NCBI RefSeq assembly: GCF_025362475.1
Contig: NZ_JANYGH010000058.1
Span: 248,001 to 312,000 of the forward strand
Length of the DNA: 64,000 bases
Source: Mucilaginibacter sp.
Lineage (GTDB): Bacteria > Bacteroidota > Bacteroidia > Sphingobacteriales > Sphingobacteriaceae
Reading direction: 5' to 3'
In this document: positions 1 through 64,000 of the stretch, in pieces
How positions within the stretch are numbered: position 1 is the stretch's first letter
Layout of the letters: every line of letters begins with the position of its first letter
Made by a program: the position numbers and the translations under genes
The notes under the pieces: model-generated
Databases searched by the model: none
What the model saw: the letters and a program-made list of their open reading frames with translations, nothing else
What the model was told of the DNA's origin: nothing

Positions 1-1
1 C

Positions 2-820
2 GTATTTGCATACGAGTACCGGGTAACCTTTCGCGATACGCTATCAGCATCTGAAAAACTTTTGGATGGCACCTGGATAGGTAAAGCCGAAGCGGGTAAA
101 GATATACCGGTATCGGTAGAAGCAAATTTGCAAAAACGCGCACACCTCAAAGTTGGCGATAAACTGGTATTTAATGTACAAGGAGTACCTATGCCGGCCT
201 ATGTGGCCAGCATTCGTAAAGTAAACTGGGGTAAGGTACAAACCAATTTCCAGGTGGTTTTCCCTACCGGCGTGTTGGAGGATGCGCCACAGTTCCAGGT
301 GTTGCTTACGCATGTGCCCTCGAATAAGGTATCGGCCAAATTTCAACAGGCGGTAGTAAAACAGTTCCCCAATATTTCTATTATCGATCTGGGCCTGGTA
401 TTAAGTATTTTGGATGAATTATTGAGTAAGATAAGTTACGTTATCCGTTTTATGAGCGCGTTCAGCATCATTACGGGTATTGTAGTGCTGATAGCTTCGG
501 TACGGATCAGCAAATACCAGCGGATCCAGGAAAGCGTTTTACTGCGAACCTTGGGTGCCAGCCGAAAACAGATCTTTGCCATTACCGCTTTGGAATATTT
601 GTTCTTAGGCAGTTTATCGGCCCTAACGGGAATCCTGATAGCTGTTGCAGGAACGTGGTTCCTGGCTAAATATAGTTTCGAGATCCCCTATGCGGTTAGC
701 TTTATACCCGCTTTTGTATTATTTTTAATTATAACTATACTAACCGTCATTATCGGCTTGTTAAATAGTCGCGGGGTATTAAACAAACCGCCGTTAGAAA
801 TATTAAGGACCAACGCTTAA
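2..820 (+). CDS. ABC transporter permease, FtsX/YbbP type (5' partial)
   Basis: The gene enters from the left edge. The frame is open from base 2, so the TTG start in the ORF track at 62 is probably internal. About 272 C-terminal residues are visible: a periplasmic-looking beta-rich part, then an FtsX-type membrane domain with about four hydrophobic segments. A cytoplasmic loop reading LLRTLGASRKQ and the terminal PLEILR are typical of FtsX/MacB/YbbP permeases. In the family these permeases work with an MacB-like ATPase on lipoprotein or lipid substrates rather than as classic importers. It sits 5 bp before a GDSL esterase; the same neighbourhood (tesA with ybbA and ybbP) is known in proteobacteria and supports the YbbP assignment. 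The ATPase partner should lie upstream, outside the window. The substrate is unknown. Confidence 0.85.
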   Translation, partial: VFAYEYRVTFRDTLSASEKLLDGTWIGKAEAGKDIPVSVEANLQKRAHLKVGDKLVFNVQGVPMPAYVASIRKVNWGKVQTNFQVVFPTGVLEDAPQFQVLLTHVPSNKVSAKFQQAVVKQFPNISIIDLGLVLSILDELLSKISYVIRFMSAFSIITGIVVLIASVRISKYQRIQESVLLRTLGASRKQIFAITALEYLFLGSLSALTGILIAVAGTWFLAKYSFEIPYAVSFIPAFVLFLIITILTVIIGLLNSRGVLNKPPLEILRTNA

Positions 821-825
821 TTATT

Positions 826-1509
826 ATGCACAAATTTAAACTAACATACCTGCTGCTTTTTGTGGCTATCGCATTATCAGCCTGCGGCGAAAAAAACAAA
901 CCTGCAGCTGAAGCCGCAAGCAAAACCGCCCCCACTGCAAAAGCTGATGCATCGGCAGTAAAAACCATTTTATTTTTCGGCGATAGTCTTACCGCTGGGT
1001 ACGGGCTGGACGATCCGTCGGAAGCTTTCCCCGGTAATATCGCAAAAAAGATCGATTCGTTGAAAATGGCTTATAAAGTGATCAACGCCGGAGTAAGTGG
1101 CGAAACATCTGCTGGCGGCAACAGCCGGATAGATTGGACATTAAAGCAAAAGGTAGATGTATTTATACTGGAATTGGGAGCCAATGATGGTTTACGCGGT
1201 ATCCCACCCAACGAAACAGCAAAAAACCTGCAATCAATTATTGATAAGGTAAAGGCCAAATACCCTGATGCTAAACTGGTAATGCTGGGTATGCAGGTGC
1301 CGCCAAACATGGGGCCAGATTATGTAACTAAATTTAAAGCCGTATTTCCCACCATTGCCACAAAAAACAAAATGGCGTTGGTACCCTTCCTGTTGCAAGG
1401 CGTAGGTGGTCACCCGGATTTAAACCAACCCGATGGCATCCACCCTACAGAAAAAGGAGCAAAAATAGTTGCCGACAATGTATGGTCGGTTTTAAAGGGA
1501 AAGTTGTAG
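826..1509 (+). CDS. Arylesterase / TesA-like GDSL (SGNH) hydrolase lipoprotein
   Basis: A 227-residue SGNH hydrolase. The N-terminus has a short basic region, a hydrophobic core and a lipobox ending LSAC at about residue 20, so it is probably a lipoprotein at the cell envelope. The SGNH blocks are in order: GDSLTAGYG (nucleophile Ser, about residue 52), the Gly block around GVSGETSAGG, GAND (Asn), and DGIHPTEKG near the C-terminus (Asp and His). This is the TesA/arylesterase layout, which hydrolyses acyl-CoA, lysophospholipid or aryl ester bonds. Five bases separate it from the upstream permease, so the two are almost certainly cotranscribed. The natural substrate cannot be read from the sequence. 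Confidence 0.88.
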   Translation: MHKFKLTYLLLFVAIALSACGEKNKPAAEAASKTAPTAKADASAVKTILFFGDSLTAGYGLDDPSEAFPGNIAKKIDSLKMAYKVINAGVSGETSAGGNSRIDWTLKQKVDVFILELGANDGLRGIPPNETAKNLQSIIDKVKAKYPDAKLVMLGMQVPPNMGPDYVTKFKAVFPTIATKNKMALVPFLLQGVGGHPDLNQPDGIHPTEKGAKIVADNVWSVLKGKL

Positions 1510-1835
1510 AATAGTATTAAAATAGATGTCTCTCTGCCAAATTTCGTGAAACACTGCAAGGAAATGTCATAAAAAAGGGCTGTCCTGCTGAGCCTATCGA
1601 AGCATGTAGGCAAAGGCCTCTGCGCGCGACCCATCGACAAGCTCAGGGTGACAGGCCTTTTAGAATGTACATAGGTTGATAACAAACACGTCATAGATAG
1701 TTGATAGGAACCACTACTCTGTAGATCGGGGATTGCTTCCTTCCTCAGCAATGACGAATCTTTATAGCTCATGGGTAGGCACGAAGCAACAAGGTCTGTT
1801 TATTTCCAAACCGCCATTCAGGTTAATTATATAAA
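1510..1835. repeat. Gene-free region with two degenerate interspersed repeat pieces
   Basis: No credible gene is present; the 120-aa ORF antisense here runs into tesA and looks like a shadow. One piece around 1580-1655 has imperfect complementary arms built on CTGAGC..ATCGA and TCGACAAGCTCAGGGTGAC. A second piece around 1725-1756 contains GATTGCTTCCTTCCTCAGCA followed by ATGACG. This is related to the arms of the perfect palindrome at 23388-23496. Both look like decayed copies of interspersed palindromic elements. Confidence 0.6.
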
Positions 1836-2924
1836 TCAAACCAGTGTTTTTAAAGATTTAGATAGGTAATGTTCCAATCCCGATGATGAATAATTTATAG
1901 TATTGCCAAACAAATTAATATAATTTGACTTTGGCTTATCATCTTTTAAAACTACATCAACTTCCAACTTATTTTTCTTTTGCCTGCCGTTAATGCCACG
2001 CATAATGATAGATTTAATGGCAAGATCTTCTGCGGGTAAAGAATAACCTATAAAAATGAGCTTATCCGCATTACGGATAGCTTCCATGGCCCCTTTCCAT
2101 ATCTGTAACAAGTTTGAATCCCTGATATCCCTTACAAAAGATGGGGTAACCATTACACTTTTTAAAGTAAGTGAGTTATTGCAAATGCATGTATTATCTG
2201 TCTTTTTTTGGGTTATATACGCCTGGTGCAAAATGCTTCCATAAGGATTTATATAGTATTGCCCGCAATAATCGCACCTTACCCAGTTAAGCGAACCATG
2301 AAGCTTAAAGTACTTAAAAAGTGGCCTGCTTTGTTGAAACTCTATTTCATCTGTAAGTACGCTTCTATAATTAATTCCATAATCTATCCTGTTTTCTTCG
2401 GCAGCATCAACAAATTGCTCGTCAATAATTAAATCGTAATTAGTGGTAATAATACTTACTGTACCATTTTTCTTTTCCTGCTTTATGGGGTCAAAGAATA
2501 ATGGAATTAATTCTTCTTCTCGTTCAGAATATTCGGTTAAATGATATGCTATCAGTAATTCATCAACTGCCCTTTTTAACAATGCTTGAAAGTCCCTGAG
2601 ATTTTTTTCATTAAGTTTTGGATGCGGCGGCGCGTTGTATAAACAGCAATGATCAATAAATGATAAAACCTCGGTTATATTAGGAATATCCTGACTTTGA
2701 TTTAATTCATTTTTTTTTACGCTCTTCAACCCCGGATATATCAAATACAGATAGTGTAAAAGTTTTTCTTCCTGATCCCATTCTTCATCTGTTTTGGTTG
2801 CACCTAATTCAAACAAATCATGTTTTAAAAGCTTTGATAAAATCTCAGGCATAATTTCGCCGGTTAGTGGATATCCAAAACTTTTACTGAAACCGGCACC
2901 CAAAAAATAAACTATATCTTTCAT
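1836..2924 (-). CDS. SIR2-like domain protein
   Basis: A 362-residue protein with a SIR2-like (SIR2_2) NAD-binding fold. The N-terminal FLGAGFSKSFGYPL is the glycine-rich NAD loop. TTNYD in the middle and KLHGSLNW (with the likely catalytic His) are the usual core motifs, and FIGYSLPAEDLAIKSI is the C-terminal Rossmann strand and loop. CDYC followed by CIC suggests a small zinc ribbon. Such proteins are often NADases in anti-phage systems, but many are uncharacterised. No recognised defence partner is adjacent. The ATG overlaps the stop of an upstream reading frame (TAATG), so it was probably once the second gene of a translationally coupled pair. Family assignment is good; the defence role is inference. 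Confidence 0.75.
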   Translation of the reverse strand: MKDIVYFLGAGFSKSFGYPLTGEIMPEILSKLLKHDLFELGATKTDEEWDQEEKLLHYLYLIYPGLKSVKKNELNQSQDIPNITEVLSFIDHCCLYNAPPHPKLNEKNLRDFQALLKRAVDELLIAYHLTEYSEREEELIPLFFDPIKQEKKNGTVSIITTNYDLIIDEQFVDAAEENRIDYGINYRSVLTDEIEFQQSRPLFKYFKLHGSLNWVRCDYCGQYYINPYGSILHQAYITQKKTDNTCICNNSLTLKSVMVTPSFVRDIRDSNLLQIWKGAMEAIRNADKLIFIGYSLPAEDLAIKSIIMRGINGRQKKNKLEVDVVLKDDKPKSNYINLFGNTINYSSSGLEHYLSKSLKTLV

Positions 2925-3037
2925 TACACAACTTTTATATCCTTTTTTAATATTTCACGGGCTTTATCATCAGCAATTAGTAACTGCCATATTCCTAAAC
3001 CTGGCTGATTGGCGGGAATTTTTGAATAAGGTTTAGG
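2924..3037 (-). pseudogene. Possible gene remnant coupled to the SIR2-like gene
   Basis: On the minus strand a frame of about 37 codons ends in TAA, whose last A is the first base of the SIR2-like ATG. It reads coding-like residues, including GLGIWQLLIADDKAREI, and is closed upstream by a stop at 3038-3040. It has no start codon. The stop/start overlap and the plausible C-terminal helix suggest the 3' end of a lost partner gene. The end faintly resembles DUF2007 domains (compare the gene at 20825), but this is too short to assign. It could also be chance. Confidence 0.4.
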
Positions 3038-3242
3038 TTACAACTGTGGTTGTTGACTGATTTTTCAATTTGATTTTAACAATTAAACAGAAATGTCAAA
3101 CCATCGATGACAAACTAAAAATCAGCTACTTATATTGATATAAATGTACCTCAAAGCACAGAAAGTACAATAGGTGTTTTCACCGTAATTTCTACCGTAC
3201 TTTTACGTGGCAACAAAAAAGAAAGGTATTAATATGAAGAAT

Positions 3243-3926
3243 TTAATCGCGCCACAAATACGGAAAAAGCAACAATGCCGTAGTTATAACAATGGCATTT
3301 ATGGCAAACAAAACACCCATATTGCCATAGCTAAAGCTTCTGTCAACGCCATCCATAGCACTTTTGCTTAGGCGGATAAGGATAAGTATTACTGGTATAA
3401 TAACCGGGAAACTTAGTATGGCCATCAGCGTACCATTATTACCCGCTTTTGAAGCAATGGCCGATATCATGGTGAACACGGTTGAAAAGCTTACACTGCC
3501 TATAAAAACGGCAATGAAGTAAAATAAAGGATCGCCAAGAGGCTTAACAAAAAATACTTTGTATACTATCAACGCCAGGAAACTGATCAATGACATCAGC
3601 AATATATTATAGATAGTTTTTGACAGGATAATAGCCTGCGGGCTGGCAATGGAGTAGTAATACAGCAGGCGGTTTTTGCTTTCCTGCATAAAGCTTTTGG
3701 CAATGGCGTTAACCGATGCAAATAACATAATGATCCAGAAAAGCACATTCCATACCAGGGGATAGCTGCTGCTGCCGCTAAAGCCGGGGGTTAGGTTAAA
3801 AGATATATAACAAACAAATACGGTTGATACAACATATAACAAAACCCCGTTAAAAGCATATTTTGACCGCCACTCCAGCAGAATTTCCTTTTTTAACAGA
3901 TGGATGGTTTCGTTAACAAGCTTCAT
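3243..3926 (-). CDS. ccmB: Heme exporter subunit CcmB
   Basis: A 227-residue integral membrane protein with six hydrophobic segments and the family's usual length. The N-terminal KEILLEWRSKYAFNGVLLY and the segment ESKNRLLYYYSIASPQAI resemble the conserved CcmB N-terminus and first cytoplasmic loop. CcmB is the permease of the CcmABCD complex, which releases the CcmE heme chaperone during cytochrome c maturation. No ccmA or ccmC lies beside it. The upstream 140 bp separate it from the oppositely oriented alkyltransferase gene and presumably hold both promoters. Confidence 0.88.
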   Translation of the reverse strand: MKLVNETIHLLKKEILLEWRSKYAFNGVLLYVVSTVFVCYISFNLTPGFSGSSSYPLVWNVLFWIIMLFASVNAIAKSFMQESKNRLLYYYSIASPQAIILSKTIYNILLMSLISFLALIVYKVFFVKPLGDPLFYFIAVFIGSVSFSTVFTMISAIASKAGNNGTLMAILSFPVIIPVILILIRLSKSAMDGVDRSFSYGNMGVLFAINAIVITTALLLFPYLWRD

Positions 3927-4069
3927 GCGGCAAAGGTAATAATTTGTAAGAACTATGGCGTTTTAAGCGGGAGGTTGAACACCGCCTCCGCCCGTATTAA
4001 TATGAGAATTGCCCGGGCCCTGTTTTTTGCACTTATTTAATTTTAAATTCGCATATCAATTAACAAACC

Positions 4070-4555
4070 ATGCCCATAGCTTATTGCCGTACACCGGTTG
4101 GAATAACCCGTATTACCCAGGATGATGATTGTATTTCGGGCATCTCTATTTTAGATGATGAACCCGAGGTAAGCCCTGCCCCAACCCAGTTATTACAAAC
4201 GGTTATCGACCAGTTAGCGGAGTATTTTGCAGGTGAAAGAAAAACATTCGATTTTCCCATAAAGCAACCCGGCACCGCATTTCAACAACAGGTATGGGAT
4301 AATCTGTTGCAAATTGGATATGGTGTTACCATGAGTTATGCACAGCTATCCAACCAAATGAATAATCCATTGGCTATAAGAGCTATTGCCGCGGCCAATG
4401 GTAAAAACAATTTATGGGTTGTTGTTCCATGCCACCGGGTAATAGGATCAGATGGCAGCCTAACCGGTTACGCGGGTGGCCTTTGGCGCAAACAATGGCT
4501 GTTGGAGCATGAGGCCCGCGTTATGGGTGTTGGACAAACAAGGTTAAATTTCTAA
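4070..4555 (+). CDS. ogt: Methylated-DNA--protein-cysteine methyltransferase (Ogt type)
   Basis: A 161-residue suicide repair protein that moves alkyl groups from O6-alkylguanine to its own cysteine. The active-site motif VVPCHRVIGSDG is intact, followed by GYAGGLWRKQWLLEHE, the usual C-terminal block. The helix-turn-helix part, from FQQQVWDNLLQIGYG onward, and the N-terminal RNase-like domain are both present, so it is full length. The last 12 bases overlap the end of the convergent hybrid kinase gene. It appears to be a single-gene unit. Confidence 0.92.
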   Translation: MPIAYCRTPVGITRITQDDDCISGISILDDEPEVSPAPTQLLQTVIDQLAEYFAGERKTFDFPIKQPGTAFQQQVWDNLLQIGYGVTMSYAQLSNQMNNPLAIRAIAAANGKNNLWVVVPCHRVIGSDGSLTGYAGGLWRKQWLLEHEARVMGVGQTRLNF

Positions 4556-6487
4556 CATATCCTTACGTTTTAACAGCAGCCTGCTCATTTTTTCATGCAA
4601 CTGATATGGCTGGAAAGGTTTTGAAAGCACATCATTCATTCCCGCCGTTAAAGCCTCCTGCTGCTCGTGCCCAAATGATGCTGCCGAAAGTGATATAATA
4701 GGTATGCTTCTTTTAGGTTCCACAAAATCAACCCTGATATTCCTGGCTGCTTCGTAGCCATTCATTTCGGGCATGTGGGTATCCATCAAAATAATATCGT
4801 AATGTTTGGTAGCCAGCTTATCAAGTGCTTTGCGGCCATTGTCAACCATATCTACCTCTATCTGCCAATCTTTCAATATTTTCGACAGCATAAACTGGTT
4901 CACCATATTATCTTCGGCAACCAACACTTTTATGTTATGGAACGAGGGAAGCGCCTTACTTGATATTGGCCCAACTTCTTCAACCGGTTTATTAACAATA
5001 GTGTGCCAGTTTATAAAGCTAAAGGTACTGCCTTTGCCTACCTCGCTGCTCACACTTAGTTCGCCGCCCTTAAGTTCAACCAGTTTGGTTACAATGGCCA
5101 GGCCAAGGCCAGTACCACCATATTTACTTTCCGTATCTGCGTCGGCCTGCTCAAATGACTCAAATACGTTGGCCAACCTGTCTGCTGGGATGCCTATCCC
5201 TGTATCTTCAACACTATATTGTAATTTCACCTTATCATTATGCCTTTGCAATACGGATACTTTTAGCTTTACATAACCCCGCTCGGTAAATTTTATGGCA
5301 TTGCTCAGGAGGTTCATCAGGATTTGATTAAGTCTTAATGCGTCAATCAACAAATGTTGCGGCACGTCATGATCTATCTCAAGCAAAAAATCAATATTAC
5401 TTTCATCAGCTCTGAATTTTAACAGATCAAATACCGACTTAATGATATCATGTACATTATTTTCTGTACGTACAATATTAAACTTACCGGCCTCTATCTT
5501 TGAAATATCCAATACATCGTTTATAACACCTAAAAGCGATTTTGACGAAGTCTCCAACAGGTCAAGCATTCCCCTTTGCTGTTCATCCAAATTGGTTTTA
5601 AGCAACATACTGGTTATACCAATAATACCGTTAACAGGGGTACGCAATTCATGACTCATATTAGCAAAAAAGGTTTCTTTAACTTTTTTACTATATTCTG
5701 CCTCTTCTTTTGATTTTATCAGTTGCTCCTGGTAACTTTTCTGCGGTGATATATCGCTGATATTGATAAAAATTATTTTGTTATGGTAGGATGCACGGCA
5801 CTCCACCCAGATCACCTTTTTATCAAACCTTTCAAACCTGAATTCAAAAACAGCAAAACTGAGGTTGTCATTAATAATCTCGCCAAGCTTTTTACGAAAC
5901 GCCGGCTGATCTTCTGCAACGGCCAGGTTAACAACATTATTACCCAATAGTTCGGCAGGTTTAAACCTCATGATAGATTCAACCGCCGGGTTAATATTTT
6001 CTATCCGCAGGGTTTGGGCATCAACAGAACAAATAATATCGGCCGAGTTTTTTACAACGATGGAAAAGTTTTGTAATTCATCGTTCTTCTTTTTTATTTC
6101 GGCTTGTATACGGGCAAGTTGCACAAATGAATCAACCTTTGCCGAAGTAATATAAGGATCAAGTGGTTTATACAAATAATCAATAGCGCCCGTGCCCAGG
6201 CCTTTAACCGCGTATTTGGTTTCCTTTGATATCGCGGTAACAAAAATTACCATAATATCTTTGGTGCGCGGGTTTGATTTAAGCATTTCTACCAGCTCAA
6301 AACCATCCATTTCGGGCATCTGCACATCAACTAATGCTATGGCAATATGATTTTCCCAGGCTATCTTAAGGGCTTCATTTGGGGATGTTGTAGAAAAAAT
6401 ACGAATGTCATCGCGTTTTAATAATGCATCAAGTGCTATTATATTCTCTTCTCTATCATCAACAATAAGAATATTTACAGGGGGCAT
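4544..6487 (-). CDS. Hybrid sensor histidine kinase (REC-PAS-HisKA-HATPase-REC)
   Basis: A 647-residue soluble hybrid kinase with no membrane segment. The N-terminal receiver (about 1-120) has the acidic pair VDD and phosphoacceptor Asp54 in LVDVQMPEMDG. Then come a PAS domain (about 140-255), HisKA with MSHELRTPVNG, an HATPase with DTGIGIP and GGTGLGLAI boxes, and a C-terminal receiver with LMDTHMPEMNG. The double receiver suggests it accepts phosphate from an upstream kinase and passes it on internally. It is the last gene of the CHASE3 kinase-cheR-cheB operon, starting 29 bp after cheB. No DNA-binding output is present. Confidence 0.93.
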   Translation of the reverse strand: MPPVNILIVDDREENIIALDALLKRDDIRIFSTTSPNEALKIAWENHIAIALVDVQMPEMDGFELVEMLKSNPRTKDIMVIFVTAISKETKYAVKGLGTGAIDYLYKPLDPYITSAKVDSFVQLARIQAEIKKKNDELQNFSIVVKNSADIICSVDAQTLRIENINPAVESIMRFKPAELLGNNVVNLAVAEDQPAFRKKLGEIINDNLSFAVFEFRFERFDKKVIWVECRASYHNKIIFINISDISPQKSYQEQLIKSKEEAEYSKKVKETFFANMSHELRTPVNGIIGITSMLLKTNLDEQQRGMLDLLETSSKSLLGVINDVLDISKIEAGKFNIVRTENNVHDIIKSVFDLLKFRADESNIDFLLEIDHDVPQHLLIDALRLNQILMNLLSNAIKFTERGYVKLKVSVLQRHNDKVKLQYSVEDTGIGIPADRLANVFESFEQADADTESKYGGTGLGLAIVTKLVELKGGELSVSSEVGKGSTFSFINWHTIVNKPVEEVGPISSKALPSFHNIKVLVAEDNMVNQFMLSKILKDWQIEVDMVDNGRKALDKLATKHYDIILMDTHMPEMNGYEAARNIRVDFVEPKRSIPIISLSAASFGHEQQEALTAGMNDVLSKPFQPYQLHEKMSRLLLKRKDMLEI

Positions 6488-6516
6488 GTAATATTGATTA
6501 TATGTATGGTGAATCT

Positions 6517-7104
6517 TTATGTATTCAATAAATTAAAAATCTCTTCTGTTCGCAATATATATTCGGCAGCTCCAATGTTGATAGCTGCCTGCGGCATTTC
6601 GTCCATTTCTGCATCTTCCGGGTGCTGTGCTATCGTTGTTGCACCGCTATTCCGCAGCTTTAATAAACCTTCGGCGCCATCCTGGTTTGCACCGGATAAC
6701 AAAATAGCTATACAACGATCTTTGTAAACTTCGGCAAAGCTCTCAAAGGTAACATCAATTGATGGTTTAGAAAACCAAACAGCTTCAGAAACATCCAAAC
6801 TGAATGTACCTTCTTTTTCGATAAGGGTATGGTAATTTGCCGGCGCTATGTAGATAGTATTCTTGTTAAGGATATCCTTATCTGCAATTTCACGCATCAA
6901 GATACGGCTATTTTCGGCAAACAGTCTTTCTATCTCACTTAAATAATTTTTTTTTCTGTGAATTACTATAATTACCGCCTTATTAAGTTCAGACGAAAGT
7001 AATTTAATTATTTGGAACACCAGTTTAAATGAGCCTGCCGATCCGCCTAACAATAATATTTCGGCAGATTTCCAGCGTTCAATTAATTTTTTATCAGGAC
7101 CCAA
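6517..7104 (-). CDS. CheB-type methylesterase, receiver-less
   Basis: A 195-residue stand-alone CheB catalytic domain. The nucleophile motif LLGGSAGS, the His in IVIHRKK and the Asp in LSGANQDGAEG make the expected Ser-His-Asp triad. The C-terminal ATTIAQHPEDAEMDEMPQAA is the conserved CheB end. There is no N-terminal receiver, so it is not controlled by CheA-type phosphorylation in the usual way. The frame starts with TTG and overlaps the end of cheR by 11 bp; no ATG lies near, so translational coupling probably sets the start. Chemoreceptors are absent here, so the substrate may be a domain of the neighbouring kinase. Confidence 0.9.
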   Translation of the reverse strand: MGPDKKLIERWKSAEILLLGGSAGSFKLVFQIIKLLSSELNKAVIIVIHRKKNYLSEIERLFAENSRILMREIADKDILNKNTIYIAPANYHTLIEKEGTFSLDVSEAVWFSKPSIDVTFESFAEVYKDRCIAILLSGANQDGAEGLLKLRNSGATTIAQHPEDAEMDEMPQAAINIGAAEYILRTEEIFNLLNT

Positions 7105-7924
7105 CTTTTTGATAGATGTTTTCTTTTTGATTAATTACCTTAAACTTCTTTTTGAAAGCATCAGAGCGTATGGTTTCTTTACTGCCCAGGCACAAATACC
7201 CCAGCGGGCATAAACTTTGGTAAAAAAGCTCCAGGATGCGCTCTTGTAGTTCAGTTTCAAAGTAGATGAATACGTTACGGCAGCTAATGAGCTGAAACTC
7301 GTTAAACACCCCGTCTGATACCAGGTTATGAACGGAAAAAAGTGTATTTTGTTTCAACTCGTTATGGATTGAAGCCGCGTCGTATAGAATAGTAAAATGA
7401 TCTGATATTGATCCTCTTAACCCTGTAAGCTGGTAATTTTCGGCATAGCTTTTTATGTTGCGCAGGCTATAAATACCTTTACGGGCTTCCTTTAATACTT
7501 CGGTGTTAATATCCGTACCGTATATGAATGATTTTTGGCTTAAACCGGCCTCGCGCATCAATATAGCCAGCGAGTATACTTCCTCGCCTGTTGAGCAGCC
7601 GGCAACCCATATTTTTGAATGCTGATAGGTTGAAAGATAAGGCACAACCTGGCTATTTACAGCTTTGTAAAAAGTAGGATCCCTAAACATTTCGGTAACG
7701 TTAACCGTTATCTCCTCTAAAAAATCCTGGAAAAAGGACTGATCATTCACCAACATGTGTTTGAGGTCATAATAGCTTATTTTTTTAAGTTGCATGATTC
7801 TGGTGATCCTCCGTTTTAAAGAGGCCTTGGTATATCCCGAAAAATCAAAGCCATGAATCCTTTTTACCAGGTCAATCAGCTCGGATATTTGGGTGGATGA
7901 TATAATAACAGAAGTATCAGTCAT
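7094..7924 (-). CDS. CheR-type methyltransferase
   Basis: A 276-residue SAM-dependent methyltransferase of the CheR family. An N-terminal helical domain (about 1-75) is followed by the Rossmann domain. SAM motif GCSTGEEVYSLAIL, the loop FIYGTDINTEVL and SCRNVFIYF are all typical. The family methylates glutamates of chemoreceptors. The ORF track starts at a GTG at 7942, but the ATG at 7924, two bases after the stop of the kinase gene, gives the usual N-terminus and is preferred. It overlaps cheB at its 3' end. No TPR extension is present. Confidence 0.92.
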   Translation of the reverse strand: MTDTSVIISSTQISELIDLVKRIHGFDFSGYTKASLKRRITRIMQLKKISYYDLKHMLVNDQSFFQDFLEEITVNVTEMFRDPTFYKAVNSQVVPYLSTYQHSKIWVAGCSTGEEVYSLAILMREAGLSQKSFIYGTDINTEVLKEARKGIYSLRNIKSYAENYQLTGLRGSISDHFTILYDAASIHNELKQNTLFSVHNLVSDGVFNEFQLISCRNVFIYFETELQERILELFYQSLCPLGYLCLGSKETIRSDAFKKKFKVINQKENIYQKVGS

Positions 7925-7926
7925 AA

Positions 7927-10900
7927 TTAACTTTCCAGCCACAGTTGCATTAACGAAATTAACCTGTCCATATCAACCGGCTTTGTGATGTAGTCATTTG
8001 CCCCGGCGGCTATGCACTTTTCACGGTCATCTTTCATTGCTTTTGCAGTTAAAGCTATTACAGGCAATTTAGCCCATTTGTTTTGCTTGCGAATGTACCT
8101 TGTGGCCTCATATCCATCCATTTTGGGCATCATGATATCCATCAGTACAATATCAATATCGTGTACCTCTTCCAGCTTGGCAATGGCTTCTTCACCATCG
8201 TTGGCTATTTCCACAACCAGGTCATAGCTTTGCAGGGCGCTGCTTAAAGCAAAAATATTGCGCATATCGTCATCAACTATAAGCACCTTTTTACCTTTAA
8301 TGGCATCCTTCCCCTTAGTTGGTAATTTGGGTTTTGATATAGGTGTTGATACCTGGCCCACAGATTCGCTTATTTTGTTCAGGAACAGATTAACCTCATC
8401 AATAAGCCTATCGGCAGATTTGTTGGTTTTAACTACCATGGCATTGGCATACTGCATCAGCCTGTTCACAGATGCCTTATCAAGCTCCATAGCTGTATTA
8501 ACTATTACAGGCAATGGTGCAAAGCGGTCAACATTTTTTATCTTATCAAGCAGGTCCAGTCCGGAAATATCGGGCAGGTTAAGGTCAAGGATCACACATT
8601 GGTACTCATTTTCATGCAGCATCCTGAATGCCGATTCGCCGTCAAAAGCCTGATCAACCGTAATACCCTGGCTTATCATCATATCTTTAAGCGCCTGGCT
8701 CTGCACCTTATGATCTTCCACAAGTAATATCTGACTAAACTTAACACCGCTGTGCAACATGATGTCGGCAAACAGCTTATCCAGTGTTTCGGTATTGATA
8801 GGTTTCTTCAGGAAACTGATGGCCCCCTCCTTATGCACCCGGTTAGCGGCAGCCTCACCGGCCGACATCAGGTGAACAGGAATATGCATAGTTGCCTCAT
8901 CAGCTTTTAATTCTTTCAATATCTGCCATCCATCTTTACCGGGCAGCATAATATCCAATATCACGGCATCAGGCTTAGCCTCTTTCACGGTTTCAAAGGC
9001 ACGGGTACCTTCATATACCATAATTGATTTATAACCATGATCGCGAGCATAATCCTGCAAAATATTGGCAAAGTTTTTATCATCCTCTACAATTACAACC
9101 AGCGGATCGCGGTTATCCTCTCTTGCCACAGCTTTAGCCGGTTTCAAAAAGTTGTTTTCTGCTTTAAAAGTTTGCGCGGTTGGCAATATAATATCATCAA
9201 CTATCGGCACCACTTTAGCTTCAAAAGGTATTGTGAGCACAAATTCGCTGCCCAGGCCAGGTTCGCTGCTCAGGCTAATGCTGCCACCAAGCAGTAAAGC
9301 CAGTTCTCTGCTGATAGAAAGGCCTAAACCTGTACCACCATATTTACGGCTTGTTGAACCATCGGCCTGTTGAAAGGCCTCAAATATGATCCGTTGTTTT
9401 TCGGCAGGAATACCGATACCAGAATCTTTTATGGCAAAACTGATGGTTTTATCTTTTGCCCCCGGTTTAGCGGTAATGGATATTGATCCATTTTCTGATG
9501 TAAATTTAAACGCGTTTGAGAGCAGGTTTTTAATAACCTGTTCAACCCTTACCTTATCAGTAAATACGGTTACAGGTACATCATGGGCAACACTGGTTTT
9601 AAAGTTGATCTTTTTGTGGCCGGCAATTTCTGAAAACAGCATTTCCATATCGCCCAAAATTTCAGATATTTTGATATCCTCATTTTGCATATCAAGCTTG
9701 CCAGATTCAATTTTCGACAGATCGAGGATGTCATTGATCAACGTAAGCAGATCGTTACCGGCGTTAAATATCACACTGGCGTATTTGATCTGGTCTTCTG
9801 ATAGGTTGTGTGGTTTGTTATCCCTAAGGATACGCGCCAATACCAGGATACTATTTAGCGGGGTGCGCAGCTCATGGCTCATATTGGCCAAAAACTCAGA
9901 TTTATATTTGCCTGTCGTTTCCAGTTCCTCCACTTTGAGGTTAATGGCGGCGCGGGCTTCTTCAATGGCCTGGTTTTTTTCTTCAAGCAGGCTGGCCTTT
10001 TCTTCCAATTCGGCGTTTATGGTACGCAGCTCTTCCTGTTGCACGCGTAACTCTTCTTCTGATGCCTGCAACATTTCTGTTTTGTTCATCAGCTCTTCGT
10101 TGGTAACGCGCATTTCTTCCTGTTGTGCTTCCAGCTCTTCTGCCTGTTGCTGGGTTTCCTCAAACAGATCATGCATAATGGTGCGTGCCTGTGCTGTATT
10201 AACCGCTATACCTATATCGTTGGCAACAGCAAGAATGTATCCCCGGTCGCTATCAGATAAACCGGCGCCAAAAGCAACCTCCATTACCCCCTTTAACTTT
10301 TTATCAAAAAAGAAAGGAACAATAAAAGTTTCTGTTAAAAGCTCTTTAACTACCGACGATGAAATTTCAAGCCTATCGTTCAGTTTCCCTTTTACAACAG
10401 CGGCTTTTTCATCCAGTGCAACCTGGCCAACCCATCCTTCTGATAATTTAATTGTTTTCTTTAACAGTTCGGGATTATGAAACGCGTATGATGCATACAA
10501 CTCCAGGAGCTGTTCCCGTTCATCATATAAATAAAATGTACCTACAGCCGCTTTACTATGGCTACAAACTTCGGTAAGTATGTTTTTAGATAATTCTTTT
10601 TCGCTTTGCTGCCCCTGCATCTTTTCGTTAAGAATACCGGTACCCGTTAGCAGCCAATTTTTAGCTTCATTTTCGGCAAGCACTTTGGCCAGCTCAATAT
10701 TCGCTACTTTAATTTCATCTTCTATTTTTTTCTGCTTATTAAAAGTTGCCTGTATATAGAAGAATAAAAGCAGGATAATGACCAGGAATATTAATGAACC
10801 GAAAACGATAATGATAATAGCCCTGTCAGAAGCAGATTCTGAATTTTTTTTGCGGACATTTAGCAATCTGCTTTCGTTATCAATAACACGACCAACAAGC

Positions 10901-11367
10901 CCCCGTATCATATCCATGTGTTGCTTGCCATTAAGAAACATGCTATTGGCAACCATGTATTCAAGCCCTTTACTTTCGCGGGTTTCAATATTTTCTTTTA
11001 AAATGGCGCGCTCGGCAGTTACCGAAGAAACTAATGAATCAATCCGTTTTTGTTGAGCATGATTATCTTTGGTAAGCGTTCTTAAATCCTGCAGATCTTG
11101 GTCAATGCGGGGCATTGCTTCATTGTAGGGTTCAAGAAATACCTTTTTTGCTGTTGCACCATAACCGCGCATACCAGTTTCGGCATCTATTAAATGTTGC
11201 AGCAAATTTGTTGATGATTTAATAACATTTTGGGTATGATTAACCCATACGTTATCTTCCTCTAACTGGCGGATGCTGGAATAGGAAAGTACGCCAACTA
11301 CTAAAACCAATATTATGGATACGATAAAGCCAGCAAGTACCTGCTGGCGAAAAGAAAATCTCAACAT
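7927..11367 (-). CDS. Multi-receiver hybrid histidine kinase with CHASE3 and GAF domains
   Basis: A 1146-residue membrane kinase. Visible in order are TM1 (about 12-30), a CHASE3 sensor with the DAETGMRGY motif, TM2 (about 185-207), GAF (about 250-395) and a Glu/Gln-rich coiled coil (about 405-490). These are followed by HisKA with MSHELRTPLNS, HATPase with DSGIGIP and GGTGLGLSIS, and three receivers with VILDIMLPGKDG, VILDLNLPDISG and LMDIMMPKMDG. It is the first gene of a four-gene operon with cheR, cheB and a second hybrid kinase. Three serial receivers suggest a phosphorelay or signal integration. The long coiled coil is a plausible CheR/CheB target, but that is inference. Confidence 0.94.
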   Translation of the reverse strand: MLRFSFRQQVLAGFIVSIILVLVVGVLSYSSIRQLEEDNVWVNHTQNVIKSSTNLLQHLIDAETGMRGYGATAKKVFLEPYNEAMPRIDQDLQDLRTLTKDNHAQQKRIDSLVSSVTAERAILKENIETRESKGLEYMVANSMFLNGKQHMDMIRGLVGRVIDNESRLLNVRKKNSESASDRAIIIIVFGSLIFLVIILLLFFYIQATFNKQKKIEDEIKVANIELAKVLAENEAKNWLLTGTGILNEKMQGQQSEKELSKNILTEVCSHSKAAVGTFYLYDEREQLLELYASYAFHNPELLKKTIKLSEGWVGQVALDEKAAVVKGKLNDRLEISSSVVKELLTETFIVPFFFDKKLKGVMEVAFGAGLSDSDRGYILAVANDIGIAVNTAQARTIMHDLFEETQQQAEELEAQQEEMRVTNEELMNKTEMLQASEEELRVQQEELRTINAELEEKASLLEEKNQAIEEARAAINLKVEELETTGKYKSEFLANMSHELRTPLNSILVLARILRDNKPHNLSEDQIKYASVIFNAGNDLLTLINDILDLSKIESGKLDMQNEDIKISEILGDMEMLFSEIAGHKKINFKTSVAHDVPVTVFTDKVRVEQVIKNLLSNAFKFTSENGSISITAKPGAKDKTISFAIKDSGIGIPAEKQRIIFEAFQQADGSTSRKYGGTGLGLSISRELALLLGGSISLSSEPGLGSEFVLTIPFEAKVVPIVDDIILPTAQTFKAENNFLKPAKAVAREDNRDPLVVIVEDDKNFANILQDYARDHGYKSIMVYEGTRAFETVKEAKPDAVILDIMLPGKDGWQILKELKADEATMHIPVHLMSAGEAAANRVHKEGAISFLKKPINTETLDKLFADIMLHSGVKFSQILLVEDHKVQSQALKDMMISQGITVDQAFDGESAFRMLHENEYQCVILDLNLPDISGLDLLDKIKNVDRFAPLPVIVNTAMELDKASVNRLMQYANAMVVKTNKSADRLIDEVNLFLNKISESVGQVSTPISKPKLPTKGKDAIKGKKVLIVDDDMRNIFALSSALQSYDLVVEIANDGEEAIAKLEEVHDIDIVLMDIMMPKMDGYEATRYIRKQNKWAKLPVIALTAKAMKDDREKCIAAGANDYITKPVDMDRLISLMQLWLES

Positions 11368-11459
11368 CTAAAACTAATTAATGGTACAAATATGTTTAAA
11401 AAAAAATTATCCCTGTATAATGTTCAGCTAATAAACATTTTAGGAATAAATTGTTTTAA

Positions 11460-11885
11460 TCAAATTACTTCTGGTGGCTTCACATAGCCTTTAGGTTTAC
11501 TGCTTAATGCACCAGCCAATGCCAGTACAGGGCCGGCGAATAATACCCACCATCCCCATTTAAATTTAATTTGCTTAGTTAACAGCGTATCAAACTTGTG
11601 AAATGGTATAAAACTAAATGTGGTTTTTACTTTAAAAATTGCAGCTGCCAGCAATACCACCACCAAAACCAGCGACAACCATGCTGATGCACGCGTAATT
11701 TTATGCTGATTTAAAAATGATGAAATAATACCAATTATCGCTACTAATAAAAGTACTATGCCGAATGGCTGATTAAGCTGATAAACATTCCAGTTAAATA
11801 AATGGAACGGACGCAATAAAGGGCAATAGGTACCTGCAAAAAGCAGCAAAAAGCCCACAAATGATAAAATTGAGTTAAGGCGCAT
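11460..11885 (-). CDS. Small four-helix membrane protein, unknown function
   Basis: A 141-residue protein with about four strongly hydrophobic segments and short loops, ending in a basic, proline-containing tail (KPKGYVKPPEVI). The ATG start gives a clean first helix. No family was recognised. It follows the kinase operon on the same strand but is separated upstream from gldC by a palindrome-rich spacer, so it may have its own promoter. No catalytic motif is visible. Confidence 0.65.
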   Translation of the reverse strand: MRLNSILSFVGFLLLFAGTYCPLLRPFHLFNWNVYQLNQPFGIVLLLVAIIGIISSFLNQHKITRASAWLSLVLVVVLLAAAIFKVKTTFSFIPFHKFDTLLTKQIKFKWGWWVLFAGPVLALAGALSSKPKGYVKPPEVI

Positions 11886-11894
11886 GGGTAAGAG

Positions 11895-12072
11895 TTTAGT
11901 ATCAAGTAGTTAGTATCAAGTAGCAAGACTGCTGTAGTAGTAAACAAACTTAGTATTATCGTTAACGGACACTTTGCGACTTACAGGTCTATCAAGTATC
12001 AAAATTAAAAATCTTGATACTTGATACTTACGACTTGATACTATCTATCGATACTAACTACTTGATACTAAA
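11895..12072. repeat. Nested palindromic repeat built on TATCAAGTA words
   Basis: The spacer between gldC and the small membrane protein contains a perfect 23-bp inverted repeat: left arm 11895-11917, right arm 12050-12072, carrying AGTATCAAGTAGTTAGTATC. A second perfect 12-bp inverted repeat (ATCAAGTATCAA) lies at 11991-12002 and 12014-12025. The same 9-mer occurs many times in both orientations. It is not a CRISPR, since there are no regular spacers. It would fold into a cruciform or stem-rich RNA. Confidence 0.85.
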
Positions 12073-12077
12073 AAAGG

Positions 12078-12407
12078 TTATTGTTTAATTTCCATTTTAT
12101 CGGCAAAGTGTGCACAGTAATCGCGCAGATCCTCCACAATGTTTTTTTCGCCGGTAGCGCGTAAAAAGCTATCGCCCATGGTTTGCAGGGTTTCGTAAAA
12201 GAAACGTTTCATTTCATCAACCGGCATATCCTTAGTCCAAAGATCAATACGCAGTGTATTTTTATAGCTCTGATCCCATAGGGCCAGCATGAATGATTTT
12301 ACAGGTAATGCTTCCTTTGACGCAGAATCTGTTGATTCCCACATGATATTTTCAGGTACGTTATTATCGTCAAGAGTAACGGTAAGCTTTATTTCGGCAG
12401 TTTTCAT
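12078..12407 (-). CDS. gldC: Gliding motility protein GldC
   Basis: A 109-residue protein that matches GldC in length and pattern: IKLTVTLDDNNVPENIMWES at the start, then SFMLALWDQSYKNTLRIDLW and MKRFFYETLQTMGDSFLRAT. GldC is a small Bacteroidota protein found in gliding genomes and also in non-gliding species; its exact role is unclear. No other gld gene is near. It stands as a single gene. Confidence 0.9.
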   Translation of the reverse strand: MKTAEIKLTVTLDDNNVPENIMWESTDSASKEALPVKSFMLALWDQSYKNTLRIDLWTKDMPVDEMKRFFYETLQTMGDSFLRATGEKNIVEDLRDYCAHFADKMEIKQ

Positions 12408-12578
12408 TTTAATGATTATTAAGGTCGCAAAAGTATGCTATTTTAATGCGACGGGATTATAATGAATTTGTAATTTTTATTTGAAAGCCTCTGCCCGGCG
12501 GGAGCAGAAGCCGTGTTGAAAAATATGAAATTTGATTTGGGAGTTCCGGAGGAGCTCAACTTATTGGATAAATGTTTT

Positions 12579-12845
12579 TTACTTAACCAACAGAAATACA
12601 ATAACCACCAAAGCTATGAAGCATAGCTCAATGATCCATAATTTTTTAAGTTCGGCAAAAAAGTTACGAAAAATAAGATCGAGGAAAAACACTACCGCCG
12701 CAAACAATAAAAATATCCAGCCGATGGTGCCGCTCCAGGTTTCAAGCGGGTGGCCTGCAATGGCGGCGCCTTTGAGCCATATATAAACCGCTACCACTAA
12801 AAAAAATGTGGTGGCAAAATTTAACGGGGTAATACGCAATTTCAT
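12579..12845 (-). CDS. Small membrane protein, unknown function
   Basis: An 88-residue protein with three predicted hydrophobic helices (about residues 8-27, 37-58 and 67-86) and a basic patch between the second and third. No conserved motif was recognised. It lies 30 bp downstream of the DEAD-box helicase gene on the same strand and is probably cotranscribed with it. Similar short proteins are common and unassigned in the phylum. Confidence 0.6.
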   Translation of the reverse strand: MKLRITPLNFATTFFLVVAVYIWLKGAAIAGHPLETWSGTIGWIFLLFAAVVFFLDLIFRNFFAELKKLWIIELCFIALVVIVFLLVK

Positions 12846-12875
12846 CTATGAATATATTTGTGGTTTTAAGGTTTA

Positions 12876-14231
12876 TTAACGCTTTTTACGTGATGATGAC
12901 GACCTGGTTTTGCCACCGGCAGCCTTATATGCTTTACCATATTTCACCTTGTTTTTAGCCTCATCAAATTTCTTATGCTGATTAAGTGTTTTCTTTTCGT
13001 GGAAGGCGCCTTTAAAATCAGGATCATCCTTACGCTTTTGCATATCTATCTCTTTAGCCTGGGCCTGTCGCTCATCGTAACCGGTTTCTTCAATAAACAC
13101 ATCATCGGGAATGGCCGATACCGGGATGGTTTGCTTAATCAGCTTTTCTATCTTATTAAGATAGTACTGCTCTGCAGGGGCACAAAAAGTAATGGCCTCG
13201 CCAGATTGCAGCGCCCGGCCTGTACGCCCTATCCGGTGCACATAATCTTCTATAACTACCGGCACATCAAAATTAATTACATGGCTCACATCACTTACAT
13301 CAATCCCACGTGAAGCAACATCCGTAGCCACCAATATTTTTACCTCATCGTTCTTAAACGAATTGATAGAGTTTATTCGGGTATTTTGCCCTTTATTGGC
13401 ATGTAACACCTTAACCCCGCCTTCGCCAAATTTGCGCAGCAAAAATTTATAAACATCATCTGCCACCACACGGGTTTTACAAAATATCATCAGCTTGGTA
13501 ATATCACCTTCGGCCTCCAATAATTTTTTAAGCAGGTTTATTTTGGTTTTAACGTTTGGCACATGAAATATATGCTGATTAACCGTTTGAGCAGGTGTAG
13601 CCTGTGGCGTAACCTCAATAATGGTTGGATACTCCAGGAAGTTATTAGATAACTCATGGATCTTATCGCTCATGGTTGCTGAAAACAGCAGGTTCTGCCT
13701 TTTAACGGGCACCACCTCCAGTATGCGGTTTATCTGGGGCATAAAGCCCATATCCATCATTTTATCGGCCTCATCCAATACCAGCACCTGCAAGGTTTTG
13801 GTTACAATATGACCGGCCAGGTAAATATCCATAAACCGACCAGGAGTAGCCACAATAATATCAACGCCTTTATTAATCTGCTCTATCTGTGTTTTAGGAC
13901 CAAGGCCGCCATAAAGCACCACAACCCGTAAATCAGTATTGGCAGCAAAAGTCTTTACATTCTCTTCAATCTGCATAGCCAGCTCGCGCGTTGGCGAAAT
14001 AATAAGCGCACGGGCATGATCGCCCTGGGCATATTTAAGCTTCATGATAATAGGCAACACATAGGCAGCCGTTTTACCGGTACCGGTTTGCGCTATGCCC
14101 ATTACATCCTGCCCATTCATTATAGGCGGAATAGCTTTTTGCTGAATAGGCGTAGCTTCGGTATAACCGGCGTCAGCTATCGCGGTCAAAATTTGCCGGT
14201 TAAAATTAAAATCTTCAAAAGTTACAGCCAT
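12876..14231 (-). CDS. DEAD-box RNA helicase (RhlE-like)
   Basis: A 451-residue ATP-dependent RNA helicase. All core motifs are visible in order: the Q motif ending TPIQQKAIP, AQTGTGKTAAYVLP (Walker A), PTRELA, TPGR, DEAD (Walker B), SAT, and the C-terminal RecA domain with ATDVASRGID and HRIGRTGR. The C-terminal 70 residues are basic and Lys/Arg/Ser-rich, ending RSSSSRKKR, as in RhlE/CshA-type proteins that use the tail to hold RNA. It probably acts in ribosome assembly or mRNA turnover. The exact subfamily is not certain. Confidence 0.94.
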   Translation of the reverse strand: MAVTFEDFNFNRQILTAIADAGYTEATPIQQKAIPPIMNGQDVMGIAQTGTGKTAAYVLPIIMKLKYAQGDHARALIISPTRELAMQIEENVKTFAANTDLRVVVLYGGLGPKTQIEQINKGVDIIVATPGRFMDIYLAGHIVTKTLQVLVLDEADKMMDMGFMPQINRILEVVPVKRQNLLFSATMSDKIHELSNNFLEYPTIIEVTPQATPAQTVNQHIFHVPNVKTKINLLKKLLEAEGDITKLMIFCKTRVVADDVYKFLLRKFGEGGVKVLHANKGQNTRINSINSFKNDEVKILVATDVASRGIDVSDVSHVINFDVPVVIEDYVHRIGRTGRALQSGEAITFCAPAEQYYLNKIEKLIKQTIPVSAIPDDVFIEETGYDERQAQAKEIDMQKRKDDPDFKGAFHEKKTLNQHKKFDEAKNKVKYGKAYKAAGGKTRSSSSRKKR

Positions 14232-14425
14232 GCTGCAAAGATAGGCTTTTTGTTTAAGTAGGCTATTTTAAGTTATCAGCCCTAACCTTAAGTATCACTT
14301 TTGCGTTTAAACCACGAATTGAAAAGAACCCGGGAAAAGGAAATTATAGCAAAAAAATATGCAAATATCTTTATTGCTGACCTTTATCGGCTAATTCTCC
14401 TCAATTGTAACTTATAAATTCATTG

Positions 14426-15067
14426 ATGAAAAAACACTTATTTACACTTCTATTTTTAATTACAGCCGCAGGTGCTGCAAACGCTCAAATTGGTAAAGGT
14501 CACTATTATATTGGTGGCAATTTTAACTACAATTACGATGGTTACGGGTATACCAATACCTTTACCTACGCAACCGGATCAACAGTTTATACCAACCATG
14601 GTATCTCTAACCTGCAAATAAATCCCGACTTTGGATTCTTCCTTTCAAACAAGTGGTCGGTAGGCATCCAGCCCGGTTACTCACGCGTTGGTGGTACCGA
14701 AACCTCTGCTTATACCGCATTGATTAATAGTGGCACTACCAGCTATACCTACAATCATAAATACCATAATGATGCCCTTTCATTAGGCGTACACTTTCGT
14801 TACTATTGCATGCTGACGGATAAAATAGGCGTATTCCCGCAGTTTGGAGTTACTTCGGCACATGACGTTAATAACTTTAAATCGGGTTCGCTTAATGTTG
14901 GCGGCAACCCTAATATAGTATTTTTTGCTACACCAAAACTGGCCGTAAACCTTGGTTTCGGTAACCTGCAATACACTCATGATTATCAAACAAAAACCAA
15001 CTCCTTTAACCTTGGCTTAAACACCAATATCAATTTTGGAGTGAATTATTATTGGGGAAAGAAGTAG
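14426..15067 (+). CDS. Outer-membrane beta-barrel protein
   Basis: A 213-residue secreted protein. The signal peptide (KKHLFTLLFLITAAGAANAQ) is cleaved after ANA. The rest is an alternating, Tyr/Asn/Gly-rich beta pattern of about eight strands, ending NINFGVNYYWGKK, typical of OmpA-type small barrels (outer membrane protein beta-barrel domain). The track's TTG at 14423 is followed at once by ATG, which is used here. A strong hairpin terminator follows. The function is unknown. Confidence 0.82.
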   Translation: MKKHLFTLLFLITAAGAANAQIGKGHYYIGGNFNYNYDGYGYTNTFTYATGSTVYTNHGISNLQINPDFGFFLSNKWSVGIQPGYSRVGGTETSAYTALINSGTTSYTYNHKYHNDALSLGVHFRYYCMLTDKIGVFPQFGVTSAHDVNNFKSGSLNVGGNPNIVFFATPKLAVNLGFGNLQYTHDYQTKTNSFNLGLNTNINFGVNYYWGKK

Positions 15068-15135
15068 GACTTTTGGAGCAAGGAGCAAGGATTTTTGGAC
15101 GAAGGATTTTTGGATAAAAGAGCAAGGACTTTCTA
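15068..15135. repeat. Short degenerate AAGGATTTTTGGA phrase repeat
   Basis: The spacer after the barrel gene repeats variants of GGAGCAAGGA and AAGGATTTTTGGA several times in tandem. A similar purine-rich phrase series occurs at 34783-34845 after moaD. It is low-complexity non-coding sequence of unknown meaning. Confidence 0.6.
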
Positions 15136-15152
15136 ATCAAAGACCTTTTTTT

Positions 15153-15189
15153 AAGAAAGCCGCCCGGTAATTTTACGGGGCGGCTTCTT
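15153..15189 (+). terminator. Rho-independent terminator after the barrel gene
   Basis: AAGAAAGCCGCCC pairs with GGGCGGCTTCTT (12 pairs, one bulged A) across a 12-base loop and is followed by TAATTTT. It lies between the plus-strand barrel gene and the minus-strand NmrA-like gene, so it could serve both. Confidence 0.8.
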
Positions 15190-15205
15190 AATTTTATGTG
15201 GGATC

Positions 15206-16090
15206 TTATCCGTTGTATTTATCTGCAAATTCTTTTGCAAATGTTTCCAGGCTTATTTTACCGGGACTGGCTGGTTTGTGCAGATCGTAATCTTCCCATA
15301 ATTTCCCGCTGCGCAAACCTACCCCCATTTCTACAAAGTTTTTGGCCATTTCTTCGGGTAAGCCGGCTTGCAGCATTCCATTCAGGGCTTGCTCATCACT
15401 AAACTCAATCCAGGGCAGCCCCGGTCTGCCTATGGCATTACCTAAAACGGTGGCAACCTCGCCGGCGCTGCGTTCATCGCTTACAATATAACGTACACTT
15501 TTGCCCGTAAACTCTGTTTGAATTTCTTCGGCAAGCGCAGCAGCTATGTCTTTTGGATGGACCATGATCAGCCTCATATCTACAGGATAATTTGAACCGA
15601 TGATCCCCTGGTGTTTAATCAGTTCGATATCGTTATAAAAGTTCACATAAAAGAAAGGCGCACGAATGAATTTCACAGCAACGTTTTCCAGTTTATTCAA
15701 TATCCCTTCCACATCGTGAATGCCCTTTATAGGCCCTGTGCCGGCGTCCAGATGCGCGCCAATGCTGCTTAAGCCAACAACCCGTTTTACACCTGCCTTC
15801 CGGATAGCTTCAGCATAACTGTTACCGGCATCGTTCATATACTGTCTTAAATTTTCTGCACCAAAATTTGGCGGCACCATAGCATATACCACATCGGCCC
15901 CGGTGAATGTTTTTGCCAAAAAATCCGCATCGGTTATCGAGCCTATGGCTGCTGTAGCACCTAATGCTTCAATGGCGGCCACCTTATCAGCATTACTGCT
16001 AATGACGGTTACCTGGTGACCTGCCCCAATTAATTGTATTGCCAATGGTTTACTGATATTTCCTAATGAACCTGTTACGATGATTTTCAT
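15206..16090 (-). CDS. NmrA-like NAD(P)-binding Rossmann protein
   Basis: A 294-residue atypical short-chain dehydrogenase of the NmrA/SDR_a group. MKIIVTGSLGNISKPLA is a modified dinucleotide loop. Also visible are a strand and loop after VTVISSNADKV, and VVGLSSIGAHLDAGTGP in the middle. The ATG at 16090 is preferred over the TTG at 16147 because it puts the Rossmann motif at the N-terminus. Such proteins sense or reduce quinones and other NAD(P)-linked substrates. It is divergent from an HxlR regulator with overlapping promoters, so it is probably that regulator's target. Confidence 0.85.
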   Translation of the reverse strand: MKIIVTGSLGNISKPLAIQLIGAGHQVTVISSNADKVAAIEALGATAAIGSITDADFLAKTFTGADVVYAMVPPNFGAENLRQYMNDAGNSYAEAIRKAGVKRVVGLSSIGAHLDAGTGPIKGIHDVEGILNKLENVAVKFIRAPFFYVNFYNDIELIKHQGIIGSNYPVDMRLIMVHPKDIAAALAEEIQTEFTGKSVRYIVSDERSAGEVATVLGNAIGRPGLPWIEFSDEQALNGMLQAGLPEEMAKNFVEMGVGLRSGKLWEDYDLHKPASPGKISLETFAKEFADKYNG

Positions 16091-16100
16091 AATTGTATGT

Positions 16101-16151
16101 TTTGATTTGTTGAGTACAAAGTTATATTTGTACTTACTTTTATACAAGTAC
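16101..16151. promoter_or_regulatory. Overlapping divergent promoters with HxlR operator candidate
   Basis: GTACAAA (16114-16120) and TTTGTAC (16127-16133) form a perfect 7-bp inverted repeat around GTTATA. Inside it lie TATATTTG on the plus strand and TAACTTTG on the minus strand, both exact matches to the Bacteroidota -7 box TAnnTTTG. A plus-strand TTTG at 16101-16104 is 18 bases upstream, fitting -33. A second palindrome, GTACTT/AAGTAC, spans 16130-16151. A regulator bound here would block both genes. Confidence 0.65.
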
Positions 16152-16173
16152 TTACCCTAAAGTATGTATCATC

Positions 16174-16590
16174 ATGACCCAAATTAAAGAAGCATCAACT
16201 ATACAGGAAAATAAACAAGCTGCCTTTAAAGAGTGCCCCGTAACTTATGTTATGGAGCGCATTGGCGGATATTGGAAACCCATTATATTGTTTCACCTGT
16301 TAGCAGGCAGTAAGCGGTATAGTGAAATAAAAAAAGCCGTCCCTGGCATTACCGAGAAAGTGCTTATCCAGCACCTGAAGCAACTGGAAGCAGATAACCT
16401 GGTGATCAGAGAAGCAAGGCCGGTGGTACCGCCTTATGTTACCTATCGGCTTACCGTTTCGGGTATGGGTTTAAGGCCGGTAATGTACGCCATGGCCAAC
16501 TGGGCTGTTGAGGATAGCGAAGCAAACGGAACCCCTATGTATAAAAGCCTGGGTAACTTTCCCGAGACACCAAAACTTGCAGCAGTTTAA
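16174..16590 (+). CDS. HxlR-family transcriptional regulator
   Basis: A 138-residue winged-helix regulator. The conserved Cys near the start (ECPVTYVMERIGGYWKPIIL) and the LxGxxRYSEIKKAVPGITEKVL recognition region match HxlR, whose members often sense quinones, aldehydes or disulfide stress through that cysteine. It is divergent from an NmrA-like oxidoreductase, a common pairing. The 83-bp gap holds overlapping promoters and palindromes, so autoregulation is likely. The inducer is unknown. Confidence 0.92.
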   Translation: MTQIKEASTIQENKQAAFKECPVTYVMERIGGYWKPIILFHLLAGSKRYSEIKKAVPGITEKVLIQHLKQLEADNLVIREARPVVPPYVTYRLTVSGMGLRPVMYAMANWAVEDSEANGTPMYKSLGNFPETPKLAAV

Positions 16591-16647
16591 CGATTAGCAG
16601 CTTATTATTTAAATTATAAATTTGCTGATCAATAAATCAAAAACCCT

Positions 16648-17982
16648 ATGTCTACAATTCTCATAAAGAGTGCTACGATAGTTAATGAAAACAAGCAATA
16701 TGTTGCCGATGTTTTGGTGAAAGACGGCTTGATTGACCGGATTGACGCGCAGATAGATACCCAGGCCGATAAAGTGATTAACGCCGAGGGCTTATACCTG
16801 CTGCCGGGTTGTATTGACGACCAGGTGCATTTTAGGGAACCTGGCTTAACTTATAAAGCAGATATCCATTCAGAATCGCGTGCTGCAGTTGCTGGTGGTA
16901 TTACTTCTTTTATGGAAATGCCCAATACCGTACCCAACACTTTAACCCGGCAACTGCTTGAAGATAAATATGAGATAGCATCACGAAACTCGCTGGCCAA
17001 CTACTCGTTCTTCATGGGTGCATCCAATGACAACCTGGAAGAAGTACTGCGTACAGATACGGCTAATGTTTGTGGCATTAAAGTGTTCATGGGATCATCA
17101 ACCGGGAACATGCTGGTTGATAACCCGCAAACGCTGGAAAATCTTTTTGCCAGTTCGCCCATGCTGATAGCGGTACATTGCGAGGATGAGGCTACCATAA
17201 AAAGCAACCTGAACCACTACAAACAATTATTGGGCGAAAATATCCCGGTGAAAATGCACCCAAAGATCAGGAGTGCCGAGGCTTGTTACCTGTCATCATC
17301 AATGGCTGTTGAACTGGCAAAAAAGCATAACACCCGCCTGCATATTTTACATATATCAACCGCGCTTGAAACACATCTTTTTGATAACACTACACCCCTA
17401 AAAGATAAGCGCATTACTGCCGAGGCTTGCGTGCATCACCTATGGTTTACCGATGCGGATTATGAAACCAAAGGCAACCTGATTAAGTGGAACCCGGCCG
17501 TAAAAACCGAGGCCGACAGGGATGCTATTTTGCAGGCTGTTTTGGATGGCAAAATTGACGTTATCGCAACAGATCATGCACCGCATACCATGGAGGAAAA
17601 AGCGCTACCATATCTGCAGGCTCCGTCTGGTGGGCCCTTGGTGCAACATGCCCTGCCTGCCATGCTGGAACTTTACCACCACGGCAAAATAAGCCTCGAA
17701 CAAATTGCCGAAAAAATGGCCCATAACGTGGCTACCTGTTTCCAGTTAGATAAGCGCGGCTTTATCCGCGAAGGCTACTGGGCCGACCTGGTGCTGGTTG
17801 ACTTGAATAAACCATGGAACGTAAACAGCAGCAACATTTTATACAAATGCGGCTGGAGCCCATTTGAAGGTACTACCTTCCGTTCAAAAATAGCTTACAC
17901 CCTGGTATCAGGTAATGTAGCTTATGCTAACGGTAGTTTAGTTGAAGGTAACGTTGGTAAACGTCTGAATTTTAACAGGTAG
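16648..17982 (+). CDS. pyrC: Dihydroorotase
   Basis: A 444-residue amidohydrolase of the type I dihydroorotase group, which closes carbamoyl aspartate to dihydroorotate in pyrimidine synthesis. Visible parts are IDDQVHFREPGLT (metal and substrate loop), MEMPNT, GIKVFMGSSTGNM (the lysine likely to be carboxylated), AVHCEDE, LHILHIST and ATDHAPHTMEEK (catalytic Asp). The usual first HxH histidine is Gln here, a variant I believe is common in one dihydroorotase clade. It stands alone on the plus strand, 57 bp after the HxlR gene. Confidence 0.9.
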   Translation: MSTILIKSATIVNENKQYVADVLVKDGLIDRIDAQIDTQADKVINAEGLYLLPGCIDDQVHFREPGLTYKADIHSESRAAVAGGITSFMEMPNTVPNTLTRQLLEDKYEIASRNSLANYSFFMGASNDNLEEVLRTDTANVCGIKVFMGSSTGNMLVDNPQTLENLFASSPMLIAVHCEDEATIKSNLNHYKQLLGENIPVKMHPKIRSAEACYLSSSMAVELAKKHNTRLHILHISTALETHLFDNTTPLKDKRITAEACVHHLWFTDADYETKGNLIKWNPAVKTEADRDAILQAVLDGKIDVIATDHAPHTMEEKALPYLQAPSGGPLVQHALPAMLELYHHGKISLEQIAEKMAHNVATCFQLDKRGFIREGYWADLVLVDLNKPWNVNSSNILYKCGWSPFEGTTFRSKIAYTLVSGNVAYANGSLVEGNVGKRLNFNR

Positions 17983-18120
17983 ACGGGATTTTAATTTTAA
18001 GATTTTAGGGGTTACAGAATTTTCTGTAGCACAAAAAAGACGCTTGTTTTCCCAAAAACCTTTGTCATCCTTGAGGTATGAAATCCGGGGAATCTGGGGG
18101 AGAATTGACACCTTAAAAGG

Positions 18121-18217
18121 TTTGTCATCCTGAACGCAGTGAAGGTTCTATTCGCAGACTTACAGGGCGAAGAAGCATGGCGAATAACAGATCCTTCACT
18201 GCGTTCAGGATGACAAA
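18121..18217. repeat. Palindromic intergenic element, perfect 25-bp arms
   Basis: TTTGTCATCCTGAACGCAGT..(18121-18145) is perfectly complementary to 18193-18217. Inside, TATTCGC and GCGAATA extend the stem. The arm word GTCATCCTGAACGCAGTGAAG resembles interspersed hairpins seen between genes in related genomes. It lies between two convergent genes (pyrC and the GyrI-like gene) and could also terminate transcription. Confidence 0.85.
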
Positions 18218-18268
18218 AGTCTTTTTTGCAACAAAAGTAAAATTTGGAACATTCTCCCAATTTTAACC

Positions 18269-18736
18269 CTACCTCACTCCCACATAAATTTCCACTTCCA
18301 CATCTTGGGGGTTTTGGGCTTTTGCGCCCCAAACATCAAAATCAGCAATGTAAGTACGCTGAAGATTGCTGTTCCAGATCAGTTGCCATGCATCGGCCAC
18401 ACAGTTGGGCAGTGGGCCTTTGGCTATGTACTTTACATAATCAGCATGGGGCACAATAAGACTAATCAACCCTTCGGGAATGTTATCCAGCGAACTTACT
18501 TTACAGCCTAATACAGCTGTATAGAAGCCTGTATGGTCAGTTTCATAATCGGTGTAAACACAATAGATCTCATCGGTTAGCCGGTCTACAATTTGCAGCA
18601 ATACATTACCCTCCATAAACCTTCCCCAAAGTTCACCAATATCCTTTGCCGATTGCCCGTTTTGATTGGTCGTTCGTACCGAGATCCCCTCTAAAAAGAA
18701 CCCTTTTATATGCACATCCTCTGTTATATTTGTCAT
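18269..18736 (-). CDS. GyrI-like small-molecule-binding domain protein
   Basis: A 155-residue stand-alone effector-binding domain (GyrI-like/SHS2 fold), the ligand domain of many AraC- and MerR-type activators, here without a DNA-binding part. The pattern of IKGFFLEGISVRTTN, a central GLISLIVPHADYVKYIAKG and the final DVEVEIYVGVR is typical. The family binds or sometimes hydrolyses hydrophobic small molecules. It is the last gene of a likely minus-strand operon with a WYL regulator, an EVE protein and an SRPBCC protein. Confidence 0.82.
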   Translation of the reverse strand: MTNITEDVHIKGFFLEGISVRTTNQNGQSAKDIGELWGRFMEGNVLLQIVDRLTDEIYCVYTDYETDHTGFYTAVLGCKVSSLDNIPEGLISLIVPHADYVKYIAKGPLPNCVADAWQLIWNSNLQRTYIADFDVWGAKAQNPQDVEVEIYVGVR

Positions 18737-18818
18737 TACTATTTGTTATACTGATATATAATTAACTTTTAATCAATTTTTTATAGATATTATATAAATA
18801 ATCTCTACAACATTAAAA

Positions 18819-19241
18819 TTATTCTATCAATTTTCTTAGCTCCTCAAAAACACCCTTCCAGTTTTGTTCAGAGTGCTCTTTGGCTTCCTGGTTTTTTACG
18901 TTATCCTGGGTAATAGTCAACTTAGTTTCGCCATCGTTTTCGGCAAGACTGTAAGTAATATTGGCGTAGTTTTCGGGCTTATCTTCGGTTCCGCCCATGC
19001 TGCTCCAATAGCTATATTTTACAAACTTACCCGGATCGATGTCAAGGATTGTTCCCTTATCCTGGTATTTATTCCCGTCCCATTCACCACTAAACGTAAT
19101 GGGCTCCCCTACCTTCCAGCTCGACTCTAAATTGGTACCAAAAAAATATTCTTTAACCATTGCCGGGTCGGTGAGGCCTTGCCATACTTTGGCTGCAGGA
19201 GCTTTAAAATTAATCTCGGTATTTACTTTTAACTTTTCCAT
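18819..19241 (-). CDS. SRPBCC / AHSA1-type domain protein
   Basis: A 140-residue START-like protein. INFKAPAAKVWQGLTDPAMVKEYFFG is the usual AHSA1 opening, with WKVGEPITFSGEWDG and YSLAENDGETKLTITQDN following. The C-terminal long helix NWKGVFEELRKLIE closes the hydrophobic pocket. Members bind lipids or other hydrophobic ligands; specific functions are rarely known. It lies 20 bp downstream of the EVE-domain gene and is clearly cotranscribed with it. Confidence 0.88.
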   Translation of the reverse strand: MEKLKVNTEINFKAPAAKVWQGLTDPAMVKEYFFGTNLESSWKVGEPITFSGEWDGNKYQDKGTILDIDPGKFVKYSYWSSMGGTEDKPENYANITYSLAENDGETKLTITQDNVKNQEAKEHSEQNWKGVFEELRKLIE

Positions 19242-19261
19242 AATGCAGTGTTTTTAATTGT

Positions 19262-19702
19262 TTATTTATTGTTTACTGGTATTGATTCATCTGTTAACAT
19301 GTGCGTTTTTATCAGCCCAAAATCGTGCACGTTTATCTCAAGAAAGCCAAACCTGAAAGGGTATCCCCATGACTTTTTATTGGGGATAAAATCGAGCTCA
19401 TTTACCAAAGGCAGGATAGGCGTTTGGATACATTTGTAATAGTTCACATTGCGGCGGTATGGGATAAAATCTTCGCTCATTTTATGCTGGTACACCTCAT
19501 CATCGGCAAGCTGCCCAATGGCGGTAAATGCCTGCAACGGTTCCGTTCCGTTCATGCTTTGTTTGGGCGAATAGATGATCACCCAATCACCTGCAGCCAT
19601 GCGCCTCAATGGTGCCGGTTTGCCGTGATTGGCCTGCATAAAACCACCGGCTATGCCCCGGGATATATGATCTTTTGATACTACGGTTATCCAGTATTTC
19701 AT
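19262..19702 (-). CDS. EVE-domain protein (UPF0310)
   Basis: A 146-residue single-domain EVE protein. MKYWITVVSKDHISRGIAGG and PLRRMAAGDWVIIYSPK are the signature parts, with the aromatic cage strands in the middle (YRRNVNYYKC). EVE belongs to the PUA-like fold and in several systems recognises modified bases in DNA or RNA. Here it is the second gene after a WYL regulator. Modified-base binding is inferred from the fold only. Confidence 0.87.
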   Translation of the reverse strand: MKYWITVVSKDHISRGIAGGFMQANHGKPAPLRRMAAGDWVIIYSPKQSMNGTEPLQAFTAIGQLADDEVYQHKMSEDFIPYRRNVNYYKCIQTPILPLVNELDFIPNKKSWGYPFRFGFLEINVHDFGLIKTHMLTDESIPVNNK

Positions 19703-19799
19703 GATGTTGCTGGTTTATTACAAACAAAAACATGACCAGTATGGCCAACTAATTTTTAATTGCACAACAAAGAAATAACCGGCAAGTGACAGCAGTATG

Positions 19800-20768
19800 T
19801 CAGTAGAGATTTGTTTCCTGCAGATTTTTTTGACTGATGGCCATGATAATGGCGCAAACCCTGTCTTTTAGCGAATCCGGTTTGATGATCTCGGCCTTAT
19901 CGCCAAACATCATAAACCAACGGGCAAAACCTTCTATAGACATGGTTAAAAACGTCATCTCAATTTTATTGCCGATGGTTTTCTCTGATACAAAGCCGCT
20001 GTAATACTTTTGATGATCCAGGTAATTAGAGATTTCTTTATCTACCCTGATCACTACCAGTTCCAGGTGTTTTTCTTTGGCGGTTTGGGCGATATAGGCC
20101 TTTAGCGTTGGGTGTTTGCTGTTGTTATAAGTGGTATCGGTAACTACCAGCTTGCGGATTCTGTCAATCCTGAAATCGCGATAATCGTTACGTAAACGGC
20201 AATAGGCTATCAGGTGCCAGAAGCTATCGAGGAAAACCACGCCAACGGGTTCTACATCGCGTTTGGTAAATTCCTGGCTATGCCAGGCAAAATAATCAAT
20301 ACATAAAACCTTTTTATAAATAATGGCATCCAATATAGTTTGAATATGATCATTATTATTCCCGGCCCGTTTCTGGCTGTGGCTTTTCAACACCTCGATA
20401 CTGCCATCCAGGTTCTCCAGCGCGTCCTTTTCGGATGTTTTTAGCACCGCCCTCACCTTGTACATGGCCGATTGATATTGCGCATTGGTGGTGGCATCGG
20501 TAAGTTTTTCAACAAATTTCTCGGCGGTTAAAAAGGCTGTAGCCTCTTCGCGGGTAAACATTACGGGCGGTAAACGGTAACCATCCATAATAGAATACCC
20601 TACCCCTGCCTCGCCAATGAGCGGAATGCCGGCTTCTTCAAGCGTTCTGATATCCCTGTAAACCGTACGCAGGCTGATGTTAAAGCGTTCAGCAATATCG
20701 CCGGCTTTTACCACCCTGCGCGATTGTAACTGAATTAAAATAGCCGAAATACGGTCGATGCGGTTCAT
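19800..20768 (-). CDS. WYL-domain transcriptional regulator (YafY-like)
   Basis: A 322-residue regulator. The N-terminal helix-turn-helix (MNRIDRISAILIQLQSRRVV..., then RFNISLRTVYRDIRTLEEAG) is followed by a linker (GYRLPPVMFTREEATAF) and a WYL domain with DSFWHLIAYCRLRNDYRDFR. WYL domains bind nucleotides, nucleic-acid ends or other ligands and regulate many stress and defence loci. It heads the EVE/SRPBCC/GyrI-like group, 97 bp before the EVE gene, and probably controls it. The ligand is unknown. Confidence 0.92.
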   Translation of the reverse strand: MNRIDRISAILIQLQSRRVVKAGDIAERFNISLRTVYRDIRTLEEAGIPLIGEAGVGYSIMDGYRLPPVMFTREEATAFLTAEKFVEKLTDATTNAQYQSAMYKVRAVLKTSEKDALENLDGSIEVLKSHSQKRAGNNNDHIQTILDAIIYKKVLCIDYFAWHSQEFTKRDVEPVGVVFLDSFWHLIAYCRLRNDYRDFRIDRIRKLVVTDTTYNNSKHPTLKAYIAQTAKEKHLELVVIRVDKEISNYLDHQKYYSGFVSEKTIGNKIEMTFLTMSIEGFARWFMMFGDKAEIIKPDSLKDRVCAIIMAISQKNLQETNLY

Positions 20769-20824
20769 AGCATCAAATTAAGCAAAAAACAAGCTACATT
20801 TGTATAATTATTTCACTTACCACT

Positions 20825-21241
20825 ATGGCTACCGAACAAGACGATAAGATTATAACATTTGAGAATTATTATGATGTTATGCTGGCGCATATTGTACGCA
20901 CCAAACTGGAAGATAATGGAATAGCCTGCTTTATTGCTGATGAAAATACCATTACGGCAAACCCTATTTATAACCAGGCTATAGGTGGCATTAAATTAAA
21001 AATATTTGAACGCGACCTGGAGCGTTGCCGCGCCATACTGGCCGCCGATGGCGATTTGCACGACCAGGACCATATTGAAATAGACGAAGAAACCAATAAC
21101 CTGGTAATTTGTCCCTTTTGCGCCTCAACAAATGTTGGCCCTACCGATCCGGGTAAGTTTGCATCATTTATTTCGGTAGTATTGCCCTTTGTTAACAATA
21201 AAGCATGGCATTGTTTTAACTGCCAGCAGGATTTTGAGTAA
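20825..21241 (+). CDS. DUF2007-domain protein with C-terminal zinc ribbon
   Basis: A 138-residue protein. Residues about 8-75 form a DUF2007 (putative signal-transducing) domain, with ITFENYYDVMLAHIVRTKLE and IGGIKLKIFERDLERCRAIL. The C-terminal part has CPFC and CFNC, a zinc ribbon of the usual four cysteines. DUF2007 is a small PII-like fold of unknown role. It is divergent from the WYL regulator with a 56-bp gap, so the two may share a control region. Confidence 0.82.
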   Translation: MATEQDDKIITFENYYDVMLAHIVRTKLEDNGIACFIADENTITANPIYNQAIGGIKLKIFERDLERCRAILAADGDLHDQDHIEIDEETNNLVICPFCASTNVGPTDPGKFASFISVVLPFVNNKAWHCFNCQQDFE

Positions 21242-21309
21242 GCCTTTGCGCATTGTATCAAAACACATACAATCCTTTGCTTTTTAGCTGATTTAACTAT
21301 CTTAGCGGT

Positions 21310-22320
21310 ATGTATAACCGCCGCAAATTCATCAAAATATCAGCTGCAGGCGCCTCACTGGCAGCACTTTCAAACTCAGCCATAGCAAAAGCTATTTCAA
21401 TAACACCCGAGCCTGTTTTACCCGTAGTTATATCTACCTGGGATTTTGGGATATATGCCAATAAAGAAGCCTGGAAAACTTTAGAAAAAGGCGGTCGCGC
21501 GCTTGATGCCATTGAAGCCGGCGCTCGTATACCCGAACAAACCGACATCAGCAGCCATACTGTTGGCCGTACAGGTTTGCCTGATCGCGACGGGCATGTA
21601 ACCCTTGATTCATGCATTATGGATGAGTTTGGCAACTGCGGTTCTGTAGCAGCCATGGAAGATATTGCGCATCCCATATCGGTAGCCCGGTTGGTGATGG
21701 AAAAAACCCCGCACGTAATGCTGGTTGGCGAAGGTGCTACCCAATTTGCGGTAGAGCAGGGCATGAAAAAAGAAAAATTGCTAACGCCGGAGTCTGAAAA
21801 GATCTGGAAAGAATGGCTTAAAACGGCCAAATATGCCCCCGTAATGAATATTGAGAACGGCCACAAAGCCGGCGATAAATATAACCATGATACCATAGGT
21901 ATGCTGGCCATTGATGCCAAAGGTAATATATCTGGCGGTTGCACTACCAGCGGCATGGCCTTTAAGCTGCATGGCCGGGTTGGCGACAGCCCAATCATAG
22001 GTGCAGGTTTATATGTTGATAACGAGGTGGGTGGCGCTACATCAACCGGTGTTGGCGAGGAAGTGATTCGTAATGTAGGCAGTTTCCTGGTAGTTGAGCT
22101 GATGCGCCAGGGCATGTCGCCGGAGGATGCCTGTAAGGAAGCTGTGCATCGTATTATTAAAAAGAAGCCCGAAACTGCCAAGCAAATACAGGTAGGCTTT
22201 TTAGCCATTAATAAAAAAGGCGAATACGGTGCTTACGCCATACAAAGCGGCTTTTCATTCGCGGTATGCAATGCCGAAAAACAGGATTTGCTGATTAAGG
22301 GAAAAAGCTATTATAAATAG
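21310..22320 (+). CDS. N4-(beta-N-acetylglucosaminyl)-L-asparaginase, Tat-exported
   Basis: A 336-residue Ntn-hydrolase of the glycosylasparaginase group. The N-terminus RRKFIKISAAGASLAAL is a twin-arginine signal, so it is folded before export. The precursor cleaves itself before Thr in HDTIGMLAIDAKG to expose the nucleophile. The following GGCTTSGMAFKLHGRVGDSP and GLYVDNEVGGATSTG are family blocks. It would release GlcNAc-linked asparagine from N-glycan remnants. It follows the DUF2007 gene by 68 bp. Confidence 0.92.
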   Translation: MYNRRKFIKISAAGASLAALSNSAIAKAISITPEPVLPVVISTWDFGIYANKEAWKTLEKGGRALDAIEAGARIPEQTDISSHTVGRTGLPDRDGHVTLDSCIMDEFGNCGSVAAMEDIAHPISVARLVMEKTPHVMLVGEGATQFAVEQGMKKEKLLTPESEKIWKEWLKTAKYAPVMNIENGHKAGDKYNHDTIGMLAIDAKGNISGGCTTSGMAFKLHGRVGDSPIIGAGLYVDNEVGGATSTGVGEEVIRNVGSFLVVELMRQGMSPEDACKEAVHRIIKKKPETAKQIQVGFLAINKKGEYGAYAIQSGFSFAVCNAEKQDLLIKGKSYYK

Positions 22321-22486
22321 GTTTAACAGCCGGCAGTATGCAGTTGGCAGATATCCATGATGGGGATCAACACCAGCCCCCACGGGAGTAATATTAAATC
22401 ACAAATTAAAAACATCAACAGCTAAAAACAGTTAGCTATACATCAAACTTTTGTTCCGCTAAACTGATACTATTACATTGAAGCCC

Positions 22487-23278
22487 ATGCCCGATATCAC
22501 TAAACAAAAACATCAAAGCGGTAATCCTGTAAATCGCGTTTCGCTTGAGGTTTGCGCCAATTCCGTTACATCAGCAGTAGCTGCCCAGGAAGGTGGAGCT
22601 GTACGGGTTGAACTTTGCGAAAATTTAAAAGAAGGTGGCACTACGCCATCTGCCGGGCAAATATTATTAGCCCGAAAACTGCTTCAAATAAAATTATTTG
22701 TGTTGATAAGGCCCCGTGCCGGCGACTTTTTATACACCGATCTGGAATACGACGTGATGTGTGCTGATATCAGGTTTTGCGCCGAAGCAGGCTGCGATGG
22801 TGTGGTAATAGGTATGCTTAATGCTGATGGCACTATTGATAAGGAACGCAGCCTGGAAATGGTGCACCTTGCCAAACAACTGGGCCTTGGTGTTACCTTT
22901 CACCGGGCATTTGATATGTGTATAGACCTTTACCATGCCCTTGAAGACATTATTGACATGGGTTGCGACCGGATACTTACCTCGGGCGGTAAAAGTTCGG
23001 CAATGGAAGGCGCAACAGTTATAAATCAATTGGTGCAAAAAGCCGCGGGGCGTATAGCCATTATGCCCGGCGCCGGCGTAAGCGAAGCCAACGTTGCCGA
23101 TCTGGTTCATTTTACCGGCGTTACCGAAGTACACTCCTCAGCCCGTTTGCCTGTTCGCAGTAAAATGCAATACAAAAACGATCATATCGTGATGAGCGAT
23201 GATCCCGGTGATGAATTTACCATTGACCTTACTGATGTGGGCAGGGTTAAAAAATTGATTGAGCTGGCTAATAAATAA
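22487..23278 (+). CDS. cutC: CutC family protein
   Basis: A 263-residue TIM barrel. VSLEVCANSVTSAVAAQEGG, RVELCENLKEGGTTPS and VLIRPRAGDFLYTDLE at the N-terminal side, plus TFHRAFDMC and RILTSGG..AMEG further on, are strongly conserved CutC blocks. It was named for copper homeostasis, but the biochemical activity is not settled. The track starts at a TTG at 22478; the ATG at 22487 is preferred. It stands alone between the asparaginase gene and a palindromic repeat. Confidence 0.93.
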   Translation: MPDITKQKHQSGNPVNRVSLEVCANSVTSAVAAQEGGAVRVELCENLKEGGTTPSAGQILLARKLLQIKLFVLIRPRAGDFLYTDLEYDVMCADIRFCAEAGCDGVVIGMLNADGTIDKERSLEMVHLAKQLGLGVTFHRAFDMCIDLYHALEDIIDMGCDRILTSGGKSSAMEGATVINQLVQKAAGRIAIMPGAGVSEANVADLVHFTGVTEVHSSARLPVRSKMQYKNDHIVMSDDPGDEFTIDLTDVGRVKKLIELANK

Positions 23279-23387
23279 GAGTTAAGTAAGAATTAGATAA
23301 ATATCTTTTAGATACGTCACACGAGTTGTAAAATCCAGAGATTGTGAAGGAGAATTGACGATTTAAAAAGAGGTCTTTTAGCCAACA

Positions 23388-23496
23388 CGTCATTGCGAGG
23401 TACGAAGCAATCTCTACGCAGGACGGTCGATATGCACGTCGAACTTTTTCATTCACTCTGTAAAGCTTGGAGATTGCTTCGTACCTCGCAATGACG
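23388..23496. repeat. Palindromic intergenic element, perfect 27-bp arms
   Basis: CGTCATTGCGAGGTACGAAG.. (23388-23414) is perfectly complementary to 23470-23496. A 55-base loop lies between. The arm core GCAATGACG also occurs in degenerate form near 1740-1756, so this is an interspersed family. The rest of the 23279-23561 spacer holds only low-complexity TTCTTGACTCT-like phrases. It lies between the convergent cutC and protease-like genes. Confidence 0.87.
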
Positions 23497-23561
23497 GGTT
23501 TAGAGAAGAGGGATCAAAAATCTTGATTCTTGACTCTTAATTCTTGACTCTCTCCTCTCTT

Positions 23562-26399
23562 CTAAAAAAACGTAACCGGTAAAACCAGTTCTATCCTGTT
23601 ACGCCCGGTTCCTCCAAAAACGTCCTCATCCAATAGGCGGCTGTACCTTATCCCGAAGGAGATACTATTCTGATTAAAGAATTTGGTATCAAAAAACAAC
23701 GTGCCTCCTGCTGAGCGAAAGTTTTGCTTAAAGCCGCTGCCATCTATGTAAAAATCATCAGATGATGCATGGGTGTAATCAAAAAACAGGGCCCCACGCA
23801 GGCGCAGCAAGTATACAATACTGCCAAAACCCGCATCGGGATAGGCTATAGGGAAATGATAGGCAAGGCCTAACTTATTCATATCATCTAAACTTTGCGC
23901 GGTATAGCCTTTACTAAAAGGAAAATCATTGGAGTAACTAATCACATTATCCTTACCTTTTTGCTGGTGCGCAATGTTAATCACAAAACTGTGGTTGGTT
24001 ATTAGTCCGGGGAAATAGAACGTACCTGATGCCAATAACTGCGTAGCGCTGGTGCCGCCTATAGCCGTTTTATAATTTACACTGATATTTTGTGCAAAAC
24101 TGGGGTATATATTTTTTTTCGCCCGCTGTGTTTGGTTCCCAAATGAAATAGAATTATTTAAATAAGTATAACTCCTATTGGCAAATTGCGCTGCGTATGG
24201 CTGCTGAAAGCTCGTACGGTTAAAATACAGATCGCTGCCAAAGGTAAGGTTGGTAAAGTGCTTACCTGCCGAAAATGTAAGCGGAACATCTAAACCGCCA
24301 TGCAGCTGGGTTTCGTTCCAATAAACATAATTGCCTTTGGTAAATCCACGCCGGTCTAACGTATAATCGACCCCGGCAGATAGATAGGGGAACAACGCGC
24401 CGTATATGGCATCAAAACCAAACTGTTTATAACCCTCATTGCTGTTGTAATTAAAAGAAATTTCAGACTGGAGGGTATTTAAAACGTTCTCGCCCGTAAT
24501 AGCAAAAGAATAATTAGGATCGCTGATATTAGGTATCAGGCTGTGAAAATTAAAAAGCCCGTGCGCTTTGGAATAACCAGTAGCCGGCAACGGTTTATTA
24601 ACTACGGCAGCCAGCATATTGGCCGATGAATCTTTACTTAAAGCCTTAATGCCAAGCTCGGGCAGGGCCGAGTTTGCGTATACATCCCCTGCATCAATCC
24701 ATTTCAAGTCTTTTTTATTTGCTTCCGTTATTTTATAACCTGCCGCGGTAAACCCTACCCATGCCATTTTATGATCAGATACTGCGGGCTGATAACTCCC
24801 TATTGGTAAACCGTTGGCAGTTGGCAGCAACTCATAAAACTTATTGGCGTTTATGAGCAAAGCAAATAACCTATCTTGTGTATCAGCAACGTTTGTAAAA
24901 TAAACGGTGTCGCCTTTAACAGCTATAAAACCTATGGGTTTAAAAGTGAAGGGCAATAAATATTTAGCATCACCTGTCTCTTTATTAATAAGGGCCAGAC
25001 TCATTTTACCTTCAACATCCCTCACTGCCGAGATCAACTCACCATCGTTATAAAACTTTGGATAGGTATAAAATAGCTTTTGCGGATTGGGCACAGCTTT
25101 AAGCAAGTCCCCGCCGGTACTTAAAATATGTAATTGACTCGCACCCGATGGACCAACCTGTACTGTTACAATACTTTTACCATTGGCACTAAAAGCAGGG
25201 GCAAAGTATTTTGCTTTTTGGGTAATGCGGTGCTCCTCGCCGGTATTAACATCCAGCAGCATCAGCTCACTATAATCGCGGTAGCCCCAGCGCATATCAG
25301 CACGGTAGGATGCGTAAATTATTTTACCATTCTGGTAGTCAAAATAATTATCGAGGGAGTAGGAGCGCGTAGCTATTTTGCGCTCGGCATTGCCTGTTTT
25401 CACCACAAACGCAGGGATATGGTCATAACTACTTTTCATATAAATGAGCGTACTGTCGTTCACAAAAGCAGGGTATTCACGGTCGGCATCAAAGTGTTTG
25501 GGCGTTTTTATATTTTGAGAATCATCCTGGAACCGGGCTTTAAAATTATCAAATGCCAGGTTGGTAAATGCCTTAAAACTTGTACCCGTATACTTTTTTA
25601 CCGCCCTTTGAAATGGATAAAAGCCCGTGTAAAAACCAGCGGCATCATGAGTGATGCTCTTCCAGATGTTATCACCATACTCTTCGCGCCCGTAAGAAAC
25701 AAGCATATAACCCAGTGGATAATGATCTGGCACATAATCACGATATGAACCATTACGCAGCTTCATATAGCTGTAATTTTTATCTGCAGCCCATAAGGCC
25801 CTGTAACCATTAAAAAAGTAGGGTAAGCGCCCCCTGCCCTGCCGGCTTACGTGGGTTTCGTTAAATACGGCATCACCCTCAAAAAACCAGTTGGGTACAG
25901 ATAGGTCATTCCCCAAAGCCTGCCCGCCCTCGCCAAAAAGGATATGCAGAAAGCGCGACAACCCCACATTAAAATTATTGTATTGCTGCACATGCCTGTA
26001 CTCGTGAATAGCCAGTTGATTTACCCAGGGCAAGCTGCCAATATCAAAACTATTTTGTTCGGGCGTTAAAAAAAACTCACTCCTGAAAGGCGCCAGCCCT
26101 ACATAGGCATTGGCTATAGTAGTTTGATTTTGCAAAACGATGCTGATCTGCCTTTGCTTGTTGCCAATGGTTGGCTTTACTTGGCCGTTCATCTGTTGTA
26201 CAATATTGGCAACCTTTATCCCGGCAGAATCCATCCCCGCGGGGAAAATAACTTTAGCTGCCGAGGTATTTACCTGTTTCCATTTAATTGATGGCGGGTT
26301 GCCGCCAAACACCTGGGCGCCGGCAACACTTGCCGTTAACAGCAACAAAGGCAGAAGTAATTTTTGAGAAATTTTACAGACCGAGGGGTATTTGTTCAT
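23562..26399 (-). CDS. Secreted metallopeptidase-like / beta-propeller / outer-membrane barrel protein
   Basis: A 945-residue protein with a signal peptide ending ASVAGAQ. Residues about 35-280 look like a peptidase MA-like domain: HEYRH at about 132-136 and WFFEGDAVFNE downstream fit the HExxH plus Glu zinc site. About 300-590 are WD40/TolB-like propeller strands with repeated FSANGKSIV- and DVNTGE-type phrases. The last 300 residues are barrel-like, alternating and aromatic, ending RIELVLPVTFF with a C-terminal Phe as in BamA-type barrels. It may be a surface or periplasmic protease anchored by its own barrel. The TTG in the track is immediately before the ATG used here. Confidence 0.78.
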   Translation of the reverse strand: MNKYPSVCKISQKLLLPLLLLTASVAGAQVFGGNPPSIKWKQVNTSAAKVIFPAGMDSAGIKVANIVQQMNGQVKPTIGNKQRQISIVLQNQTTIANAYVGLAPFRSEFFLTPEQNSFDIGSLPWVNQLAIHEYRHVQQYNNFNVGLSRFLHILFGEGGQALGNDLSVPNWFFEGDAVFNETHVSRQGRGRLPYFFNGYRALWAADKNYSYMKLRNGSYRDYVPDHYPLGYMLVSYGREEYGDNIWKSITHDAAGFYTGFYPFQRAVKKYTGTSFKAFTNLAFDNFKARFQDDSQNIKTPKHFDADREYPAFVNDSTLIYMKSSYDHIPAFVVKTGNAERKIATRSYSLDNYFDYQNGKIIYASYRADMRWGYRDYSELMLLDVNTGEEHRITQKAKYFAPAFSANGKSIVTVQVGPSGASQLHILSTGGDLLKAVPNPQKLFYTYPKFYNDGELISAVRDVEGKMSLALINKETGDAKYLLPFTFKPIGFIAVKGDTVYFTNVADTQDRLFALLINANKFYELLPTANGLPIGSYQPAVSDHKMAWVGFTAAGYKITEANKKDLKWIDAGDVYANSALPELGIKALSKDSSANMLAAVVNKPLPATGYSKAHGLFNFHSLIPNISDPNYSFAITGENVLNTLQSEISFNYNSNEGYKQFGFDAIYGALFPYLSAGVDYTLDRRGFTKGNYVYWNETQLHGGLDVPLTFSAGKHFTNLTFGSDLYFNRTSFQQPYAAQFANRSYTYLNNSISFGNQTQRAKKNIYPSFAQNISVNYKTAIGGTSATQLLASGTFYFPGLITNHSFVINIAHQQKGKDNVISYSNDFPFSKGYTAQSLDDMNKLGLAYHFPIAYPDAGFGSIVYLLRLRGALFFDYTHASSDDFYIDGSGFKQNFRSAGGTLFFDTKFFNQNSISFGIRYSRLLDEDVFGGTGRNRIELVLPVTFF

Positions 26400-26476
26400 C
26401 AAGGGATGAAAGTAGGTACAATTTGTAATTTAAACAACAGAGGCATTGCATGGCGCAAAGCTACTATCAGAAACCA

Positions 26477-26998
26477 TTACTTCAGCAAGTTTGTATATAT
26501 GCCGTAATTCTCATCATCAAAACAAACAAAAGTTACCTGTTTAATACTTTCATTATCGGCCAAAAAATCCCGGACGGTTTTTATGGCGATGGCGGCGGCC
26601 ATTTTTTTAGGGAAGTGGTAAATACCCGTACTTATGTTGGGAAAAGCAATAGTTTCCAGGTCATTTTCGGCGGCTAATTTCAAGCTGTTTAAATATGCCG
26701 AAGCGAGTAAAGCATCTTCGCCCTTGTCACCACTACTATAAACCGGCCCAACCGTATGGATCACATACCTGGCGGGCAGGTTACCACCGGTAGTAATTAC
26801 AGCCTCGCCGATTTTGCAGCCGCCCTGCCGGTTACGTATCTGGATGCATTCTTCCAATATGGCTTTCCCCCCGGCCCGGTGTATAGCGCCATCAACACCG
26901 CCACCACCTAACAACGAGGTGTTGGCGGCGTTCACAATGGCGTCCGCTTTAATTTTGGTGATATCGCCCTGTACCAGTTTTATTCTTCCTTCGGTCAT
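26477..26998 (-). CDS. Macrodomain protein, O-acetyl-ADP-ribose deacetylase-like
   Basis: A 173-residue single macrodomain. [34 protein letters not shown] and [14 protein letters not shown] are the ADP-ribose-binding loops of the MacroD/YmdB type, with the catalytic Asn and Asp present. It would remove ADP-ribose from acidic residues or deacetylate O-acetyl-ADP-ribose. It starts 12 bp after the stop of the ferritin-like gene and is almost certainly cotranscribed with it. Confidence 0.93.
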
Positions 26999-27010
26999 CG
27001 TAAAATAAAT

Positions 27011-27325
27011 TTATTCCGCGGCTTCTTCGCCTTTTGAGCCCAGCTCAACAATATTGCCTTTCTGAAACAGGATGGCTTTTAAAGTGGTACGCCAAACCGG
27101 TTTTTTGCGCAGTAAAAATTCCAGGTCCATACCAAAATGTTTAAATTCCTCCTGCTGGGCATTTTGCATAATGGCTTTAGCATCTTTGTCGGTTTCAACA
27201 GATATGCGTTGCTCGTACCAGTTAATGGCTTCTGCTTCTTCGGTAAGGGAAACAATCATCCTGGCAAAAGTGCGCGTTTCGGCAGATAGTTCGTTTACGG
27301 GTTCGTGGTATTGATCAAATGACAT
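27011..27325 (-). CDS. Encapsulated-ferritin (EncFtn) family protein
   Basis: A 104-residue two-helix protein that fits the EncFtn pattern: IVSLTEEAEAINWYEQR, with the acidic pair, Trp and Tyr at the ferroxidase position, then EEFKHFGMDLEFL with the ExxH ligand pair and LFQKGNI toward the end. EncFtn forms decameric rings that oxidise iron and usually sits inside an encapsulin shell. There is no shell gene within the window and no clear SLGIGSL-like loading peptide at the C-terminus (GSKGEEAAE). It is followed directly by a macrodomain gene. Family assignment is good; function without a shell is open. Confidence 0.8.
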   Translation of the reverse strand: MSFDQYHEPVNELSAETRTFARMIVSLTEEAEAINWYEQRISVETDKDAKAIMQNAQQEEFKHFGMDLEFLLRKKPVWRTTLKAILFQKGNIVELGSKGEEAAE

Positions 27326-27386
27326 AATGTTTTTTTATTGATAAAAACATTATGCGTCAATTTTGTTTGGGCAGATAGATATTTAG

Positions 27387-27625
27387 AAGGATTACAGATT
27401 ACATAACTGATTTATAAGAGCTTGCTTCTAAGGACCTCTGTAAACTTTCGTCCCCTCAGGGTCTCTCGCAGAGGACCCTGAGGAACCATGCAGGTCCAAT
27501 TGCATAGTATTATACTTTGCAAACGGCCTCAGGGTCCGCTGCGAGAGACCCTGAGAAGACAAAAGGATTACAGATTACATAACTGATTTATAAGAGCTTA
27601 TTCTTGAAGGTTTCTGTAAACTTAA
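27387..27625. repeat. Double-hairpin element flanked by 61-bp direct repeats
   Basis: A 115-bp element at about 27448-27562 starts CGTCCCCTCAGGGTCTCTCG and ends CTGAGAAGAC. Its two ends are each a hairpin (CCTCAGGGTC with GACCCTGAG), and the two ends are also complementary to each other (28 of 29 bases). It is flanked by direct copies of a 61-bp sequence, 27387-27447 and 27563-27623. The first 37 bases of these copies are identical and the rest diverged. The remainder of the 27326-27787 gap shows no gene. Confidence 0.88.
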
Positions 27626-27787
27626 AGACCTAAATAAATTAAAGAATTATTAACAAACAGGCAATTCTTCAACATTCGCTCAGAATTTGTATATATGTTT
27701 GTTACATAGTGGTATATTGTTTTAATTGTTTCACAAACATTAATAACCCCAACTTTAATTTATAACGCAATAGCCCAGGAATATCAA

Positions 27788-28600
27788 ATGCCGATTCAAT
27801 CATATATCTCCAAGCACCAGGATATAGTACAGCTGATTTATTTTGCCATGATCCTTATTTCTTTATGGGGTAGCGAAGTGGTATTTACCAATAATTTATT
27901 TGGCGAAAAGCTTAAACATACCCGCGTAAACCTGCTATTTATTGTTACGGCATTGCCCATCCAGTTATTCATGATCAGTTTAGTATTGCTGATAACTGTT
28001 TGGACCCATCAGCATCATTGGGGATTAATTAATTATTTACCGTTTCATAAAAACGCCTGGGTATATTATATCAGCCTGTTTATCCTGATGGATCTTTGTG
28101 AATATACCTATCACGTAATTATGCATAAGTTTGATTTTCTCTGGAAATTCCATCTTGTACATCATAGTGATTTAAAGGTGGATGTATCAACCACGGTAAG
28201 GGAACACCCGGGTGAAACGTTTGTAAGAACCAGCTTTTTAATGCTTTGGGTGTTTTTACTTGGCCCGGTAGCTACCGTTCTTGTTCTGCGGCAAACGGTA
28301 CAAACATTTTCAAACATTGTGGCGCATACCACATTCAGGCTGCCGAGGCATATTAACAATATTGTTGGGTTAATTTTTATTACGCCCAACATACACCAGG
28401 TTCACCATCATTATAAATTACCCTATACCGATTGTAATTACGGCGATGTTTTAAGTATTTGGGATCGCATTTTCGGCACCTATGCCGAACTGGAACCCCA
28501 GGAAACAGTATTTGGGATAGATACCCATATGGAGCCATCTACCAATAGCAGGTTTATAAACGTACTTAAAATCCCTTTTCAAAAACTGAAGCGTATGTAA
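27788..28600 (+). CDS. Fatty acid hydroxylase / sterol desaturase family protein
   Basis: A 270-residue membrane di-iron enzyme with four to five hydrophobic segments. The eight-histidine set is visible as HVIMHKFDFLWKFHLVHHSD (HxxxH and HxxHH types), EHPGE, and HQVHHHYKLPYTDCNYG (HxxHH). The family hydroxylates or desaturates fatty acids, sterols, carotenoids or sphingoid bases. It is followed by a barrel protein gene 26 bp on, and both are bracketed by copies of the double-hairpin element. The substrate is not evident. Confidence 0.88.
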   Translation: MPIQSYISKHQDIVQLIYFAMILISLWGSEVVFTNNLFGEKLKHTRVNLLFIVTALPIQLFMISLVLLITVWTHQHHWGLINYLPFHKNAWVYYISLFILMDLCEYTYHVIMHKFDFLWKFHLVHHSDLKVDVSTTVREHPGETFVRTSFLMLWVFLLGPVATVLVLRQTVQTFSNIVAHTTFRLPRHINNIVGLIFITPNIHQVHHHYKLPYTDCNYGDVLSIWDRIFGTYAELEPQETVFGIDTHMEPSTNSRFINVLKIPFQKLKRM

Positions 28601-28626
28601 CGCGCGGTTAAGTATATCCCAATAAG

Positions 28627-29247
28627 ATGAAGTTATCGCAACCGCTAATTTATTTTGTTTTTTTGTTGTTGATAATCAATTGTAGCAAGAGTTACGGGCA
28701 AAATAGTATCATGTCAAAATTCTATTTTCCAGGCCAGTTAGGTTTAAGTTTCCCTCATGTTGATGATCAAAAATTAAATTTAAAAAAAGGTTTTATGCTT
28801 ACAACAGCGCTGGAGTTTAGGCCGGTTGATGGCAATGCCCTATTTATCAGATTTAATTATGATGCGATAACCAACCATTACCAGGAAGTTTATTTAAACT
28901 CCCCCACTAATGTTAACACGGGTAAACTGTCTTCCTCTATTTTTTCTCTCGGTTTAGGATATCGCCACAAGGCGGGCATTTTTAAATTATTTGGCCTTTT
29001 GCAACCCGGCTTAGGTATCAATAATTACGACAAGGTAAATTTTAACACAGAAACAATTACTGTAGAGCAGGTAAGCCGCAGGCATTTATCATTTAAAATT
29101 ACTGCAGGCGCGGAGTATTACCTGGCCGAGCATTTTGCATTAACAATTGAGCCATCTTACTTTTACCTGTCTCCACGCGGTAATTACAGGTTGCTAAACC
29201 CGCAAAGCTTAAATCTTAGCCTGGGCTTTACAACAACGTTATTTTAA
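28627..29247 (+). CDS. Outer-membrane beta-barrel protein, unknown
   Basis: A 206-residue secreted protein with a signal peptide (LIYFVFLLLIINCSKSYGQN). Cys18 is not in a good lipobox, so it is probably cleaved after SYG. The mature part is beta-rich with alternating hydrophobic residues (FSLGLGYRHKAGIFKLFG, LSFKITAGAEYYLAEHFAL), ending SLGFTTTLF with a terminal Phe. This is typical of small barrels. It is 26 bp downstream of the hydroxylase gene and shares its strand. The function is unknown. Confidence 0.75.
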   Translation: MKLSQPLIYFVFLLLIINCSKSYGQNSIMSKFYFPGQLGLSFPHVDDQKLNLKKGFMLTTALEFRPVDGNALFIRFNYDAITNHYQEVYLNSPTNVNTGKLSSSIFSLGLGYRHKAGIFKLFGLLQPGLGINNYDKVNFNTETITVEQVSRRHLSFKITAGAEYYLAEHFALTIEPSYFYLSPRGNYRLLNPQSLNLSLGFTTTLF

Positions 29248-29275
29248 AAAACCGTAAGCACTTGCCTCTTATTTA

Positions 29276-29543
29276 AAACGTAAATACCATTTCGTCCCCT
29301 CAGGGTCTCTCGATAGAGGACCCTGAGGAACCATGCAGGTCCAATTGCATAGTCTAATACTTTGCAAACGGCCTTAGGGTCCTCTGCGAGAGACCCTAAG
29401 GAGACAAAGAAACGTAAATACCATTTCGTCCCCTCAGGGTCTCTCGATAGAGGACCCTGAGGAACCATGCAGGTCCAATTGCATAGTCTTATACTTTGCA
29501 AACGGCCTTAGGATCCTCTGCGAGAGACCCTAAGGAGACAAAA
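29276..29543. repeat. Two tandem copies of the double-hairpin element
   Basis: Copies at about 29293-29409 and 29427-29543 match the element at 27448-27562. They are separated by a repeated 17-base AAACGTAAATACCATTT, which also precedes the first copy. The inner part (ACCATGCAGGTCCAATTGCA) is nearly the same in all three copies. The 3' arms read CCTTAGG/CCTAAGG instead of CCTCAGG/CCTGAGG, so both sides of the local hairpin changed. The spacer after the second copy leads straight into the ArsB-like gene. The minus-strand ORF here is only the repeat read through. Confidence 0.9.
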
Positions 29544-29629
29544 ATAAAACGTATATGCTGCTTAATGTTGATTTTTTATGCAGAAACTTTTCCTGTAGCT
29601 GGCTAAATTATAACATCTTTGAAAACAAT

Positions 29630-30871
29630 ATGAGTCATATTTACATCTGGATAATTTCCTTTTTGGCTATAGCAGGCGTTATTATAAGGCCATTTAAAAT
29701 ACCCGAAGCTGTTTGGGCCCTTGCGGGCGCGGTGCTATTGCTTGTTTTGGGGCTGATTCCCTTTTCGGATGGATTAACCGGCATTGGCAGAGGCACTGAT
29801 GTGTACCTGTTTTTAACCGGCATGATGCTGCTTGCCGAAACCGCACGAGAAGAAAAACTGTTTGATTGGCTGGCAGCACATGCCACCAGGATGGCCAAAG
29901 GATCTGCAAACCGGCTTTTTTTATTGATTTATATCGTAGGTGTTGTAGTTACCACCTTTTTATCAAACGATGCCACGGCTGTTGTACTTACCCCCGCCGT
30001 AGCCGCGGCCGCCAAGGCGGCCAGGGTTAATAAACCTCTTCCCTACCTGCTTATCTGTGCTTTTATTGCTAATGCGGCCTCTTTTGTAATACCTATATCC
30101 AACCCGGCCAACCTGGTGATATATGGCCGCCACATGCCGCCCTTGCTGCATTGGTTGCATCAATATGCTTTACCTTCATTTTTTGCCATTGTTGCTACCT
30201 ATTTTATGCTCCGTTTTACGCAAAGGGCTGCCCTGAAGGAAAAAATAGCAACCGATATAGCTATACCTACGCTATCTACTGGCGGTAAAACGGCTATTAT
30301 AGGCATTGCGGCAACAGCCGTCATTTTACTGGTTTCTTCGGCATTTGATATTCAGCTGGGTTTGCCTACTGCCATTACTGGGATATTGACTTCGGCAATA
30401 GTTATTATTAGTGCCCGCAAAAATCCGTTGATAGTGATCAAGGGGGTATCATGGGCGGTACTTCCGCTTGTAGCTGGTTTGTTTATAATTGTTGAAGCGC
30501 TCAATAAAACAGGTATCACACAAACACTAACAGACCTGCTACATCAAAGCGCGGCAAATTCAGTAACCGGTACGGCCTGGGGCAGCGGTATAATTACCGC
30601 TGTTGCCTGCAACCTCATGAATAACCTGCCGGCGGGCCTTATAGCAGGAACTGCTGTACAGGGCAATTTACCTGAGCTTGTAAAAAGCGCAATCCTTATC
30701 GGTGTTGACCTGGGGCCAAACCTTTCCATTACCGGATCGCTGGCCACCATCTTGTGGTTAGTTGCCCTGCGCCGCGAAGGGCTAAACATAACCTTCTGGA
30801 CATTTTTAAAACTTGGCGCATTGATCATGACTGTTGCATTGTTCTTTGCAATAGGCGCGCTTTGGATATAG
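29630..30871 (+). CDS. ArsB-like anion/arsenite permease
   Basis: A 413-residue protein with about 11 hydrophobic helices. TFLSNDATAVVLTPAV and ISNPANLVIYG are the paired re-entrant half-repeat motifs of the ArsB/SLC13 ion-transporter superfamily, and the length is close to ArsB. It would export arsenite or antimonite, or move another anion. No arsR or arsC is near. The track starts 25 codons upstream; the ATG at 29630 gives the usual short N-terminus. It starts about 87 bp after the tandem hairpin elements. Confidence 0.8.
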   Translation: MSHIYIWIISFLAIAGVIIRPFKIPEAVWALAGAVLLLVLGLIPFSDGLTGIGRGTDVYLFLTGMMLLAETAREEKLFDWLAAHATRMAKGSANRLFLLIYIVGVVVTTFLSNDATAVVLTPAVAAAAKAARVNKPLPYLLICAFIANAASFVIPISNPANLVIYGRHMPPLLHWLHQYALPSFFAIVATYFMLRFTQRAALKEKIATDIAIPTLSTGGKTAIIGIAATAVILLVSSAFDIQLGLPTAITGILTSAIVIISARKNPLIVIKGVSWAVLPLVAGLFIIVEALNKTGITQTLTDLLHQSAANSVTGTAWGSGIITAVACNLMNNLPAGLIAGTAVQGNLPELVKSAILIGVDLGPNLSITGSLATILWLVALRREGLNITFWTFLKLGALIMTVALFFAIGALWI

Positions 30872-30883
30872 CAAAAATCAATT

Positions 30884-33211
30884 TTAAAAAGAGTAAACTA
30901 CTTTGTGTTTTTTGATAGTGATAAATACCAGTTTTGATGTGGGCGTATTACTTTTTTCGGCCACACTGTCAATCGGGATCAGTACGTTGGCTTCGGGATA
31001 ATAAGTAGCGGTGTTGCCTTCGGGAATGTTGTAGGGCACTATCACAAATAGCCGTGCCACTCGTTCAACCCCGCCAAAGTTATTATATAGATCTACACGT
31101 GAGCCTGCTTTGAAACCGGCTTTGGCTATATCCCGTTCATTCATAAAAATCACCCGCCGCTCATTGTGGACGCCACGGTAACGGTCATTCAATCCATAAA
31201 TGGTAGTATTAAACTGGTCGTGACTGCGAATGGTAGTCATGCGGTATTCATCGGCAGCCATCACGTGTTCGGGCAAGCCGGCAATATTAAAGCCCACTTT
31301 ATCACCAAATTCCTTACTGTTAAACTTACCTGTTCGCGGTCCGTTTGGCAGATAAAAACCCGCGGGAACGCGCACTTTTTGGTTATAGTTTTCAAAACCG
31401 GGGATAACTTTGGCAATGGCATCACGCACGGCGTCATAACTATTGGCATAGGTATCCCAGTTAACCACCGACCGGCTGCCCAAAGTAGCTTTGGCCAGGC
31501 GACATACAATGTGGTTCTCGTTCAGCAGATCTTTAGAAATGGGTTCCAATATGCCTTTCGACATCTGGACTACCCCCATCGAGTTTTCACAGCTCACAAA
31601 CTGCGCCTCGCCCCCAACCATGTCCTTATCGCTGCGTGAAAGCGTTGGCAATATCAAAGCTTCATCGCCGTGCACCAAATGGCTGCGATTTAGCTTGGTT
31701 GATACATGGACAGACATTTCGAGTTTGCGCATGGCATCAGCTGTGTAAGTGGTATCCGGCGTAGCCGAAAGAAAGTTACCACCCATGGCAAAGAAAACTT
31801 TAAGCTTACCCTCATGCATGGCTTGTATTGATTCAACCACATCGTACCCATGCTGACGTGGCGGCTCAAAGCCAAAAACCTCTTTAAGCTTATCCAGCTG
31901 CTGGGGAGTGGGCTTATCAAATATCATCATGGTACGGTTGCCCTGTACATTGCTGTGCCCACGCACCGGGCAAAGGCCGCCGCCTGGTTTACCAATAGCG
32001 CCCTTTAACAGCGCCAGGTTAACAATCTCTTTTACAGTATCTACCCCGTTTTTATGCTGCGTAACGCCCATGGCCCAGCAAATAATGATGCGGGTTTTAT
32101 CCTTCAACATATCGGCAGCCTGCTCCATCTGCGCTAAGGGTATACCACTTTCATCTGCCAGGTTATCCAGATCAAACTGGTTTAAATGGTTAAGGAAGGC
32201 CGTATAGCCTTCGGTATTGTTCCTTATAAATTCATGATCAAACACCTTGCCGGGGTTTTCCAGCTCGGCTTTGTATAGCAGCTTTTCAATTCCCTTAAGC
32301 AGGGCCATATCGCCATTGATCTTTACCTGCAGATAAAGATCGGCCAGTTGAGTTGTTATTCCGATAAAGCCTTTTACAGTTTGTGGATTTTTAAAACCCA
32401 TTAGCCCGGCTTCGTGAAGTGGGTTTACAGCTATGATCTTTGAGCCGTTGTGTTTAGCCTTTTCCAGGGCAGTAAGCATCCGGGGATGATTGGTACCCGG
32501 GTTTTGCCCTATGATGATAATGACATCGGTATCATAAAAATCGTTAAGGGTAACTGTTCCCTTACCAATACCGATAGCTTCTGACAAACCAAAGCTGGTT
32601 GATTCATGGCACATGTTTGAGCAATCGGGCATGTTGTTGGTTCCATACTCGCGAATAAACAATTGGTAGATGAACGATGCCTCATTACTGGTGCGCCCCG
32701 ATGTATAAAACGCTGCTTGATCCGGCGATGCAAGACTGTTCAGCTTATCGGCAATTTTTTTAAATGCATCATCCCAGCCAATAGGTTCATAATGTGTAGC
32801 ACCTTTTGGAAGATACATCGGTTGTGCTATCCGGCCTTTTTTACCTATCTCATAGTCATTCAGTTTAGCCAGATCGGCAACCGAATTTTGGGCAAAAAAT
32901 TCAGCAGTGAGCTTTTTAGTGGTGGCTTCTTCCGCGAGGGCTTTCGCCCCGTTTTCGCAATACTCGGCAACGGGCGACCTATCGTCATCGGGATCGGGCC
33001 AGGCACAGCCAGAACAATCAAAGCCATCCTTTTTGTTCATTTTGAAAAGGCCTTCCATGCCACGCACAAAGCCCGATTCTTTTAATATATCAACCATGGC
33101 AACAGTTACAGCAGGAATGCCGGCTGCCCATGTTTTTGGTTCAGTGACTTTAAGGTCGAGCAGTCTCTCCGGGTTCTCCGCCGCTGGCTGTTTCTTGTCT
33201 TTCTTGCTCAT
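30884..33211 (-). CDS. FdhF/YdeP-family molybdopterin oxidoreductase
   Basis: A 775-residue cytoplasmic molybdoenzyme. CSGCAWPDPDD near residue 65 is the shortened cysteine motif of the YdeP group rather than a full four-cysteine FeS loop. The body shows FYTSGRTSNEASF, a central IIIIGQNPGTNHPRM dinucleotide-binding block, CWAMGVTQHKNG and a C-terminal MTTIRSHDQFNTTIYG. No signal peptide is present. YdeP is linked to acid resistance in E. coli, but its substrate is unknown. It is the last gene of an fdhD-DUF7009-ydeP operon and the only recognisable cofactor client in the region. Its start overlaps the upstream gene by 62 bp. Confidence 0.9.
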   Translation of the reverse strand: MSKKDKKQPAAENPERLLDLKVTEPKTWAAGIPAVTVAMVDILKESGFVRGMEGLFKMNKKDGFDCSGCAWPDPDDDRSPVAEYCENGAKALAEEATTKKLTAEFFAQNSVADLAKLNDYEIGKKGRIAQPMYLPKGATHYEPIGWDDAFKKIADKLNSLASPDQAAFYTSGRTSNEASFIYQLFIREYGTNNMPDCSNMCHESTSFGLSEAIGIGKGTVTLNDFYDTDVIIIIGQNPGTNHPRMLTALEKAKHNGSKIIAVNPLHEAGLMGFKNPQTVKGFIGITTQLADLYLQVKINGDMALLKGIEKLLYKAELENPGKVFDHEFIRNNTEGYTAFLNHLNQFDLDNLADESGIPLAQMEQAADMLKDKTRIIICWAMGVTQHKNGVDTVKEIVNLALLKGAIGKPGGGLCPVRGHSNVQGNRTMMIFDKPTPQQLDKLKEVFGFEPPRQHGYDVVESIQAMHEGKLKVFFAMGGNFLSATPDTTYTADAMRKLEMSVHVSTKLNRSHLVHGDEALILPTLSRSDKDMVGGEAQFVSCENSMGVVQMSKGILEPISKDLLNENHIVCRLAKATLGSRSVVNWDTYANSYDAVRDAIAKVIPGFENYNQKVRVPAGFYLPNGPRTGKFNSKEFGDKVGFNIAGLPEHVMAADEYRMTTIRSHDQFNTTIYGLNDRYRGVHNERRVIFMNERDIAKAGFKAGSRVDLYNNFGGVERVARLFVIVPYNIPEGNTATYYPEANVLIPIDSVAEKSNTPTSKLVFITIKKHKVVYSF

Positions 33212-33563
33212 ACTTTTTGTCGGCTAAAGGGTTGGGGTAATTATCACTCTGATCTTCGGCCACACTATCCAGGCAGGTAAAATCTTTCTCAATTAATAAA
33301 TGCAGATTGCCATGTTTGCCTTCAAACCCTATTTTATCGGTATCAGCAAACTCTTTGATCACCTGCTTAGGCACAAACAGGATAATGGTATTCTCCCTGA
33401 ATATAGATGATATATGATCATCATCAACCAGTTTAATGGCATAGTATAGTTGTTGGCTCCCAAAGTCAACTTCCTCCTGCAAATGGCCTTCCTCAGCCAG
33501 TTGTGAAACATCGCTTTTAGTAAGCCGATATCTTAATGAGTTGCCTTTAATACGTATTTTCAT
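33150..33563 (-). CDS. DUF7009-like small protein in the molybdenum operon
   Basis: A 137-residue protein. The opening MKIRIKGNSLRYRLTKSDVSQL and the two-sheet pattern with DFGSQQLYYAI and GKHGNLHLLIEKDFTCLD look like a conserved Bacteroidota family that I recall as DUF7009, usually found near molybdenum genes. The C-terminal tail after LADKKYEQE is hydrophilic and overlaps the YdeP start by 62 bp in another frame, so the tail may not be conserved. It overlaps fdhD by 17 bp upstream. The function is unknown; insertion or storage of the cofactor is possible. Confidence 0.68.
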   Translation of the reverse strand: MKIRIKGNSLRYRLTKSDVSQLAEEGHLQEEVDFGSQQLYYAIKLVDDDHISSIFRENTIILFVPKQVIKEFADTDKIGFEGKHGNLHLLIEKDFTCLDSVAEDQSDNYPNPLADKKYEQERQETASGGEPGETARP

Positions 33564-34413
33564 AGTTTGATATCAATACGCGGTGCGCCGCGGTGTAAAT
33601 ATTAAAATGCTCATTACGCAGAAACCCTACCAGGGTAATGTTAAATTCTTCGGCCAGCTGAACAGCCAGGCTTGACGGCGCGCCTATTGCAGCAATAATA
33701 TTAATACCCGCCATGGCGGCTTTTTGCACCAGCTCAAAACTTGCCCTGCCGCTTAAAAGCAATACGGTTTGCTGTAACGGAAGCCAACCATAACCGAGGG
33801 CGGCGCCTATTAATTTATCAAGCGCGTTGTGCCTGCCTACATCCTCGCGCAGCAATAATAGTTCGCCCTGTGGGGTAAATAAAGCCGAGGCATGCAAGCC
33901 ACCCGTATCTGCAAAAACGCGCTGATGTCTTTGTAATATCACTGGCAACTGGCATAAAATATCAGGAATTACGGTGTCATGATCTGCATGCGGCTCAAAA
34001 CTACTTACTGTCCTGATAGCATCTATAGATCCTTTACCACATACGCCGCAGCTTGATGTGGTGTAAAAATTACGTTCTGTATTTTGCAGCTGAGGTACAA
34101 CACCTGGATTTAGGCTTACCTGGATCACGTTTTCCTTGTTTTCGGCACAGGCAATAAAGGTGTGGATAGTTGATGCAATATCATCTGCATTTTTGATAAT
34201 GCCTTCTGTAAATAAAAAACCTGTTGCCAACTCGGCGTCGTGCCCCGGCGTACGCATGGTGACCGAAATATTTTGAACCTGTCTTTGCCCCTCCTGTCCA
34301 TACTCCAGCCTGATCTCCAGAGGTTCCTCAATAGCAAGTGCATCTGTTGTTTGAATACTGGTTACACCAGCAACTTTAACAATAGGTATTTGGTATGTGG
34401 TTTTACAGGCCAT
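33547..34413 (-). CDS. fdhD: Formate dehydrogenase accessory sulfurtransferase FdhD
   Basis: A 288-residue FdhD. RTPGHDAELATGFLFTEGII and the essential CGVCGKGS loop (the two sulfur-carrying cysteines) are visible, with REDVGRHNALDKLIG and LLLSGRASFELVQKAA further on. FdhD passes sulfur from IscS-type desulfurases to the molybdenum cofactor of formate dehydrogenase-like enzymes. It precedes DUF7009 and ydeP, so the YdeP homologue may be its client. The ATG at 34413 is chosen over a TTG two codons earlier. Confidence 0.95.
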   Translation of the reverse strand: MACKTTYQIPIVKVAGVTSIQTTDALAIEEPLEIRLEYGQEGQRQVQNISVTMRTPGHDAELATGFLFTEGIIKNADDIASTIHTFIACAENKENVIQVSLNPGVVPQLQNTERNFYTTSSCGVCGKGSIDAIRTVSSFEPHADHDTVIPDILCQLPVILQRHQRVFADTGGLHASALFTPQGELLLLREDVGRHNALDKLIGAALGYGWLPLQQTVLLLSGRASFELVQKAAMAGINIIAAIGAPSSLAVQLAEEFNITLVGFLRNEHFNIYTAAHRVLISNYENTY

Positions 34414-34535
34414 ACTCAAATATACAATTTAGCCGGCAAGTTGTTTGGACTCAAAGCCTCCAAAAGGAGCTGTTTGCATCTAATAAATTTACTTTCACAT
34501 ATGCATTTATGCCTTTTTTGGCCTAATTTTGAGAT

Positions 34536-34778
34536 ATGAAGATCAATGTACTTGCTTTTGGAGTAACAAAGGAAATATTCGGAAGTTCGTTGGTTAGTCT
34601 GGAATTAACCAATGATGCCACTATTTACAATTTAAAATATGTACTTGAGCAGCAATATCCGCGCCTTAAACAGCTTGCATCATACATGGTTGCCGTAAAT
34701 AACGAATATGCCCTACCCGGAGATACTATTCATGAACGCGACGAGATTGCCATTATACCACCGGTAAGCGGAGGCTAA
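34536..34778 (+). CDS. moaD: Molybdopterin synthase sulfur carrier subunit MoaD
   Basis: An 80-residue beta-grasp protein ending in the essential Gly-Gly (IPPVSGG). FGVTKEIFGSSLVSLEL and MVAVNNEYALPGDT are the usual strands. The C-terminus is adenylated by MoeB, thiolated and used by MoaE to build the dithiolene. It starts the plus-strand moaD-GNAT-moaE set, divergent from fdhD with a 122-bp gap. Confidence 0.93.
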   Translation: MKINVLAFGVTKEIFGSSLVSLELTNDATIYNLKYVLEQQYPRLKQLASYMVAVNNEYALPGDTIHERDEIAIIPPVSGG

Positions 34779-34782
34779 TCAT

Positions 34783-34845
34783 TGGACAAAGGATTTTTGG
34801 ATCAAGGACAAAGGATTTCTGGATCAAGGATTAAGGACTTATTTT
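34783..34845. repeat. Purine-rich phrase repeat, second site
   Basis: Between moaD and the GNAT gene the sequence repeats AAGGATTTTTGGATCAAGGA-like phrases, similar to those at 15068-15135. It is non-coding and low in complexity. Confidence 0.55.
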
Positions 34846-34922
34846 CCTTTTCGTTTAAACATACAATAATATAAAAACCATGATCCTTGTTCCTGGCTCT
34901 CTTAATCATTTATCCTAAAAAA

Positions 34923-35351
34923 ATGGGCATCAGAAAAGCCACGCTGGATGATCAGCCTTCCATATCAAACCTGCTGACACAACTGGGCTATCCGGGAACA
35001 GAAGCTTTTTTACCTGAAAACCTGGTGCAGATGTTAAGTCAGCCATGGTCTGATGTACTGGTGTATGTTTTAAAGGATAAGGTTGTAGGGGTTATAGCCT
35101 TTGATTTTTTAACACAACTGGCAGTTAAAGGCAGTTTTGCGAGGATAAGCTGTTTTGCTGTAGATGAAGATGCGCGCGATAAAGGAGTTGGCAAATTATT
35201 GGAAGAACATTTTACCAATTTGGCAAGAGAGAAAAAGTGCGACCGGATAGAAGTGCACTGCCACTTGCGCAGGGTTGGCGCACATCGTTTTTATGAACGC
35301 CAGGGTTACCATGAATCGCCAAAATATTTTTTCAAATCATTAATTGATTAG
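34923..35351 (+). CDS. GNAT family N-acetyltransferase
   Basis: A 142-residue GCN5-type acetyltransferase. The acetyl-CoA loop region reads VDEDARDKGVGKLLEEHF, and the C-terminal strand FYERQGYHESPKYFFK fits the fold. The ATG at 34923 opens directly with MGIRKATLDDQPSI, the normal start; the TTG in the track is upstream. It is placed between moaD and moaE and ends 5 bp before moaE. The substrate is unknown, and a role in cofactor synthesis is not implied by the family. Confidence 0.88.
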   Translation: MGIRKATLDDQPSISNLLTQLGYPGTEAFLPENLVQMLSQPWSDVLVYVLKDKVVGVIAFDFLTQLAVKGSFARISCFAVDEDARDKGVGKLLEEHFTNLAREKKCDRIEVHCHLRRVGAHRFYERQGYHESPKYFFKSLID

Positions 35352-35356
35352 GTGCT

Positions 35357-35779
35357 ATGAACAACATACAAATATTACTTTCGACAGAAACTCTGGATAC
35401 ACAAACATGCATTGATTGGATCATGTCGCCAGAATCTGGTGGGATAGATGTATTTATTGGCACTGTGCGCAATGCCACCAAAGGTAAAGCCGTTTTAAAA
35501 CTTGATTTTGAAGCTTATGAGCCCATGGCTTTTAGCGAAATGGAAAAGATCGCCAAACAAGCCTTTGAAAAATGGCCCGTGCAGAAAGTTTTAATCCATC
35601 ACCGTACGGGTACATTACAGGTTGGCGAAATACCTGTGATCATTGCCGTATCCGCCGCACACCGGGATGCCGCTTTTGAAGCCTGCCGCTATATTATTGA
35701 TACCCTTAAGCAAACTGTTCCTATCTGGAAAAAAGAAGCTTTTGAAGATGGCGAGGTTTGGGTAGCAGCACATCCTTAG
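35357..35779 (+). CDS. moaE: Molybdopterin synthase catalytic subunit MoaE
   Basis: A 140-residue MoaE. GGIDVFIGTVRNATKGKAV, LDFEAYEPMAFSEM, HHRTGTLQVGEI and IDTLKQTVPIWKKEAFEDG are the conserved blocks, including the active-site lysines. It combines with two MoaD chains to convert cyclic pyranopterin monophosphate to molybdopterin. The gene ends the moaD-GNAT-moaE set. Confidence 0.95.
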   Translation: MNNIQILLSTETLDTQTCIDWIMSPESGGIDVFIGTVRNATKGKAVLKLDFEAYEPMAFSEMEKIAKQAFEKWPVQKVLIHHRTGTLQVGEIPVIIAVSAAHRDAAFEACRYIIDTLKQTVPIWKKEAFEDGEVWVAAHP

Positions 35780-35904
35780 GGGAATTTAAAACTCTAAATC
35801 CTAAACTTCAAATCCTAAACTCTAAACCTAAAAAGGTTAATCCATTTTTAATTATGCTGGATTAGTGCAATTCGAAAAAATTCGTGTAATTCATGTTAAT
35901 TCAA
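35780..35904. repeat. Low-complexity spacer between convergent moaE and moeB
   Basis: It contains tandem-like AAATCCTAAACT phrases (35788-35832) and then an AATTCG-rich stretch (AATTCGAAAAAATTCGTGTA). It is non-coding, with no clear terminator stem. It resembles other AT-rich interspersed spacers in the window (38605-38730, 53401-53520). Confidence 0.5.
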
Positions 35905-36969
35905 TTACTCAATAATCCCATTATAGCTTGTCAACCCACCCTCCAGCGATAACACATCTGCCTCGGGTATTCTTTTCAGAATCAGCTTCACCGCTTCAGC
36001 GCTTCTGTTACCGGTTGAGCAGTATAATACTTTTGTATTGGTGCTGGTGAAGTAGGGCATATCCTCTTCCAGCTCGTCTAAAGGAATATGGGTACCCCCG
36101 ATATCATAGGCATCACGTTCCTGAATTGTACGTACATCAATTAGTTCAAGAGTATCATCTTCCTGCATGCGCTTTTTGAGTTCTTGCGCAGATATGGTTG
36201 GAAAAGTAACCGTAGTAGCTAAGCACCTGATATGGGTTTTGGTAACCGAACCTATTTTAATAATACGACTTTGCATGCTTTGCGCATCAAAGATCAATAT
36301 TTTGCCGGCAAGCAGCTCACCTGTATTGGTGATGTATTTGATCACTTCGTTAGCCTGCATGCTGCCAATAATACCTGCCAGTGTAGGAATTACCCCACCC
36401 TCGGTACAATTAGGAATCTGGGTAGCATCTACCTGCGGGAAAAGGTCACGGTAATTGGGCGATCTTTGTCCATCCTTATTCGTTACATTCCATACTGCTA
36501 CCTGGCCTTCAAACTGGTAAATAGCGCCATAAACTAATGGCTTGCCGCTTAAAACACAGGCATCATTTAGTAAATACCGGGTCTCGAAGTTATCGGTACC
36601 ATCAACCACAATATCATATTGGCTTACAATTCCCAAAACGTTATCTGAAGTGATCTTTTCTCTGTGCGGCACCAGTTTTACACCCGGGTTTTGCTTTTGC
36701 AAGCGTTCGCAGGCAAGCATAACTTTTTCCTTCCCCACGTCGTCTGGAGTATACAAAATCTGGCGATGCAGGTTACTCACCGATACTACATCAAAATCGG
36801 CTATGCCTATTGTACCCACTCCTGTTGATGTAAGGTATTGTGCTGCCGGGCAGCCAAGGCCCCCCGCGCCTACTATCAGTACTTTTGCCTGCTGTAAAAG
36901 TTCTTGTATAGCATCGCCGAATCCTGGTAATGCTATTTGGCAACTATATCTCAGATCGTTGGTGTCCAT
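35905..36969 (-). CDS. moeB: MoeB/ThiF-type adenylyltransferase fused to a rhodanese domain
   Basis: A 354-residue E1-like enzyme. GAGGLGCPAAQYLTSTGVG with DFDVVSVSNLHRQIL is the ATP site, and NCTEGGVIPTLAGIIGSMQA the family's core. The MoeB zinc cysteine pair is not seen; the matching place reads NYRDLFP. The C-terminal 100 residues are a rhodanese with the active-site Cys in LYCSTGNRS. It activates the MoaD C-terminus, and the rhodanese can donate the sulfur. The start shares bases with the mobA stop (TAATG). Confidence 0.9.
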   Translation of the reverse strand: MDTNDLRYSCQIALPGFGDAIQELLQQAKVLIVGAGGLGCPAAQYLTSTGVGTIGIADFDVVSVSNLHRQILYTPDDVGKEKVMLACERLQKQNPGVKLVPHREKITSDNVLGIVSQYDIVVDGTDNFETRYLLNDACVLSGKPLVYGAIYQFEGQVAVWNVTNKDGQRSPNYRDLFPQVDATQIPNCTEGGVIPTLAGIIGSMQANEVIKYITNTGELLAGKILIFDAQSMQSRIIKIGSVTKTHIRCLATTVTFPTISAQELKKRMQEDDTLELIDVRTIQERDAYDIGGTHIPLDELEEDMPYFTSTNTKVLYCSTGNRSAEAVKLILKRIPEADVLSLEGGLTSYNGIIE

Positions 36970-38153
36970 TAGTTTGTGGCTGTTTTTTGGTGTATAACCC
37001 GTTTTATTCTTTCCAGTTCCTCCGGCGTATTCACATTAGTTAATGCCTCAGGCTCGGGCGCGTTCAATAGTGTGATATCTGTATTGATAAGTACCTTGCG
37101 CGGACAAGAATATCCCTGCGCTAAAAACGACAATAACACAGGATAACTTTTCGGCTCCCAAATAGCAATAAGCGGTTCGGGAAAATCAGTTACCGGGCTG
37201 TGGTAGGCTGTTGCAACAGACGAACTGTTTCGCCACGCTACCAGGTTACGCAAAGTGCCCTCATCCATCAAAGGCAAGTCGCAGGCAATTACCAGCCAGG
37301 CGCTATCAGGCCTTTCCCTAAATGCCGATAATATTGCCCCAAAAGGACCAAGCCCGGTAAAGGTATCTTGTAAAGATAGATATTGATCATCTATCTCTGT
37401 TTGCTGGCCGGGCCTGCAGGAGATAAAAACTTCGTTACAATAAGGCTTTAACATATCGGCCATGTGGTAGCGCTGTGGCTTACCATGCCAATTTACATTG
37501 CCCTTATCAAAACCCATGCGGAGGCTTTGCCCTCCGGCCAAAACCAATCCGTTTAGTACGGGCTGGGCCTGTTGCAAATTGGTTTCAAAAAAAGCGATTA
37601 TCTTTTCCCTGTCCGATAATTTGTAAATGGGGATCTGTTGCCAGTTTGAAATGGCCTCCTTTATAAAATCAAACAGATCGTCGCTATTATCGGCTAATAA
37701 AAACAATTTTACGTTGGTTAATTGTTCAACCCGTTTTTGCAGGGATGCCTTTTTATTAATATCGATAATAACAACCTGCGCATTGGCCTGCTGGTGGTTA
37801 CCGTTTACCAATACCAGGTCGGCATTGGCAAATTGCTGCTTAAGCTGGTAGGGCATCAGCGGGTTTTGAAAGTTGAACTGCTGATAATTTACCTGGTTGG
37901 TATAATCTAATATAGCCCTGCTCGCAAGCCTGCCCGGCATCTGTACAACATCATCGTTGTGAGTTGTATCGGCATAAGCGCAATTATAGGTTGCCGATAA
38001 AACTGTTATGATATCATCGGCCAATAACTTTATTACTGTACATGGGGCGCCAACAATTGCCCATTCATTTCTGCCAAAATTCCCTGTGGATGGCCTTGCC
38101 AATTGGGCGTGTTTTTTATGTTTGCCTTCGGGGCTATGCTCGTTTAAAATCAC
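36969..38153 (-). CDS. mobA: MobA guanylyltransferase with degenerate MobB-like N-terminal domain
   Basis: A 394-residue fusion. The C-terminal half (from about 198) is MobA: LAGGQSLRMGFDKG, GLGPFGAILSAF and CDLPLMDEGTL are the GTP-sugar-transferase-like motifs for attaching GMP to molybdopterin. The N-terminal 180 residues look like MobB, but the P-loop position reads VGAPCTVIKLL and lacks the GKT/GKS core, so GTP binding there is doubtful. It starts with GTG and overlaps moaC by 20 bp; its stop overlaps the moeB start. Coupled translation of moaC-mobA-moeB is likely. Confidence 0.82.
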   Translation of the reverse strand: MILNEHSPEGKHKKHAQLARPSTGNFGRNEWAIVGAPCTVIKLLADDIITVLSATYNCAYADTTHNDDVVQMPGRLASRAILDYTNQVNYQQFNFQNPLMPYQLKQQFANADLVLVNGNHQQANAQVVIIDINKKASLQKRVEQLTNVKLFLLADNSDDLFDFIKEAISNWQQIPIYKLSDREKIIAFFETNLQQAQPVLNGLVLAGGQSLRMGFDKGNVNWHGKPQRYHMADMLKPYCNEVFISCRPGQQTEIDDQYLSLQDTFTGLGPFGAILSAFRERPDSAWLVIACDLPLMDEGTLRNLVAWRNSSSVATAYHSPVTDFPEPLIAIWEPKSYPVLLSFLAQGYSCPRKVLINTDITLLNAPEPEALTNVNTPEELERIKRVIHQKTATN

Positions 38154-38604
38154 GTTTACCTCCTGTTTTTGCTATCAGTTTGGTTTCTTTTATCACAATA
38201 TCGTGGCTCATGGCCTTGCACATATCGTATACGGTGAGTGCCGCTACTGATGCGCCAACCAGGGCTTCCATTTCAATACCCGTTTTAGCGGTAATGCTTG
38301 CTGTGCACTCTATCACTATTTCCTGCTGTTCGTTTACCTGTATAGTAACCTGGCAGTTATCCATGCCCAAAGGATGGCAAAGCGGTATCAGCTCGCCGGT
38401 TTTTTTTGCGGCCATGATACCTGCAATGATCGCCGTTTGAAAAACAGGACCTTTTTTGCTGATCAGATCGCCATCGATTAAATGTTGCAGCACTTCATCC
38501 GGCAAAACAACAATACTACGCGCTGTAGCCGTGCGATGAGTAACCTGCTTTGCAGATACATCAACCATTGATGGGTTGCCTTGTTTATCTATATGGGTTA
38601 ACAT
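38134..38604 (-). CDS. moaC: Cyclic pyranopterin monophosphate synthase MoaC
   Basis: A 156-residue MoaC. SMVDVSAKQVTHRTATARS, IPLCHPLGMDNC, KTGIEMEALVGAS and YDMCKAMSHDI are the conserved active-site parts with the catalytic Lys and Asp. It acts after MoaA to give cyclic pyranopterin monophosphate. The ATG at 38604 replaces the TTG two codons earlier in the track. It heads moaC-mobA-moeB. Confidence 0.95.
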   Translation of the reverse strand: MLTHIDKQGNPSMVDVSAKQVTHRTATARSIVVLPDEVLQHLIDGDLISKKGPVFQTAIIAGIMAAKKTGELIPLCHPLGMDNCQVTIQVNEQQEIVIECTASITAKTGIEMEALVGASVAALTVYDMCKAMSHDIVIKETKLIAKTGGKRDFKRA

Positions 38605-38615
38605 ATTCAATTTTA

Positions 38616-38729
38616 TCTGAACTCGAATTAAACGAATTTTTAGAATTTAAGAATTGCTTTGCCAATGGTAATTTATGTTTGCGGAAATATTTCAGGAAAT
38701 TCTATAAATTCCTGAAATTCCGGTTCAGA
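38616..38729. repeat. Interspersed palindrome with TCTGAAC/GTTCAGA ends, copy 1
   Basis: Left end TCTGAACTCGAATT (38616) and right end AATTCCGGTTCAGA (38716-38729) pair at 12 of 14 positions. An inner stem TTTCAGGAA/TTCCTGAAA lies near 38690-38716. The same ends occur at 53407-53503, so this is a repeat family. It lies between moaC and moeA. Confidence 0.75.
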
Positions 38730-39921
38730 CAAATCTCCATATCCTAAACACCTCTCCCCTTTTAAAATCTTCCCTTTCCATAGGTAATTCTAAAAATGCT
38801 TCGGTATCTGCTAAGTTAGCAAAATCACCTGAACCATTTCCTTCTACCGGCGAAGCTATTAACTGCCCTTGAATATTACTGTTCAATTTTACCTGCAAAT
38901 AGTACTGCAAAGCCGGCTGAAACCGAAAATCCTTATCTATTACCGCATAAACAGGCGGTTGTTGCGGCAAGCCTAAAGTTGCCCTCAACCATGTTAAAAA
39001 ATAACGGTGCAGGCACATAAATGTGGCCACCGGGTTGCCTGGAAATGCAAAGACCAGTACTTTGCCCTGGTATGTACCAAACCAAAACGGCTTACCAGGG
39101 CGTTGCGCTACTTTATGAAAAGTTTTTTCTACCTGCAGATCCTCCAGTGCCTGTGGAATGTAATCAAACTTCCCCATAGAAATACCTCCACTTAGCAGCA
39201 GCACATCATAATTTTGCAGGCATTGCTGTATCTGTGCCTTCGTAATTTCGGGATCATCCGGAATATGCAAAATATCTGGCTGGAGCCCCTGTTGTTGCAA
39301 AACTGCTTTTACAGTATAGCTATTGGATTTGCGGATCTGGTATGGCGATGGTGTTTCATGTACATCAACCAGTTCATCACCCGATGAAATAATAACCACT
39401 TTAGGCATTTTTTTCACCAGTAGATGGGTTTTACCAACTGATGCAGCCAGGCTGATGATTGCCGGAGAAACCAATTGGCCCGATACTGCCAATACTTCAC
39501 CCTGCTTTTTATCAGCGCCCCGGATATGAATGTTTTGGCCTTGCCTAATCTCCGGGCCATGAATACTGGCCAACCCTGCCCTGATCTCTACATCCTCGTA
39601 CCGGATAATTGTATTGACCGATGCAGGCAATACCGCCCCGGTCATAATCTCGACGCACTCGTTTAACTCAGTAATTTCTATTGGTTCATCGCCCGCAGCT
39701 TGGGTTGCCTTGATATGGAAAGTACTGATATCCTTTTCAATGGCCTGGTAATTTATGGCAATACCATCCATGGTTACCCGGTTAAAAGGAGGCAGATCAC
39801 GATCTGCTGTTATATGTTCGGCCAGTACTTTACCTAATGCCAGTTCAAAGGGTATGGTTTCTTCACCATAGCTCTTTATTTGGGCAAGTATTAGTTTTTC
39901 GGCTTGTTCAACAGTTGTCAT
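38725..39921 (-). CDS. moeA: Molybdopterin molybdotransferase MoeA
   Basis: A 398-residue MoeA. DRDLPPFNRVTMDGIAI, EIMTGAVLPASVNTIIRYED, VVIISSGDELV, LLLSGGISMGKFDYIPQAL and PGKPFWFGTYQG are the conserved blocks of its domains; the C-terminal domain IV follows. It inserts molybdate into adenylylated molybdopterin. The gene ends at the palindromic spacer before moaC and follows moaA by about 100 bp. Confidence 0.95.
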   Translation of the reverse strand: MTTVEQAEKLILAQIKSYGEETIPFELALGKVLAEHITADRDLPPFNRVTMDGIAINYQAIEKDISTFHIKATQAAGDEPIEITELNECVEIMTGAVLPASVNTIIRYEDVEIRAGLASIHGPEIRQGQNIHIRGADKKQGEVLAVSGQLVSPAIISLAASVGKTHLLVKKMPKVVIISSGDELVDVHETPSPYQIRKSNSYTVKAVLQQQGLQPDILHIPDDPEITKAQIQQCLQNYDVLLLSGGISMGKFDYIPQALEDLQVEKTFHKVAQRPGKPFWFGTYQGKVLVFAFPGNPVATFMCLHRYFLTWLRATLGLPQQPPVYAVIDKDFRFQPALQYYLQVKLNSNIQGQLIASPVEGNGSGDFANLADTEAFLELPMEREDFKRGEVFRIWRFV

Positions 39922-40020
39922 AGTTTTAGTTAAAAGCTAAAGGCAGAAAGCCTAAAGCGTTTTCCTTAATCTTCGAAGTGTATAAATATAAAAACCGTCA
40001 TTGCATCAGCTTTCAGCTTA

Positions 40021-41010
40021 CTATCCGCCAATAGAGGCCATTGATTCATGGAGCCCCGGGTGTATTACGCGCAGTTTTTCGGCCTCCCAGCCATCTTTAG
40101 CGCGGTTTCCAAATGCGTTTAGCAAAACAGTTTGCAAGTCATCATCGCTGGTACCAGCCCGCATCAAATCCTTAATATTCAAACCCCCATCATCATATAA
40201 ACAGGTTTTCAATTCGCCTTGTGGGGTAATCCGGATTCGGTTGCAGGTGCCGCAAAACGTACGCGAATAAGCTGCAATAATTCCAATTGTACCTTTATGA
40301 CCCGGTATTTGATAATTATATGATGTGGAATAAGCCGGATCTGTCAGTTTTTGGATCTGTGGATATTTGGTTTTGATCTCATCCAGGATCCGTACATAAT
40401 CCCACTGTAAACCAGTGTACACGTGTCCGTCGCCATTAAAGGGCATCTCTTCTATAAATCTTACACTTACGGGCAAATCTTTGGTCATTTCAACCAACGG
40501 AATAATATCCTGTGTGTTTTTACCATCCATTACCACAGCATTTATTTTCACCTCCATATCATGTTGCAGCAATGCATCCAAACCTGCCATTACATTGGCA
40601 AACTCGTCGCGGCGGGTAATGGCAAAAAAGCGATTGGCATCCAGTGTATCCAAACTTAGGTTTACAGAGCGTACACCTATTTTTTTAAGTTCGGGTACGT
40701 AAGGTGCCGTTAATACTCCATTTGTAGTGATACTGAGATCCTGTAAACCATCCAGTTGTGAAATAGAGCTGAGCAAAGTCATGATATCTTTACGTACAAA
40801 GGGCTCGCCACCGGTAATACGGATTTTTTGAATACCCATTTTTACTAAAAGGGCACAGCTTTGCAGCATTTCCTCGTAACTCATCAGTTCCTTACGCGAC
40901 AGCCAGTTAAGGCCATCCTCGGGCATACAATAAAAACAGCGCAAATTGCACCTGTCCGTCACCGCAAGGCGAAGGTAATTGATCTTTCGGCCGTGATTAT
41001 CTATCAGCAA
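40021..41010 (-). CDS. moaA: GTP 3',8-cyclase MoaA
   Basis: A 329-residue radical SAM enzyme. CNLRCFYCMPEDG holds the first cluster cysteines; FCGTCNRIRITPQGELKTCL holds the second cluster. TGGEPFVRKDI is the SAM-binding GGE block, and the chain ends in the required Gly-Gly (MASIGG). The only start that fits the family (LIDNHGRKINYLRL) is TTG at 41010; no in-frame ATG lies between it and the stop at 41043. It catalyses the first step of molybdenum cofactor synthesis. Confidence 0.95.
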   Translation of the reverse strand: MLIDNHGRKINYLRLAVTDRCNLRCFYCMPEDGLNWLSRKELMSYEEMLQSCALLVKMGIQKIRITGGEPFVRKDIMTLLSSISQLDGLQDLSITTNGVLTAPYVPELKKIGVRSVNLSLDTLDANRFFAITRRDEFANVMAGLDALLQHDMEVKINAVVMDGKNTQDIIPLVEMTKDLPVSVRFIEEMPFNGDGHVYTGLQWDYVRILDEIKTKYPQIQKLTDPAYSTSYNYQIPGHKGTIGIIAAYSRTFCGTCNRIRITPQGELKTCLYDDGGLNIKDLMRAGTSDDDLQTVLLNAFGNRAKDGWEAEKLRVIHPGLHESMASIGG

Positions 41011-41183
41011 TTTATAAAATTTACGATGTATACAATTTAATTAACAAATTTGAGGTTTTTAAGTTTAATGATCGTTACTGTAAAAATAAAAATTACAAAT
41101 TTGACCATTGTGGTTTAAATGTACTTTTTATAGCTTAGAATTGAGAATATTAGTCTATTCAAGAATATTATCGAATTTACTAC

Positions 41184-42335
41184 GTGAAAGAATTAAAAGA
41201 CATCGTGAACGCCTTTGATAAGGCAGATAAAATTGGCTTACAAACAGCATTGGCCACGGTTGTGCACGTGGAAGGCTCCTCATACCGCCGGGCCGGCGCC
41301 CGTATGCTGATCACTGAGGATGGGCAGCTTACCGGAGCCATAAGTGGTGGTTGCCTTGAAGGCGATGCCCTGCGCAAAGCCCGCCTGGTAATGGCCCAAA
41401 ACAAGCCTATGCTGGTTACTTATGATACTACCGACGATGATGATGCTAAATTGGGTGTGGGCCTGGGCTGTAACGGCATTATCCATATTTTGATTGAACC
41501 TATTTTTTCCAAAAAACAGGATAACCCGATCAACCTTTTTAAGTTGTTTTTGAGCAAACGCGAGCCTGTTGTGCTCGTTACCCTTTTTACCATGAACAAC
41601 AAACAGGCAGCACAACCCGGCACCTGTTTACTGCTTAATAAGGATGAACGGATAATTGGAGAGTTTCCTGACGATGAGATTAAAGATGCATTACTTACGG
41701 ATGCAAAAAATGTACTGGTAAACGGCAACTCGGTAACCAAAACTTATTTATATGGCGATAAGTTCACCTGCTTTATTGAATTGATGCAACCTGCGGTTTC
41801 ATTAGTGATATTTGGCGCAGGTAATGATGCTATACCATTAGTACAAATAGCGGCTACACTGGGCTGGCTGATATATATGGTTGATGGCCGGTCAAACTAC
41901 GCCATTCCTGAAAGGTTTCCGCTTGCGGAAAAGATTATCATATCAAAACCAGAAAACGTGTTGCCACAGATTATTATTGATGAACGTACTGTAATTATGC
42001 TGATGACACACAACTATAATTACGATCAGTGCGTATTAAAGCAGCTGCTATCGCTCAGCATCTCTTACATAGGGATATTGGGACCAAAAAAACGCTTGCA
42101 AAGAATGCTGGATGAGTTTGCCGATGAAGGCGTAAAAATTACTTCAGAACAATTAGAAAGCGTATTTGGACCGGCAGGTTTAGATATTGGGTCAGAAAAT
42201 GCTGATGAAATTGCGCTATCCATCATTGCCGAAATGCAGGCAGTTTTAAAGAAAAGAGCAGGTACATCGTTACGTTACAAAACCAATATCCATAACCGCG
42301 AACCGGAACAAATTATACGGCAGCCTATGCTATAA
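41184..42335 (+). CDS. XdhC/CoxI family molybdoenzyme maturation protein
   Basis: A 383-residue XdhC-type protein starting with GTG. The N-terminal XdhC/CoxI domain shows LATVVHVEGSSYRRAGARM and GAISGGCLEGD; the C-terminal Rossmann domain has VIFGAGNDAIPLVQIAATLGW and MLMTHNYNYDQ. XdhC binds and sulfurates the cofactor for xanthine dehydrogenase-type enzymes. It is divergent from moaA with 173 bp between them and 19 bp before mocA. No xanthine dehydrogenase-type gene lies in the window. Confidence 0.9.
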   Translation: MKELKDIVNAFDKADKIGLQTALATVVHVEGSSYRRAGARMLITEDGQLTGAISGGCLEGDALRKARLVMAQNKPMLVTYDTTDDDDAKLGVGLGCNGIIHILIEPIFSKKQDNPINLFKLFLSKREPVVLVTLFTMNNKQAAQPGTCLLLNKDERIIGEFPDDEIKDALLTDAKNVLVNGNSVTKTYLYGDKFTCFIELMQPAVSLVIFGAGNDAIPLVQIAATLGWLIYMVDGRSNYAIPERFPLAEKIIISKPENVLPQIIIDERTVIMLMTHNYNYDQCVLKQLLSLSISYIGILGPKKRLQRMLDEFADEGVKITSEQLESVFGPAGLDIGSENADEIALSIIAEMQAVLKKRAGTSLRYKTNIHNREPEQIIRQPML

Positions 42336-42354
42336 CCGATAACCAATTAAGCCA

Positions 42355-42942
42355 ATGACCGGGATAATTATACTCGCTGCGGGCTCTTCAAGCCGCTTTG
42401 GATCGCCTAAACAGAACCTTATCTACCAGGGGAAAACTTTACTGCAGCGAGCTATCCAAACTGCAATCACTTCTGCCAGCTGTGAATCGGTACTGGTAGT
42501 ACTGGGAGCCAACGAAGACGAGATAAGACCCCATATATCTGACCAACAGGTGAATATCGTTTACAACCCCCAATGGCAGGAAGGTATGGCCTCATCTATC
42601 AGATTAGGGATATCAGAACTTCAAAGGCTTGAACCCTTAACAACATCAGTTTTGTTAATGTTATGCGACCAGCCATTTGTAGACCCCTTACTTATTTACC
42701 AGCTAACCGAACGAAAAACAGAAAACGATAGTGGTATTGTAGCGTGCGAATACAAAAGCACTTTTGGTGTGCCTGCTTTATTTGATGAAAAATATTTCCC
42801 TCACCTTAAAAGTTTAACAGGGAATGAAGGAGCAAAAAAACTGATCAATTCATATCCCGAAGATGTAGTATCGGTACCTTTTGCCCTGGGAGCTATTGAT
42901 ATCGATACTATTGAAGATTATGAACGATTAAATAACCGGTAA
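42355..42942 (+). CDS. mocA: Molybdenum cofactor cytidylyltransferase (MocA-like)
   Basis: A 195-residue nucleotidyltransferase. IILAAGSSSRFGSPKQNL is the nucleotide loop (with Pro-Lys-Gln typical of MocA), and LLMLCDQPFVDPLLI the metal-binding part. MocA adds CMP to the cofactor for xanthine dehydrogenase-family enzymes. It is cotranscribed with the XdhC-like gene, which fits this target. MobA for the GMP form is 4 kb away. Confidence 0.88.
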   Translation: MTGIIILAAGSSSRFGSPKQNLIYQGKTLLQRAIQTAITSASCESVLVVLGANEDEIRPHISDQQVNIVYNPQWQEGMASSIRLGISELQRLEPLTTSVLLMLCDQPFVDPLLIYQLTERKTENDSGIVACEYKSTFGVPALFDEKYFPHLKSLTGNEGAKKLINSYPEDVVSVPFALGAIDIDTIEDYERLNNR

Positions 42943-43386
42943 CTACGCTGTAGCCACCAGTTTATTTACGCTTCTGTAAACGTACTCGTTATAGATATGC
43001 CTACGGGCAAACCTTCCAGGCGAATCGGCATTAATCAGTTTTATATAAACTGCCTTAGGTACATCAAAGTATTCATAGGCATTGCCATCTAAAAAAGTAA
43101 TTTTTAACACCTGCGATTTATATTCAAAATCAGCAATATTTGATGAAGAAGTTGTAAGCGTGTATTCGTTTAACGATTGACCGCGGGTTTCTGGCGCAAT
43201 ACTTACCAAAAAGTGGTATGCTTCGATGATGGTTTTACTTTTCTCCTCAGCCTCAATCCTGCTTTCATCCTGGAATTTATCCGGATGCCAGGTTTTCATC
43301 ATGTTGCGGTAGTTGGTTTTTAATTCCTGTAGTTCGGCAGCTTCGTTTACGCCCAAAAGTTTCCTGTAGTCGACAATTTTTTTCAT
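42943..43386 (-). CDS. J-domain protein with C-terminal KTSC domain
   Basis: A 147-residue protein. Residues about 5-65 are a J domain with the HPD signature (KTWHPDKFQDES), expected to stimulate a DnaK ATPase. Residues about 80-142 fit KTSC: SSNIADFEYKSQVLKITFLDG and YEYFDVPKAVYIKLINADSPG. KTSC is a small domain of unknown role. The combination is unusual but occurs in the phylum. It is convergent with mocA, with adjoining ends. Confidence 0.8.
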   Translation of the reverse strand: MKKIVDYRKLLGVNEAAELQELKTNYRNMMKTWHPDKFQDESRIEAEEKSKTIIEAYHFLVSIAPETRGQSLNEYTLTTSSSNIADFEYKSQVLKITFLDGNAYEYFDVPKAVYIKLINADSPGRFARRHIYNEYVYRSVNKLVATA

Positions 43387-43755
43387 GCTATTAATTTAAT
43401 TTTATTGTCGTTGAAGCAGAAAGCGTAAAAATTAAGTGCTTTGTTTTCAAGAAAATAATGGCGCAAAGATACACTTTTAAAATAATAATTTATAGGCTGC
43501 GTTGCGAAATGATTTTAACTTGTTTTGAGGTTAATATTTAGGTTACATTAATGCTGCCGGGAGAAGTGCACAATTGCGTTTCCTGCTTGCAAATTCAACA
43601 GCTCCCCTATCGTCTCTGTACAGTTGGAGACGCAAATATGCGTCTCTACTATTTAAACAAACAAGTTGAGATTCCCCCTTAATAGAAAATGTTATTTATC
43701 CTGCTGTTTTAAAGCTACATTAATCAACAAAAAACACAAGGAGTGACATATAAAA
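43387..43755. other. Gene-free spacer with a GAGACGCA hairpin
   Basis: No gene is seen. A perfect 8-bp hairpin GAGACGCA-AATA-TGCGTCTC lies at 43627-43646, close to a second GTCTCTGTAC word upstream. The GAGACGCA..TGCGTCTC unit looks like another interspersed hairpin. The rest is AT-rich and presumably holds the promoter of the J-domain gene. Confidence 0.6.
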
Positions 43756-44106
43756 TCAAACTTTCCTGAAATAGATCATGGAGGGTAGTTTCCCAAATAC
43801 ATATTCAGTCACTTCGCACAGCCACATTTCCTGATTCAATATTTCGCCGTTGTATTCTTTTAACAGGTAGATGCCACCACCTATTTGCTGCGAATAATCG
43901 TGGATCAGTTGAAGCGTGTCTGCTCCATCAAAAGATTCTTCAGCCAATAAAAGTTCAACCTCATTGCTCCCACTACCAACATAGTCGAGCATAGTATCTG
44001 CGCCCTCCACCATTTCCAGGTCGGCATGTTGGCCTTGCCAGTCGGGGATATCGATGTACCATCTGTTGGTGGGTTCTTTGATAAATTTGTAGGAGGTTTG
44101 GGACAT
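43756..44106 (-). CDS. DUF6717-like protein
   Basis: A 116-residue soluble protein. The opening YKFIKEPTNRWYIDIPDWQG, a central acidic GADTMLDYVG and the end MWLCEVTEYVFGKLPSMIYF look like a conserved small family that I recall as DUF6717. No catalytic motif or signal peptide is visible. It stands alone behind a terminator for galM. The function is unknown. Confidence 0.65.
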   Translation of the reverse strand: MSQTSYKFIKEPTNRWYIDIPDWQGQHADLEMVEGADTMLDYVGSGSNEVELLLAEESFDGADTLQLIHDYSQQIGGGIYLLKEYNGEILNQEMWLCEVTEYVFGKLPSMIYFRKV

Positions 44107-44176
44107 GGGGATAAAATTAATTAATAGGGGTTGAAAAACAAATTTTTTTTATGTTCAATCCGACTCACAGTAAAAC

Positions 44177-44209
44177 AAAAAAGGTTCCACCCAACGGCAG
44201 AACCTTTTT
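44177..44209 (-). terminator. Terminator after galM
   Basis: AAAAAGGTTC pairs with GAACCTTTTT, 10 perfect pairs across a 12-base loop. Read on the minus strand it ends in TTTTTTG, just after galM. Confidence 0.82.
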
Positions 44210-44230
44210 AAGATCTAAAAAGCTATCAGC

Positions 44231-45394
44231 TTATTTAACTACCGAAAACTTGTATAGTGATTGTGTTTTGTAAGTTTCGCCAGTCTTCAATTCGGTTGAT
44301 GGAAATTGAGGTTGGTTTGGCGAATCTGGATAATGCTGGGTTTCCATAGCAAATGAGGTACGGAACTCATCTTTTAAACCGCGTTTCATGGCATTTTTGG
44401 CTTGCATAAAGTTACCGCTGTAAAACTGTAAACCTGGCTCCTCGGTATATACTTCCATTTTTATACCGCTTTTATCGCCAATTACTGTAGCTATCGGAGT
44501 TGTAATATCGTGTTTGTTCAGTACATAGTTATGATCATAACCTTTGCCATTTTTCAACTGCTCGTTATTATCATTTATCCTTTTGCCAATAGTTTCGGCG
44601 CTGGTGAAATCAAACGGGGTGCCTTTTACACTTTCAATTTTCCCGGTAGGGATCAAACCCGCATCAACGGGAATATAGTTATCAGCATTAACCTGTACCA
44701 GGTGGTTTAATATGGTACCGCTGCCTTCGCCATTAAGGTTAAAAAACGCGTGATTAGTTAGGTTAACTACAGTATTTTTATCAGTATGCGCTTCGTAAAC
44801 GCATTTAAACTCATTATTATCAGTTAAGCTGTATATAACTTTTACAGTTAAGTTGCCGGGAAAACCTTCTTCCATATCTTTAGACAAGTAACTAAGTTCC
44901 AATGTTGATGAATCAATCTGTTTGGCATCCCAAACTACACTCTGGTAACCATTTTTACCGCCATGCAGGGTATTTGGCGGATTGTTGATAGATGATTGAT
45001 AATCCTTACCATCTAACTTAAAATGGCCTTTGGCAATACGGTTACCATAACGGCCAATAGTTGCACCATAATAAGGCTCGGTTGAATTTACAAAACCATC
45101 CACACTCTCAAATCCCAAAACAACATCAGTAAGCTTACCTGTTTTATCGGGCACTAATAAACTAACTATACGACCACCATAATTGGTGAAAGTGGCAGTT
45201 ATCCCATTTTTGTTTTTAAGGGTATATAAGTGGGTTTGTTTTCCATCGATTGTTTTTTCAAATGCTGCAGCGGTGGTTTTGGTACTATCCGTCATGTCGT
45301 TTGTTTTCTTTTGGGTTGAAGTTTGATTACAGGCGGCCAAAGATAAACAGGCCGGCAACATTATTAATGATAGATTTTTAAATAAATGATTCAT
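44231..45394 (-). CDS. galM: Aldose 1-epimerase, lipoprotein form
   Basis: A 387-residue galactose mutarotase. The N-terminus ends in a lipobox (LSLAAC), placing it in the envelope, unlike the cytoplasmic E. coli enzyme. FTNYGGRIVSLLVPDK, GRYGNRIAKGHFKLDG, LHGG and the catalytic block VVNLTNHAFFNLNGEG are conserved, with a C-terminal GLQFYSGNF containing the Glu/Gly part. It starts 42 bp after galT and is cotranscribed with it. Together they handle galactose entry into the Leloir pathway, but no galK is in the window. Confidence 0.92.
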   Translation of the reverse strand: MNHLFKNLSLIMLPACLSLAACNQTSTQKKTNDMTDSTKTTAAAFEKTIDGKQTHLYTLKNKNGITATFTNYGGRIVSLLVPDKTGKLTDVVLGFESVDGFVNSTEPYYGATIGRYGNRIAKGHFKLDGKDYQSSINNPPNTLHGGKNGYQSVVWDAKQIDSSTLELSYLSKDMEEGFPGNLTVKVIYSLTDNNEFKCVYEAHTDKNTVVNLTNHAFFNLNGEGSGTILNHLVQVNADNYIPVDAGLIPTGKIESVKGTPFDFTSAETIGKRINDNNEQLKNGKGYDHNYVLNKHDITTPIATVIGDKSGIKMEVYTEEPGLQFYSGNFMQAKNAMKRGLKDEFRTSFAMETQHYPDSPNQPQFPSTELKTGETYKTQSLYKFSVVK

Positions 45395-45436
45395 AAGTAG
45401 GTTTTTTATGGTTGGTTTAAAATTAGTATTTTTTGC

Positions 45437-46492
45437 TTATCCTTTAACCTTATAATGCACTTCACTCAAATTCCTTAATCTCTCGGCGGCATACTCAGCT
45501 GTGATATCACGTTGAGGATTAGCCAGCATTTCGTAACCAACCATGAATTTTTTTACCGTTGCAGATCGTAACAAAGGCGGATAAAAATGCATGTGCCAAT
45601 GCCAGTAAGGGTGTTCGCCCATATTTACCGGCGATTGATGCATCCCGGCAGAGTACGGAAATGATGTTTCAAACATATTATCATACCTAACCGTTAGTCT
45701 TTTAATAGCATCAGCAAGGGCTGTTTTTTCCTCATCCGTAAAATAAACAATGCTGGTAATGTGCCTTTTGCTTACTATCATGGTTTCATAAGGCCAAACC
45801 GCCCAAAAAGGAACTAATATCACAAAGTGTTCATTTTCGAAAATAACGCGTTCCTGGCGTTTTAGTTCCAATGCAATATAATCGCCAAGCAGGCTGCGGC
45901 CTTTTTGTTCGAAATGATTTTTCTGCTGCTGGGTTTCTTTAGCTACCTCTACAGGGATACTATTTTGAGCCCAGATCTGGCCGTGTGGGTGCGGATTGCT
46001 ACAGCCCATAATATCACCTTTGTTTTCAAATATCTGGATGTGTTTTATCCATGGGTATGATGAAAGATCCTCAAATTCAGATTGCCAAACATCAACAACC
46101 TTCCTGATCGCGGCTGTTTCCATCTGCGGCAAAGTAAGATCATGCCTGGGCGAAAAACTGATAACCCTGCAAATTCCCTTTTGGCTATTAGCCACTAATA
46201 ACTCGTCATCATTTAAACCACCATCTGGTGTGTTCAGCAATAATGACGAATAGTCGTTTGTAAAAACAAAGCTTGCTTTGTAATCGGGATTTTCACTACC
46301 ATCGGCCCGTTTGTTTGTGGGGCAAAGGTAACATTGCGCATCATACTGAGGTCTTTCATCGGCTTGCGTTGCCTCCACCTTACCCTGCCATGGGCGTTTG
46401 GTACGATGAGGCGATACTAAAATCCAGTCACCGGTTAAAATATTTAAACGGCTATGCGGATGCTCTTTCAGATCAAAACTGTTATTGTCCAT
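45437..46492 (-). CDS. galT: Galactose-1-phosphate uridylyltransferase
   Basis: A 351-residue GalT. The active-site histidine lies in [13 protein letters not shown], and [12 protein letters not shown] carries the zinc cysteines. [13 protein letters not shown] near the end is the second conserved His block. It exchanges UMP between UDP-glucose and galactose-1-phosphate. It heads galT-galM, with a palindrome and a TACTTTTG promoter box upstream. Confidence 0.95.
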
Positions 46493-46549
46493 TGTATTTT
46501 TGTACAGGTTTTATTGGCCACGGGTAATTGGTTTGTACCCTTTACGTTT

Positions 46550-46583
46550 CAAAAGTAAAAAAATAAATGTAAACCTTACATTT
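46550..46583 (-). promoter_or_regulatory. galT promoter and operator candidate
   Basis: CAAAAGTA at 46550-46557 reads TACTTTTG on the minus strand, an exact TAnnTTTG -7 box, 58 bp from the ATG. Just upstream, AAATGTAA-ACC-TTACATTT (46565-46583) is a perfect 8-bp palindrome covering the expected -33 region. A GntR- or AraR-type repressor or activator is likely; no regulator gene is next to galT. Confidence 0.6.
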
Positions 46584-46674
46584 AAAATAAAAAAGTTGAA
46601 AAAATCTTCTGCCTGCACCTGTTAAATGCTAAGAACACATCAAAAAGCTAAGTAAGCAAAAGATTACTTACCAA

Positions 46675-46706
46675 TAAAAAAAGCGTCGAATGTTCATCCA
46701 ACGCTT
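46675..46706 (-). terminator. Terminator after the LEA-like gene
   Basis: AAGCGT pairs with ACGCTT, and on the minus strand a run of seven T follows. It directly follows the LEA-like gene. The stem is short with inner mismatches. Confidence 0.65.
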
Positions 46707-46730
46707 TTCCTTATATATAATTAACAAAGC

Positions 46731-47204
46731 TTATTTAGTTGTACTGGTCTTTTTCTTAACGGCGGTTGCAGCTTTGGCTGCCACTGCTTTTTTAGCGCCT
46801 TTAATGTCGGCTTCTGCTTTGGCAGTAATAGCTTTTGCTTTGGTTTCTGCTTTCGCTTTAACATCAGCTGCTGCTTTTTTAGCTATTGCAGTTTCAGTTT
46901 TAGCTTCCTGAACAATTGCCTTAGCTTTTTCGGCAGCTTTAGTTTTCAAGTCGGTAGCCGCTACCTTAGCCTTATCAGCAGTTGCGGTAACTTTTGCTGT
47001 TATTGATGCTTTTTCATCTGAAACCTTTTTGCTGGCCGTCGCTTTTTTTGAGATTACTTTCTCTTTCAAATCTTCCAGTTTCTCCTCGGCTGCTTCTTTT
47101 ACATCCTCTGCTGTGTCTTTGGTGCCATCCCAAAGACTTTCTATAGTTTCTTTAACCTTTTCAAAAAATCCCTTTTCTTCAGGTTTGGTTGCGTTGGTAC
47201 TCAT
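46731..47204 (-). CDS. Ala/Lys-rich LEA-like or histone H1-like protein
   Basis: A 157-residue, low-complexity helical protein. The N-terminal third is acidic (TIESLWDGTKDTAEDVKEAA), resembling repeats of LEA and YtxH-like stress proteins. The rest is Ala/Lys/Thr-rich with repeating KAKA, KKAA and DVKAKAE words and a very basic tail ending KKKTSTTK, like bacterial H1/Hc1 proteins. Desiccation protection or DNA binding are both possible. No signal peptide or membrane segment. It has its own terminator. Confidence 0.7.
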   Translation of the reverse strand: MSTNATKPEEKGFFEKVKETIESLWDGTKDTAEDVKEAAEEKLEDLKEKVISKKATASKKVSDEKASITAKVTATADKAKVAATDLKTKAAEKAKAIVQEAKTETAIAKKAAADVKAKAETKAKAITAKAEADIKGAKKAVAAKAATAVKKKTSTTK

Positions 47205-47366
47205 GATGTTTTTATAGATAAAAGGTAAATATTAATTTGTTATTTAATAATAACCGTTATAATTAAACTTTGTTTTACAGTGAATTAACAAATGATGATT
47301 CAATAAGCTGATACTGTGATAACTGTTTAAATTATAAACCGTACTTTTGCCGGCTATATATAAAAT

Positions 47367-48086
47367 ATGAAATTTCCGAAGTTTGCCGATCTGATACTGT
47401 TTGAGAATGATGATGTGATTGTAGTTAACAAGCCTCCTTTTTTAAGTTCGCTTGATGAACGCGAAGGAGGCGAGGTAAATTTACTAAGGTTGGCAAAAGG
47501 CTATTGGGAAGATGCCCAGATTTGTCACCGTTTAGATAAGGAGACTTCCGGCGCTTTGATCATCGCTAAAAATCCCGAAGCTTACCGGATGGTGAGCATG
47601 CAGTTTGAAAAACGGCAGGTAAAAAAAGTATACCATGCTATTATTGATGGCACTCATACTTTTGATAATTTACTGATAGATCTGCCTATATTAAATGTGG
47701 GCAAAGGCAATGTGACCATTAGTCGCCAAGAAGGCAAACGTGCTGAAACCTGGTTTCAGTCATTAAAATATTTTAAACACTATACATTAGTAGAATGCCG
47801 CCCGGTAACCGGCCGCATGCACCAGATAAGGATACACCTGGCAACTCAAAGGGCTTCAATAGCCGGGGACGAAATGTACAAAGGCGAGCCTGTTTTTCTA
47901 TCCAAAATAAAAAGGAAATACCGTTTAGGTAAGGATCAGGAGGAGTTACCGATTATGAAACGCTTTGCTCTGCACGCTTACGAGGTAACATTTAAAATTA
48001 ATCCTGAGACAGAGGTCACTATACATGCCCCCTATCCCAAGGATTTTGAAACACTTTTAAAACTACTGGAGAAATTTGATAGTTAG
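47367..48086 (+). CDS. RluA-family pseudouridine synthase
   Basis: A 239-residue synthase. HRLDKETSGALIIAKN contains the catalytic Asp, VVNKPPFLSSLDEREGG the first motif and CRPVTGRMHQIRIHLA the third. There is no S4 domain at the N-terminus, so it is the short RluA type. It isomerises uridine in rRNA or tRNA; the target site is unknown. It is alone on the plus strand. Confidence 0.93.
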   Translation: MKFPKFADLILFENDDVIVVNKPPFLSSLDEREGGEVNLLRLAKGYWEDAQICHRLDKETSGALIIAKNPEAYRMVSMQFEKRQVKKVYHAIIDGTHTFDNLLIDLPILNVGKGNVTISRQEGKRAETWFQSLKYFKHYTLVECRPVTGRMHQIRIHLATQRASIAGDEMYKGEPVFLSKIKRKYRLGKDQEELPIMKRFALHAYEVTFKINPETEVTIHAPYPKDFETLLKLLEKFDS

Positions 48087-48119
48087 TTTCCCCATAATTT
48101 TATCCGCTTTGTTTTGCTA

Positions 48120-48293
48120 CTACTCAGTAATTGTGTCTTTCCTGACAGTTAACCTTTCAGTAATTGTATCTCTCTTTAGAGATAATTCCTTCTTAATTGT
48201 AGTTTTTGAAGGAGCAGGAGCTGCATTGTCTTTTTTGCAGGAAAAGTAGCCTGTGGCAATAACTGCCATTAATAGAAATGTAAATTTTTTCAT
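48120..48293 (-). CDS. Small lipoprotein with DTITE repeats
   Basis: A 57-residue protein. MKKFTFLLMAVIATGYFSC is a lipoprotein signal with Cys19. The mature part is only about 39 residues, hydrophilic, with two RDTITE-like repeats (KRDTITERL and RKDTITE). The ATG at 48293 is preferred; the track adds an upstream extension. The role is unknown. It is convergent with the pseudouridine synthase gene. Confidence 0.55.
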   Translation of the reverse strand: MKKFTFLLMAVIATGYFSCKKDNAAPAPSKTTIKKELSLKRDTITERLTVRKDTITE

Positions 48294-48642
48294 AATTTTA
48301 AAAAAACGGATAGTATTTAGTACAATAGTAATTATAATAAACGCCTCAATCAAATATTACGAAAAAAAAGATAACCACGGGGATAGTTTTAACCAACCGA
48401 TAAGCAATATTAAATTATAGTTAATCGAATTAATTCATTTGCGCTGATTTTGAGGTAGATACCAGTAAAAAGCTTAATTAATATTTTTCTCTCAAACTTA
48501 ATTGCGCTATACTTGGTGTTGCAAACACAAATTAAATATTGTTGCATATTATTGTAAATATTTGATAACTAACCCGTTAATTTTTATTATATGTTTGGTT
48601 TTATCACCGGCGAGTGTATTTTTATCCTAAATTGCTTCCACT
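48294..48642. other. AT-rich spacer, no gene seen
   Basis: Mostly A/T with no clear palindrome or open frame. It separates a minus-strand lipoprotein gene from a plus-strand signalling gene and probably holds both promoters. No further feature could be supported. Confidence 0.5.
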
Positions 48643-50109
48643 TTGAAAAAAATTAGTCTTGCTATAATAATCTTATTACTGTGCTCATTTAAAGCGACTT
48701 TTGCCCAGCCCTCTGTTAAAAAAGACAGCCTGGCTGATTACATTTTACTGAAGGATCAGGAGAAACGGGAAAGAAAAGTAATCATGTACATTAAAACTTT
48801 TTTTCAAAACTCACCGCTGGATCAACTTGATGCTAAAAAGAAAGCCATCACCGATACTTTTACGAAATATAATTTCGAGCACAGGGAATCAATATCATAC
48901 TTTATGGAAAGTATATATCAGAGACGGCTTGAAAACCTCCAGGAATCACAAAACGCCTTAATAAAAGCCATAGATGAGGCACACAAAAGCAGCGACCACC
49001 TGCTTCTTTTTGATTATTTTACCCATCTCGCCTTTTTACAAACCGACGAAGGAAATTCCATTGGAGCAGTATCAAGCTATGGGCTGGCAAAGAATGAAGT
49101 AAAAAAATTAAATGATCCTTATTTAGAGGCATTGTTAGATGTCAATATATCTGATATATATTATAAGAGTGGTCTTTACGGCCAGTCGCTATCCTACCTT
49201 AACCAGGCGCAACGCATTATTGACGAAAACAAGATCAATCGCCTTAACGCTTTGAGTCTGATAACGTATAATAAAGCCGAGAACTATTTCAGGACCAGAA
49301 ATTACGATTCTTTAAGGCTTTGTCATGAAAAACTATTTGGTCCCAAAAACCGAACGTACAAATTACATACCTATCAAAAACGTACCAGCTACTATCTTGA
49401 TTTATTAAAACACAACTATAAAGGCGCCATAAAGAAAATTAATACATTATTAAAAGATAGCCTTTATGTAAAAAGCGACCTGGAGGAGCAAATGCTTGCT
49501 GATGCCTATTATAGTAACGGACAAATAGATTCGGCCCAATACATGACCGAAAAGCAACTGGCTAAACCATCTCAAAAAAACCATCCCGAAATAAAATACC
49601 ACCTATATGAAGTACTTGGCCAAATAGCCGAGCTTAAAAACGACGAAAAGCTTGCCGCCTACAACTTTAAACTGGCATTGGGAGAATTAAAACAAAACAT
49701 CAACAACCTATTGCAGGTAGGTGATAAATCCTCCCAGATAAAAATCAATGAAGTGCAAAGCCTCTATTATGTAAACCTACTCAAATATGAGCGGGAGCGC
49801 TTATGGATGCTATTTGCTATTGCACTGGCAGTTTTAGCAGTTATAGTTGTTGCTATATTTTACCGCAACAGCCGACAGAAAAGAGATTACGAGCAATTGC
49901 TATTTGCAGCAAAAAAACAGGAACTGGCTTCTATAAACTCCCATGAGGTACGTAACCACCTGTCAAATATCTTAGGCCTGCTTGATTTGATGAAGGATAG
50001 TGAAACAAAAGAAGAATTGCTTAAAACACGCAAGTATTTATTGTATTCGGCCGAAGAGTTGGATAAAAATCTAAAAAACGTATCTCAAAAGCTAAGTGAA
50101 AAGGATTAA
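48643..50109 (+). CDS. TPR sensor protein with lone HisKA-like domain
   Basis: A 488-residue membrane protein. A signal peptide is followed by about 330 residues of TPR-like helices, then one transmembrane segment (LWMLFAIALAVLAVIVVAIF) and a short cytoplasmic tail. The tail carries an H-box-like SHEVRNHLSNILGLLDLM, typical of HisKA, but the chain stops about 55 residues later, with no ATP-binding domain. It starts with TTG. It may be a phosphotransfer or dimerisation partner for a separate kinase, or a truncated kinase. No second frame with an ATPase domain follows before the next gene. Confidence 0.75.
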   Translation: MKKISLAIIILLLCSFKATFAQPSVKKDSLADYILLKDQEKRERKVIMYIKTFFQNSPLDQLDAKKKAITDTFTKYNFEHRESISYFMESIYQRRLENLQESQNALIKAIDEAHKSSDHLLLFDYFTHLAFLQTDEGNSIGAVSSYGLAKNEVKKLNDPYLEALLDVNISDIYYKSGLYGQSLSYLNQAQRIIDENKINRLNALSLITYNKAENYFRTRNYDSLRLCHEKLFGPKNRTYKLHTYQKRTSYYLDLLKHNYKGAIKKINTLLKDSLYVKSDLEEQMLADAYYSNGQIDSAQYMTEKQLAKPSQKNHPEIKYHLYEVLGQIAELKNDEKLAAYNFKLALGELKQNINNLLQVGDKSSQIKINEVQSLYYVNLLKYERERLWMLFAIALAVLAVIVVAIFYRNSRQKRDYEQLLFAAKKQELASINSHEVRNHLSNILGLLDLMKDSETKEELLKTRKYLLYSAEELDKNLKNVSQKLSEKD

Positions 50110-50414
50110 TTAACTAAAAAAAGAATAGTTCTATCCGCATAAACAGCCCTTTTTGGCTTAAATGGCCAATACTTTACACTTTTCGTAAAAAACCACGATT
50201 TAAGAAATACAAAAATATAAAATTGCTAAAAAAGCCATTTATCGGGTTAATTATTATGTATTTGTAGTTAATTAATAGTGTTTGTTGAAAAAAATTATAA
50301 AAAAATCATTAAATCGTAGTGATTTTTGTAAAAATAATTTAAATTCGCCTTATTAATTGGCGAGATTAATACAAAAACTATCAATAGAACCCCAACTTTA
50401 CAAATTAATTAAAA
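50110..50414. promoter_or_regulatory. Leader of the type II glutamine synthetase gene
   Basis: An AT-rich 305-bp leader. AAAAATCA (50311-50318) and TGATTTTT (50330-50337) make a perfect 8-bp inverted repeat, and TCGCC/GGCGA (50345-50349/50359-50363) make a small hairpin near the start codon. These could be operator or 5' UTR structure. No exact TAnnTTTG box was found at a convincing distance. Confidence 0.45.
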
Positions 50415-51425
50415 ATGGCAACTAAACTCGAGTACATTTGGCTTGATGGGTACAAACCAACACAAAGCCTGCGTAGCAAAACAAAGATTGAAAAAGATTT
50501 CAGCGGTAAATTAGAAGATTGTCCGCTATGGAGCTTTGATGGTTCTTCAACCGAACAGGCACCAGGTGGTTCGTCTGATTGTGTATTAAAGCCTGTTTTT
50601 ATATGTCCTGATCCTCAAAGAAAAGACGCGTACCTTGTTATGTGCGAAGTTTTGGATTCAAAAGGTGAGCCTCATGAATCAAACGGACGTGCACACATCA
50701 TGGATGATGATAACGATTTTTGGTTTGGTTTTGAACAGGAATACTTTTTATGGGATCCTAAAACAAACAAACCTCTTGGTTTCCCGGCTGGTGGTTACCC
50801 AGGTCCACAAGGTCCTTACTATTGCTCAGTAGGCGCAAACAACGCATATGGTCGTGAAATTGTTGAAGAGCACTTAGACGTATGTTTAGATGCTGGCTTA
50901 AATGTTGAAGGCATAAATGCTGAGGTAGCTGCAGGTCAGTGGGAATTCCAGATCTTTGCTAAAGGTGCAAAAGAAGCTGGTGACCAAATCTGGGTAGCAC
51001 GTTATTTATTAGAAAGAATTGGTGAAAGCTATGGCGTTTCTATCAACTGGCATTGCAAACCGTTAGGTGAATTGGATTGGAATGGTTCTGGTATGCACGC
51101 TAACTTCTCAAACACTACTTTACGTACTGCAAACAGCAAAGAAACTTTCACAGCTATCTGCGAAGCTTTCCGCCCTGCGGTTGCTGAGTGTGTTGCCGTA
51201 TATGGTGCTCATAACGAATTACGTTTAACAGGTAAACACGAAACTGCATCTATTAATGATTTCAGCTATGGTGTTTCTGATCGTGGTGCTTCTATCCGTA
51301 TCCCATTGTATACAGTGGATCATAACTGGAGTGGTTACCTTGAAGATCGTCGTCCTAACTCGGCTGCCGATCCTTACAAAGTTGCCGCGGTGATTATCAA
51401 AACTGTAAAATCAGCTAAAGTTTAA
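50415..51425 (+). CDS. Glutamine synthetase type II (eukaryote-like)
   Basis: A 336-residue GSII, the short eukaryotic type. Blocks LWSFDGSSTEQAPGGSSD, FGFEQEYFLWD, GPYYCSVGANNAYGRE, NAEVAAGQWEFQI, WNGSGMHANFS and ASIRIPLYT are the active-site parts. It makes glutamine from glutamate and ammonia. It has no adenylylation tyrosine like GSI. A leader with inverted repeats precedes it and a strong terminator follows, so it is a single-gene unit. A GSI-like gene lies 620 bp downstream. Confidence 0.95.
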   Translation: MATKLEYIWLDGYKPTQSLRSKTKIEKDFSGKLEDCPLWSFDGSSTEQAPGGSSDCVLKPVFICPDPQRKDAYLVMCEVLDSKGEPHESNGRAHIMDDDNDFWFGFEQEYFLWDPKTNKPLGFPAGGYPGPQGPYYCSVGANNAYGREIVEEHLDVCLDAGLNVEGINAEVAAGQWEFQIFAKGAKEAGDQIWVARYLLERIGESYGVSINWHCKPLGELDWNGSGMHANFSNTTLRTANSKETFTAICEAFRPAVAECVAVYGAHNELRLTGKHETASINDFSYGVSDRGASIRIPLYTVDHNWSGYLEDRRPNSAADPYKVAAVIIKTVKSAKV

Positions 51426-51449
51426 TCCCCCACATATATAATTTTCTAA

Positions 51450-51486
51450 AATCCCCTGATCTTAAAAGAATCAGGGGATTTTTTTT
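51450..51486 (+). terminator. Terminator after the GSII gene
   Basis: AATCCCCTGAT pairs with ATCAGGGGATT, 11 perfect pairs across a 9-base loop, followed by a run of T. It lies 24 bp after the GSII stop and may also serve the convergent gene. Confidence 0.93.
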
Positions 51487-51494
51487 GAACCCAT

Positions 51495-51911
51495 TTATTT
51501 GGTTTTGGTATTGATGTATTGTACATAGTTGCCACCGGCAATTCGTTTAAGCCTGTTCTCCGGCCAGTTATATAAGTAAGCCCAGCAGGTAATTACTTCA
51601 TCATCCTTTATAACCTTAATCAACTCCCTTGTATATTCATGTGGATGCAGTTCGTTTGCGCCAATACCCTCATATCTGTCAATTACATCCAAAACCTTTT
51701 GGGGATTGTCAATTAAATATATCCTGCCGTAAACATATTGGTTTGTGCTTGCATCGGCAATAGCGCCCGGATATTCACCGGCATTATAAAGCCTACCTTT
51801 AAATTTGCCTTGCCCAAGTAGTTTACAATGCGCTTGCAAATAATCGGCAAACTCATTTCCGCTCATGAGCAGCGTTCCGTAAACAAATAAATACTGGTTA
51901 ATTGTTGCCAT
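51495..51911 (-). CDS. Gamma-glutamylcyclotransferase family protein
   Basis: A 138-residue AIG2/GGCT-type protein. YLFVYGTLLMSGNEF is the substrate-binding YGTL motif and VIDRYEGIG holds the catalytic Glu. The family releases 5-oxoproline from gamma-glutamyl amines or amino acids. Its gene lies between two glutamine synthetase-type genes and is divergent from the second, which could make gamma-glutamyl compounds. Substrate not known. Confidence 0.88.
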   Translation of the reverse strand: MATINQYLFVYGTLLMSGNEFADYLQAHCKLLGQGKFKGRLYNAGEYPGAIADASTNQYVYGRIYLIDNPQKVLDVIDRYEGIGANELHPHEYTRELIKVIKDDEVITCWAYLYNWPENRLKRIAGGNYVQYINTKTK

Positions 51912-52041
51912 AAATAAAACCTACCTCAAACAAAGGTAAGGCCTAATTCGTATGAATGGATATAACATCCGGAGCAGTTTTTTTATGTTTACATCATAAT
52001 GGCTATCTTGCTAAATTGAAACCGGCCGTATATTTTATACC

Positions 52042-53400
52042 ATGAATCCAGAACAGATCAAAACATATTTAGAAGAAAATAACATCCAAAAAATAAAATT
52101 TGCCTTTGCCGATATTGATGGCGTTTTACGCGGTAAGGTGATCCACCCCAAAAAATTTCTCGAAGGCCTGCAAAGTGGTTATGGTTTTTGCGATGTAGTT
52201 TTTGGATGGGATAGCAATGATGTTTGTTATGATAACGTAAAGCTTACCGGTTGGCATACCGGCTATCCGGATAAACTTTGCCGTATCGATTTAAATACCC
52301 TTCGTAACATACCGTGGCAGGATAATATACCTTTCTTTTTAGCCGACTACAACGACCCTAATGGCACCGCATTGCCGGCATGCCCCCGCAGTTTATTAAA
52401 AAAGATAGTAAAGGAATGTGAAGACCTGGGTTACCATGCCGAATTTGCGCAGGAATTTGAGTGGTTCAACTTCAGGGAAACACCGCAATCTATCAACGAT
52501 AAGGATTTCACCAATATCAATACCCTTACACCGGGAATGTTTGGTTACTCTATACTGCGCACCTCACAAAACAGTGATTTTTACTATGACCTGTTTAACC
52601 TGCTTACCCAATTTAATATCCCAATTGAAGGCTTACATACCGAAACAGGTCCGGGTGTTTATGAAGCTGCTATTGCCCATGATGAAGTTTTAGCCGCTGC
52701 CGATAAAGCGGTGCTTTTTAAAACCGCCGTTAAGGAAATTGCCTATAAACACGGCATTATGGCATCGTTCATGGCTAAATGGAATGAGAATTTACCAGGC
52801 TGCAGCGGCCATATCCACCAAAGCCTATGGAGTAAGGATAAGGCCGACAACCTTTTCTACAATGCCGATGACCCGAATAAAATGAGTGATCTGCATAAGC
52901 ACTATCTTGCCGGCCAGCTGTACTGCATGCCGCACCTGTTGCCTATGTATGCACCAACCGTAAACAGTTATAAGCGACTGGTTGAGGGTGCCTGGGCGCC
53001 AACAACCATTACCTGGGGAGTAGATAACCGCACCACGGCACTGCGTGTTATAAACACCACACCCGGCTACACCCGGCTGGAAACCCGCATACCTGGTTCA
53101 GATACCAATCCTTACCTGGCTATTGCAGCCGCGCTTGCTTCTGGCTTATACGGCATAAAAAACAAATTGCCTTTAAACATACAACCTACTGTAGGCAATG
53201 GCTACCAGGATAAAAGCAATGGTGTGCTTGCCCAAAACCTGTATGAGGCTGCTACAGATATGAAAAACTCGCAGATAGCCAAAGAACTTTTTGGTGAAGG
53301 CTTTGTGGAGCACTTTACCCAAACCCGGCTGTGGGAACACCGCCAATATGCTAAACATGTTACAGATTGGGAGCTGAAGAGGTATTTTGAAATCATATAA
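52042..53400 (+). CDS. Glutamine synthetase-like ligase (GSI/PuuA type)
   Basis: A 452-residue protein of the GSI fold, with a beta-grasp start (FAFADIDGVLRGKVIHPKKF) and catalytic half. SGHIHQSLW, NSYKRLVEGAWAPTTITWG and ETRIPGSDTNPYLAI are the GS motifs with ordinary changes; the final PD block reads PGSD. The length fits GSI and the gamma-glutamylpolyamine synthetase (PuuA) group better than GSIII. With GSII next door it may not make glutamine but ligate glutamate to an amine. It precedes an APH-like kinase and a HAD gene on the same strand. Confidence 0.85.
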   Translation: MNPEQIKTYLEENNIQKIKFAFADIDGVLRGKVIHPKKFLEGLQSGYGFCDVVFGWDSNDVCYDNVKLTGWHTGYPDKLCRIDLNTLRNIPWQDNIPFFLADYNDPNGTALPACPRSLLKKIVKECEDLGYHAEFAQEFEWFNFRETPQSINDKDFTNINTLTPGMFGYSILRTSQNSDFYYDLFNLLTQFNIPIEGLHTETGPGVYEAAIAHDEVLAAADKAVLFKTAVKEIAYKHGIMASFMAKWNENLPGCSGHIHQSLWSKDKADNLFYNADDPNKMSDLHKHYLAGQLYCMPHLLPMYAPTVNSYKRLVEGAWAPTTITWGVDNRTTALRVINTTPGYTRLETRIPGSDTNPYLAIAAALASGLYGIKNKLPLNIQPTVGNGYQDKSNGVLAQNLYEAATDMKNSQIAKELFGEGFVEHFTQTRLWEHRQYAKHVTDWELKRYFEII

Positions 53401-53406
53401 TGTTAG

Positions 53407-53503
53407 TCTGAACCGGGATTTGTGAAATTTATTGAATTAGCAGAATTTTAAAAGCGACTGGAAATTCTACCAATTCAATCAATTCGTTTAATTCCGGTTC
53501 AGA
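53407..53503. repeat. Interspersed palindrome with TCTGAAC/GTTCAGA ends, copy 2
   Basis: TCTGAACCGGGATT (53407) pairs with AATTCCGGTTCAGA (53490-53503), 13 of 14 positions. The inner part is AT-rich with CAATTC and GAATT words. It matches the element at 38616-38729 at both ends. It lies between the GSI-like gene and the kinase-like gene. Confidence 0.78.
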
Positions 53504-53586
53504 TAAAAATTCCAGTTCATACAATTTGATTATTATTGCGCACATTTGCCCCCGCAAAATTCCAATTATAAACCAACGTTAAAAAA

Positions 53587-54624
53587 ATGGATTATTCCAT
53601 CATTGTTAAAAAAGCATGGGAAGGCTATGATGCCTCAAAAACCATCAAGCTCATTGAAGATATCAGCGCAATGGTATCTACTAATCATGTATACCGCATC
53701 ACTTTTGATGATGATGATATCATCATAGCTAAACTATCTTATTTTGGTAAGTTTGAAAACTTTAAAGAAGATCATCGTATCATTCAAACTTTAGCCAACA
53801 ACCTGCTCTACCCGTTTGAAAATTTACTGGCCCGTTCCCTGTTAAAAAATAACAGAGTATATATTTACCATTATAAGCACGGCAAAACAGATGCCTGGGT
53901 GGTTTTTTACAACCCGACTCGAATACTTAACAGGCTCCCGCGCAGGCTTGATGACAATCAGATTAAAAAGCTGGGCCAGCAAGTGGGCAAGTTTCATAAG
54001 GCTTGCTCAAGGGTAAAAAATGTATTACCTAAATCATCAAAAACCCTGCGTACTGATATTTCGGCCTTGATGAATCAGCTGGAGACTAACGAGCAACAGT
54101 TTGGCACTGCCATGCAAGCTGATTTCTTGAAATACCATTGCGAAACCTTTATGAAGAACCGCTCGAAATACAACATGAGCTCATTCGAGATCATCCCGGT
54201 ATTTATCGACTGGAATATTGGCAACTTTTCGGTAACCCCAAGCCTGGAACTTTATTCCCGTTGGGATTATGATTGGTTCAGGATGAGTTACCGGGTGCTT
54301 GATTTTTATTTCTTCAGCCGCGTGGTATCTGATGTTGGCGATCGTACGGTGTTCAGCTATGTGATCAATACGATGATGGAAGACAGGTTCATCCTGTTTT
54401 TAAAAGAATATCACAAGATAAATCCCCTTACTGCAGACGAGATCAGGTTTATGAAGGAGGCTTACCGGTTTTTTATTTTAAACTACGTGATCAAAGATGG
54501 CAAGCACTTTTTTAGCGAACAGTATGCGCAGAAATTACAATCAGAGGCCTTTAATATCTACCTTCCATCGGTCGACAGGGATTTTGACGCGGAAAAAATT
54601 ATTGAAGCACTTAAATTAAAATAG
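53587..54624 (+). CDS. APH/ChoK-like phosphotransferase
   Basis: A 345-residue protein kinase-like fold protein. An N-lobe with IIIAKLSYFGKFENFKED (lysine) precedes a C-lobe with IDWNIGNFSV, which takes the place of the HxDxxxxN loop, and SRWDYDWF, a DFD-like metal motif. The HxD histidine is Phe-Ile here. It is related to kinases acting on small molecules such as amino sugars or choline. It lies between a GS-like gene and a HAD gene on the same strand. Confidence 0.75.
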   Translation: MDYSIIVKKAWEGYDASKTIKLIEDISAMVSTNHVYRITFDDDDIIIAKLSYFGKFENFKEDHRIIQTLANNLLYPFENLLARSLLKNNRVYIYHYKHGKTDAWVVFYNPTRILNRLPRRLDDNQIKKLGQQVGKFHKACSRVKNVLPKSSKTLRTDISALMNQLETNEQQFGTAMQADFLKYHCETFMKNRSKYNMSSFEIIPVFIDWNIGNFSVTPSLELYSRWDYDWFRMSYRVLDFYFFSRVVSDVGDRTVFSYVINTMMEDRFILFLKEYHKINPLTADEIRFMKEAYRFFILNYVIKDGKHFFSEQYAQKLQSEAFNIYLPSVDRDFDAEKIIEALKLK

Positions 54625-54679
54625 GCAATACTTTAATATTTAAGCATATTGCACCCTAATAACTACATTAAACTCAAGC

Positions 54680-55549
54680 ATGAAAAAAATAGAAAACTTT
54701 AAATCCATTATTGACAGGTATAAGGTTATTTTTTTTGATGCATTTGGCGTATTAAAAACCTATAAGGGCCTGCTGCCGGGTATAGAGCGAACCTTTGATT
54801 ACCTGGAACAGCAAAATAAAGAATATTACATCGTTACCAATGATGCTTCCAGGAGCCCCGCGCAACTGGCAGAATCATATAATACAAAAGGCCTGCTCGC
54901 CGTAACTCCTAACAGAATCATATCATCGGGCATGCTTACTAAGGATTATCTTGACCTAAAAGTGAACGACGGCATTGTAGCCTATTTGGGCACTCCCGAT
55001 TCGGCGCATTATATTGATAGCTCGGGCTTGCACACGCTACCCGTAAGCCTTATAAACGAGGATAATATTGATAAGGTAAACGCCCTTGTATTTTTAGACG
55101 ATGAGGGTTTTGACTGGTTTGATGATTTGAATAAGGCCGTAAATATTTTGCGCAAAAGAACCATACCGGCAATTGTTGCCAATACAGACCGGGCCTATCC
55201 ACGAACCAAGCATGATGTATCCATAGCGGTTGGTGGTTTGGCCAGTATGATTGAGGCAATTGTTGGGAAAGAGTTTATCCGTTTTGGTAAGCCCGATTCG
55301 CAAATGTTCATGTTTGCTTATGATCTGCTGCGCGAGCAAGGCCCCATCAGTAAAAAAGATATAGTGATGGTTGGCGATACCCTGCAAACTGATATTTTAG
55401 GTGCCAATAAATTTGGGCTCGATACTGTTTTGGTACTATCGGGCAACACCCAGCCGCTTGATGCCGAAAACAGGATAATAGCAACAGGGATTGTACCAAC
55501 TTATATTTGCGATTCGGCGGTTATAGAACGTGGCGAGCTGGGATTTTAA
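54680..55549 (+). CDS. HAD-superfamily IIA hydrolase (NagD-like)
   Basis: A 289-residue HAD protein. The nucleophile motif reads FFDAFGVLK; the usual second Asp (general acid) is Phe. TNDAS (motif II), GKPDSQMF (Lys) and MVGDTLQTDILGANKFG (motif IV) are normal, and the cap domain is of C2 type. The family includes PLP and sugar phosphatases. The DxF change also occurs, as DxW, in a HAD-IIA subgroup I recall. Cotranscription with the kinase-like gene is likely, with a 55-bp gap. Confidence 0.85.
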   Translation: MKKIENFKSIIDRYKVIFFDAFGVLKTYKGLLPGIERTFDYLEQQNKEYYIVTNDASRSPAQLAESYNTKGLLAVTPNRIISSGMLTKDYLDLKVNDGIVAYLGTPDSAHYIDSSGLHTLPVSLINEDNIDKVNALVFLDDEGFDWFDDLNKAVNILRKRTIPAIVANTDRAYPRTKHDVSIAVGGLASMIEAIVGKEFIRFGKPDSQMFMFAYDLLREQGPISKKDIVMVGDTLQTDILGANKFGLDTVLVLSGNTQPLDAENRIIATGIVPTYICDSAVIERGELGF

Positions 55550-55558
55550 ATCCCCGAC

Positions 55559-55960
55559 CTACTTATAGCGCAGCGGCGTATGCCTGCAAACGCCAACATA
55601 TCTATTATTTATATAATGCGCCAGGGCTATTGTTAACCCACCCAAAGGCACAATAATCGCTTCGGCTATATTGTTTAAGATAGCATGCCCCAGCATTATT
55701 ATCACAAAGCCTGCAAGCAATAAAATTAAAGGTAGCGCCTTGCGATGGCTGCGCAGGTAAGATAACCCTATTGAATATCCACCTATCATCAGCGCTAAAA
55801 CAATCATTCCCCACTCTACCCATGGTGTTGCTAAAAACCCAAGACCAATTAATGGCAAACTGGTAAGCAACAGTGGCACTACCGCACAATGAATGGCGCA
55901 TATTGTTGAAGCCGTTATGCCAATACCATCCAACCTGGAAGATGTTTTATGAAGATGCAT
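55559..55960 (-). CDS. MerC-domain membrane protein
   Basis: A 133-residue four-helix membrane protein. TICAIHCAVVPLLL carries the paired cysteines of MerC-type mercury transporters, followed by three more hydrophobic segments. The second ATG at 55960 (MHLHKTSSRLDGIG) is preferred over that at 55987. No mer operon is near, so metal transport is possible but mercury resistance is unproven. It is convergent with the HAD gene. Confidence 0.82.
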   Translation of the reverse strand: MHLHKTSSRLDGIGITASTICAIHCAVVPLLLTSLPLIGLGFLATPWVEWGMIVLALMIGGYSIGLSYLRSHRKALPLILLLAGFVIIMLGHAILNNIAEAIIVPLGGLTIALAHYINNRYVGVCRHTPLRYK

Positions 55961-56097
55961 GCCGCAAATATAAAACAAATGCAACATAATTGCTTTTAAA
56001 ATTTTATTATCTTAATTAAATACATTAACATTGATGTAACATATTTTTAATACAAGCGTCAATAATTACTTTTGCAAACTATTACTATGATTGAACT

Positions 56098-56733
56098 GTG
56101 ACACTGATAGCTTTATATAGAATAAAACTTAACTGGCAAAACGCATTCGACACGAGTTTAAAACGCGTTAAGCTTATTATAGGCACGATGCTTATTGTAG
56201 CTATAATTAATATTATGCCTTCTTTTTTCAGGAGTATTGAACAAAGGAATGGTGTTGTATTAAATGATTGGGTTCTGGCTCATTTACCAGCCGTCGACGT
56301 GTCTGTCCCCATTTTCGCCATTATATGGGGTATGGGTATACTTATGATGGTAAGGGCCTTATATAAACCCGCCATCGGCATGACCTATCTTTGGACACTT
56401 ATATTTGTTTGTATAGCCCGGTTTCTAACATTAAGTTTCGTAAAACTCGATCCCCCGATAGGGTTAATCCCGTTGGTCGATCCGCTTACCGGGTACTTTT
56501 ACGGTCACGCTGCTATCACTAAAGATCTTTTCTTCTCTGGCCACACCGCATCCCTGGTTTTAATATATCTCCATCTGGAACGGAAAAACGATAAGCGCAT
56601 TGCTCTTGCAGCCATGCTAATTGTGATGATGCTATTACTGGTGCAGCATATTCACTATACTATGGATATACTGGCCGCGCCGGTTATAGTTTATTGTTGT
56701 TACCGCTTTACCCGCGCGCTTGGCTTTAGATAA
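56098..56733 (+). CDS. PAP2_C / sphingomyelin synthase-like membrane phosphatase
   Basis: A 211-residue protein with about six hydrophobic segments and a GTG start. KDLFFSGHTASLVLIYL and HIHYTMDILAAP are the two catalytic histidine blocks of the PAP2_C group, which includes sphingomyelin and ceramide phosphoethanolamine synthases. Sphingobacteriaceae are known to make sphingolipids, so a headgroup transferase or phosphatase is plausible. The gene is alone. The exact donor and acceptor cannot be read. Confidence 0.8.
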   Translation: MTLIALYRIKLNWQNAFDTSLKRVKLIIGTMLIVAIINIMPSFFRSIEQRNGVVLNDWVLAHLPAVDVSVPIFAIIWGMGILMMVRALYKPAIGMTYLWTLIFVCIARFLTLSFVKLDPPIGLIPLVDPLTGYFYGHAAITKDLFFSGHTASLVLIYLHLERKNDKRIALAAMLIVMMLLLVQHIHYTMDILAAPVIVYCCYRFTRALGFR

Positions 56734-56803
56734 AACAGAATATTCAATAATTTAAATTTTATTTTGCATTCCCTATAATGCAACTTATATGCATTAGCGT
56801 TTA

Positions 56804-58300
56804 TCAAACATCCATATTTTTCATGAGGTGCATTGACTCTTTTAAATCCGTGTAAAGCTTTTTAAACAGCACGAAATGTTTACTGTACATCTTGTGGTTT
56901 CCTTCATTCGGCTCTATAATCGTTTGGTTGTCAATGTGGGTTAGCCTGATGTAACTATCGGGGTCCAGCACTTGCATGGCAAGGTAAACGGCCCCAACTG
57001 CCGATGCATCCTCGGGTTGTAGTACTACCTGCTTTTTCCCGGTGATATCGGCCAGGATCTGTGTCCATGTGCCGGAGCTTACAAAGCCACCACTAATATT
57101 AACCTGGGTAATATTAACCGAGGCATCTTCAACTATTTTAAGCACATCATATAAAGCAAAACAAACGCCCTCAAGTGAGGCCCTTAAAAAGTGCGCGCGC
57201 GTGTGCATTGGCTTAACATTCAGGAATGCGCCGCTGCTCCTGGTATCCCAAAGGGGCGCTCTTTCGCCATATAAATAGGGCAAAAACAGTAAACCGTCAC
57301 TACCAGCCGGTGTAGTTTCAATAGCGTTAAACAAATCACGGTAATCATCGGCCGTAATTTCAGTTTTTTGAAGAAAGTTGCTCAACAGCCAGTTAATTGC
57401 AATCCCCCCGTTATTCACCGCTCCACCACATAAATAAGTATCCTGGTTAAGCAGGTAATTAAAGGTCATACCCTGGTAATTATAAACCGGTTTGGGGCTG
57501 GTAATCCTGACAGCCCCGCTGGTACCAATAGTTAAAGCGGCAATACCTGGCCCGGTTGTATGGCTCCCCAGATTTGCGCAGGCCCCATCGCTTGCACCAA
57601 TAATAAAATTTGTTTTCTGGGGGATGTTAAGCAGGCTTGCTTTAGCAGCATCCAAATTACTCCGATAGTAAGTAGTGTTTTCGGGCTTCGATAACTTGCC
57701 TGGAGATATACCCGCCAAGGCACAGGCCTCCCCGCTCCACTCCAATTTTAAAATATCAAATAACCCTGTTGCAGAGGCAATAGAATAATCTACCTGGAAA
57801 GTATTGAACAGGTTAAACCAGATAAACTCTTTAATAGAAATAAATTTATGGGTTTGAGCAAACAGATCCGGTTTATTTTCACGCATCCACATCAGTTTAC
57901 ACAGCGGCGACATAGCATGTATTGGAGTACCCGTTATCCGGTAAATCTCCTCTCCTTTTGCCGAGTCCCTTAAATGCTCCGCTATCTCCTCGCTTCGTGC
58001 ATCTGCCCAGGTTATCATTGGCGCCAAAGGTATCCCGATCTCATTAACCGGAATAATGCTATGCATAGCACTGCTAAAGCTAATCGCTTCCGGTGCAAAG
58101 CCTACCTTAACAGTTATCTCTTGCAGGCATTTTACAAAGGCATCCCATATCAATACAGGATCCTGTTCGCTGTAACCGGGTTGAGGACTATTAATAGGGT
58201 AATGCTGTTGGGTAACACCCAATACCTCCCCGGTTAAAGCAACCGCAACAGCCTTGGTGCTGCCTGTGCCAATGTCGATACCTAAAATATATGCCTGCAT
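56804..58300 (-). CDS. FGGY-family carbohydrate kinase (gluconokinase-like)
   Basis: A 498-residue sugar kinase. YILGIDIGTGSTKAVAVAL is the phosphate-1 loop, FLPYLYGERAPLWDTRSSG the FGGY signature region, and ISGGFVSSGTWTQILADITG the adenosine block. ITWADARSEEIAEHL near residue 80 is typical of the gluconokinase/xylulokinase branch. The ATG at 58300 is used instead of the TTG in the track. No sugar transport or isomerase gene is adjacent, so the substrate is inferred only from family resemblance. Confidence 0.88.
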   Translation of the reverse strand: MQAYILGIDIGTGSTKAVAVALTGEVLGVTQQHYPINSPQPGYSEQDPVLIWDAFVKCLQEITVKVGFAPEAISFSSAMHSIIPVNEIGIPLAPMITWADARSEEIAEHLRDSAKGEEIYRITGTPIHAMSPLCKLMWMRENKPDLFAQTHKFISIKEFIWFNLFNTFQVDYSIASATGLFDILKLEWSGEACALAGISPGKLSKPENTTYYRSNLDAAKASLLNIPQKTNFIIGASDGACANLGSHTTGPGIAALTIGTSGAVRITSPKPVYNYQGMTFNYLLNQDTYLCGGAVNNGGIAINWLLSNFLQKTEITADDYRDLFNAIETTPAGSDGLLFLPYLYGERAPLWDTRSSGAFLNVKPMHTRAHFLRASLEGVCFALYDVLKIVEDASVNITQVNISGGFVSSGTWTQILADITGKKQVVLQPEDASAVGAVYLAMQVLDPDSYIRLTHIDNQTIIEPNEGNHKMYSKHFVLFKKLYTDLKESMHLMKNMDV

Positions 58301-58401
58301 ATTGTTATCTGCGTCCAAAATAGGATTTATCTTTGGGATGCGGGAAATAAAAAATCGGCTTACTGATTTCTCAAAAATTTGCCCTAATTTTCGCCTCGTC
58401 T

Positions 58402-59196
58402 ATGAATTACGCTGAACCACAACTCAGAACCATTAAAGTGATACGCTATGTAACCCCGTTACGGGAAGGCGGTTCGCTGCCAGCCATTGCCGAGGGTGAC
58501 GATGAGTTTTTATACGTGCTTAAATTTCGAGGTGCCGGTCAGGGTGTTAAAGCCCTAATTGCCGAACTTATTGGAGGCGAAATTGCGCGCCTCCTGGGTT
58601 TAAAAGTGCCCGAGCTGGTATTTGCAAACCTTGATGAAGCCTTTGGCCGGTCGGAAGCGGATGAGGAGATCCAGGATCTGTTGAAATTTAGTGTTGGCCT
58701 TAACCTTGCCTTACATTATTTATCAGGCGCTATAACTTACGACCCGGTGGTTAATACATTAGATGCAACATTAGCTTCAAAAATAGTGTGGCTTGATTGT
58801 TTATTAACCAATGTAGACCGTACGCCCCGCAATACCAATATGCTCATGTGGCATAAGGAACTGTGGCTTATTGATCATGGTGCCGCTTTGTATTTCCATC
58901 ACTCCTGGCATAACTGGGAAGAATCTGCCAAAAGACCTTTTGTACAGGTTAAGGATCACGTATTATTACCACAGGCATCCGAATTGGATGAGGTTGATAC
59001 AGCATTTCGTTCCATTTTAACACCAGAACGGATCCGCGATATTGTTAATTTAATTCCTGATGATTGGTTGACAGATGGATCTGAAAATGGTACACCAACC
59101 GAACGCAGGGAAATTTATACCCAATTTTTACTAACTCGTATTGCATCGTCAGCAATATTTGTAAATGAAGCCAAACATGCCCGATCAATTATTTGA
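58402..59196 (+). CDS. HipA-like kinase (HipA_2 type)
   Basis: A 264-residue single-domain HipA-like protein. FLYVLKFRGAGQGVKALIAE is the nucleotide-binding N-lobe with Lys, LLTNVDRTPRNTNML the catalytic loop with Asp and Asn, and LWLIDHGAAL the metal-binding Asp. No HipB-type helix-turn-helix antitoxin is adjacent. It overlaps the following DUF3037 gene, a pairing I recall from other genomes. The role and substrate are unknown. Confidence 0.83.
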   Translation: MNYAEPQLRTIKVIRYVTPLREGGSLPAIAEGDDEFLYVLKFRGAGQGVKALIAELIGGEIARLLGLKVPELVFANLDEAFGRSEADEEIQDLLKFSVGLNLALHYLSGAITYDPVVNTLDATLASKIVWLDCLLTNVDRTPRNTNMLMWHKELWLIDHGAALYFHHSWHNWEESAKRPFVQVKDHVLLPQASELDEVDTAFRSILTPERIRDIVNLIPDDWLTDGSENGTPTERREIYTQFLLTRIASSAIFVNEAKHARSII

Positions 59197-59557
59197 GTAC
59201 GCCGTAATACGCGTTGTACCCAGGGTAGAGCGCGAAGAGTTCATAAACATTGGAGTGATTTTATATTGCCCCAAACAAAAGTTTTTAAAAACCATTTTAA
59301 AGGTTGATGAAGCAAGAATCACCGCTTTGGCGCCCGGTTTGGATATCGACTGCCTTAAAGATAATATCAATTCGTTTGAAAGAATAGCCAATGGCGATGC
59401 CAAGGCCGGCCCTATTGCCAAATTGGATATAGCCTCCCGTTTTCGCTGGCTTACCGCCACGCGCAGCACGGTGGTACAATCATCAAAAGTTCATCCCGGT
59501 TTATGTACTGATGCCGAAGCAACTTTGGTAAAATTGTTTAATCAGCTAGTTGGATAA
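59177..59557 (+). CDS. DUF3037 protein paired with HipA-like kinase
   Basis: A 126-residue protein. The opening FEYAVIRVVPRVEREEFINIG and the RITALAPGLDIDCL and RFRWLTATRSTVVQ parts match DUF3037. The ATG at 59177 is chosen; the track's ATG at 59165 is four codons earlier. It overlaps the kinase by 20 bp, showing translational coupling. It may be a partner or inhibitor of the kinase, but this is inference. No catalytic motif is visible. Confidence 0.85.
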   Translation: MPDQLFEYAVIRVVPRVEREEFINIGVILYCPKQKFLKTILKVDEARITALAPGLDIDCLKDNINSFERIANGDAKAGPIAKLDIASRFRWLTATRSTVVQSSKVHPGLCTDAEATLVKLFNQLVG

Positions 59558-59587
59558 GAATCTACTCATCCAACCAGGCTTTCAATC

Positions 59588-62317
59588 TTATCTTGCGGCA
59601 ATCTTCTCTTTCAACACTACCCAGGGATAACTAAACGTATACTCTCCGGAGCCAAGTTGTATGGTGACACCGTCAACATCGGTACTGGCACCCGTTATAG
59701 GCTTACCATCCTGCTTTACATCTTCAGTATGAGCCTGTAGCAGGCTTACACTGGCTGTTGTATTGGCCGGAATTTTAACATGCACCTGCATTACGCCATC
59801 CTTAACTTCCCAGGCCGAAAGTATCTGCCCATACATGGTTTCGAAAGTGGCTTTGGCAAATGTGAATTTAGGGCTCGGCTGTGGTTTTAATATTATATAC
59901 TTATAACCCGGTTTACCAATTTGTAAACCTGTTACATTCTGATACATCCAATCGCCAACTGCCCCGTACGAGTAGTGGTTAAAGGAATTCATGCTTTTAT
60001 CCTGGAAAGTGCTGTCGGTTTTGATGCCATCCCAACGCTCCCAAATGGTAGTTGCGCCCATTTTTACAGGGTATAACCATGACGGATAAGTCTTTTGCAA
60101 CAAAAGATCATAAGCTACATTAGCATATCCGTTTTGTGATAGCACCTGGCACAAATAAGGCGTACCTAAAAACCCGGTAGATAAGTGGTTGTTGCGGCTG
60201 CGCACATCCTCAACCAGGTAAGCTGCCGCTTTGTTCTTCAGGCTATCGGGCACGAGGTCAAACTTTAAGGCCAGTACATATCCTGTTTGCGAATCGGCAA
60301 ATATGCGCCCGGTTGGCGTTATATAATTTTGGACAAATGCTTTCTTTACCTGCTGATAAACATCATCATATTTTTTTTCATCGGCTGTATTACCTAATGC
60401 ACCTGCGGCCCGGCTTAGTAATTTTGATGAGTATGCGTAAAAAGCCGTTGCAATCATATCAGGATTGGTATAGCCATTGGGCTCCGAAAAATCATAAATA
60501 CCGGGGCGATAGAATAGCCAATCGCCAAAAACACTACCACCACGCCATATATGGCTATCGCCGGCTCTTTTGATGATCTTATCTACATAAGCCTTCATGC
60601 TGGGGTATTGGGTTTGCAGAATACGTTTATCAGCATAAACATGGTACATTGTCCACGGTACAATAACGGCCACATCGCCCCAACCTGCCGATGTTGTACG
60701 GTTGGTTTGTAAAACATCGGGTACCACAAAAGGTACGCCTCCATCCGGGTACTGATCTGCAGCAACATCCTTCATCCACTTGGCAAAAAACGGCGCCACG
60801 TTCATGTTAAATGATGCCGTGCGCGAGAAAACCTGCGCATCACCTGTCCAACCTAAACGTTCGTCGCGCTGCGGGCAATCGGTAGGAATATCTAAAAAAT
60901 TACCTTTTTGTCCCCATTGAATATTGTGCTGCAATTTGTTGATCATGGTATCTGAACAGGTAAATTCGCCTGTTACTTTCATATCTGAATGCACCACCAC
61001 TGCAGTAAAATTTTCAGGTTTTAACTCACCGGGAAAGCCTTCTACAGCAATATACCTGAAACCCATAAAAGTAAAATGAGGCTCAAATACTTCATCACCG
61101 CCACCTTTTAAAGTGTAATTGATAGTAGCCGTAGCAGCACGCAGATTAGCTGTATAAAATTCACCAAATTTATCCAATACTTCAGCGTGTTTGATATTAA
61201 CCGTTGTACCGGCCTTACCATTTACTTTAAGCCTAACCCAACCTGTCATATTCTGCCCAAAATCTACTATCTGGGTACCTTTGGCACTTTTAAAAATAGC
61301 TATGGGCTTTAGTTCAGCAATCCTTTGCACAGGAACGCTCTCCACACCTACCAGCGTTTTTTTATCTATATCAGCAACGTTTACGGCTGTCCAGGCAGCA
61401 TCGTTAAATCCTTTATTAGCCCAGCCTGGTATTTCTTTGCGGGCATCATAATTCTCGCCATCGTAAATTCCATTAAGGGTTACAGGGCCCGCCAGGGTGC
61501 TTTTCCATGAGCTATCAGAATTAATATTTTCTACCGTCCCATCCGCATAGGTGATCTGCAACTGGCATAACAGCGCCAATTTTTTACCCCAAAAGCCCCA
61601 TTGATTATTAAAGGCTATAGTTCCCCTAAACCAGCCATCACCTACCATTGCCCCTATCACGTTATCACCCTGCTGCAACATGGCGGTTATATCATAAACC
61701 TGGTATTGCAGGCGTTTTTTATATTCTGTCCATCCGGGGGTAAGTAACTGGTTGCCTACTTTGTGCCCGTTAAGGTATAATTCATACAAACCGTGTGCAG
61801 TTGCATAAGCCCTTGCCGATACTATCTTTTTAGAGGTAGTGAACTGCTTACGCAACATAATTGCCGGTATCTTGCGCACAGAATCATGCTTAGGCTGAAT
61901 CCAGCTGGCCGTCCAGTCGCTTGTGGCAAGCAGGCCGGTTTCAAAATACGCGGGTTTGCTCCACGCCGATGTATGGCTGTGGTTATCCCATATCTTCACC
62001 CTCCAGTAGTAACGGGTAGCTGATTTTAAAGCAGCACCGTTATAAGTAACTAATACCGAAGAGTCTGAATTTACTTTGCCCGTGTTCCAAACCGTTTTTG
62101 AGGATGAAAACGAGGCATCGGTTGCAACTGTAATGTTATAGGCTTGCTGCAGGGTGTTATTTTGTGTTGCAACTATCTTCCAGCTGAGGCGGGGATGTGT
62201 GATATCAATCCCTATGGGATTTACCAGGTATTCGCTGGATAAATTGTCAACAACAGGACTTTGTGCCAGGCATGTAACCGGCAAAAAAAACAGGAGATAA
62301 AGAAAAATACGTTTCAT
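59588..62317 (-). CDS. Alpha-L-rhamnosidase GH78
   Basis: A 909-residue secreted enzyme. A signal peptide (FLYLLFFLPVTCLAQ) is followed by fibronectin-like and concanavalin-like domains, then the (alpha/alpha)6 barrel. DIPTDCPQRDERLGWTGDAQ holds catalytic acidic residues of GH78, and GATTIWERWDG a further conserved Glu. It removes terminal rhamnose from plant or microbial glycans. It lies 25 bp after a polysaccharide deacetylase gene on the same strand, in the region's only glycan-degradation set. Confidence 0.94.
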   Translation of the reverse strand: MKRIFLYLLFFLPVTCLAQSPVVDNLSSEYLVNPIGIDITHPRLSWKIVATQNNTLQQAYNITVATDASFSSSKTVWNTGKVNSDSSVLVTYNGAALKSATRYYWRVKIWDNHSHTSAWSKPAYFETGLLATSDWTASWIQPKHDSVRKIPAIMLRKQFTTSKKIVSARAYATAHGLYELYLNGHKVGNQLLTPGWTEYKKRLQYQVYDITAMLQQGDNVIGAMVGDGWFRGTIAFNNQWGFWGKKLALLCQLQITYADGTVENINSDSSWKSTLAGPVTLNGIYDGENYDARKEIPGWANKGFNDAAWTAVNVADIDKKTLVGVESVPVQRIAELKPIAIFKSAKGTQIVDFGQNMTGWVRLKVNGKAGTTVNIKHAEVLDKFGEFYTANLRAATATINYTLKGGGDEVFEPHFTFMGFRYIAVEGFPGELKPENFTAVVVHSDMKVTGEFTCSDTMINKLQHNIQWGQKGNFLDIPTDCPQRDERLGWTGDAQVFSRTASFNMNVAPFFAKWMKDVAADQYPDGGVPFVVPDVLQTNRTTSAGWGDVAVIVPWTMYHVYADKRILQTQYPSMKAYVDKIIKRAGDSHIWRGGSVFGDWLFYRPGIYDFSEPNGYTNPDMIATAFYAYSSKLLSRAAGALGNTADEKKYDDVYQQVKKAFVQNYITPTGRIFADSQTGYVLALKFDLVPDSLKNKAAAYLVEDVRSRNNHLSTGFLGTPYLCQVLSQNGYANVAYDLLLQKTYPSWLYPVKMGATTIWERWDGIKTDSTFQDKSMNSFNHYSYGAVGDWMYQNVTGLQIGKPGYKYIILKPQPSPKFTFAKATFETMYGQILSAWEVKDGVMQVHVKIPANTTASVSLLQAHTEDVKQDGKPITGASTDVDGVTIQLGSGEYTFSYPWVVLKEKIAAR

Positions 62318-62342
62318 GGTTATGATTGGATTCCCAATTATA

Positions 62343-63119
62343 TTAATTGTGATTTAAGGCGGCAACCCCATCCATCCCTGCCCTAAAAGTGGTTACTTCA
62401 ATTTCATTTTCATGCTGCTTTAGGTATAGCAATAATTTTTTATGCGCGGCAGCGGGAGTAGTAATATAATCGCCTCCTACACCGTGAAACATCAATACGC
62501 CCATACCACCGCTTTGCTGTACCTTTTTAACAAAGGCAATCAGTTCATCACCGGTAACGCCGGCATGAATTCCCCAGGCGGGTACTTGCAATGGGTCGAG
62601 TTTTTTAAAGTCGGTGATCACGGCGTCGGGGCCGCCACCAATCCTGGCGTACTTTACCAGGCCCGATTGCCTTAACGAATCAACATAATTAATACCACCA
62701 ACGGCTACCTCGGTACAGGGGTAAGCATAAGTACGCGGGGATACTCCGCCATCAACAGCAAACAGAAGGTTATTCATTTCGCCAATTTCACGCAGCATCA
62801 TATAAACCGAATAATTTGCCGAGTTATTTGCAGCATTGCCTTTTACCGTAGTAAGCAGGCAAGGATGGTATAAAGAATGATTGGCCAGCTCGTGCCCTTT
62901 TAAAGCCATCTGGCGCCAACGCGGGATAGTTTTTGGCCCTACATAGCCGGTAAGGAAGAAGGTGCCTTTAAACCCCAAAGAATCCAGTTGTGGAATGGCG
63001 ATATCCAATTGCGATGCAAGACCATCATCATAAGTGAGTACGATTATAACTTTTTTACGCGACTGGGAATAGGCGGTGAAGTGCAGCACGATCATCAAAA
63101 CTAAAAATACTCTGTTCAT
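62343..63119 (-). CDS. Polysaccharide deacetylase (NodB-type)
   Basis: A 258-residue secreted CE4-type protein. The signal peptide is MNRVFLVLMIVLHFTAYSQ. IIVLTYDDGLASQLDIA holds the paired Asp of motif 1, HELANHSLYHP the HxxxH of motif 2, and LMFHGVGGDY the C-terminal His motif. It would deacetylate acetylated glycans or side groups. Its ATG lies directly after the stop of the gene at 63120, so the three genes here form an operon. Confidence 0.9.
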   Translation of the reverse strand: MNRVFLVLMIVLHFTAYSQSRKKVIIVLTYDDGLASQLDIAIPQLDSLGFKGTFFLTGYVGPKTIPRWRQMALKGHELANHSLYHPCLLTTVKGNAANNSANYSVYMMLREIGEMNNLLFAVDGGVSPRTYAYPCTEVAVGGINYVDSLRQSGLVKYARIGGGPDAVITDFKKLDPLQVPAWGIHAGVTGDELIAFVKKVQQSGGMGVLMFHGVGGDYITTPAAAHKKLLLYLKQHENEIEVTTFRAGMDGVAALNHN

Positions 63120-64000
63120 TTACTTAACGTTTATAGTTGCTGTTTTAAACCCCAAATTACCTTTCAGGTCTGTTCCCTGCAATATAAGGGTATACGATGT
63201 TGGTTGATCTGCCGCGTAAAAAGAAATCCGGGCCTCGCCGTTTTCGTCGGTGATAATATTGGGGTCCCAATGGATGGTGGATCGCAGATCGGGTAAGGTA
63301 CTTTTTGTTATAGTGGTGTATTTAGGTTGATAAAATTGTTTGGCCATAGTTAAAGGAATTGGCCGGTAATGGTATACGCCAGGAGTATTATTATAAATAT
63401 TCCCCTTACCGGTTCTGGTTGTAATTTCTATAAAAGCTAATTGAACCAAAATATTGCCAGCACCATACCGAGCCTCATAATTTGAGGCGTATATTTTAGA
63501 ATAATTGATTTCGATGCCTTTCACATCTTCCGCGTTATGAGATTGGAGGAAAGTAGTTATATCATCAACACTATTTATAGGGATGCTTTTGTAAAGCGGT
63601 ATCCCATCAACAATAAATAGCACGAACTTATCATTAATAAAATACCATCGAAAAATAACATTACTGTATACAGGTGTAGCATGAGCCACAAATACATGTG
63701 TGCCTAACCTAAAATCCTTTACCTTTTCCTGTAATAATCTAAGCAGCGATTTTTTAGCGACCTTCAACAGGTCATCTTCATCAAATACCAAATCAGCCTG
63801 TCCCGGACCATTAAGATTTTGGGATCCTTTTATTATCTTGGTGCTTTTTATTACTACTTCTTTAAGTACCCTCCCCCTAACTCCATATAGCATTTTGTCT
63901 TTTTCCTGCTGATATTTTTTCCTGTTATCACTCAGCTTTAGAGCAGTAGTATCGCTGTTAACATACCATGGCTTTATCAACGGATTAGCCATTTTGACAA
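63120..64000 (-). CDS. Plug-domain envelope protein, 5' end outside the window
   Basis: About 293 C-terminal residues of a longer protein; the frame stays open to the last base, so the ATG at 63992 is probably internal. VLFIVDGIPLYKSIPINSVD followed by VKGIEINYSKIYASNYEARYG resembles a TonB-type plug domain, and the last part, STIHWDPNIITDENGEARIS to a final beta strand, resembles the end of Bacteroidota MG2/plug proteins of 800-1000 residues. No outer-membrane barrel follows. It is upstream of a deacetylase and a rhamnosidase in the same operon. The role is unknown. Confidence 0.68.
   Translation of the reverse strand, partial: VKMANPLIKPWYVNSDTTALKLSDNRKKYQQEKDKMLYGVRGRVLKEVVIKSTKIIKGSQNLNGPGQADLVFDEDDLLKVAKKSLLRLLQEKVKDFRLGTHVFVAHATPVYSNVIFRWYFINDKFVLFIVDGIPLYKSIPINSVDDITTFLQSHNAEDVKGIEINYSKIYASNYEARYGAGNILVQLAFIEITTRTGKGNIYNNTPGVYHYRPIPLTMAKQFYQPKYTTITKSTLPDLRSTIHWDPNIITDENGEARISFYAADQPTSYTLILQGTDLKGNLGFKTATINVK

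Follow-up and report, generated by a model that had tools for sequence, protein, structure and literature searches.

A CGTC-tagged REPIN between long direct repeats in a Mucilaginibacter genome and a candidate RAYT for its mobilisation

The window analysed here is a 64,000-nucleotide stretch of a Mucilaginibacter genome (contig NZ_JANYGH010000058.1, positions 248,001 to 312,000). It contains a 115-bp palindromic element set between two 61-bp direct repeats, raising the question of what kind of element this is and how it came to be bordered by repeats of such length. The initial annotation had offered two origins for the arrangement, an insertion whose target duplication is unusually long or a tandem duplication, and two identities for the element, a non-autonomous mobile element or a structured RNA gene.

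Anatomy and copies of the element

The features of the locus, in window coordinates, are:

27387..27447 (+): left direct-repeat copy, 61 bp, read as a target duplication; begins AA, ends TT
27448..27562 (+): REPIN, non-autonomous, 115 bp; two inverted CGTC-class REPs, tags outward, spacer of ~43 bp
27446..27484 (+): left REP (profile score 50, seed alignment, fold)
27485..27525 (+): spacer between the REPs, resembling the spacers of this genome's other copies
27526..27564 (-): right REP, opposite orientation, tag TGTC (profile score 34, fold)
27563..27623 (+): right direct-repeat copy, 61 bp, 85% identical to the left copy

The description of an element with hairpin ends that are also complementary to each other was confirmed for 27448-27562, where the two 39-nt arms are 90% paired. 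Relative to dinucleotide shuffles, the whole element, folded as single-stranded DNA at -45.1 kcal/mol, has z = -12.8; the two ends folded separately gave z = -4.1 and -3.4. The left REP runs from the target TT through the tag CGTC into the hairpin CTCAGGGTC-[T bulge]-CTC-GCA-GAG-GACCCTGAG. As the annotation had also noted, no protein-coding part is present: no gene covers the 115 bp, which are flanked by divergent genes at 27011-27325 (-) and 27788-28600 (+), and the REPIN copies in the window, for which position was examined, are intergenic.

A search of the window's genome yielded 25 matches to the element, two of them elsewhere in the window, and the element is therefore not a chance structure. 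Copies occur at more than 10 places in this genome, and related REPs were found in 38 of the 100 genomes compared, nearly all of the same genus. The search for other copies with varied flanks, by which the annotation had proposed to check its reading, thus returned such copies in both settings.

REPs were located by profile HMM. The hairpins collected share a YGTCCC tag directly 5′ of the stem, with G at 94% and T at 91% across 191 REPs, and a fixed bulged T. Compensatory changes occur at the hairpin foot (CTC/GAG, CGC/GCG, ATC/GAT) and in the upper stem (CTC/GAG, CCT/AGG, CCTT/AAGG, CTCC/GGAG), so that foot and upper stem covary while the bulged T and the YGTC tag remain constant. Adjacent REPs form 60 tag-outward doublets in the profile search, compared with 28 pairs in other orientations. 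REPINs and BIMEs are characterised by an inverted pair of REP hairpins that together fold into a larger one, by a short conserved tag 5′ of each and by many dispersed copies; on these sequence traits, the element is a REPIN (a REP doublet of BIME type) built of CGTC-tagged REPs, a class that the annotation had not recognised.

A structured RNA gene or a transcription terminator kept for its RNA fold might equally have the very stable fold and the intergenic position. However, an Rfam search of the element returned no family at gathering score, only sub-threshold microRNA hairpin hits, and the evidence of mobility argues against such a role as the origin of the element, making it a very unlikely reading. 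Once inserted, the element may act in RNA. The alternative of a non-autonomous mobile element gained support from the dispersed copies with varied flanks and from the RAYT gene with matching ends in relatives, described below.

Direct repeats, arrays and empty sites

The two repeat copies bordering the window element are identical over their first 37 bases, as the annotation had stated, and differ at nine positions that all fall within the last 24 of the 61 nt. Similar one-sided clustering is seen at locus L168, and gene conversion or error-prone fill-in is a possible cause in the window. The first ~14 nt of the left repeat extend a promoter-side motif (ATATTTAGAAGGATTACAGATT) of the adjacent minus-strand gene, and most of nine relatives retain this motif ahead of the same gene. 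Because its start continues the motif upstream of the neighbouring gene, the left end of the repeat appears ancestral, which suggests that it predates the insertion. The neighbouring gene has its nearest named relatives in Mucilaginibacter.

The comparison of empty and filled sites suggested by the annotation was successful for three other insertions, in two REPIN families, where the empty site carries one repeat copy and the filled site two. At L187 the element lies inside another repeat, and homologous loci (L241-L248), one of them from the same genome as L187, have a single 12-17-bp repeat copy with continuous flanks. The insertion at L302, which belongs to the second REPIN family and has a 47-bp repeat, is matched by a related genome with one copy and no element (L325), as is the insertion at L048 (~59-bp repeat) by L322. 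For the window's own insertion, neither named relatives nor genomes of the genus yielded a complete empty site; the left promoter side alone aligns, because the flanking gene pair is not conserved or syntenic. Judged from these alignments, the direct repeats at REPINs are target duplications. The proposed insertion with an unusually long duplication is hence supported by the empty and filled sites at the three other insertions, while tandem duplication by itself leaves the empty sites unaccounted for.

The target at L187 (2002-2230) is itself a copy of an unrelated dispersed repeat with the core GGAACACGCTGATTATAAATAAATTACA, present in several Mucilaginibacter genomes (L187, L241-L248). Another abundant repeat (CGTCATTGCGAGG..., TGTCATCCTGAG...) lies near several REPINs (L153, L154, L163, L132, L142) and inflates some flank matches.

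Strong direct repeats between left and right flanks were present at 15 of the 60 doublets. Abutting direct repeats near both element ends occurred at 13 of the 60, as against none of 302 shifted controls and none of 1757 cross pairs; these fractions are indicative, since the doublets were gathered by similarity and are incompletely independent, some lying in arrays or sharing a genome. Abutting repeats also occur at 3 of 19 doublets of a second REPIN family, which has its own RAYT. Both the sequence and the length of the repeats vary by locus, the latter from about 13 to 172 bp. No direct repeat could be detected at approximately 75% of doublets, which means that repeats are lost by decay or that some insertions produce none.

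In arrays, N elements are accompanied by N+1 repeats. The window holds one such locus, with two elements and three flank repeats, 1.8 kb from the query element:

29276..29291 (+): flank repeat 1 of the second REPIN locus, AAACGTAAATACCATT
29292..29408 (+): REPIN copy 2 (search match 29290-29408), with 93% identity to the query element across 119 bp
29409..29425 (+): flank repeat 2, separating the tandem REPINs
29426..29543 (+): REPIN copy 3 (search match 29424-29543), likewise with 93% identity across 119 bp
29547..29559 (+): flank repeat 3, decayed (AAACGTATATGCT), read directly from the sequence

The 85-aa open reading frame listed at 29244-29501 (-) is probably no true gene, consisting solely of an in-frame reading of these tandem REPINs.

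Two further explanations bear on the repeats. Simple duplication of host DNA in tandem, with a junction hairpin and no mobile element, would produce adjacent repeats such as the 85% identical pair in the window, but is refuted by the presence of the same element at many unrelated sites and by the empty sites with a single repeat; we regard it as barely conceivable. Inverted ends flanked by direct repeats are also what a MITE of a DDE transposon would present, with terminal inverted repeats and a target duplication of fixed length. Here, however, duplication length varies between 12 and about 170 bp, both ends form hairpins of their own with directional tags, and the gene with the same ends is an HUH/Y1 RAYT rather than a DDE transposase, no gene for which was seen bounded by these ends among the loci examined. 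Such a MITE is accordingly a highly improbable source of the element.

A RAYT subfamily flanked by CGTC REPs

The annotation had asked for a transposase with matching ends, and a RAYT gene of this description was found in related genomes. At five loci, two tag-outward REPs lie ~620-730 bp apart around a ~190-aa gene, which is disrupted at some of them. Across related genomes, one RAYT subfamily is flanked by CGTC REPs with tags outward at 21 of 22 complete loci, comprising all 13 loci of a first set, five further loci from the same genus and three from another genus. A further RAYT locus, L265, has REPs on both sides in mixed orientation. By comparison, the 15 other RAYT loci had no CGTC REP nearby, and several of them carry another REP, with the tag YGCC and TTGTTGGTGTTGTCACCAACAA; among 29 IS200-like loci, one had a REP, 0.7 kb away.

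Loci of a second RAYT lineage in the same genus (L206, L208, L210-L214, L218, L220) are flanked by the YGCC-tag REP, which also builds tag-outward doublets (dimers L302-L321). At L194, L199 and L266, an end of the RAYT gene (the last codons, ITDYREFWG, or the first ~17 codons) is duplicated beside the gene, together with a REP.

The RAYT protein matches the NCBIfam family REP_Tyr_transpos, and residues H60, H62 and Y145 are invariant. Its AlphaFold2 model (pLDDT 86.8) has as top PDB match 4ER8, a REP-associated tyrosine transposase bound to a REP hairpin. In its NHxH and YIH[HN]NP motifs, its length of ~180-190 aa, its occurrence in Bacteroidetes and its flanking structures without GT[AG]G, the subfamily resembles RAYT subclass 2.6/group 5, for which flanking structures were called atypical (PMC6006769); here they are CGTC REPs. 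Compared by motifs rather than by the authors' profiles, it is a possible member of subclass 2.6 (NH[LIV]H, YIH[QN]NP, ~179 aa): motifs and length agree, but three members have A at the variable HUH position and the Y motif mostly reads YIHHNP.

Some relatives carry members of the subfamily (~58-70% identity), as do 18 of the 301 genomes examined from the order, spanning three genera. None was found in the window's own genome, the assembly of which is 95% complete, nor in several other REP-rich genomes, and a role for the RAYT in the window's genome is thus proposed by analogy with its relatives. Four Y1 genes of this genome were considered as the linked transposase and rejected, as no REP motif lies within 1.5 kb of any of them. 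Since this genome has no such RAYT, its elements look like orphans, probably the remnants of a population whose enzyme was lost. REPs without their RAYT are reported to be fairly frequent (PMC3686654).

Proposed insertion at T-rich sites and relation to known systems

Near and far repeat copies match up to a T or TT and then part at the tag. T occupies the boundary in the far copy at 11 of 15 ends (p about 0.001) and the same position in 79% of the 191 REPs, with background frequencies further upstream; some repeat boundaries have no TT. The duplicated target in the window reads AA...TT, and both strands would therefore be cut 3′ of TT. A TT target is not obviously predicted by a guide rule of the IS608 type.

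Cleavage by HUH enzymes yields a 5′ phosphotyrosine and a free 3′-OH, and these enzymes can transfer strands (PMC8266576). We infer that an HUH/Y1 enzyme of the particular RAYT subfamily flanked by CGTC REPs would move the REPIN in trans, binding the tag and hairpin at each 5′ end of the doublet and cutting both strands just 5′ of the tag to form 5′-phosphotyrosines. Each 5′ end would be joined to the 3′-OH from a target nick 3′ of a T-rich site (TT preferred), the nicks lying on opposite strands and 12 to about 170 nt apart. Filling in of the long 3′ overhangs would then leave a direct repeat AA...TT on each side; two opposite-strand HUH cuts with fill-in would thereby give the repeats as observed. 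Unequal recombination between the repeats could subsequently generate arrays of N elements and N+1 repeats, or remove the element. We have good confidence in the overall reading of the window element as a REPIN moved in trans by this RAYT subfamily, through staggered T-rich nicks and fill-in, with later loss of the enzyme from this genome.

The chief rival is insertion without duplication, in which the REPIN enters single-stranded DNA in an IS200/IS605-like manner, replication slippage or one-ended local transfer later duplicates flank and element in tandem, and one element is then precisely excised. Tandem REPIN clusters including their flanks, as well as precise REPIN excision, have been published for P. 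fluorescens (PMC3116915), and the arrays at 29290-29543, L131 and L168 and the duplicated RAYT gene ends at L194, L199 and L266 agree with such a course. It nevertheless requires three events for every single-copy repeat-element-repeat locus, and such loci are common (the window, L302, L187, L048). In addition, both repeat ends, not one, tend toward the tag boundary with its T-rich context. We consider this course of events unlikely.

Insertion by a RAYT through staggered nicks can also be framed more generally. RAYTs may insert REPINs by staggered T-rich nicks of both strands, a double-strand HUH transposition that duplicates 12 to ~170 bp and differs from the single-strand peel-and-paste pathway of IS200/IS605. 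This would apply to two or more RAYT/REP pairs, that of the CGTC REPs among them. This proposal is tentative, and we would place it a little short of an even chance. The RAYT and its REPs do share the Y1 HUH transposase fold, bulged subterminal hairpins and a 5′ guide-like tag with IS200/IS605 elements. The latter are, however, reported to make no larger target duplications (PMC2817692), unlike the REPIN insertions described here.

With the REPINs and BIMEs mobilised by RAYT (TnpA-REP) in P. fluorescens SBW25 and E. coli (PMC3116915; PMC8266576), the Mucilaginibacter elements share an inverted, tagged hairpin doublet with a conserved spacer, copies both dispersed and in tandem clusters and, in relatives, a RAYT gene between the same REPs. 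They differ in having a CGTC-type tag instead of GTAG and in that long direct repeats of variable length, identified as target duplications by the empty sites, border some of the doublets. The tag itself places them close to the CGTC-tagged REP super-family, also reported from Bacteroidetes (PMC3733652), with which they have in common an unpaired 5′ end bearing a CGTC/TGTC tag, dimers arranged head-head with tags outside, and conserved spacers. The four families described there have a stem of 8-9 bp with AT at the foot and a loop of 4-5 nt; the REPs studied here fall outside them because their stem differs, with 9 + 3 bp, a bulged T and a foot of CTC, CGC or ATC rather than AT pairs. CGTC REPs were also described as not associated with transposase genes and as having no dedicated transposase (PMC3733652), in contrast to the close linkage to a RAYT gene found here.

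As tandem REPIN clusters with their flanks were already published (PMC3116915), the arrays alone are not new. Our literature search, with most subscription journals outside its reach, turned up neither a RAYT for CGTC REPs nor any single REPIN described between long target duplications and matched by an empty site, and nothing relevant was found on REPs of Mucilaginibacter. Work of 2013 left open whether a transposase is dedicated to CGTC REPs (PMC3733652), and the linkage of a RAYT to these REPs bears on that question. The filled and empty sites, with their long and variable duplications, constrain the mechanism by which REPINs spread and provide a genomic signature to seek elsewhere, and the duplications are thus a clue to the spread of a common class of bacterial repeats.

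Follow-up and report, generated by a model that had tools for sequence, protein, structure and literature searches.

REP hairpin pairs in a Mucilaginibacter genome belong to a genus-wide family associated with a RAYT group

Three BIME copies in the window

The window analysed here, which is the whole 64,000-nucleotide stretch of Mucilaginibacter sp. DNA, contains a 134-bp unit that occurs twice in tandem (29276-29408 and 29410-29542, 98% alike), and a third, related copy of the repeat is located at 27446-27563. The tandem copies, referred to below as copies 2 and 3, are flanked by two plus-strand genes: 28627-29247, whose product we guess from its sequence to be an outer-membrane-type protein, and 29555-30871, which by a similar guess may encode a transporter-type protein. 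The element is a BIME, that is, a spacer enclosed by two REP hairpins of opposite orientation, and all six REP units of the window are intergenic. The features are given below by window coordinates and strand.

27385-27445, +: left flank direct repeat (U) of BIME copy 1, whose other genomic copy is found only just right of BIME copy 1
27446-27563, +: BIME copy 1, composed of a TTTCGTC foot, REP hairpin, spacer, inverted REP hairpin and GACAAA
27454-27483, +: left REP hairpin unit of copy 1
27527-27556, -: right (inverted) REP hairpin unit of copy 1
27563-27623, +: right flank direct repeat (U) of BIME copy 1
29276-29289, +: short flank repeat (AAACGTAAATACCA) preceding copy 2
29290-29408, +: BIME copy 2
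29294-29297, +: GTCC, the unpaired foot of the left REP unit of copy 2
29298-29328, +: left REP hairpin unit of copy 2, CCTCAGGGTC-T-CTC-GATA-GAG-GACCCTGAGG
29332-29351, +: inner spacer of copy 2 with a small ATGCA..TGCAT stem
29372-29401, -: right (inverted) REP hairpin unit of copy 2, carrying the compensatory C-G to T-A change
29410-29423, +: short flank repeat, second copy
29424-29542, +: BIME copy 3 (tandem duplicate)
29432-29462, +: left REP hairpin unit of copy 3
29506-29535, -: right (inverted) REP hairpin unit of copy 3, with one broken pair (GGATCC)
29545-29556, +: flank repeat, degenerate third copy (TAAAACGTATAT)

A duplicate of the 17 bases that precede the first tandem copy had been reported to separate the two, and AAACGTAAATACCATTT is present at both 29276 and 29410 as an exact match. 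The tandem array would have arisen by a later duplication of the flank together with the element.

The repeats are not confined to the window. The palindrome pattern of the unit has 15 perfect matches in this genome (9 on the plus and 6 on the minus strand), and the query detected about ten further sites distributed over several contigs of the same genome, including a triple array on contig C52. The perfect-palindrome pattern is present in 82 of 150 genomes of the same genus, and the reversed control pattern gave no matches across these 150. Among 60 sampled relatives, the repeat was found in the same genus only (21 genomes). The window repeats are part of a genus-wide Mucilaginibacter REP family. 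In the closest relatives retaining the upstream genes, the element is missing from both window sites (27446 and 29276); a clean empty site is unreadable at the window locus, since the downstream stretch differs in close relatives.

The REP unit, as derived from 143 distinct units, begins with an unpaired GTC(C) foot, followed by the stem C[T/G]CAGGGTC and a bulged T; next come an inner stem of 3 bp and its loop of 3-5 nt, and the complementary arm completes the hairpin. The foot bases stand at fixed positions 5' of the stem, with G in 134, T in 132 and C in 118 of the units, and the foot is thus GTC(C), not GTAG or GTGG. When 68 distinct neighbouring pairs were sorted by orientation, 30 were +-, 13 ++, 13 -- and 12 -+. 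The inverted (+-) pairs with a spacer represent the BIME arrangement, and tandem arrays are found at loci L001, L003 and L053.

Short tandem repeats with a 14-bp period are also present elsewhere in the window, at 11896-11923, 12018-12071 and 23521-23551; the first two are built on TACTTGATACTAAC or its complement.

Covariation of the local hairpins

The preliminary description had drawn attention to a paired change in the 3' hairpin, and had proposed that the local hairpin, and not long-range pairing between the arms of the element, is the conserved structure. The change itself is real. The 3' hairpin of copy 1 (27446) reads CCTCAGGGTC...GACCCTGAG, and that of copies 2 and 3 reads CCTTAGGGTC...GACCCTAAGG, so that CCTCAGG/CCTGAGG is replaced by CCTTAGG/CCTAAGG; both sides of the stem are altered and the local stem is kept. 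At the same time, the 3' arm becomes a poorer partner for the 5' arm (CCTCAGG). Copies 2 and 3 stem from a recent tandem duplication, so that this double change has to be counted as one event and not two. Copy 3 additionally carries CCTTAGGATCC, a G-to-A substitution by which one local pair is lost.

The proposal was borne out by the 143 distinct units, in which covariation extends beyond the positions originally noticed and includes the inner pairs. The second outer pair is GC in 83 units and TA in 56, and thus 139 of 143 are paired, compared to a shuffled mean of 73.9; none of 1000 shuffles reached the observed value. The inner pairs are T-A in 104, C-G in 32 and G-C in 5 units at one position, and C-G in 108 and T-A in 32 at the other. 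Covariation was counted in columns outside the search anchors, AGGGTCT and GACCCT, and the constancy of the anchored parts, including the bulged T, is not independent evidence. Moreover, of 88 cells at positions that differ between the two units of one BIME, 79 retain the local pair and 41 the long-range pair. Because local pairs outlast long-range pairs in this comparison, it can be concluded that the local hairpins are the conserved structure.

Folding energy was considered as an arbiter between the two forms and set aside, as the computed energy of a single copy favours long-range pairing over two local hairpins and does not settle the matter. Folded as single-stranded DNA, one copy lies far beyond chance expectation (z = -8.2); the tandem pair folded as RNA gives z = -13.2.

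The small inner ATGCA...TGCAT stem, which had been called conserved as well, is found in the copies of this genome, but mainly there, and its covariation is weak (34 of 500 shuffles match the observed score). We therefore do not regard it as a conserved functional hairpin.

Paired changes could also be produced without selection on the hairpin, by quasi-palindrome correction, i.e., template switching in the hairpin during replication. Hairpins are known to become perfected in this way, and it is compatible with such a process that copies 2 and 3 owe their double change to a single event. However, the foot and the bulged T remain imperfect throughout the genus, of which only the foot counts as independent because the bulged T belongs to the search pattern, and several alternative pair types persist across species. 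We thus consider quasi-palindrome correction an unlikely source of the paired changes.

A RAYT group bracketed by the same hairpins

Weak Y1_Tnp matches in congeners are located close to hairpin copies. These belong to a group of REP-associated tyrosine transposases (RAYT/TnpA_REP) which, within the genus, is flanked by the inverted hairpins on both sides within 400 bp at 24 of 26 complete loci, a count that includes the three seed loci that first pointed to the group; on at least one side, all 26 are flanked. No hairpin of this kind lies within 400 bp of any of the 33 other Y1_Tnp genes in the genus (Fisher P = 1.5e-14). The hairpins are also enriched in genomes with this RAYT: the median number per genome is 6 in RAYT-positive (n=33) and 0 in RAYT-negative genomes (n=117; P = 6e-11), a statistic that ignores shared ancestry. 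Since 51 of the 117 RAYT-negative genomes have at least one hairpin, gene loss or a missed gene is needed to account for them.

The RAYT protein has about 190 aa. It passed the NCBIfam model NF047646 (REP_Tyr_transpos) narrowly, with 81.1 bits at a cut-off of 80, and stays just under the Pfam Y1_Tnp cut-off. Its sole PDB sequence match is TnpArep 4er8, a RAYT bound to a REP hairpin, and the same entry is the best fold match of the predicted structure (pLDDT 84.7; TM-score about 0.5). In an alignment of 20 homologues, H60 and H62 (HUH) and Y145 are invariant, NHVH is found in nearly all and SS in all, and the tyrosine motif is mostly YIHHNP. There is no WQ motif between HUH and Tyr; at the place where W-Q would be expected the protein has F124-E125-x-S-F-D-A-K.

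The association reaches beyond the genus. Significant flanking inverted repeats of the same style were found at 43 of 49 RAYT loci, nearly all of them from other Bacteroidota genera (one is from Mucilaginibacter), and in 65 of the 137 units flanking those loci GTC is found at a constant distance from the stem. In some Cytophagales, TTC or CTC takes the place of GTC. Separately, REP-like flanking hairpins whose internal arms or loops extend over tens of bases were noted at L241, L244, L253, L254, L257 and L262, in Chitinophagaceae and related taxa; as they keep the GTC foot and a GGGGT[CT] core, these long-armed hairpins are possibly a further variant. Several RAYT genes of the group (L096, L115, L116, L117, L118 and L120) contain in-frame stops, and the gene thus seems to decay often, with the REPs persisting.

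In the window's own genome, no member of the RAYT group was detected (best E = 1.0; the assembly is ~95% complete), and this absence holds at the sensitivity used, a missed gene being possible in an assembly of such completeness. REP activity in this genome is thus not supported, and the simplest reading is that its REPs have been orphaned by loss of the RAYT gene.

The same genome has four other Y1_Tnp genes, L020-L023, on contigs C36, C73, C17 and C13. Each of them lies among palindromes of its own, as at L023, where ACTTACGAAGTTTTAAAAACTTCGTAAGT is found on both sides of the Y1 gene, and this arrangement points to several more systems of the REP type in the genome. It could be argued that one of these transposases, and not the absent RAYT group, mobilised the REPs of the window. 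However, all four are included among the 33 genes that lack the hairpin within 400 bp, and the palindromes flanking them are different ones. We therefore rejected them as partners, and find mobilisation by another Y1 transposase of this genome very unlikely.

Proposed origin and relation to described REP systems

We propose that the element is a BIME of the REP family used by this Bacteroidota RAYT, mobilised in trans, and that the copies in the window are orphaned; we give this reading a probability of roughly 0.92. The window repeats are most likely non-autonomous elements that were formerly mobilised in the form of single-stranded DNA hairpins. By analogy with the REPtrons of E. coli and other bacteria (PMC8266576), recognition of one REP by the RAYT would take place on single-stranded DNA and rely on the hairpin, bulged T and unpaired GTC(C) foot, and the HUH-Y centre of the enzyme would cut nearby with the foot serving as a guide. 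Copies of REP and BIME would be disseminated by the RAYT in trans during replication. As regards the window alone, this is a modest result: remnants of mobile DNA.

It had also been hinted that the repeats might be a structured RNA with a transcript of its own. Covarying stems and the strong RNA fold of the tandem pair are what would be expected of elements kept for their RNA fold, such as a 3'-UTR stabiliser, an attenuator or a small RNA, and copies 2 and 3 do lie between two genes of the same direction. However, hairpins acting as DNA yield equal covariation, no Rfam match was obtained in the window at gathering thresholds, and neither a terminator-like nor a promoter-like site is seen at the element. 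Moreover, in congeners these hairpins stand in inverted orientation on either side of a REP transposase gene, and the unpaired foot and the bulge, which are conserved here, are among the features that TnpA_REP reads in known REPs (PMC8266576). The dispersed REP/BIME character of the repeats makes a structured RNA unnecessary, and we judge that it has hardly any chance of being the correct account. Even less can be said for a MITE of a classical DDE transposon, the probability of which we regard as negligible: the ends are inverted repeats (TTTCGTC...GACAAA) and direct repeats flank some copies, but each end is a complete hairpin by itself, single units and several orientations occur, there is no fixed short target duplication, no DDE transposase gene was encountered between such termini, and the gene found between the repeats is a Y1/HUH RAYT.

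The proposed REP-RAYT system closely resembles REP/BIME and TnpA_REP of E. coli (REPtron Ec; PMC8266576) in its paired, inverted hairpins, which are imperfect, bulged and preceded by an unpaired foot, in its tandem BIMEs, in having two hairpin types in one BIME, and in the bracketed HUH-Y transposase gene. It differs in its foot, GTC(C) instead of GTAG, and in having a one-T bulge where E. coli has an AA-GC mismatch. In the E. coli RAYT, the region linked to GTAG comprises W94 and Q95, and the described consensus of the REP foot is GT[AG]G (PMC6006769); the Mucilaginibacter RAYT has FExSFDAK in place of these W-Q residues. Judged from the sequences, a joint change of foot and RAYT region relative to E. 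coli would fit co-evolution of the two, and the joint difference (GTAG/W-Q versus GTCC/FExSFDAK) offers a direct test of the guide reading.

Among described classes, the Bacteroidetes TnpA_Y1 subclass 2.6, or RAYT group 5, is characterised by WQ, YIH[QN]NP, NH[LIV]H and SS motifs and by weak, atypical flanking structures without GT[AG]G (PMC6006769). The group studied here shares with it the occurrence in Bacteroidota, NHVH, the SS motif, flanking structures that are also present elsewhere in the genome, and the lack of a GT[AG]G foot; unlike subclass 2.6, it has no W, its tyrosine motif is mostly YIHHNP, and its hairpins are strong, with a defined GTC(C) foot and a bulge. CGTC-tagged REPs have a stem of 8-9 bp beginning with AT, a CCA tail and, according to that report, no dedicated transposase (PMC3733652). 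Our REPs resemble them in being palindromic, in a foot that is often CGTC or TGTC, and in their frequent occurrence as pairs of opposite orientation, but a dedicated RAYT exists here and the stem begins with C[T/G]CAGGG. The CGTC superfamily, considered because of the TTTCGTC start, was therefore rejected: the stem begins with C[T/G]CAGGGTC, has a bulge and is not followed by a CCA tail. With a GTCC foot and a RAYT devoid of the WQ motif, the system stands apart from the described REP classes on both counts. Our data thus define a REP class characterised by a GTC(C) foot, which is linked to one RAYT group across Bacteroidota. In the literature searched, which lay mostly outside subscription journals, no mention of a RAYT together with Mucilaginibacter was found, and an earlier description is possible.

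The BIMEs are frequently adjoined by direct repeats of their flanks. Flush direct repeats were detected at 14 of 50 BIMEs compared to 3 of 383 random controls, most BIMEs thus being without one. The flank repeat of copy 1 (U) is 61 bp long, 89% identical and absent from the rest of the genome, and some arrays end with an additional copy of the flank. Insertion of a BIME might be accompanied by a long duplication of the target flank (~17-60 bp), or the element might provoke one, giving arrays of the form (flank-element)n-flank. However, since some of the cases are a plain tandem duplication (L053) or involve other repeat families (L004, L048), we treat long target duplication as a possibility and not as a finding, and consider it rather improbable. 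If true, long flank duplication would be a footprint of REP spread. The intergenic stretch of L048 is present in related genomes and lacks the element there, and the flank repeat of this locus belongs to another repeat family. At L004 and L005 (contigs C6 and C71 of the window's own genome), BIME copies are adjoined by another dispersed repeat, TGTCATCCTGAG...GAAGGATCTATT...CAGGATGACAAA, which resembles the CGTC/TGTC-tagged REPs.
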